From positions 1 to 23,723 of the IMG/VR virus record IMGVR_UViG_3300042328_000146: a DNA stretch of 23,723 nt; one strand, written 5' to 3'. How positions within the stretch are numbered: the stretch's first letter is position 1; every line of letters starts with the position of its first letter. This DNA comes from a virus. The notes below the pieces were generated by a model. It made no database searches. It was given only the letters and a program-made list of their open reading frames with translations, and was not told the origin of the DNA. Positions 1-23,723 of the stretch are shown here, one piece after another. The position numbers and the translations under genes were made by a program.

Positions 1-189
1 CATGCTGTAAGCATTTTCCATATGCTTTTCAACTTGAGAGTAAGAGTACATAACTCTTTTATGATCAGGGTAGCACCAAGCAACTAATTCATCTTTAGAC
101 CTTGATGATCTTAAAACCTTATGTACTTTATCGTTTAAGAAGAAATACCGTAGTTTTTTGCGTTTAACGTCTCTCTTTTTTCTAGCCAT
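1..189 (-). CDS. Basic protein of unknown function, 3' end outside the window
   Basis: An open frame starts at an ATG at 189-187 and runs without a stop to base 1, giving 63 codons before the edge. The N-terminus is strongly basic (MARKKRDVKRKKLRYF), followed by VHKVLRSSRSKDELVAWCYP and then a tyrosine- and histidine-rich stretch. I do not recognise the family. The basic start suggests nucleic-acid binding, which is inference. A weak ribosome site (GGGAA) lies just before the ATG. The frame overlaps the end of the zinc-ribbon gene by 55 bases, which is long for this region, where junctions usually overlap by 1-11 bases. The gene continues past the window and probably belongs to the same transcript as the phosphoesterase. 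Confidence 0.6.
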   Translation of the reverse strand, partial: MARKKRDVKRKKLRYFFLNDKVHKVLRSSRSKDELVAWCYPDHKRVMYSYSQVEKHMENAYSM

Positions 190-320
190 TTCCCGAAAGC
201 ACTCGTCTCTTTATTAATCATATTTCTTTTCCCGCATAGAATGCAGAACAACTCTACGTGTAGTTTTTGTGAGAATACTCTGTCTACAAAAACCCTACCA
301 CCACATTTTCCGCACCACAT
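135..320 (-). CDS. Small zinc-ribbon protein
   Basis: This 61-residue protein has two knuckles, C3-G-K-C6 and C26-I-L-C29, separated by 19 residues. That is the pattern of a zinc ribbon holding one zinc ion. The second half is basic and lacks other recognisable motifs. Its ATG overlaps the TAA of the phosphoesterase gene by one base (TAATG), so the two are probably translationally coupled. Small zinc ribbons of this kind are common in phage genomes and usually have no assigned function; nucleic-acid or protein binding is likely but unproven. The 3' end overlaps the next gene (ATG at 189) by 55 bases. The cysteine pattern and the coupled start both argue that the gene is real. Confidence 0.7.
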   Translation of the reverse strand: MWCGKCGGRVFVDRVFSQKLHVELFCILCGKRNMINKETSAFGKWLEKRETLNAKNYGISS

Positions 321-1120
321 TATAGTGTAATCAGCTTTCCGTCAACAACACATGAATAGTCTGGAGCAACATGTATCATGTTAATATGTGGATAATCATT
401 AACTATATGTGCTACGGCAAATCCTTTTTGCCAGTCGTGGTGCTGCATGTACTTCATTCCTGGACCCTTTTCATCACACATATGTCCTAGTTCGTAGCCT
501 CGAAGTGTTTCACCTTCTCCGCCGTTTCTTAACTCATAAGTAACTAGGTGTGATGCAATTCTGTGTGAGTGACCTCTAATTAAAGATACCTGTAGGTCTT
601 CCATGTCCTTGCGAACGGAACCAGTTGCTGCAATTGATAGTCCGTGGTGCACATGGATATCTCCGAATCGGCGCTTAGGTAGTTCGTTATAGTGAATATA
701 TTCATAGCCTAAAGAATCTAATCCCCAAAGGGCTTCTGGAGTAACCTCATTAATATAATCAGGAAGCTTTGCATCTATATAGTTAAAAATTCTAACATCG
801 TGGTTTCCTAGTGCTGAAAATAGTTGCGCTTCTGGCAACATCTCTCTTGTCTTAGTATAAAAATCTCTTGCACCTTTTGCTTCATGGCGCATCATTGGAA
901 CAATAAGATCTCGACTGTCAGTCTTATGAAGGTTCAAGAACTCTGCTGAGCGTCCTTCTGTGTACTTGCTATAGCATGCTTGATCATCTGTATCACCGAG
1001 GTAGTCAACAACGTCAGGCTTAAACCACTTCATTACCTTAAACCAAAGGGCAATCATCTTGTCATCTTGATACGGGAATTGCTGGTCGGATGAGATCATC
1101 CATTTTAAATCGTTACTCAT
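320..1120 (-). CDS. Calcineurin-like metallophosphoesterase
   Basis: A 266-residue protein with the ordered motifs of the calcineurin-like (MPE) superfamily: S11-D12-Q13-Q14 in the DxH position, G42-D43-T44-D45-D46, G105-N106-H107-D108, H158-H159-G160 and G183-H184-S185-H186-R187. These residues normally bind two divalent metal ions and hydrolyse phosphodiester or phosphomonoester bonds. The usual histidine of the first motif is glutamine (Q14), a variation I associate with some phage MPEs. The substrate cannot be told from sequence; phage members act on nucleic acids or nucleotides. AAGG lies six bases before the ATG. The gene is separated from the tail genes by a promoter, inverted repeat and hairpin, so it starts a new transcription unit with the zinc-ribbon and basic protein genes. 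Its role is more likely host takeover or nucleic-acid metabolism than virion structure. Confidence 0.88.
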   Translation of the reverse strand: MSNDLKWMISSDQQFPYQDDKMIALWFKVMKWFKPDVVDYLGDTDDQACYSKYTEGRSAEFLNLHKTDSRDLIVPMMRHEAKGARDFYTKTREMLPEAQLFSALGNHDVRIFNYIDAKLPDYINEVTPEALWGLDSLGYEYIHYNELPKRRFGDIHVHHGLSIAATGSVRKDMEDLQVSLIRGHSHRIASHLVTYELRNGGEGETLRGYELGHMCDEKGPGMKYMQHHDWQKGFAVAHIVNDYPHINMIHVAPDYSCVVDGKLITL

Positions 1121-1134
1121 TGTCTACCTTAATA

Positions 1135-1162
1135 TGTAAAAAAGTCACGGGTACGTGACTTT
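1135..1162 (-). terminator. Intrinsic terminator-like hairpin in the leader of the phosphoesterase operon
   Basis: A perfect 9-bp stem (aaagtcacg at 1141-1149 with cgtgacttt at 1154-1162) encloses a 4-base loop. Read on the minus strand it is followed by a run of six T. It would end transcripts arriving from the tail genes. It also lies downstream of the predicted promoter at 1175-1202, so it could attenuate the phosphoesterase operon. Confidence 0.85.
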
Positions 1163-1164
1163 GG

Positions 1165-1183
1165 TGTTACAGTAATTGTAACA
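1165..1183. promoter_or_regulatory. Inverted repeat overlapping the -10 element, candidate operator
   Basis: The arms tgttaca (1165-1171) and tgtaaca (1177-1183) are perfect 7-base inverted repeats around a 5-base centre. The dyad covers the predicted -10 hexamer and reaches the expected start of transcription. This is a typical place for a dimeric helix-turn-helix repressor to block RNA polymerase. No such regulator is visible in the window, so the operator role is inference. Confidence 0.5.
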
Positions 1184-1202
1184 TATTGGTTTAGTTTGTC
1201 AA
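1175..1202 (-). promoter_or_regulatory. Strong sigma-70-type promoter for the phosphoesterase operon
   Basis: On the minus strand TTGACA (1202-1197) is a perfect -35 consensus. It is followed by a 16-base spacer and TACAAT (1180-1175), with TG one base upstream of the -10 (extended -10). The -35 lies four bases after the stop codon of the last tail gene. The predicted start is near 1168, six bases before the hairpin at 1162-1141. Full passage of the hairpin would be needed to reach the phosphoesterase start at 1120. Confidence 0.75.
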
Positions 1203-1206
1203 TAGG

Positions 1207-1650
1207 TTATGCTTCGACTGCGAAGCAATCAAACTCAATATCTGCATCAGTTTGTGCTGTACCGCCTGGGCCTCTTACTTTGAAGGTCATGCTTGTAGTA
1301 CTAACATTTGTAATGATGGTTGTAAAATTAAGTTGAGAAGCTTTTAATGAGGCAGAGCTTCTGGCCTGAACCCAGCATCTGGGCGGGTTAGTAAATCCTG
1401 CTTTTGAAAAGTCCCAGGTTGCTCCTGATCCTCCAGCAGTTTTTGCTTTTATTTTAACTAATTTTGTTGTGCTATAAATAGTTTGAGATACTGCATCTTT
1501 GCCGTCCTTGCCGCCTGTCTGAGTTAAGTTTAAATTAAACTTAGCTGCAGTTGCTTTGTTTAATTCATTTAGATCTAATATAATATTATTGATAATATCA
1601 TAAGTTACTGGATCTCCAGAATTAACATTAGTTGATTTTAAAATTGCCAT
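1207..1650 (-). CDS. Small tail or fibre-associated protein with a glycine-rich hinge
   Basis: A 147-residue protein. The N-terminal third is probably helical (YDIINNIILDLNELNKATAAKF). It is followed by a short glycine hinge (TGGKDGKDA) resembling the collagen-like or trimerising linkers of tail fibres. A beta-rich C-terminal domain ends in an acidic strand. This helical stalk, hinge and beta head is the usual plan of small trimeric fibre or spike subunits, so a role at the tail tip is likely, though I do not recognise the family. AAAGGGG precedes the ATG, and the gene starts three bases after the stop of the 52-residue coiled-coil gene. It is the last gene before the promoter/terminator region at 1135-1202. 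Confidence 0.6.
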   Translation of the reverse strand: MAILKSTNVNSGDPVTYDIINNIILDLNELNKATAAKFNLNLTQTGGKDGKDAVSQTIYSTTKLVKIKAKTAGGSGATWDFSKAGFTNPPRCWVQARSSASLKASQLNFTTIITNVSTTSMTFKVRGPGGTAQTDADIEFDCFAVEA

Positions 1651-1653
1651 ATC

Positions 1654-1812
1654 TTACCCCTTTGGTTGTTCCAATGGAACTTCCTGTGATTTATTTTTAT
1701 CAGTCAGCTCTGTAATTTCAGCACGAAGAATTGCTATATGCGTCTCATATTGTGAGACTATCTCACCGATACGCTGTTGCAATGCTTGAACTACTAGTTC
1801 TACTTTTTCCAT
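1654..1812 (-). CDS. Small coiled-coil protein, 52 residues
   Basis: An ATG at 1812-1810 overlaps the TAA of the large fibre gene by one base (TAATG) and opens a frame of 52 codons ending in TAA at 1656-1654. The protein begins MEKVELVVQALQQRIGEI. Hydrophobic residues continue in heptad-like spacing through HIAILRAEITELT, which suggests a coiled coil. The tail is polar and ends EQPKG. Its end contributes to the AAAGGGG ribosome site of the next gene, so the pair looks coupled. The function is unknown. Oligomerisation with the coiled-coil end of the neighbouring fibre, or use as a small fibre chaperone, is possible but inferred. The short length makes it easy to miss in automated annotation. 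Confidence 0.7.
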   Translation of the reverse strand: MEKVELVVQALQQRIGEIVSQYETHIAILRAEITELTDKNKSQEVPLEQPKG

Positions 1813-4800
1813 TATATACCCTTCAGTATGTTTATTTCTTGTTGTAATGATTCTACCATATCCGATAGTTCTTGTACAGCCTTTGTTAAAGGCGCTACAA
1901 ATTGCTCGTATCTTAGACTTTGTATTGCTTCTGGATCCTCAATATTATCTGATACCCAGCCGCCAAAATCTTCGACTTCAAGCTCATCTAGTACTTGCTT
2001 TACTTCTTGAGCTAGAAAACCAGCGTGTCTTCTTTTTCCTGGAACAGATACTGTTTCATATATGTCGTTTCCTTCTTCATCTTGCCCACTAATTTTTTGG
2101 GTTTTTACGATATCTATTTTTTCAACTGATACGCTATCTATGCCTATGTGCTTTACTTCTTTATCTACAAGAACTGGTTCTTTAGACCCTTCTATCCACC
2201 TGTATGTAACTGGACGTAGTTTATTTATAAAGTTTAGTCCTAGCTCTGAATCAGAAATATCAGTTTTTAATCTACTGTCAGATGTTGTAATTGTTGAATT
2301 ATTTGAATAAATCTGTCTCCATCTTTTATTTTGCTGGATTCCAGTGCTTGATAAAGACCAGCCTCCGAGGTCATAAGTGTTGTCAGATCTTGGAGCCCAG
2401 TGACTATATACACCAAAACCTCCTGAAAGGGCATATCCATTCAGAAAGGCATCGCCATTTTGTTCAATTTTATAAGTTGTTCCGTTAGCAAAATATACGT
2501 CATCTTCCATATATAACCTATACCAAGAATATTGAGTGCTTCCTAAAGAAAATAGACCTTCGGTCCATGGGTAGCAAGTACTTGTCCAGCCAGAGTCATC
2601 CGTAGATCTGAATCCTAAAGCCTTTACTACAAGACTTGTTACTCCTATTCCATTTACTGATTTAGTTCCTGCTGTATCTATGTATCCTGTGTCATTGTTT
2701 ACAAATAATCTTCCCGTAAATGATCCAGTAGCTGCACTTAATGCTCCATAGAATGTAGCATCTCCTTGGTTTGTTATAGTAAAAGTAGGGCTTCCGTTTT
2801 TATAGCCTAAAATTCCTTCAGATGTTATTTTAACACCGCTACTTGCAGTTGAGGTTGATCCAGCATAGACCTCAAAGCCTGTGGCGTCAGCAGAAATTTT
2901 ATTATTTACTGAATTCTGTACAATATATGCAGTTGCGCTTAATTTAGAATTTAAAGATACTTTTGTAGCAAAAGATGTATCTCTTCGACTTGTCCAAGAA
3001 CTACCAGTCCAAGTTTTTAATTCATTATCTGCTGATGTGTCTATCCACAGGTCTCCTATTCTATTAGCAGTTGGTTCGGCAGCTGAAACAAATGTTGTAT
3101 TTTTTGTTGCCAAGTTCGTACTCAATGTAGCTGCTGATACATAATCTCCTTCAACACTTACGAGTCTACTGTTAATACCACCTGTAACCGTTTTTAAGGT
3201 ATATAGATCTAGGCTTCCAGTTGTAGCGTAACCCTCAATTGTTGATCCTGCTCCAAGACCCAGGACTGCTCCTTCAGCATACAGAATACCTTCTTTTGAA
3301 ACTCTAAACTTAGCAGTTGAAGAGCTGTTGCTTCCAACCCACAATCTAAAATCATCGGTTGCGCTAAGTCTGACTATTGGATAGATTGATCCTACTTGAT
3401 TTCCTAGCGTGATGTTTCCATCATTTTCAATTTTAGTATTGCTTGATGAGAATCCTGTTGTTGCAAGTGTCCATCCGCCAACTGTACCTAAATTGGCATT
3501 TAATCTACCTGTTGATTGAACTAAAGAAAATGTTTGACCCGTTGCATTGTCCGTGCTTGTAGCATCATATGCAAATATACCCTCGCTACTAAATCTTACT
3601 CTTGCCCCCGATGTTGGATTAGCGCCTGCAAAAAGAGTACCACTTGTAGTTGCCCCAGCTGGGATCGCTAGCTGGACATTACCTGTAAACTTGCCTCCTG
3701 TAGCATTTACATTTCCAGTTAGATATAGGTTTGTTCCATTCCAGTACATAAACTCTGTTGGGTTTCCAACTCTAAACTGACCAGTGGTAAGCCAAAAGTT
3801 ATTACCTACGTTGGTAGTTGATTTATTTAATATAATTCCATGATAGGTTCCCGCAGTTAATGTTGGGCTTACAAGCGGATCTGTATTTAAATTAATACTT
3901 TGAGATATGCCTGTTCCTATTTTAAATAGATCTTGCGATGCCCCACCTATTGCTATAAAAGATTTAAGTCTTGCTAATGCACCTGCCGCTGTTCCATCTG
4001 CATCTGAAGCAATAAATGTTCCACTTGCGGCACCTGTCCAACTTACCACATCGTATGGTGTTGTTGATGCAACTTGATAATAATATGTTGTGTTTGGAAT
4101 TAATCCTGTTGCGGTAAAAGAGGTTGTTGTTATTCCGCTTACTGATGCGTATTCCCATAAAGGGTTTGTTACTGTTGATGGATTATCTGTTGACCATCTT
4201 ATTGCATATCCCGCCGTTTTAACATTTGTAGATTGCGCCCAGCTAATTGTTGAAACAAGACTAAATCCGCTTAAATCTTTAGGATCAATAGAAGCGGATG
4301 CAGAAGAACTAGCTGGGTTTTCAACAGTATATGTTGTATCAACATCTGCACTAAAAGGTGTTACTGGTCCAGCAGTGGCTTCTGATATATTTAAATCATC
4401 CCATTTATCTCTGGATCTAACCTTCACCCATCTTGGCGCAAAGGCGTTTGGCCCTGTTGTAAGAATTGAAACGTTAGTAGATGTTCCTGTATAAACAATA
4501 GTTTGTGTAGCAAAATTACTGGTAAGGCTTTCAAATATAACAACATCTTCTTGTTCACTTAAAGGGTCAAGATCAAACTTAACTCCGTAAGATTGTGATC
4601 CTGGAGTTAATGTTAAATTTTTTACAGCCTTAGTTAAATTTGGAATAGTAAAAGTTTCTTTCCAAACTGGGGACCTATCACTTTCTTTTATTTCTTTTGT
4701 CTCTGGGTCTTCGTGTAAATATGTAAAGAAGAATTTGTATTGTTTATTTTTTATAAGAGGAAGCTTTATTTTTTTTGTGTAAGAGTCTTTTGAGCCTACG

Positions 4801-4886
4801 GCAGCAGAGGCAGCAGCTGCTGCAGGTGTTATTTCTAAATCAGGTGGTAATCTATAACCAACTTCATCTCTATCGTAAGCACCCAT
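1812..4886 (-). CDS. Tail fibre with Fn3-like domains and C-terminal S74 intramolecular chaperone
   Basis: A 1024-residue modular fibre. Residues about 1-180 contain two beta-sandwich segments resembling fibronectin type III repeats. A clearer Fn3 domain lies at about 200-292 (ISWAQ, then LIPNTTYYYQV). The middle, about 300-860, is a long beta-rich, Gly/Ser/Thr-rich shaft with fibre motifs such as GGWTL and repeated EGI(L/F) turns. The C-terminus is a Peptidase_S74 domain: S869-D870-S871-R872-L873-K874, later GFLAQEV, and a final coiled coil (VQELSDMVESLQQEINILKGI region). In this family the domain helps the fibre trimerise and then cuts itself off at the conserved serine, using a Ser/Lys pair. 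Its ATG overlaps the stop of the previous fibre gene by one base. Host-surface recognition is the expected role. Confidence 0.88.
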   Translation of the reverse strand: MGAYDRDEVGYRLPPDLEITPAAAAASAAVGSKDSYTKKIKLPLIKNKQYKFFFTYLHEDPETKEIKESDRSPVWKETFTIPNLTKAVKNLTLTPGSQSYGVKFDLDPLSEQEDVVIFESLTSNFATQTIVYTGTSTNVSILTTGPNAFAPRWVKVRSRDKWDDLNISEATAGPVTPFSADVDTTYTVENPASSSASASIDPKDLSGFSLVSTISWAQSTNVKTAGYAIRWSTDNPSTVTNPLWEYASVSGITTTSFTATGLIPNTTYYYQVASTTPYDVVSWTGAASGTFIASDADGTAAGALARLKSFIAIGGASQDLFKIGTGISQSINLNTDPLVSPTLTAGTYHGIILNKSTTNVGNNFWLTTGQFRVGNPTEFMYWNGTNLYLTGNVNATGGKFTGNVQLAIPAGATTSGTLFAGANPTSGARVRFSSEGIFAYDATSTDNATGQTFSLVQSTGRLNANLGTVGGWTLATTGFSSSNTKIENDGNITLGNQVGSIYPIVRLSATDDFRLWVGSNSSSTAKFRVSKEGILYAEGAVLGLGAGSTIEGYATTGSLDLYTLKTVTGGINSRLVSVEGDYVSAATLSTNLATKNTTFVSAAEPTANRIGDLWIDTSADNELKTWTGSSWTSRRDTSFATKVSLNSKLSATAYIVQNSVNNKISADATGFEVYAGSTSTASSGVKITSEGILGYKNGSPTFTITNQGDATFYGALSAATGSFTGRLFVNNDTGYIDTAGTKSVNGIGVTSLVVKALGFRSTDDSGWTSTCYPWTEGLFSLGSTQYSWYRLYMEDDVYFANGTTYKIEQNGDAFLNGYALSGGFGVYSHWAPRSDNTYDLGGWSLSSTGIQQNKRWRQIYSNNSTITTSDSRLKTDISDSELGLNFINKLRPVTYRWIEGSKEPVLVDKEVKHIGIDSVSVEKIDIVKTQKISGQDEEGNDIYETVSVPGKRRHAGFLAQEVKQVLDELEVEDFGGWVSDNIEDPEAIQSLRYEQFVAPLTKAVQELSDMVESLQQEINILKGI

Positions 4887-5842
4887 TAAAAATCTAATCC
4901 AATTCTATATTCAATAACCATTTGTTTTCCAAAGGTCTTTACAATAGGAGTAGTTAAAACCGATCTACTAATAAGACCGTAGTCTGTTCTAAATGCATCT
5001 TCGTCATTAATTCTTAATCCATCAAACAACACTGTTGTTGCTCCCGATGATTTTGCTTTTACGCCTACTCCAATTTTAACAATAGAAGTCTGATCTGGAA
5101 GGCCAGACCCATAACCGCTGCTGTAAAGATTGTTTAAAGTTAATGATTTAATCTTGTCTCCTGTTGATACGTCTCCTGCATATCTAATCTCATAGTAGTT
5201 ATTGTTTGAGTCATACATTCTTACAAATACGTAATCTAAGTTTAAATCAGATTGACGATATGCAATTGTTAGGCTATCTAGTGCGCTGTATCCAGATACG
5301 TCTATATTAAAATTATTAAAATATTGTTTTGTGCCAGAAGAAAGTGCACTCATAGATAAATAGTAAGTTCCAATTTTAGGAGTTGGTGTTGTTAATACAG
5401 TAGGGTATAGCCCACCTGAATCTACCCAGCTTTGATTGTCTTCAAAAGTGGAAATAGAATTACTTGCGTAGTCTGTGCTTGACAAAGATACAGTTGGAAA
5501 AAGACCTAACTCATTAATTACTCCTACAACATCTACTGGTATTGTTGTCTTGTGAACTACACCATATGTGCTAACTCCTGTTACTGAGCTAGTTTGTATG
5601 TCAATGCTACTCATTGTTACTGGAGATCTATAAAATTCAAATCCTAGCTGTGTGTCATTTACTGATGCTGCAGTAGAACCTATGCCAATTGCAATATCTT
5701 TTAAATTTGTATTTGATTGTCCCGCAAGGTACTGTGTTAGATATCTTTTACCAAATTTAGTTATTAGGTTTTTATTACGGCATATCTCTTTGCCGTCTTC
5801 GTAAAGGATATATTCTCCAACTAGGTTTAGTTTATTGTCCAT
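4886..5842 (-). CDS. Tail fibre or receptor-binding protein with a carbohydrate-binding-like domain
   Basis: A 318-residue protein. The N-terminal 110 residues include LVGEYILYEDGKEI, RYLTQYLAGQ and DIAIGIGSTAASVNDTQLGFEF, a pattern seen in tail proteins that attach fibres or collars to the tail tip. The central part, about 140-275, has the alternating strands and aromatic residues of a jelly-roll, carbohydrate-binding-module-like fold (DYVFVRMYDSNNNYYEIRYA). The last 40 residues return to a tail-like strand pattern ending VIEYRIGLDF. The jelly-roll assignment is by eye. It lies between the small linker gene, with an 11-base overlap, and the S74 fibre, with a TAATG overlap. Adhesion to a surface glycan is the likely job. 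A purine-rich site (GGGGGCAGAG) precedes the ATG. Confidence 0.7.
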   Translation of the reverse strand: MDNKLNLVGEYILYEDGKEICRNKNLITKFGKRYLTQYLAGQSNTNLKDIAIGIGSTAASVNDTQLGFEFYRSPVTMSSIDIQTSSVTGVSTYGVVHKTTIPVDVVGVINELGLFPTVSLSSTDYASNSISTFEDNQSWVDSGGLYPTVLTTPTPKIGTYYLSMSALSSGTKQYFNNFNIDVSGYSALDSLTIAYRQSDLNLDYVFVRMYDSNNNYYEIRYAGDVSTGDKIKSLTLNNLYSSGYGSGLPDQTSIVKIGVGVKAKSSGATTVLFDGLRINDEDAFRTDYGLISRSVLTTPIVKTFGKQMVIEYRIGLDF

Positions 5843-6185
5843 AAATCTCTGCCCCCACTACTGTTTCTCCGCCGCTATTTTTAACATTAAATACAAACTC
5901 AACATATTGATTTTTGTTTTTGTCTGTAACCATGGTCTTGCTTACAAGAGTTATATCAGACAAAGACGGTGCCCTTAGACCATCTCCTGGATCCTCTGGA
6001 AGCTCTGGGTCCTCTGGATCAAAGCCTGGATCTTCTCCAGTAGGGTCTGCGATACCAGTAAGCGTGTCTTTACCAACAATAGCATAATAGTCTGGTTTAA
6101 GAGTTTTAATTAAAGGGTCTCCTTCAAAAAGCAAAAGCTTTTTTACTTTTGCCGTTGAGGACGCTGGGTTTTTAATATTACTCAT
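5832..6185 (-). CDS. Small tail protein with a Pro/Asp/Glu-rich linker
   Basis: A 117-residue protein. Residues about 1-45 form a small basic and hydrophobic segment (STAKVKKLLLFEGDPLIK). Residues about 48-70 are a low-complexity acidic proline linker (DPGFDPEDPELPEDPGDG). Residues about 71-117 form a beta-strand pair pattern (YVEFVFNVKN, ETVVGAEIYG). No family is recognised. Its place between the tail hub and the fibres, and the flexible acidic linker, suggest an adaptor joining fibre to hub, which is inference. It begins 19 bases after the stop of the hub gene, with only a weak ribosome site, and its end overlaps the next gene by 11 bases. Confidence 0.6.
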   Translation of the reverse strand: MSNIKNPASSTAKVKKLLLFEGDPLIKTLKPDYYAIVGKDTLTGIADPTGEDPGFDPEDPELPEDPGDGLRAPSLSDITLVSKTMVTDKNKNQYVEFVFNVKNSGGETVVGAEIYGQ

Positions 6186-6204
6186 ATTTACATTCTACCA
6201 TTTC

Positions 6205-9200
6205 TCATGTATAAATTGACCTACACGCTATGTTTGTTGTAGGCGGAGAATCCTTATCGTAGGTACTATCAATAGACAGAACAACAAATTTATTAGCCTG
6301 AAACCCAGAGGGTATCGTTGAGTTTTCAGAAGAATATAGTCCATTATCTGGGTAAGAAATTTCCACAATATCTCCTATTTGTATTAGGGGATTAAAAAAT
6401 GTTTCTAGTGTGACAACCTTTTGCTGCTTAGACCACTGCTTTGTCATAAACTTAGATAGCTCAATTGCTTCTGACTCCCTCTGAATCCATGTGGAGTCAA
6501 AGCCTACAATTTCCTTTTTTTCTTCATCTGTAAGTGCTGGGTCAATATATTCAAATGGATCTGAAGGCACGATATAGTTGCCAACCACGACAAACTGTTT
6601 CTCTTCGCTATTAGCAAGATCCGTAAATGTTCCAGTGTTGTTTATTACATAGATGTCCATTCCAAAAGAATCTATTGAGGTTCCAGCAATTGTTACATCT
6701 GGATTATTTACTAGGCTTGGGTAAAGCGGAAAGCCTGGAGTAGTATACCTAGCTGTAATCTTTTTAAGTTCTCTTGCAACTGGACCAAACTCTCTGACCC
6801 ACGAGGTGCTTTCGGTTTGTCCCTTTTGATTAAAAATAAACTCTCCGAATGTTTTAATGATTGTAGACTCTCCGCCCATAAATCCTTTGTAAGGATTATA
6901 TTTTTTATCAGCAGTAAAGTCTGATTCATCTATAGCAGAAGCATAAACATAGTCAAATGCTGATACCCCTTGAAGGGAAGCAATTCCAATTTTTTCTGTA
7001 ATTGTTATTGGAGACTGGTCTACCACAATAAACTCTTTGTTATTAATAGATATTCTTAAAGTTAAAACTTTAGCGGATCCTCCTGTAGGTACAGAATAAT
7101 TTGCACGGATATCTATTCTATATAGTCTTCCTCCACTTATTCCTGTTAAGATACTACCGTCTTCTTCTTTTTGTGAGTCAGTCATCTTAATAAGTTTTCC
7201 GTCTACAATTTTGTAAAATGAAAGTTCTCTAAATCCTTTATCTGCACTTGTGTTTTGGGTTGTTGCTACTGATAAAAAATAACCACTTTTGTTAGTTGAG
7301 TTTAATGAAAATGCTATACCCGAAATTGTTCTTTGCTCTCCCGTGGCTTCGCCTTTTGAATTCTTTAACAATGGGAAATACATATTTGTTCCAATCGAAA
7401 AGTTTTCCCCCTTAAGATATTTAGCCGTATCTGTTGTTACAAGAGTATATATCTTGTTTGGAACAGGCTCTTTTATGGTTGGATCTTGTGTACTATCTTT
7501 TAATGTTCCCAGCGGGGCAAAAATTGTCATCATTGACCTAGGTATGGCACTAAATAAATTATTTGGATTTGCTAAGTCTTTACCGTTCTCATCTTTAATA
7601 GCAACTTCTTTTAAAGTAAATGCTGATTCAGTATTGTCAGGAGTAAAGTTTCCAGTCTCTGAGTTCCATTTTTGTCCCGTCCATTCCATTCTTAGGGAAT
7701 CAATATCTGCGCTATGTGTTAAATCAGCATCGGCAGTTACTGCATTAAAAACATTTCTTTCTTTAATTCTGTACTCACCTGTTGGCCTAAAAGTGTTAGG
7801 CTTAGCAAGACCTAAGTTAGACTGTATGTCTGATTCATTCTTTATCCACTTATACGCAACGGCTGGGCTTCCTGAAGCTGGCTCATAAACAAACTTAATA
7901 GCGTCATACTCAATAATTTCTTTTCCTAAAACTAAATACCCTGTGTAGGAATAAAATTGCTGTGCGGCTCCTGAAATTTCTACTGGCCTTAATTTAATTA
8001 CTCCCTTTGGTGCATCTGTTTCTGCTATAGCAACCTTTGGCAAATCAGCCATTAGTGCTGCTGATCCAAGTGTGACTACTGGGGAAGTATAAAGGTTGTC
8101 GGCATCTCCATCATAATTAGATGTAAGCTGTGGGCTATACATAACTTTAATAGCTTTTACTGATGGAACATTTTCAATTGATATTCCTGATATGTTTGCT
8201 AGTTTTCCATCTGCTGTATTGCTATATCTAAAAGAAGCGTCTGGAGTTTTTGCCGTATTAAATATGTATCCTCTTGGATAAAACTGCAGAACATCGTTGT
8301 TGTCAAAAACAGCAATCATCTGAGTGTCTTTGCATAAATCTTGTATGTGCTGCCAAACTGTTTTCTGAGGATCGGTATACCAGTAGTACGGAGCAACTAT
8401 AGAAGTATCTGTATCTACTAGATTAAATTTATAATTGGAAAATCCAACTGAATCTAACAGTCTTCTGATTATAGCAACTGTAGACATATCCTTTGTTACA
8501 ATATCTGGTGGCTTAATATACTGAAGTTCTCTTGCACCATCTAGTGCATTAATAGAAACTTCTCCAAATTCATCTACCTCATAAGAGTCAAGATAAAAAA
8601 CACCTAGATTAATTTTTTCTGATTCAACTACAACGTGTGGACGAATTGTAATATTTTCATAAAGGCTTAATTTATTTTTATTAAAAGCGTTAGTCTTATC
8701 ATAATTGTCATACGACTTATCGTATGCATTTAAACTAAGTCTTAAATAGTTTGCTGTTACATCTCCAACTGGAACTAAGCCATTGATTGAGTCTGATGAA
8801 TTCTGAGATATATCAAATGATTGAAGAATGTTTGTTACATCCTTTACTAGTCTTGCTGATATTTCAATTATTCCTAGGTACCCGCCTGCAGTACTTATAC
8901 TATTAACTTGTAACTTCAATCCGCTTAGGTCTACCCCTGTAGAAACGGTTGCAGGTTCTACGTCTACCCAAGCCGATCCGTTGTAGTATAAGTTTACTAT
9001 TCCGTTATCTGGGCAAGTTGTTCCTGTATATATTGTAGACTCTACTCCAGATAGACTTAAAAGTTTTACGTTCCAGGATGTAGGTTTGGAGTGAGATGTT
9101 TCAAACTTAAGAACAATTTTATTTGCTGCAGCAGTTTTTACTGCTGGGTATGAAACAGTTAATATACAATTTGTTAAAGAGGTACTTCCGCTTGCTGCCT

Positions 9201-9603
9201 TTGGGGTTACCCAATATTTATAAGCAGTTTTTATTCCAGAGAAATATAGTCTTTTATTTAATTCCTTCGCCGCCGCATATGTTTTACCATCTGCTGACCC
9301 ACTAGCAGCAAGTGTTGTGCTAAGGCTTGGGTCTGCTGCAATCATATATTGAATCCCAGCTACCTTTGGGCGTCTTGGATCAATAATGCTTTTTATTGGA
9401 AATAGCTTTTCAAAAGGCTTATATTGATAGCCGCCTTGATTCTGTGGGGCAGTCAGGGTTGCTGTTATAACGCCTTCAGGGGCTGTTACAGCCACTCCTG
9501 ATATTAGGTCGTTCATATTATACTCAACACGACATCCGTTAGTTACAGATACGTTTACGGCCTTGCTTAAGGCATTCGTTGTATTTGCTGATACCTGTAT
9601 CAT
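6205..9603 (-). CDS. Large tail hub / baseplate-type minor tail protein
   Basis: A 1132-residue protein. I take the ATG at 9603-9601 as the start: it overlaps the preceding TAA (TAATG) and has AGAGG five bases upstream. An in-frame ATG at 9636 would add 11 residues, lies inside the previous gene and has no better ribosome site. The first 360 residues are beta-rich. Residues about 340-460 include VFYLDSYEVDEFGEVSINAL and YWYTDPQKTVWQHIQDLCKD, a segment typical of tail-hub proteins (Tal/gp27-like) that close the tube and carry fibres. Near residues 1055-1085, KQQKVVTLETFFNPLIQIGD has the usual C-terminal hub pattern. An insert at about 690-900 resembles a laminin/lectin-like sandwich (WTGQKWNSETGNF, then KGYFLSVATT-like strands). 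It likely forms the central tail tip with the preceding 155-residue protein. Confidence 0.75.
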   Translation of the reverse strand: MIQVSANTTNALSKAVNVSVTNGCRVEYNMNDLISGVAVTAPEGVITATLTAPQNQGGYQYKPFEKLFPIKSIIDPRRPKVAGIQYMIAADPSLSTTLAASGSADGKTYAAAKELNKRLYFSGIKTAYKYWVTPKAASGSTSLTNCILTVSYPAVKTAAANKIVLKFETSHSKPTSWNVKLLSLSGVESTIYTGTTCPDNGIVNLYYNGSAWVDVEPATVSTGVDLSGLKLQVNSISTAGGYLGIIEISARLVKDVTNILQSFDISQNSSDSINGLVPVGDVTANYLRLSLNAYDKSYDNYDKTNAFNKNKLSLYENITIRPHVVVESEKINLGVFYLDSYEVDEFGEVSINALDGARELQYIKPPDIVTKDMSTVAIIRRLLDSVGFSNYKFNLVDTDTSIVAPYYWYTDPQKTVWQHIQDLCKDTQMIAVFDNNDVLQFYPRGYIFNTAKTPDASFRYSNTADGKLANISGISIENVPSVKAIKVMYSPQLTSNYDGDADNLYTSPVVTLGSAALMADLPKVAIAETDAPKGVIKLRPVEISGAAQQFYSYTGYLVLGKEIIEYDAIKFVYEPASGSPAVAYKWIKNESDIQSNLGLAKPNTFRPTGEYRIKERNVFNAVTADADLTHSADIDSLRMEWTGQKWNSETGNFTPDNTESAFTLKEVAIKDENGKDLANPNNLFSAIPRSMMTIFAPLGTLKDSTQDPTIKEPVPNKIYTLVTTDTAKYLKGENFSIGTNMYFPLLKNSKGEATGEQRTISGIAFSLNSTNKSGYFLSVATTQNTSADKGFRELSFYKIVDGKLIKMTDSQKEEDGSILTGISGGRLYRIDIRANYSVPTGGSAKVLTLRISINNKEFIVVDQSPITITEKIGIASLQGVSAFDYVYASAIDESDFTADKKYNPYKGFMGGESTIIKTFGEFIFNQKGQTESTSWVREFGPVARELKKITARYTTPGFPLYPSLVNNPDVTIAGTSIDSFGMDIYVINNTGTFTDLANSEEKQFVVVGNYIVPSDPFEYIDPALTDEEKKEIVGFDSTWIQRESEAIELSKFMTKQWSKQQKVVTLETFFNPLIQIGDIVEISYPDNGLYSSENSTIPSGFQANKFVVLSIDSTYDKDSPPTTNIACRSIYT

Positions 9604-10070
9604 TATACCTCTTCTAAGGAGAGGGAGACGTCCCAAAATTCTTGTGGGACGGAAGCTGAAGAAGACTTAACGTTTCTTTTCATAACTGTAAAATTACATG
9701 AGGTAAATGACATTAAAATAATTTCATCTCTAGCCGCTACTGCGTTGTATGATATCTTTACCTTAAAGGTGCCCTTGCCTTTATTTAAATAGAAAGATTT
9801 AATTTCCGAAGCGCCCATTCCGCCGTCCACTGTCATTGTACTATCAGTTGGCAGCATTCCCCAGCTTGCGCTAAATTGCTTCTTATCTGCAATCCAAATT
9901 TTTCTAAGTGAGCCGTTAGACATTCTTTGGGTCTTCTCTATTCTATCTATGTCTAGAGAGGCGCTAGATCTGTTGTGCTCAGAGACCTTTGTCCATGTTG
10001 GGTTTACAGGGTCAGTTCCTGTATCAAAATATAATAGGGAACCTACTGGGAGTGTCATTGGATAACTCAT
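9603..10070 (-). CDS. Minor tail protein, tail-tube-like fold candidate
   Basis: A 155-residue, mostly beta protein ending FWDVSLSLEEV, a pattern common at the end of tail-tube-fold and distal-tail proteins. Strands such as FKVKISYNAVA and DEIILMSFTSCNFTVMKR are visible; there is no signal peptide or membrane segment. It sits exactly between the tape measure and the hub, where siphoviruses usually encode the distal tail (Dit) protein or an equivalent ring. It overlaps the tape measure stop by four bases (ATGA) and the hub start by one. At 155 residues it is shorter than a typical Dit, so a simplified tube-like ring protein is the best guess. Confidence 0.6.
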   Translation of the reverse strand: MSYPMTLPVGSLLYFDTGTDPVNPTWTKVSEHNRSSASLDIDRIEKTQRMSNGSLRKIWIADKKQFSASWGMLPTDSTMTVDGGMGASEIKSFYLNKGKGTFKVKISYNAVAARDEIILMSFTSCNFTVMKRNVKSSSASVPQEFWDVSLSLEEV

Positions 10071-13000
10071 GTGTTTTTAATACCTACATTCATTGGGTTG
10101 CCCTTCATTTTAGCATTAGTTTTTATATTGGCCTGCAAGAACTCATAGGCTGCAACCTTTGCCTTACTTATTAGCTGATCTTCATTCATTCCTGGGGAGG
10201 CATAAATATTTTGTGTATAATTAATTACACCTTGTCCTACTCCTGAATCACGCATTGGTTCAAACATCTTTGATGCTTGCTTAACATCATATCTAGGAGA
10301 GGCATATGGGACCTTAGCCATATTAGGAATAATCATTCCGCCAAATGCCATTTCTGGTCCACGGTCTCCAACAATAGTAGGGACCTGTGGATTAAGTTTC
10401 ATTGTTCCATATCCAGCTTTTACTGGTTGAACACTAAGCTGCCCAGATCTTCCTGCATCAGAAGTTACTTTCCACTTCTTTCCATTTTTATCTGCAAATT
10501 CAACCCCAACCCATGTAGAACCTCGTCCAGTAGATATTTCAGAAGCACCTGCTGCTATTAATGAAGATGGGTGAATTAAAGTAGATCCTGCGTATGCGCC
10601 AGCGCTTGGCCCTAGTGTTGTGGGAACAAATCCAATCTTAGCTGTTGCCTTTGATGGACTAACGTCCATCGTCTTGCCATTAATAATAATGTCCCCGCTG
10701 CCCATTTGAATACCCTTTGAGGATAATCCTTTTGTAATAGCTCCTTCTACCCCGCCCATTATTCCTAGGGCCTGGGTGCCTACATCAATTGGAGTTTTAA
10801 CACCCTTTGGATGAGTTGGTTGTTTAAATTCAGGAACTGTTCCAGGCTTTGCTGTTCTTACTGCTCCAACAAGGCCTGCAGCATCCACTTTACCAGCATT
10901 TTTGTCTTCATCAGTTCCAAACTTAATATAATCCTCTATACTTTTTCCTGCAGCAGCTGCATTTAGTGCTAGGGTGACCATTGCTTGATTAACATCATCA
11001 ATCTTTTGTTTTTGCTTATCAATCCTTGCATTTAATGAGCCCAATTTTTCTGCTGCAAGACTTGCATTATCACTAAGCTTTTGCTGGCCATCGTTAATTA
11101 GTTTTATCTTAGCTTCTAGCGGAGCATTGGCTAGCTTAAGAGCATCTTCAATTGCTTTCTTTTGAGAGTTATACTGTTGATCTGATTGCAGACCTTGAAT
11201 ATCTAAGCTTGCTTGTTGTGCTGCAGCAGTATTGCCTGTTGCCAAAGCTGCTTCGTATGCTGCTTGTGCTTTTGCAATTTGTCTTGCAATATCGCCTTCT
11301 TGCTTTGCCGCATCAAGAGCTTTTAGTCTTGCCTCTGCAAGTTTATTGTTAGCATCTATTTGCTTCTGCAAACCCTTTAGTTGTTCTCTAGTATTTATTT
11401 GTTGCTGAGCAGTTTGTCCCTTGGCCGCTTGCATTAATGCCTTTTGTTGATCTGTTAGCTTTTTTAAATCTATGTACTGTTGTTTTAATAGACCCTCTTT
11501 GTTCGCAGCAACGGTTGCTTCTGATATGGCATCTGCAACTTTTGATAGTGTAGATACAGCCTCAGCGCCTAACTTTGAAAGATCTCCAGTAAATCCCTTT
11601 GCTGCAAGATTCATCTTTTCAAATAGGCTAACTACTGTATCCATAGGATTAATAATCTTTTTAAGTTCTGGACTCTGCTTAATCATTTCCGCTCTAGTTT
11701 TTGCAGTAAGAACAGCCTTAGAAGATTCTAGCTTATTTAGTTTTTGAAGCATTGCCTCTTGGGCTTGATACTGAGTTAATACTTTTGTATTTCCACTCTT
11801 GTCTTCTCTAGCAGCTTTTTTACTTTGCTCAATCATGTCTATAATTCCAGCATCTATTGCGGTTAGGCCTGTATTTACTGCTTGTGCTCCTTCACGTCCG
11901 CCTTCTGCTGAAGCAGGAACATAATTGTTTATTGCAGCAACAGCTGCATCTTGTCCTGTCTTGATATTTCTAAATGCACGATTACCTACAGTAAATGCGC
12001 CAGCCTTTTCTCCCTTTTCAGAAAGCTTAAACATTGCAAATATTTTCTTGCTTGCGTCATCTGCTGACATTCCAGCAGCCATCAGCGCAGTCTTAATGTC
12101 TATAGCTACTTGTGGAAGCTCGCTTTCTTTAGACTGATTAATTAATTTAATTTGATCGGTATAGACCTCTTTGACTTCTTTCTTAAGCTTCTTGTACTCT
12201 TCAATTGTCATGGATATAGGAAGGCCAGCATCTTGCATGCTTTCATAAAGGAACTGATTTCTTTCTCTTATTGCTTCTATGTTCTTAACAGTATCTGCAA
12301 GCTTTGAGTTGTAATCGGTAAACTTAAGTCCCGCCTTTTTGGCAGCTTCTTCTGTTAGTCCGTATTGTGTTACCCCAACTCTTAAATGTTCGTTGTGATC
12401 TCTTATTCTTTTATTAATAACAATAAAAGCTCCTGTTGCTACAGCAAGTCCTACATTTAATCTTGTAAGACCCATTCCAATTCTTCCCAGGGTTCTTGTT
12501 ACTGCGCTCCCACTCTTGGCAGAATTCTGAAGAGCTGCGCCGTATCTATTGAGCATTCTTCCGCCCTTAGCGTATGTTCCATCTTCCAACATTTCTCCAG
12601 CAACTTTTGTTCCTCTTGCTGTAGAGAAGATAGGAGTTTTTGCAGAAGCTGGAATCTTAGACATAAGTCCACCGACTCTTCCTTGTGCGCCTTCAGCCTT
12701 TGTCTGCATCATTGCCGTCATCATCATTTGAGGTATGATAAATGAAAGCGTCTGCATTATTGTTTGAAGTAAAGGATTGGCAATCTTACTAGAAATTAGC
12801 ATTGGCACTAGCGAGGCTCCAAGCATTGCAATGTTTCCGCCCTTCATGTATCCGTTTTTAACACTGCCTCCATTCATGTAACCATTTGGAACAATGCCTC
12901 CTGAATTTCTAGGTACAAATAGTTCTGGTCCTTTTTCTCCCACAACGTATGGTTGACCTGCGTTAACTGGTCCGCCCATTTCTCTTTTTTCTAAACCAAA

Positions 13001-16000
13001 TATAATTTTCTTTAAAGATTCTGTAAGCGGAGTATCTTTTTTAGAATCCCAATTTAAATATTTGTTTCGCAAAATATCTTTATCAATTGGAGAAAGTTGT
13101 TTAATTATGTTTCTGTCTCCAACAAGATCTGAAGCGGCTGATCTTATTACAGAGTCTAGTACATCTGGCTCAAGTGCATTCTTTAATGACCCCTTAGCAT
13201 CTTTAACATACCCGTAAGGCTTTTCTTTTGCTAATGCTGCCGCAAACTTATCATAGAATAATTTTTGAGTGTGCTTTCTTAAACCTGTGTTTGCAAATAG
13301 TTTATCGGCCATTTCAATAGAAAGAGAATTAACTCCCCATGGAGCTGACTCATACATACTTGGCTTAGGTGCTCCAGTTGGGCCAAATCCTGCACCAATT
13401 CTATGCATTGCCTTACCCTTAAGAACGTTTCCAATTAATCCGCCAATATTAAATCCATTTTCTGGTGTCTTAAATGCATTATCAGATAGGCTTACAGAGT
13501 GACCTTTTTGTCTGCGCTTCAATTCATCTGCTGCAAGCATTTTAGCAATTGCTGCTGGAGTCATTGTTTTTTCTGGAGACATCGTTACTGATGAATGAAT
13601 TCCATGCAAATCTTGATATGTCTTTCTTCTTGCATCAGAAAGTCTTGTAATCATTGCATTGTAAATAACTTTTTCTTCTGTGTTTAAATCAAATCTACTT
13701 ATTGTTTGTTTTAACTTTGGAAGAGCTGATTCAATTTCTTGCAGCATGCGATCATTATATTGATCAGGTGTCATACCTCTTGGAATATCTGAAGTCGCTT
13801 CAGCAAAGAATTTTTTTGTGTTACTTCCCTTTACCCCAAGCAAGTTGATCATTGCTTGTTGTTTAAATGAAGGCATTGTTGCAGAGTAGTCTCTTGGTCC
13901 AGAAGCTGTTGCAAATACACCAGCTGGTCCTACATCGGCAAGTATGTTTCCAGAAAGGTTTCCTCTTCCTAAATCTTTGTCACCACGCAATGATGATGCA
14001 ACCAGCTGTCTAAAGTATTGATCTACTGTAAATTTACCGTCTTGGTTTGCTATATCAGGATTATATTTAGACTCTAAGGCTAGTAGAGTTCTAGATCCTC
14101 TTCTGTCAGTTGGGTCTCTCATTACAACAACTCTTTGATTAGGTGTTTGCAATCCATGGACGTCACGAGCAATTTCAGTTGCTCTTATCTCAGCAAGCGC
14201 TGCTTTTTCATCTAGGACTGGCTTAACAAAAACCTTTTCCCCGTTCTTGCTATAAACCCCACCGATTCCAGATACTGGGAAACTTCTTCCTGATGTTGGC
14301 TCTAGTAGTTCGTCATAATCAGTTACTGGGGTCTTGCTAAATCTAGAGTCTTTAACTGCTTGACTTGCTTTTTCCATAGCAACCTTTGCGGCTCTCTGGG
14401 CTTCAACCTGCTTAATAGATCTTGGCATTCCTAAGAACAACGCTTTACCGCCGCCAAATAATCTTTGTGCAAACTTACCAGGAATTTCTCCTCCTGAATT
14501 TGCTGAAATTGGTTCCTGTAAAGGTAAACGCTTTCCTCTTGTAAGAAGAAGACGCATCATTGCTGTCATCATATGACCTTTTTGAATTGCTGGAAGCCTT
14601 TTCATAAGTTGTGAAGCTTTTCCATATTTTAATTCTTTTGCTAGCTGGTCAGCTGTATATTGTGCAGTTGATTGATTTAATGGAACTCTATCCTGGAACT
14701 TGCCTCGTGTCATTTGGCGTAGCCAGTTTGTAAATTCATTTATAGTTCTAGTGCCCGCTTGTGCATTGTATGCATTGCCTGTGGTTCTATTACTTTTTAC
14801 AACACCATTTTCTCTTGTAAATAAATCTCTGTCTGGGTCCATGTGTTCTGATGCATAATCAAACGTTCCATCAGCTCTTACAAAACCATTCATTACCTTC
14901 TGCAAATTAACTTGGTCTATATCCATTCTTGACATTAATTTTTCTACTAATGCTCTTGTTGGTTTGATTGCAGGTATTTGAGGTCTACTGCCTCTATCTA
15001 ATTCTCCTGGCCTATCCTGGCGAAGTATATCTCTATAATTAACCTTTTCACCCTTACTGTTTGTTCTTCCAAGGCCCTGCATATCAATATAATCTTGCAT
15101 TGCTCTTGCCTGCATAATTCTTATTTGCTTATACTTTGCTCTATTTACTTTTCCAGTTTTAGGATCGGTAGACTTTAAAATTGCTTCTTCAAAATCTCTT
15201 TTTGCCATGTTTATTGATTCATCTTCAGAAAATCCTAGATGGTTTAAAACTGCTGAATCATGCAACACAACTCTATTTTTTACAGAGGCATCGTAATTTG
15301 GATCAGTATTTCTTGCAAGCCAATCTTTTAACCCATTAAACATATTCATGGAAAGCTCTCCGCCAAATGCTCTTCCCATTCCCGATGTATTACCTGGTCC
15401 GCCATTTAATTGAAGCATTAAACCTGGATCACGTTGAGCAATTTCTGCTGGGATAACAGCCTCTCCAGGAGTTAGTACAACTGGCACCTCACCTCCAGAA
15501 TTTCTAAATGTTGGAGTGCCACCAATCAGCTTACTAATAATAGGCATATTTTCTTGTGTAGATTTTTTATTAATAACAAATGAACCAGCTTCTGCTGTTG
15601 TATGATATGTGTCTGTGTTACCAGTTCCTGGAACTATTCCGCCTTTATTAAACTTAGGCTTTGTTGTTTCAATGTTATATCCTGCACCTGAAGTTCTAAC
15701 TCCGCCTAGCGCTCTAGCAATTTTATCTACTAATGTTTTTGTAGAACCCTTGTGGAACATTTCTTTCATGTTTGATTTGCCAGTTACTGGATCTACTACG
15801 GGCTGAGATGTTAATGGAACTGTTGTTAAGTTTACAGATCTTCCTTGTCCAGCTGCAATCTTTTGAGCTGTCTCAGCAAGCATTGCTTCAACTGTTGCAT
15901 TTAATTGAATTACTTTTATTCTTGCTTCGTCTGCTGTTATTTTGCTTTGCTGTAGCTGCTTAACAATTAAAGCCGTTTCTTGTGCAGCCATGCTTGTAAT

Positions 16001-18361
16001 TTCTGAAAATTCTGGAAGCAAGGCTTGATAAGAATCAGACAAGCTTGATGTAATTGTTCCAGTTGCCATTACTTCTGTTTTTAATAATTTAATTTCTGCC
16101 TCTGACTGCATTGCTATTGCTGCTGTCATTGCATGCCACTTTGCTGCCTCTTGAGCAACTATACCAGTCGATGTTCCGTTTACAGATGTAACACCTGGAA
16201 TCTTTGGAAGATCTGCGTTCATATAGGCTTGAGGGTTTTTGCCAATTCTAACGTTTACTGGTCCTGCTCCTGGAACTGTTCCAAATATTGTCCCCATCTG
16301 TTGTGTTTGAGCAGGAATCATGTGAGACATATCTCTTGAGTATGAATCTCCAACTAATGGATTATTTTTATCAACATATCTTGGCGTTCCGCCTGGAGTT
16401 CCCGCTGCAATTACTCCTCCTGCAACTGTTGAGATGCTTGGTTGCACTGCAACTTGCGCTGTAGATGCTGCTACCTGAAGATTATCAAATGATGCTGCAA
16501 GAGTATTTACTGCATTTGTTAATACAACTGTTGCTTCTGTATCTGAATAGAATGATGTAGCAAGACCTTTTGCTGCTGCATCTGCCGCTAATATTTCTGG
16601 AGTAAGGAGCTTAAACCCATGTCCTCCTGTAGCCATTTGTCTTAAAGAGAATATTCCCTTTGTGACATAACCAATAAAGTTGGCCATTACACCAGTCAAC
16701 ATAATTAGTGGTCCAGCAAAAGCTGTTAGTCCACCAAGTGCATTTAAGAATGTTTTAACTGGGCCTGGAAGCCCTTGGAAAAACTTAATGATTCCATCTA
16801 CTACATTTAAAACCTTTGTGCTAATTCTTAAAAATTGTTCTCCTACTGAAGCAAGGTCTGCTTGGACTGAAGCCCATGCTCTTTTAAATTGTCCTGAAGC
16901 GGACTCTGTCATCATAGTTAATTCTCGAGCAGAGATATTTGCAAGATCTGTAGCGCTTGCTTTCATTAAATCCATTACCTGAAGAGTTTGAGATCCTTCT
17001 TTACCCAGGTTTTCAAATAGGGCTGACATTCTTGCATACTGGAACTTACCAAACAACTGTTCAATTGCTCTTGACTTGCTTAGGGGATCTAGTCTATCTA
17101 AAGCTGCCTGAAGGTCTGTAATTGTTTCAGTTAAATTTCCCGCATTAGATGTTACAATCTTATCTATATCTATACCAAAGCCGAAGAACATTTCTTTAGC
17201 AACCTTTGTTGGGTTGATAAGAGATGCCATTGCTGACTTAATTGCGTTAGCACCTTCTGATGCATTAACTCCGCCTTCTTTCATTGCAGTTAGATACAAT
17301 GCTAAATCTTTTACATCTCCACCTAGAGACTTTACAACTGGACCTGCTTTAGGAATTGCTTCAACTAAATCTTGAAGAGATGTAGAAGTCTGGTTTTCAA
17401 CAGCGTTAAGGAAGTCAATTGATTGTGTAAGTTCGTCAGTGCTTGACTTAAATGCATTTTGAATAGCAAGAGTTGCCTTCATTGCTTCTTGCCTGTCAAC
17501 TTCACCAAGGATTGAAAGTCTGCTTGTCTGTCTTGTAGCTTCTAAAAGGTTTCCGCCTTCTTGTCCTGTTGCAGCAAGGTCAGCTGCTAATGCGATAGTT
17601 TCTTTGTATGCAATTCCGTATGCTCCAGCAATTTCTCTTGCTGTTTCGGAAACATCTTTTCTTACTTTTGCTAGCTCTGAAGATGATGTTGCACTTAGTC
17701 CGCCGTAAACCTTTGTAAGTCTTACAAGCTCTTGATCTGCTTCTTTAAATGCTTTTTGTGCAGCCATTCCAAATGCTGCAAGAGGAACTGTTAATCCTAC
17801 TGTTAGCTGACGACCAGCCCACTGGGTATTCTTACCCCAATTGATAAGCTGATTAGATCCATCAAGCATTACCTTATTCATGATAGAAAGCTCTTGTCTT
17901 GCAATTGCCGTCTTGTTCTTTATTTCATCAAGGCCTTTTGCAACCATAACGTTGTACTGCATTAGGCCTTGTGCGTTTTTGCCAATAGGCTGAATGATTG
18001 CATTCTCTAGCATTACCTGTTGCTTAGCAAGGTCTCTAATTAGACTGCTTGTTTTCTTTGTATGCCCACTCCAGGCGTTGTAGTATTCTCCTAGCTTGAG
18101 TCTGCCTCTATCTAGGTTTTTACCAAATTTTTCTACGTCTGACGTAAGCGATACAAAGTGTGATGAAAACTGTCCTGTTGATCGCATAGTTTCTGCGAAG
18201 GACTTATTCATTACAGCAATTTGATTTGCTAGTTTGGCGTTAGTTCCCGCCGTTGTTTCTTGTAATTTTACGAGTTGGGCAGTAACCGCAGCAAGCTGAG
18301 TTCTTAAACTCGTGAAGTCTGCGTTGGCGGTAATATTGGTGGTGATTAAATTATCTGCCAT
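10067..18361 (-). CDS. Tape measure protein, very long, with internal folded inserts
   Basis: A 2764-residue protein. Residues about 1-600 match a TP901-type tape measure core: N-terminal helices, SNQLINWGKNTQWAGRQLTV, VGLTVPLAAFGMAA, then a hydrophobic stretch near 545-580 (LGGLTAFAGPLIMLTGVMAN). Residues 907-975 and 1795-1815 carry linker motifs typical of such proteins (GGIVPGTGNTD, GGEVPVVLTPGEAVIP, VVGEKGPELFVP), and a third VGDRGPEM copy lies at about 2664. A globular, charged region from about 980 to 1790 includes a kinase-like segment (listed separately). Hydrophobic helices follow near 1845-1900 and 1965-1990, then a long coiled coil at about 2280-2480. The protein sets tail length and is ejected with DNA. 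At the usual 1.5 angstrom per residue the tail would be near 400 nm, less if the inserts are folded. The start is nine bases after the chaperone stop, with only a weak AGAG upstream. Confidence 0.93.
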   Translation of the reverse strand: MADNLITTNITANADFTSLRTQLAAVTAQLVKLQETTAGTNAKLANQIAVMNKSFAETMRSTGQFSSHFVSLTSDVEKFGKNLDRGRLKLGEYYNAWSGHTKKTSSLIRDLAKQQVMLENAIIQPIGKNAQGLMQYNVMVAKGLDEIKNKTAIARQELSIMNKVMLDGSNQLINWGKNTQWAGRQLTVGLTVPLAAFGMAAQKAFKEADQELVRLTKVYGGLSATSSSELAKVRKDVSETAREIAGAYGIAYKETIALAADLAATGQEGGNLLEATRQTSRLSILGEVDRQEAMKATLAIQNAFKSSTDELTQSIDFLNAVENQTSTSLQDLVEAIPKAGPVVKSLGGDVKDLALYLTAMKEGGVNASEGANAIKSAMASLINPTKVAKEMFFGFGIDIDKIVTSNAGNLTETITDLQAALDRLDPLSKSRAIEQLFGKFQYARMSALFENLGKEGSQTLQVMDLMKASATDLANISARELTMMTESASGQFKRAWASVQADLASVGEQFLRISTKVLNVVDGIIKFFQGLPGPVKTFLNALGGLTAFAGPLIMLTGVMANFIGYVTKGIFSLRQMATGGHGFKLLTPEILAADAAAKGLATSFYSDTEATVVLTNAVNTLAASFDNLQVAASTAQVAVQPSISTVAGGVIAAGTPGGTPRYVDKNNPLVGDSYSRDMSHMIPAQTQQMGTIFGTVPGAGPVNVRIGKNPQAYMNADLPKIPGVTSVNGTSTGIVAQEAAKWHAMTAAIAMQSEAEIKLLKTEVMATGTITSSLSDSYQALLPEFSEITSMAAQETALIVKQLQQSKITADEARIKVIQLNATVEAMLAETAQKIAAGQGRSVNLTTVPLTSQPVVDPVTGKSNMKEMFHKGSTKTLVDKIARALGGVRTSGAGYNIETTKPKFNKGGIVPGTGNTDTYHTTAEAGSFVINKKSTQENMPIISKLIGGTPTFRNSGGEVPVVLTPGEAVIPAEIAQRDPGLMLQLNGGPGNTSGMGRAFGGELSMNMFNGLKDWLARNTDPNYDASVKNRVVLHDSAVLNHLGFSEDESINMAKRDFEEAILKSTDPKTGKVNRAKYKQIRIMQARAMQDYIDMQGLGRTNSKGEKVNYRDILRQDRPGELDRGSRPQIPAIKPTRALVEKLMSRMDIDQVNLQKVMNGFVRADGTFDYASEHMDPDRDLFTRENGVVKSNRTTGNAYNAQAGTRTINEFTNWLRQMTRGKFQDRVPLNQSTAQYTADQLAKELKYGKASQLMKRLPAIQKGHMMTAMMRLLLTRGKRLPLQEPISANSGGEIPGKFAQRLFGGGKALFLGMPRSIKQVEAQRAAKVAMEKASQAVKDSRFSKTPVTDYDELLEPTSGRSFPVSGIGGVYSKNGEKVFVKPVLDEKAALAEIRATEIARDVHGLQTPNQRVVVMRDPTDRRGSRTLLALESKYNPDIANQDGKFTVDQYFRQLVASSLRGDKDLGRGNLSGNILADVGPAGVFATASGPRDYSATMPSFKQQAMINLLGVKGSNTKKFFAEATSDIPRGMTPDQYNDRMLQEIESALPKLKQTISRFDLNTEEKVIYNAMITRLSDARRKTYQDLHGIHSSVTMSPEKTMTPAAIAKMLAADELKRRQKGHSVSLSDNAFKTPENGFNIGGLIGNVLKGKAMHRIGAGFGPTGAPKPSMYESAPWGVNSLSIEMADKLFANTGLRKHTQKLFYDKFAAALAKEKPYGYVKDAKGSLKNALEPDVLDSVIRSAASDLVGDRNIIKQLSPIDKDILRNKYLNWDSKKDTPLTESLKKIIFGLEKREMGGPVNAGQPYVVGEKGPELFVPRNSGGIVPNGYMNGGSVKNGYMKGGNIAMLGASLVPMLISSKIANPLLQTIMQTLSFIIPQMMMTAMMQTKAEGAQGRVGGLMSKIPASAKTPIFSTARGTKVAGEMLEDGTYAKGGRMLNRYGAALQNSAKSGSAVTRTLGRIGMGLTRLNVGLAVATGAFIVINKRIRDHNEHLRVGVTQYGLTEEAAKKAGLKFTDYNSKLADTVKNIEAIRERNQFLYESMQDAGLPISMTIEEYKKLKKEVKEVYTDQIKLINQSKESELPQVAIDIKTALMAAGMSADDASKKIFAMFKLSEKGEKAGAFTVGNRAFRNIKTGQDAAVAAINNYVPASAEGGREGAQAVNTGLTAIDAGIIDMIEQSKKAAREDKSGNTKVLTQYQAQEAMLQKLNKLESSKAVLTAKTRAEMIKQSPELKKIINPMDTVVSLFEKMNLAAKGFTGDLSKLGAEAVSTLSKVADAISEATVAANKEGLLKQQYIDLKKLTDQQKALMQAAKGQTAQQQINTREQLKGLQKQIDANNKLAEARLKALDAAKQEGDIARQIAKAQAAYEAALATGNTAAAQQASLDIQGLQSDQQYNSQKKAIEDALKLANAPLEAKIKLINDGQQKLSDNASLAAEKLGSLNARIDKQKQKIDDVNQAMVTLALNAAAAGKSIEDYIKFGTDEDKNAGKVDAAGLVGAVRTAKPGTVPEFKQPTHPKGVKTPIDVGTQALGIMGGVEGAITKGLSSKGIQMGSGDIIINGKTMDVSPSKATAKIGFVPTTLGPSAGAYAGSTLIHPSSLIAAGASEISTGRGSTWVGVEFADKNGKKWKVTSDAGRSGQLSVQPVKAGYGTMKLNPQVPTIVGDRGPEMAFGGMIIPNMAKVPYASPRYDVKQASKMFEPMRDSGVGQGVINYTQNIYASPGMNEDQLISKAKVAAYEFLQANIKTNAKMKGNPMNVGIKNT
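12843..12902 (-). repeat. Two imperfect 30-base tandem repeats inside the tape measure gene
   Basis: Units 12843-12872 and 12873-12902 agree at 24 of 30 positions. They encode successive ten-residue units, GGIVPNGYMN and GGSVKNGYMK, followed by a third GGN start. They lie in the glycine-rich linker between the folded insert and the hydrophobic helices of the tape measure. This in-frame tandem duplication looks like a flexible spacer. Confidence 0.75.
13500..14315 (-). other. Kinase-like folded segment embedded in the tape measure (about residues 1350-1620)
   Basis: Within the tape measure the residues follow the order expected of a HipA/PI3K-like kinase fold. There is a glycine-containing strand and lysine (GGVYSKNGEKVFVKP, K1380), a helix with glutamate (E1391 in LAEIRATEIAR), a hinge-like LLALES (E1430), a hydrophobic helix (YFRQLVASSL), then G1460-D1461-K1462-D1463-LGRG-N1468 and N1472-I-L-A-D1476. 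D1463 and N1468 have the D+5=N spacing of a catalytic loop; the second metal aspartate could be D1476 or D1491. Helices follow to about 1620. The reading is by eye with no alignment, so the fold is a hypothesis. If right, the domain could enter the host with the tape measure and act on a host target or nucleotide. Confidence 0.4.
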
Positions 18362-18370
18362 ATGTATATG

Positions 18371-19032
18371 TTACTCTATTCGGTATCCTAATCCTGCGTT
18401 AATGCCGAAACCAGCTTCTGCTGCAAGACCACCTTGTAATGAAACAACATCATCTGCTGATGTGGTTATACCAAGTGCTCTTCTTCTGACATCTTCGAAG
18501 GATGATCCCTCCTCATTATTACTGCTTTCATCTAAATCAACACCTTGAATCGAAGCTAGGAATTTCCTTTTTTCTGATTCCGTTTTTTGCATTGACTTAA
18601 AAGTCTGGACCATCTCTGGCATTGAAAGATTATCTTCTAGTTCTTCGTAATTTTTCCAATTACCTAGAAGAAATACTTCCCCCTCTAAAGCGGCTAGATC
18701 TAGTTCTGACCAGCCAGAACCGCTGCCGCTAGTAGGTTTGGGTCGTCCATCTTAATCCCCCCGCATACTTCTAGAATGCGATTGATGGTTGGAACGTCAA
18801 GTGTGTCTTCAAATGCGTCTTTGTCTGCTACAAGATCTGGAAGCTGCTTTTTTAGTGCTACCCCACAGGCCTCAATAAGGATTGTTAGTGTTTCATCTTC
18901 TGATGTTACTTCTTGTGTTCTTTGAATGACCTTCATAAACTCACGTAGCTCTTTAATTGTTAAAGGCTTGAGCTTAACTGTTGCGCCATTTTGTAGTTGA
19001 ATTTCTTCAACATCGTATACTGTTGTTGCCAT
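18371..19032 (-). CDS. Tail assembly chaperone, long form made by -1 frameshift (G-T type)
   Basis: Joins 19032-18736 (99 codons of the short chaperone) to 18736-18371 in the -1 frame, giving 220 residues. The slip occurs at C CCA AAC (18742-18736). The added part begins PTSGSGSGWSELDLAALEGE and ends GLGYRIE. It contains a charged helical segment (FKSMQKTESEKRKFLASI) and a glycine/alanine-rich end. In siphoviruses the short form binds the tape measure in many copies, while the rarer extended form recruits tail tube subunits. The -1 frame is open from just upstream of the slip to its stop, ten bases before the tape measure start, and its own first ATG (18622) has no clear ribosome site. Position, frame direction and sequence all support the fusion. 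Confidence 0.88.
18689..18730 (-). promoter_or_regulatory. Frameshift-stimulating RNA structure
   Basis: Five bases after the slippery site, AGCGGC (18730-18725) can pair with GCCGCT (18694-18689). Nested inside is a perfect hairpin, GTTCTG (18720-18715) with CAGAAC (18708-18703), around a 6-base loop. The 0-frame stop codon (18702-18700) lies within the structure. The spacer and nested stems match the usual design of -1 frameshift stimulators; pairing was found by eye. Confidence 0.65.
18700..19032 (-). CDS. Tail assembly chaperone, short form (G type)
   Basis: A 110-residue protein that starts with a beta segment (VYDVEEIQLQNGATVKLKPL). It continues with acidic helices (TIKELREFMKVIQRTQEV, DAFEDTLDVPTINRILEVCG) and ends LLAAAVLAGQN before TAG. 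This mix of a small strand domain and helices, immediately before the tape measure, is typical of the chaperone that coats the tape measure during tail assembly and is absent from the virion. A strong ribosome site (AGGAGG, six bases from the ATG) and an extended -10 promoter lie upstream, after the tail tube terminator. A fraction of ribosomes should shift frame at codons 98-99 to make the long form. Confidence 0.85.
   Translation of the reverse strand: MATTVYDVEEIQLQNGATVKLKPLTIKELREFMKVIQRTQEVTSEDETLTILIEACGVALKKQLPDLVADKDAFEDTLDVPTINRILEVCGGIKMDDPNLLAAAVLAGQN
18736..18742 (-). promoter_or_regulatory. Programmed -1 ribosomal frameshift slippery site, CCCAAAC
   Basis: The heptamer C CCA AAC is in the 0 frame of the short chaperone (codons for P98 and N99) and fits X XXY YYZ exactly. 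Slipping back one base re-pairs CCC AAA and enters the open -1 frame. A -1 frame TAA lies about ten bases upstream, so this is the best-placed slip in the overlap; the upstream GGGGGG run would lead into that stop. Confidence 0.85.
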
Positions 19033-19058
19033 TTAATCCTCCTAGGATCGTCTTAATT

Positions 19059-19087
19059 ATTGTATCATATTCAAAATACAAGAGCAA
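19059..19087 (-). promoter_or_regulatory. Extended -10 promoter for the chaperone and tape measure operon
   Basis: On the minus strand TG-A-TACAAT (TACAAT at 19064-19059) forms an extended -10. At 17 bases upstream the -35 position reads TTGCTC (19087-19082), which keeps only TTG. The site lies directly after the tail tube terminator and before the AGGAGG of the chaperone. The predicted start of transcription is near 19052. Confidence 0.55.
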
Positions 19088-19090
19088 TAG

Positions 19091-19114
19091 AAAACCCCCC
19101 AATTTCTTGGGGGG
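19091..19114 (-). terminator. Intrinsic terminator of the major tail protein gene
   Basis: An 8-bp GC-rich stem, ccccccaa (19095-19102) with ttgggggg (19107-19114), encloses a 4-base loop and is followed on the minus strand by TTTT. It lies 22 bases after the stop of the tail tube gene and would isolate that highly expressed gene from the chaperones. Confidence 0.9.
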
Positions 19115-19136
19115 CTCTATTAATTAATTAAATTAA

Positions 19137-19874
19137 TTATGCTGATAGAACACGGTCTACGATGAAACCATATTCCTGGCCTGCGTGATCTGAGTTACCA
19201 GATGGTAGCAAACGGAATGTTACTGGGAATGTTGATGCTGCGTTACGAGCCAAAGAGAACTGTGACTGTTGTACAGAAAGAACACGACGTGCATAGTATA
19301 CACGCTCAGTCTTAGATTCTGCTACTGAAGTTGGTGCTTGACCAACTGCGATTAGCTGACGCTCTGTTGGTGCTTCACCAAGAGCTCCACCTGCGATACC
19401 TAGCTTCTTACCTGAAGCGGTAAGTGTTGATGATGCCTGACCAAATACGGCTAGAACGTTCTCAAGAGTACCTTCTGCCATTTCTGTTGCGATCATAACT
19501 TCCATTGACTCCTTGAAAAGCTTTGCTGTATCAAGAAGCTGATCTACTGTAACTGAACCGTATGATGGGTTGTATGTTACCTGAAGACCGTTGTTTGTGT
19601 AACCTACGTTACGGTAAAATGCACCCTTTGTGTCAAGGGCTGGTGATACCGCACCAGTTGCTGCTGTTGCTGTATCAACAAGATTCAAAGAATCTGTGTA
19701 TGATGTTTCTGCTTTAAATGCTGGGACTGTCTTATTCTTGTTTGCTGCAAATGCGTTTAGTACGCCTGCTGGTGCAGACTCTACGTAATCTGGGCTGGTG
19801 ATGTCTGTTACTGAAAGAAACAGTGGAGACGCACCGACAAGAATATTTCTAGCATTACCAATATTTTGTGCCAT
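19137..19874 (-). CDS. Major tail tube protein
   Basis: A 245-residue protein of mixed beta and short helix content, rich in Ala, Thr, Ser and Val, with no membrane segment. Motifs such as ETSYTDSLNLVDTATAATG and FPVTFRLLPSGNSDHAGQEY agree with a tail tube subunit. Its position, between the neck genes and the frameshifted chaperones plus tape measure, is the standard place for this gene. It has an AGGAGG ribosome site, its own promoter candidate and a strong terminator, all consistent with very high expression. Codons end in C more often and arginine is mostly CGT, unlike the AGA-rich fibre and tape measure genes and like the capsid gene. Confidence 0.85.
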   Translation of the reverse strand: MAQNIGNARNILVGASPLFLSVTDITSPDYVESAPAGVLNAFAANKNKTVPAFKAETSYTDSLNLVDTATAATGAVSPALDTKGAFYRNVGYTNNGLQVTYNPSYGSVTVDQLLDTAKLFKESMEVMIATEMAEGTLENVLAVFGQASSTLTASGKKLGIAGGALGEAPTERQLIAVGQAPTSVAESKTERVYYARRVLSVQQSQFSLARNAASTFPVTFRLLPSGNSDHAGQEYGFIVDRVLSA

Positions 19875-19899
19875 GTTGTAAAACCTCCTGTTAAATAAA

Positions 19900-19928
19900 T
19901 ATATATATATTGACTTACTTTAAATCAA
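19900..19928 (-). promoter_or_regulatory. Candidate promoter for the major tail protein gene
   Basis: On the minus strand TTGATT (19928-19923), a 17-base spacer and TATATA (19905-19900) lie in an alternating AT run. TATATT two bases further gives a closer -10 but a 19-base spacer. The AGGAGG ribosome site follows. The 113-base gap that holds it has no clear terminator, so read-through from the neck genes is also likely. Confidence 0.45.
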
Positions 19929-19987
19929 GCTGGCTAGGCTCATTTCCTCTTATGTCCAATTTTACTGGATTAACCCTTTAAAAGCAA

Positions 19988-20497
19988 CTAGGCAAATCTA
20001 CCTAGTCCGTCGGTGACCCTGGAGTACTTGACCTCTAGTATTACGTCTGATGACAAAAAGCCCTGAAGTTCAAGGGATGGGTCAATTGGAGAAGTTTCTG
20101 TAATATGAATGCTGTGGAAAATTAACTTGTTTGTGGTCTTTAAAGAATTGACATCTTTTGCAGATTCGTCCATTCTTCTAAACAGGTCAGTCATTAGGTT
20201 TCTTATCTCATATATCTCTGTTATATCTGTTGAGTATATGGTAAACAAAACTTTTTCGCAGCATATCAGCCAGTTCTCTTCATAGGACATTCCGATCTTG
20301 TCATATACGATATGCTTTTTACCGTTTAGGAATTGATCCATTTCTGGTAATTGCTGAACTGGAATAATAGGGACTATCTCAGATCCTAGATTATCTGAGT
20401 AGTAGTCGTCTGGATCAAATAGTCCAGTAAGTTTTAATTGGGTCCACAAGAACTTGCGAAGCTCAAACATTGCGTCTATTTTATAATCTGCTGTCAT
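19988..20497 (-). CDS. Tail terminator candidate (neck/tail joining protein)
   Basis: A 169-residue alpha/beta protein. The N-terminal helix (MFELRKFLWTQLKLTG) is followed by strands such as GMSYEENWLICCEKVLFTIYST and a helix (IYEIRNLMTDLFRRMDE). The end returns to strand (LEVKYSRVTDGLGRF). This order resembles tail terminator proteins (lambda gpU / SPP1 gp17 type), which cap the tube and join it to the head. The place just before the tail tube gene agrees. It overlaps the previous gene by four bases (ATGA) and has GGAGGG five bases before its ATG. The family assignment rests on position and general shape rather than on a diagnostic motif. Confidence 0.65.
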   Translation of the reverse strand: MTADYKIDAMFELRKFLWTQLKLTGLFDPDDYYSDNLGSEIVPIIPVQQLPEMDQFLNGKKHIVYDKIGMSYEENWLICCEKVLFTIYSTDITEIYEIRNLMTDLFRRMDESAKDVNSLKTTNKLIFHSIHITETSPIDPSLELQGFLSSDVILEVKYSRVTDGLGRFA

Positions 20498-21282
20498 AGT
20501 GACCCTCCAAATGATGAGCTTAGTGCTGCATCTGCCTGCACTCTTATTTTACCAGCACTGAAGCTATACTGCACCTTTTTAATATTAGTTGGTACACTCA
20601 ATGCTCTTGCTATCTTAGCATTAAATATTCTTTGAAACCCTGAAGACTTTATTGAGGAGTTTACTGGTTGCCCTCCAAAGAATCTTCCGTATGTGAGTGC
20701 AAATTGATTTGTTGCGGCCTTGCCTCCTGGCCTCTTTACTGTAACTGAAGTGCCTTTAGGCATAAAGACTGTTGCACCATCTAATTCAAATACTAAACGC
20801 TCTGCGGATCTTGGTCGAATTACTATGGGCATTCCTTCTTCCATTACGGAAGCTTTATTAGCAAATACATATCTATTCTTTTGTTTTTTATTTTTAGACG
20901 GTACTGTTGATTTAGATAGTTTAAAATCACGGCCTATTCTAAATGAAAGGCCTTCAGAATCTATTAGATATAGGTTGAAAAGCCTTGCTGTTGGGTTGCC
21001 AGTTTTATTCCACTCGTATACATGGTGAAGACTTTTAGGCTTTACTCTTGCTTGGGCATCAACGTACTGACCAAAATCTTTTTCTATTTGATTAAATATG
21101 GTTGTTTTAAATAAATTTTTAAATTCAGCATTTGTTGTTAGCTTGGCAATGACAGCTGCTTCATAATACAAGAATGCAGATACTTGAGCCACTGTGCTAT
21201 CCTTTATTACTCCTGGAACTGATCCTGCCATCAATCTTTCAAGACCGCTGGCTGTTTGTAATAATGCTACGCTACTGTCCAA
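20494..21282 (-). CDS. Neck or tail-completion protein candidate, TTG start
   Basis: A 262-residue protein with a helical N-terminal third (ALLQTASGLERL, YYEAAVIAKLTTNAEFKNLF). A strand-rich middle follows (ARLFNLYLIDSEGLSFRIGR, then a lysine-rich KNKKQKNRYVF), and the end is basic (RIFNAKIARALSVPTNIKKVQY). In order it falls between the head-closure and tail-terminator candidates, where HK97 gp10-like neck proteins are encoded, but no diagnostic motif is seen. The frame opens at TTG (21282) with AGG six bases upstream and overlaps the previous gene by 11 bases. The first in-frame ATG is at 21231 (residue 18), with a weak ribosome site, so the TTG start is preferred but not certain. Confidence 0.6.
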   Translation of the reverse strand: MDSSVALLQTASGLERLMAGSVPGVIKDSTVAQVSAFLYYEAAVIAKLTTNAEFKNLFKTTIFNQIEKDFGQYVDAQARVKPKSLHHVYEWNKTGNPTARLFNLYLIDSEGLSFRIGRDFKLSKSTVPSKNKKQKNRYVFANKASVMEEGMPIVIRPRSAERLVFELDGATVFMPKGTSVTVKRPGGKAATNQFALTYGRFFGGQPVNSSIKSSGFQRIFNAKIARALSVPTNIKKVQYSFSAGKIRVQADAALSSSFGGSL

Positions 21283-21700
21283 TTACCTGGTTCTCCGATC
21301 TTTTAACGGTTGTATTGTAACCAATAATTCCGCCCATCGGTTCTGTGATTGGAGTAACTCCCATTACCTCAAAGACTGTTGGCGTGTTGCTTGGAAAGTT
21401 AATTTCTTCCCATACAACAGTTCCGTCTAAATTTCTAATGTTTGTAATCTTTTCGTTAAATACTAATTTAGACGTAGTTCTTATTTGAATCATCTGATCA
21501 TTAACATATCTATTTGAAAAGGTTTGCTTGTCCCCAGATCTGCTAGCTGTAGAATTGCTAATTGTTCCTTTTGCACTGCATGCAACTGTTCTATTAAATT
21601 GCCAGTCTTTCTTTAAAGATCCCGTCGCTGGGTCCTGTGTTTCAAATTGCCTATATACATCAATAAGCATTGGAAGAACGGAGTCGACAAGATCATACAT
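21272..21700 (-). CDS. Head-closure (stopper) protein candidate
   Basis: A 142-residue, strand-rich protein. It begins MYDLVDSVLPMLIDVYRQ, then has beta segments (VACSAKGTISN, DQMIQIRTTSKLVFNEKITN) and the sequence VWEEINFPSNTPTVFEVMGV. Such small beta-barrel proteins after the adaptor gene are head-closure proteins (SPP1 gp16 / HK97 gp7-like) that seal the capsid exit and dock the tail. It starts with the TAATG overlap on the adaptor gene and ends 11 bases inside the next. The assignment rests on order, size and general fold and is moderately secure. Confidence 0.6.
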   Translation of the reverse strand: MYDLVDSVLPMLIDVYRQFETQDPATGSLKKDWQFNRTVACSAKGTISNSTASRSGDKQTFSNRYVNDQMIQIRTTSKLVFNEKITNIRNLDGTVVWEEINFPSNTPTVFEVMGVTPITEPMGGIIGYNTTVKRSENQVIGQ

Positions 21701-22686
21701 TAGATAAGGACCATTTGAGATATAACATGTGGAGCAAGCAATTGATCTGCATATAGATTGCCAGTTCCTGTTGATGCTGAGCTGTTATATTCAAAACTCC
21801 AGTCAAATGTCTTGATGGATTTAATGTACTTATTTCTCCAGACTTTGTCCTTTGAGAAATAGTCTTTCATTAGTTCAACTGTTGCCATCTGTACTTGAGC
21901 AGGAACTAGGTCCCATCCAAATTCGCCAACAATCTTATATTTAACGTTTTTAGAAAAGACTCCATTGTATGTATCATTAATTGTTGGAGGTACTAAACCA
22001 TTTGCAACATATACTGAATTGTCTAGTAGGTTTACCCTATTAACTCTTATTCCAAATCCTGTCTCTGAAACAATTGGGTCATATAGCCAGTTGTTTACCT
22101 TTGGTGTAGCAAGGTTATCTACAAGAAGTATATCGTTAGAATAAATCTGGTATATCCGATTTATTTTAGATGATAGAGGTAGAGTATCTGATTCGTCTCC
22201 GTATATAATCTTTGTGTCTGGATACAGGTAGAATTCTTGCTGAGTGTATTCTTCAATTAATTTTCTTGCATATCTCTCAGCCATCTGGAGGTCTGAGTAT
22301 GTCTTGTAGTTAGGATCACTTGGATCCGACCCAAAGTTTAATTCATCTATTTGCTCATTGATAGAAATGTATGGGGTTACAACATTCACATAAGTTGTAT
22401 GAGTTCCCACTGTTGATCCAGCTACTGCGTATTCCCAGACGAGCTTTAGCTTTCTGGGATATGCAGAATAGGAAAACGGTAGCACAACTTGATATGTGCC
22501 GACATCTGTTTCAACGGCTGTTCCTGTTAGAGTAAGTAATAAATTGGTAGAAGATATAACGTTAGCAGGGTTTTGAGTAATGTCATAAACCTTTGCCGTT
22601 ACGTTACCTGTAGGGGATGCTAATTCACCCTCCCAGTAGATCTTTGTTCTGATCGGTGAATTGCTGTTTACATATATCTCTGCCAT
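21700..22686 (-). CDS. Head-tail adaptor with an N-terminal Ig-like domain
   Basis: A 328-residue protein in two parts. Residues about 1-105 form a beta-sandwich pattern (VTAKVYDITQNPAN, GTYQVVLPFSYSAYPRKLKL, THTTYVNVV) like Ig or BppU-type domains on virion proteins. Residues about 108-328 resemble connector adaptors (HK97 gp6 / SPP1 gp15). They begin with helices (SDLQMAERYARKLIEEYTQQ), pass through a strand region and finish with helices at the end (VPAQVQMATVELMKDYFSKD) and a C-terminal tail that could reach the next ring. Adaptors usually have 100-200 residues; the added domain explains the length. The start follows the previous TAA by 14 bases and has no good ribosome site, so expression may depend on coupling. 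Confidence 0.68.
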   Translation of the reverse strand: MAEIYVNSNSPIRTKIYWEGELASPTGNVTAKVYDITQNPANVISSTNLLLTLTGTAVETDVGTYQVVLPFSYSAYPRKLKLVWEYAVAGSTVGTHTTYVNVVTPYISINEQIDELNFGSDPSDPNYKTYSDLQMAERYARKLIEEYTQQEFYLYPDTKIIYGDESDTLPLSSKINRIYQIYSNDILLVDNLATPKVNNWLYDPIVSETGFGIRVNRVNLLDNSVYVANGLVPPTINDTYNGVFSKNVKYKIVGEFGWDLVPAQVQMATVELMKDYFSKDKVWRNKYIKSIKTFDWSFEYNSSASTGTGNLYADQLLAPHVISQMVLI

Positions 22687-22700
22687 TTTATAAGCTTAGA

Positions 22701-23108
22701 TTAGTTGTAATACTCCTGAACTTCCTTTGGAGTTGCTAATCTAAAGCCCTCCTCCTTATCAAAAATTTCTTGAGCATTTTCTTCTGTCATTGCAATAAAA
22801 GGGTGCTCTTTTGTAAATGTAAATCCAATGATATCAAACCTAAAGTTTTCTCTAGTCATTCTAACTAGAACTGTATCTTCTGGTTGTGCATTTGGATCAA
22901 ATCTTGGAAGAATTTCTTCTGCGTTTTCGCTGAATTCATCTGCCGCTTCTTCGATGTCCTTAATAGTCTTTTGATAAACAGACCATGTGACTCCCTCTTC
23001 TGCAAGGGCGGCAACGATATCTGCCTTACTCTTAATACCATCAGTATCAACTGCAAAGTCCTCTGCAATTTGTCTGAGTTCTGCTACTTTCAATGTCTCA
23101 AATGACAT
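22701..23108 (-). CDS. Small protein with a Rho_N/HeH-like N-terminal helix pair
   Basis: A 135-residue acidic protein. Residues about 1-36 (LKVAELRQIAEDFAVDTDGI, then KSKADIVAALAEEG) match the short helix-extension-helix pattern of the Rho N-terminal/HeH/SAP-like group, which binds nucleic acid or proteins. The middle is acidic and helical, and the C-terminus has strands (FRFDIIGFTFTKEHPFIAM) and ends EVQEYYN. It is the first gene after the capsid terminator, with an extended -10 promoter and an AAAGGAGA ribosome site, so it is likely expressed well. Similar small genes follow the capsid gene in many actinophages, usually without an experimentally proven role. It may help head or connector assembly. 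Confidence 0.65.
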   Translation of the reverse strand: MSFETLKVAELRQIAEDFAVDTDGIKSKADIVAALAEEGVTWSVYQKTIKDIEEAADEFSENAEEILPRFDPNAQPEDTVLVRMTRENFRFDIIGFTFTKEHPFIAMTEENAQEIFDKEEGFRLATPKEVQEYYN

Positions 23109-23133
23109 ATTATCTCCTTTGTTAGGTTCTTCA

Positions 23134-23162
23134 ATTATAGCATTGATAAATTAAAATGAAAA
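23134..23162 (-). promoter_or_regulatory. Extended -10 promoter for the connector operon
   Basis: On the minus strand TG-C-TATAAT (TATAAT at 23139-23134) is a perfect extended -10. The -35 position, 17 bases upstream, reads TTTTCA (23162-23157, 4 of 6 matches) and is formed by the T tract of the capsid terminator. A ribosome site, AAAGGAGA, follows before the ATG at 23108. Confidence 0.7.
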
Positions 23163-23184
23163 GCCCCCAAAATTAATTGGGGGC
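23155..23184 (-). terminator. Intrinsic terminator of the major capsid gene
   Basis: An 8-bp stem, gcccccaa (23163-23170) with ttgggggc (23177-23184), encloses a 6-base AT loop and is followed on the minus strand by TTTTCATTTTAA. It sits 26 bases after the capsid stop. It resembles the tail tube terminator in stem composition and placement. Confidence 0.9.
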
Positions 23185-23210
23185 CTTTCGAGGGTTTTAT
23201 CTTAAATTAA

Positions 23211-23723
23211 TTAAGAAGCAACCTTAACGTTGCGTACAACTACCCAAGCGTCTGCCTGCTCGATTTGAACGCCAACACGAGTATACATTGTGTACTCAAT
23301 TGTGTCCTTACGTGGCTGGAAGAATCGGTAAACGGTTACGTCACGCTTGATTCCAATAACTACGTTATTTGGGAATGTCAAGTGGATATCTCCGTGTGAT
23401 CCTGTTGGTGTTGCGTATGTACCAGTCTGTGTCTCATTAAGTAGTGGAACTTCAACAATCGGAATACCGAATGCGAATGGTGCCACGTAACCTGCTGGTC
23501 CACCTAGTGGTGCAACTCCACCACGGATAACGCTTGAAGCGATATCTTGTGGAATTGTTTGGTTTGTTCCAATGCTGTTAGCATATAGGAAATCCTGAAT
23601 CAAGTTTGATCCAGCAAGGAAGCGAAGGTCTCCACGACGTTGCTTGTACTTACGTGGCATAGCCTTAAGTGCCTTGTTGAATACTTCACGTGATACTGCG
23701 GCTCCAGCTGCGTCTACGACACG
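23211..23723 (-). CDS. Major capsid protein, C-terminal part (5' end outside the window)
   Basis: The open frame enters at 23723 and ends in TAA at 23213-23211, giving 170 residues. Internal methionines are not the start: sequence upstream of MPRKYKQRRG stays open (VVDAAGAAVSREVFNKALKA). Features fit the HK97-fold C-terminus: a helix (LIQDFLYANSIG), a substrate-loop-like GGVAPLGGPAGYVAPF, VEVPLL, then VIGIKRDVTVYRFFQPRKDT and YTMYTRVGVQIEQADAWVVV, the usual P-domain/A-domain strands. All arginines visible in this part use CGN codons, with TTC, TAC and AAC preferred, as expected for the most abundant virion protein. A terminator follows directly. The recognition is firm at fold level; no specific family symbol is given. 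Confidence 0.85.
   Translation of the reverse strand, partial: RVVDAAGAAVSREVFNKALKAMPRKYKQRRGDLRFLAGSNLIQDFLYANSIGTNQTIPQDIASSVIRGGVAPLGGPAGYVAPFAFGIPIVEVPLLNETQTGTYATPTGSHGDIHLTFPNNVVIGIKRDVTVYRFFQPRKDTIEYTMYTRVGVQIEQADAWVVVRNVKVAS

Follow-up and report, generated by a model that had tools for sequence, protein, structure and literature searches.

The tail genes of the virus studied here raise the question of why a stretch resembling an enzyme should lie in the middle of a tape measure protein, and what it would do there. The window, i.e., the whole stretch of DNA analysed (23,723 nucleotides), is a 23.7-kb virus record whose tail gene block is on the minus strand, as are all features of the tape measure gene given below. 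A frame of 2764 amino acids (10067-18361), open throughout, is identified as the tape measure protein carrying the cassette from its sequence matches and its neighbours: PF10145 (PhageMin_Tail) matches the conserved core at residues 239-438 (17048-17647; E 6.5e-27), phrog_10030 matches the frame with an E-value of 3.5e-116, and the gene sits between the tail tube and minor tail genes. Isolate phages have tape measures matching the N-terminal 633 residues in 474 records, the 25 listed showing 31-34% identity. Streptomyces phages Wofford and Bmoc (Stanwilliamsviridae) possess a homologous N-terminal core and a similar gene order around the tape measure, but their proteins are shorter (2084 and 2110 aa, respectively) and without the kinase, for which an unfiltered profile search returned only noise with negative scores.

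The preliminary description had proposed a kinase-like insert at 13500-14315 (residues 1350-1621), bounded by GG linkers. Linkers were indeed found on both sides, namely GGEIPGKFAQRLFGGG upstream (residues 1290-1305; 14447-14494) and NGFNIGGLIGNVLKGKAMHRIGAG downstream (residues 1635-1658; 13388-13459), the latter beginning NGFNIGGLIG. A relative without the kinase, L276, still has both of them, as GGEISGKFAQRLF and NQFGIGGLLGNVLKGKAMKRIGA, which confirms that the domain is an insert. Because the two linkers adjoin in L276, a discrete cassette can be placed, by comparison with this and with relatives spanning it, at residues about 1306-1634 (13460-14446). The site reads NSGGEISGKFAQRLF-NGSPTNQ-FGIGGLLGNVLKGKAM in L276, while in the window 332 residues separate NSGGEIPGKFAQRLF from NGFNIGGLIGNVLKGKAM. 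The kinase fold proper, as delimited by the AlphaFold2 model and by the range of most structural matches, would occupy residues about 1342-1591 (13589-14338). All the motifs that had been read as kinase-like (VFVKP with K1380, the helix with E1391, LLALES, GDKDLGRGN and NILAD with D1476) were recovered in their places.

A model of the domain was built with AlphaFold2 from an alignment of 21 sequences, and reached a mean pLDDT of 81.8 and a pTM of 0.80 (1320 is added to model numbers to obtain tape-measure numbering). The predicted N-lobe starts with a strand at 48-52, which is preceded by a glycine-rich hairpin, GIGG (residues 1365-1368; 14258-14269), followed by a strand at 55-62 with K60 and a helix at 65-82 with E71. 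Strands 89-95 and 105-112 come next, then helix 126-139 and a loop at 141-148 containing D143 and N148, after which short strand pieces, D156-V-G and further helices follow. The helices after the N-lobe are modelled at 126-139, 179-188, 212-235, 241-257 and 263-270, and the model (pLDDT 81.8) together with the VIA-align matches therefore satisfies the definition of a two-lobed kinase fold, that is, an N-lobe sheet with helix C and a helical C-lobe.

Comparison of this model with solved structures points to the same fold. All 50 rows listed by Foldseek against the PDB are kinases or kinase complexes by title, amicoumacin kinase AmiN among them, although none of them falls below an E-value of 0.001 (the best, CtkA, has 1.2e-3) and TM-scores are low. 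VIA-align gave CotH as the best match (Z 11.8, 3.9 A over 213 residues), followed by CtkA (10.9), MavQ (9.9), PI4KIIalpha (9.7), HipA (9.4) and HipT (9.1), with PI3Ks, a golgi casein kinase entry (4kqa, Z 8.4) and actin-fragmin kinase at Z about 8-9. The 50 rows listed are all kinase-fold proteins, by title in every case save four, i.e., LepB and three 'MDT protein' entries, which we take to be kinase-fold proteins as well. In this library, best Z values of 7-8 often arise as background, and the result is considered to stand above it because of the Z of 11.8 and the uniformly kinase-fold list. Against viral models, three rows pass an E-value of 0.001, the best of them being named only 'Transferase'. 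With a fairly confident two-lobed model and structural matches to CotH, CtkA, PI4KIIalpha, HipA and PI3K, the class guessed by eye, HipA/PI3K-type, turned out to be right. A kinase fold of the atypical HipA/CotH/PI4K-like class is, as far as a predicted model can establish it, almost certain.

Profile searches did not tie the domain to the HipA, PI3/4-kinase or Fam20 families, and CotH gave no profile match either. Pfam and PADLOC provided no family for residues 1321-1640, PHROGs only two matches (E 0.22 and 0.35), neither of them a kinase, and PDB profile searches no convincing solved structure. HipA_C (PF07804) and CotH (PF08757) had no match in the window record, with 4 and 3 of 14 control genomes positive, respectively, and neither matched any of 18 members of the domain (for PF07804, at E up to 10). 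PF00454 (PI3/PI4 kinase) was found neither in the window queries at E up to 1 nor in the 18 members at E up to 10, and Fam20 is absent from the 11 Pfam families which those members matched at E up to 10; in this last scan, the HMMER filters drop most matches above about 0.1. Weak names such as Rad51, lectin, protein kinase C fragments and Band_7 were set aside as partial matches, the protein kinase C fragments presumably lying outside its kinase domain. The kinase assignment thus stands on the AlphaFold2 model, VIA-align and motif conservation. The window kinase shares its fold with CotH and the HipA/CtkA/PI4K-like kinases (Z about 8 to 11.8), as well as the order in which K, E, D..N and D follow each other, but differs from them in having no sequence-family match, in lying inside a tape measure and in a very short DxG hairpin.

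Conservation was assessed in 277 open frames of other records, the window's own record being excluded. Since some contigs are represented by several overlapping loci, and two loci have identical domain DNA, counts are given for the 126 distinct sequences. K1380 (strand-3 lysine; 14222-14224), D1463, N1468, D1476, G1368 and G1478 are present in all 126, whereas E1391 (helix-C glutamate; 14189-14191), E1430 of LLALES in the hinge region, close to the end of model strand 105-112 (14072-14074), and D1461 have one exception each (125 of 126). The catalytic loop DKDLGRGN spans D1461-N1468 (13958-13981), in which D1463 is the likely catalytic aspartate; D1461 was rejected for this role, as it is N in the divergent member L337 while D1463 never varies. 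D1476-V-G1478 (13928-13936), after strand pieces 149-150 and 153-154 and only 8 residues past N1468, forms a very short hairpin and is the likely DFG equivalent with the metal aspartate, being preferred to D1491 (RDYS), which is kept in only 70 of the 126. The complete catalytic set (strand-3 K, helix-C E, D-x4-N loop, metal D) is present, with roles assigned by order and model.

Loss of K1380, D1463 or N1468 from related tape measures that keep the region would have spoken against a kinase, and no such loss was seen in the distinct sequences. Moreover, K1380, D1463, N1468 and D1476 are kept in 20 of 20 kinases from relatives recruited by the tape-measure N-terminus alone, a set free of bias from kinase search patterns, which includes L337 and L326, both on very long branches. 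A chance resemblance to a kinase was rejected on this account. The dN/dS of the domain is 0.049-0.153 against six relatives, and the invariant residues together with these low values fit, at the level of sequence, an active enzyme under strong purifying selection. Catalytic activity as a phosphotransferase is inferred, and we regard it as probable.

Concerning distribution, all relatives carrying the domain come from IMG/VR. The tape-measure N-terminus is also present in 270 of the 277 kinase-bearing frames. Contig ends truncate six of the seven exceptions, and the seventh, L065, lies behind a frame break that ends a frame of 1263 codons; no standalone copy of the kinase was seen. In frames with the N-terminus, the match to the domain begins at residue 408 to 1407. 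Unsplit tape-measure frames range from about 2,040 to 4,270 codons. The domain was not found in isolate phages (three irrelevant weak matches only) or in plasmids (one irrelevant weak match), and the 61 and 27 genome stretches picked up by two pattern scans covering 84,980 prokaryote species include no relative. From each viral scan only the 80 top-ranking loci were kept, out of 157, 314, 346 and at least 589 positives, so that the frequencies reported here apply to near relatives of the window and not to all phages.

Since the N-terminal core fetches relatives regardless of their cargo, it was used to recruit 80 loci (the best 80 of at least 589), of which 19 were too short past the N-terminus and were left out. 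Among the 61 informative loci, 20 carry the kinase, 11 carry an ADP-ribosyltransferase-like domain, neither was detected in 30, and none has both. The 11 consist of nine single-frame loci and two counted by hand (L284 and L335), whose tape measure is broken into two frames, the later of which carries the second cassette. L276, without the kinase, is 79% identical to the window over residues 1-1006 and 49% from 1616 on. Window residues 1007-1254, before the kinase, are unaligned in L276, and because of this additional difference the two do not represent a single clean excision. Similarly, L269, which has the kinase, and L276, which has not, are 88% identical over residues 1-998 and 70% past the slot. 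The cassette is optional among near relatives of the window. When the slots of 45 kinase-less tape measures were scanned with Pfam and NCBIfam, no convincing enzyme family emerged.

The alternative occupant was first recognised by eye and then tested by fold. The tape measure of L271 is 74% identical to that of the window over residues 1-1095 and rejoins it at 1793, with the other domain in the slot. A scan for this second cassette gave 57 loci, 54 of which are frames with the tape-measure N-terminus and none of which has the kinase; of the remaining three frames, two begin at a contig end and the third belongs to a split tape measure. In 45 distinct sequences, the R and the S are kept in 45 and the ExE in 44, with one gap. 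The model of this cassette, which in L298, for example, lies at residues 1268-1517, has a mean pLDDT of 65.4, the first 70 residues being poor and residues 71-245 better. The first ten Foldseek rows are ADP-ribosyltransferases (best Vis, E 2.2e-6), and rows below rank 11 are unrelated folds with E 0.39 or worse; the 50 rows listed by VIA-align are ADP-ribosyltransferase entries, with Z from 9.4 to 8.0. The second cassette thereby meets the definition of an ADP-ribosyltransferase by both the R - S - ExE triad and the fold, from which it follows that two unrelated host-modifying chemistries alternate in one slot. It was not found in isolate phages. A constant carrier with interchangeable enzyme modules in a fixed place, which is what defines a polymorphic carrier, is present here.

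The cassette also appears to travel. On the N-terminal tree, the three cargo states need 15 changes and the kinase label 7, at least 6 of which are forced by well-supported branches; the ADP-ribosyltransferase label is not clearly clustered (34 of 500 shuffles are as low). This tree was a 'quick' one with long branches, and single joins are unsure. In the kinase tree, a single clade for the distant tape-measure group, whose membership had been fixed in advance on the N-terminal tree, is rejected (AU p 0.0087) and appears in 0% of 200 bootstrap trees; the set contains three long branches. In the distant tape measures L031, L102, L104, L108, L150 and L166, the first about 600 residues align with the window at 37-40% identity and the kinase domain at 44-55%, with only short stretches aligned elsewhere. 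Because the kinase tree conflicts with the tape-measure tree, the cassette is inferred to move, and exchange between tape-measure carriers is, judging from these trees, most likely. In summary of its nature, the cassette is real, conserved, mobile, of kinase fold and part of a polymorphic tape-measure slot.

Enzymes carried in virions provide the background for its possible function. According to the available part of the source, P23-45 has a virion RNA polymerase fused to a giant tape measure and proposed to be active at the entry pore early in infection (PMC10770324). As in the window, an enzyme is carried in the tape measure and related phages without the fusion exist, but the polymerase is N-terminal, whereas the enzyme of the window, a kinase replaced in some relatives by an ADP-ribosyltransferase-like domain, occupies an exchangeable slot in the interior of the protein. 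As well, the portions available of other papers describe ADP-ribosyltransferases and kinases as recurrent virion-delivered host modifiers, head-packaged, MuF-fused or within polyvalent proteins (PMC5512222, PMC9503650, PMC7824862, PMC7302621). The T4 Alt type and polyvalent proteins resemble our proposal in being virion-delivered kinases and ADP-ribosyltransferases predicted to modify the host early, but differ in that their carriers are head-packaged, MuF-fused or polyvalent rather than a tail tape measure (PMC5512222, PMC9503650, as far as available). The kinases of polyvalent proteins are, in the part of the source at hand, of Ser/Thr/Tyr type without a C-terminal subdomain (PMC5512222), while the window domain is HipA/CotH-like with a helical C-lobe; loss of the C-terminal subdomain, which marks the polyvalent kinases, does not apply to it, as helices follow the N-lobe in the model. 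MuF-VIP2 fusions of actinobacteriophages are similar in that an ADP-ribosyltransferase toxin domain is a predicted virion component and is absent in a near relative, but the carrier is the head protein MuF and not the tape measure (PMC7302621, seen in part). Likewise, Sle1-type effectors of actinobacterial contractile injection systems have a tape-measure-related carrier with interchangeable domains, but these domains are C-terminal, the system is an intracellular contractile one and not a phage, and no kinase or ADP-ribosyltransferase is described in the accessible part of the source (PMC13277306).

In view of the precedents for virion enzymes and for tape-measure carriers together, delivery of the kinase with the tape measure is the most economical reading. 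We propose, with moderate confidence, that the tape measure contains an exchangeable effector bay, here holding a kinase to be delivered; fold and conservation have been demonstrated by computation, whereas activity, delivery and target are all inferred. The bay, located after the conserved N-terminal core, would hold an ATP-dependent atypical kinase (HipA/CotH/PI4K-like) with intact catalytic residues. The domain would travel inside the tail tube, probably as a threaded or partially unfolded chain, exit with the tape measure ahead of or together with the DNA, and refold on reaching the cytoplasmic side, which offers ATP. Delivery would need threading or refolding, since a domain of 30 kDa in its folded state has about the width of the tail-tube lumen. 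The kinase may then phosphorylate a host molecule, most likely a protein, aiding take-over or blunting defence, by analogy with the modification of host proteins by T4 Alt (an ADP-ribosyltransferase) and the T7 kinase. That the domain acts in the host as a delivered effector is an inference we hold somewhat more readily than its negation, and that its substrate is a protein rather than a lipid or a small molecule is inferred a little more firmly. Against the effector reading stands the fact that 30 of the 61 informative relatives, roughly half, show neither enzyme.

CotH is a kinase of structural (spore-coat) proteins, and since this nearest structure phosphorylates coat proteins, a morphogenetic role also fits and stays alive as a rival: the domain, itself in a structural protein, might act in the producing cell on tail or capsid proteins during assembly, in a CotH-like manner. 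Such a role is nonetheless improbable, because the ADP-ribosyltransferase-like domain replaces the kinase in 11 of the 61 loci and neither was detected in 30, with the same core kept, and an essential step should not be replaceable by a different chemistry. That a kinase-like fold is kept merely as a globular module or binding domain, i.e., a pseudokinase or structural spacer, is compatible with the lack of a sequence-family match and of any biochemistry, but it is very improbable considering that K1380, D1463, N1468 and D1476 are invariant even in the divergent L337 and L326, and spacers do not keep catalytic residues.

Two further possibilities, both unlikely but less easily dismissed, concern what the enzyme does and where. 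Kinase-fold AMPylators and glutamylases are known, and the near structures include lipid kinases (PI4KIIalpha, MavQ, PI3K) and AmiN, so the fold could serve AMP transfer, glutamylation or phosphorylation of a lipid or small molecule; the K/E/D/N/D set is, however, the canonical one for phosphotransfer, and there is no sign of inverted nucleotide binding. Alternatively, the domain could act at the membrane during channel formation, on a lipid or an inner-membrane protein, instead of as a free cytoplasmic effector. The structural matches to lipid kinases would suit this, as would the proposal, in the available part of the P23-45 paper, that an enzyme fused to the tape stays bound to the pore while working (PMC10770324), but the exchange for an ADP-ribosyltransferase-like domain suggests host-modifying functions in general, although pore attachment is not excluded. 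Delivery of an effector into the host remains the preferred reading.

Virion-delivered host-modifying enzymes are already known, and a kinase-fold cassette in a polymorphic tape-measure slot is a new variant of them. No published account of a phage tape measure containing a kinase or an ADP-ribosyltransferase was recognised among open-licence PMC papers, subscription papers and preprints being outside the scope, which does not prove that none exists; where the parts available of PMC8876498, PMC7354433, PMC6102473, PMC8616854 and PMC12846349 mention a kinase, a toxin domain or an ADP-ribosyltransferase, it does not belong to the tape measure. In its widest form, about which we are evenly divided, the hypothesis would be that, in a large uncultivated group of tailed phages, recombination fills an internal bay of the tape measure, flanked by GG linkers, with a kinase or an ADP-ribosyltransferase or leaves it empty, and that the enzyme present passes through the tail into the bacterium, where it is the first phage activity, before gene expression. 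For many tailed phages, little is known so far about the non-DNA material that enters the cell. Tape measures are generally interpreted as rulers and channels, and a swappable enzyme bay would make them a delivery platform as well as explain part of the differences in frame length, which need not reflect tail length. The kinase and the ADP-ribosyltransferase-like domain in homologous carriers form a directly testable pair, and a natural template for tail-delivered enzymes beside the head-packaged ones.

Finally, a metallophosphoesterase gene in the window (320-1120) was considered as a partner of the kinase and rejected. Of 24 long records, 21 contain it, namely 7 of the 8 that have the kinase and 14 of the 16 that do not, and Wofford has it too (40%); its presence in records with and without the kinase, and in Wofford, indicates that it is unrelated to the kinase.

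The tape-measure slot that holds the kinase-fold cassette in the window is occupied, in related phages, by an ADP-ribosyltransferase-like cassette, which spans residues 1268-1517 of the tape measure in the related viral locus L298 (locus positions 13352-14101) and in which R, S and ExE are conserved across L298 and the 57 loci from the scan for this cassette. Directly following the kinase is a stretch starting WGVNSLSIEMADKLFANTGLRKHTQKLFYDK (window 12962-13384, minus strand; residues about 1660-1800), which is possibly another module. This stretch is also present in the kinase-less relative L276 and was recognised by eye in the related locus L282, while it was not seen in relatives of the L271 type, which carry the ADP-ribosyltransferase-like domain in the slot.

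Related loci L014/L058, L071, L077 and L078 possess tape-measure frames longer than 4,100 codons that contain both the kinase and a related N-terminus, and total tape-measure length is therefore about twofold variable among the relatives. As well, the tape measure is made up of two successive open frames in L065 (5193 and 8945), L284 (4984 and 8524) and L335 (9551 and 12585), and these splits might stem from errors in assembly, from programmed frameshifting or from an element lying between the two frames.

The window also carries, on the minus strand, a metallophosphoesterase gene (320-1120; phrog_221), which is present in 21 of the 24 long records of the group, both with and without the kinase, and which has a 40% identical counterpart in the Streptomyces phage Wofford. 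A tail spike-like protein (1812-4886, minus strand) possesses a C-terminal S74 endosialidase chaperone and an fn3 match below the cut-off, and is followed by a small protein (1207-1650, minus strand) with an H-type lectin match, likewise below the cut-off.
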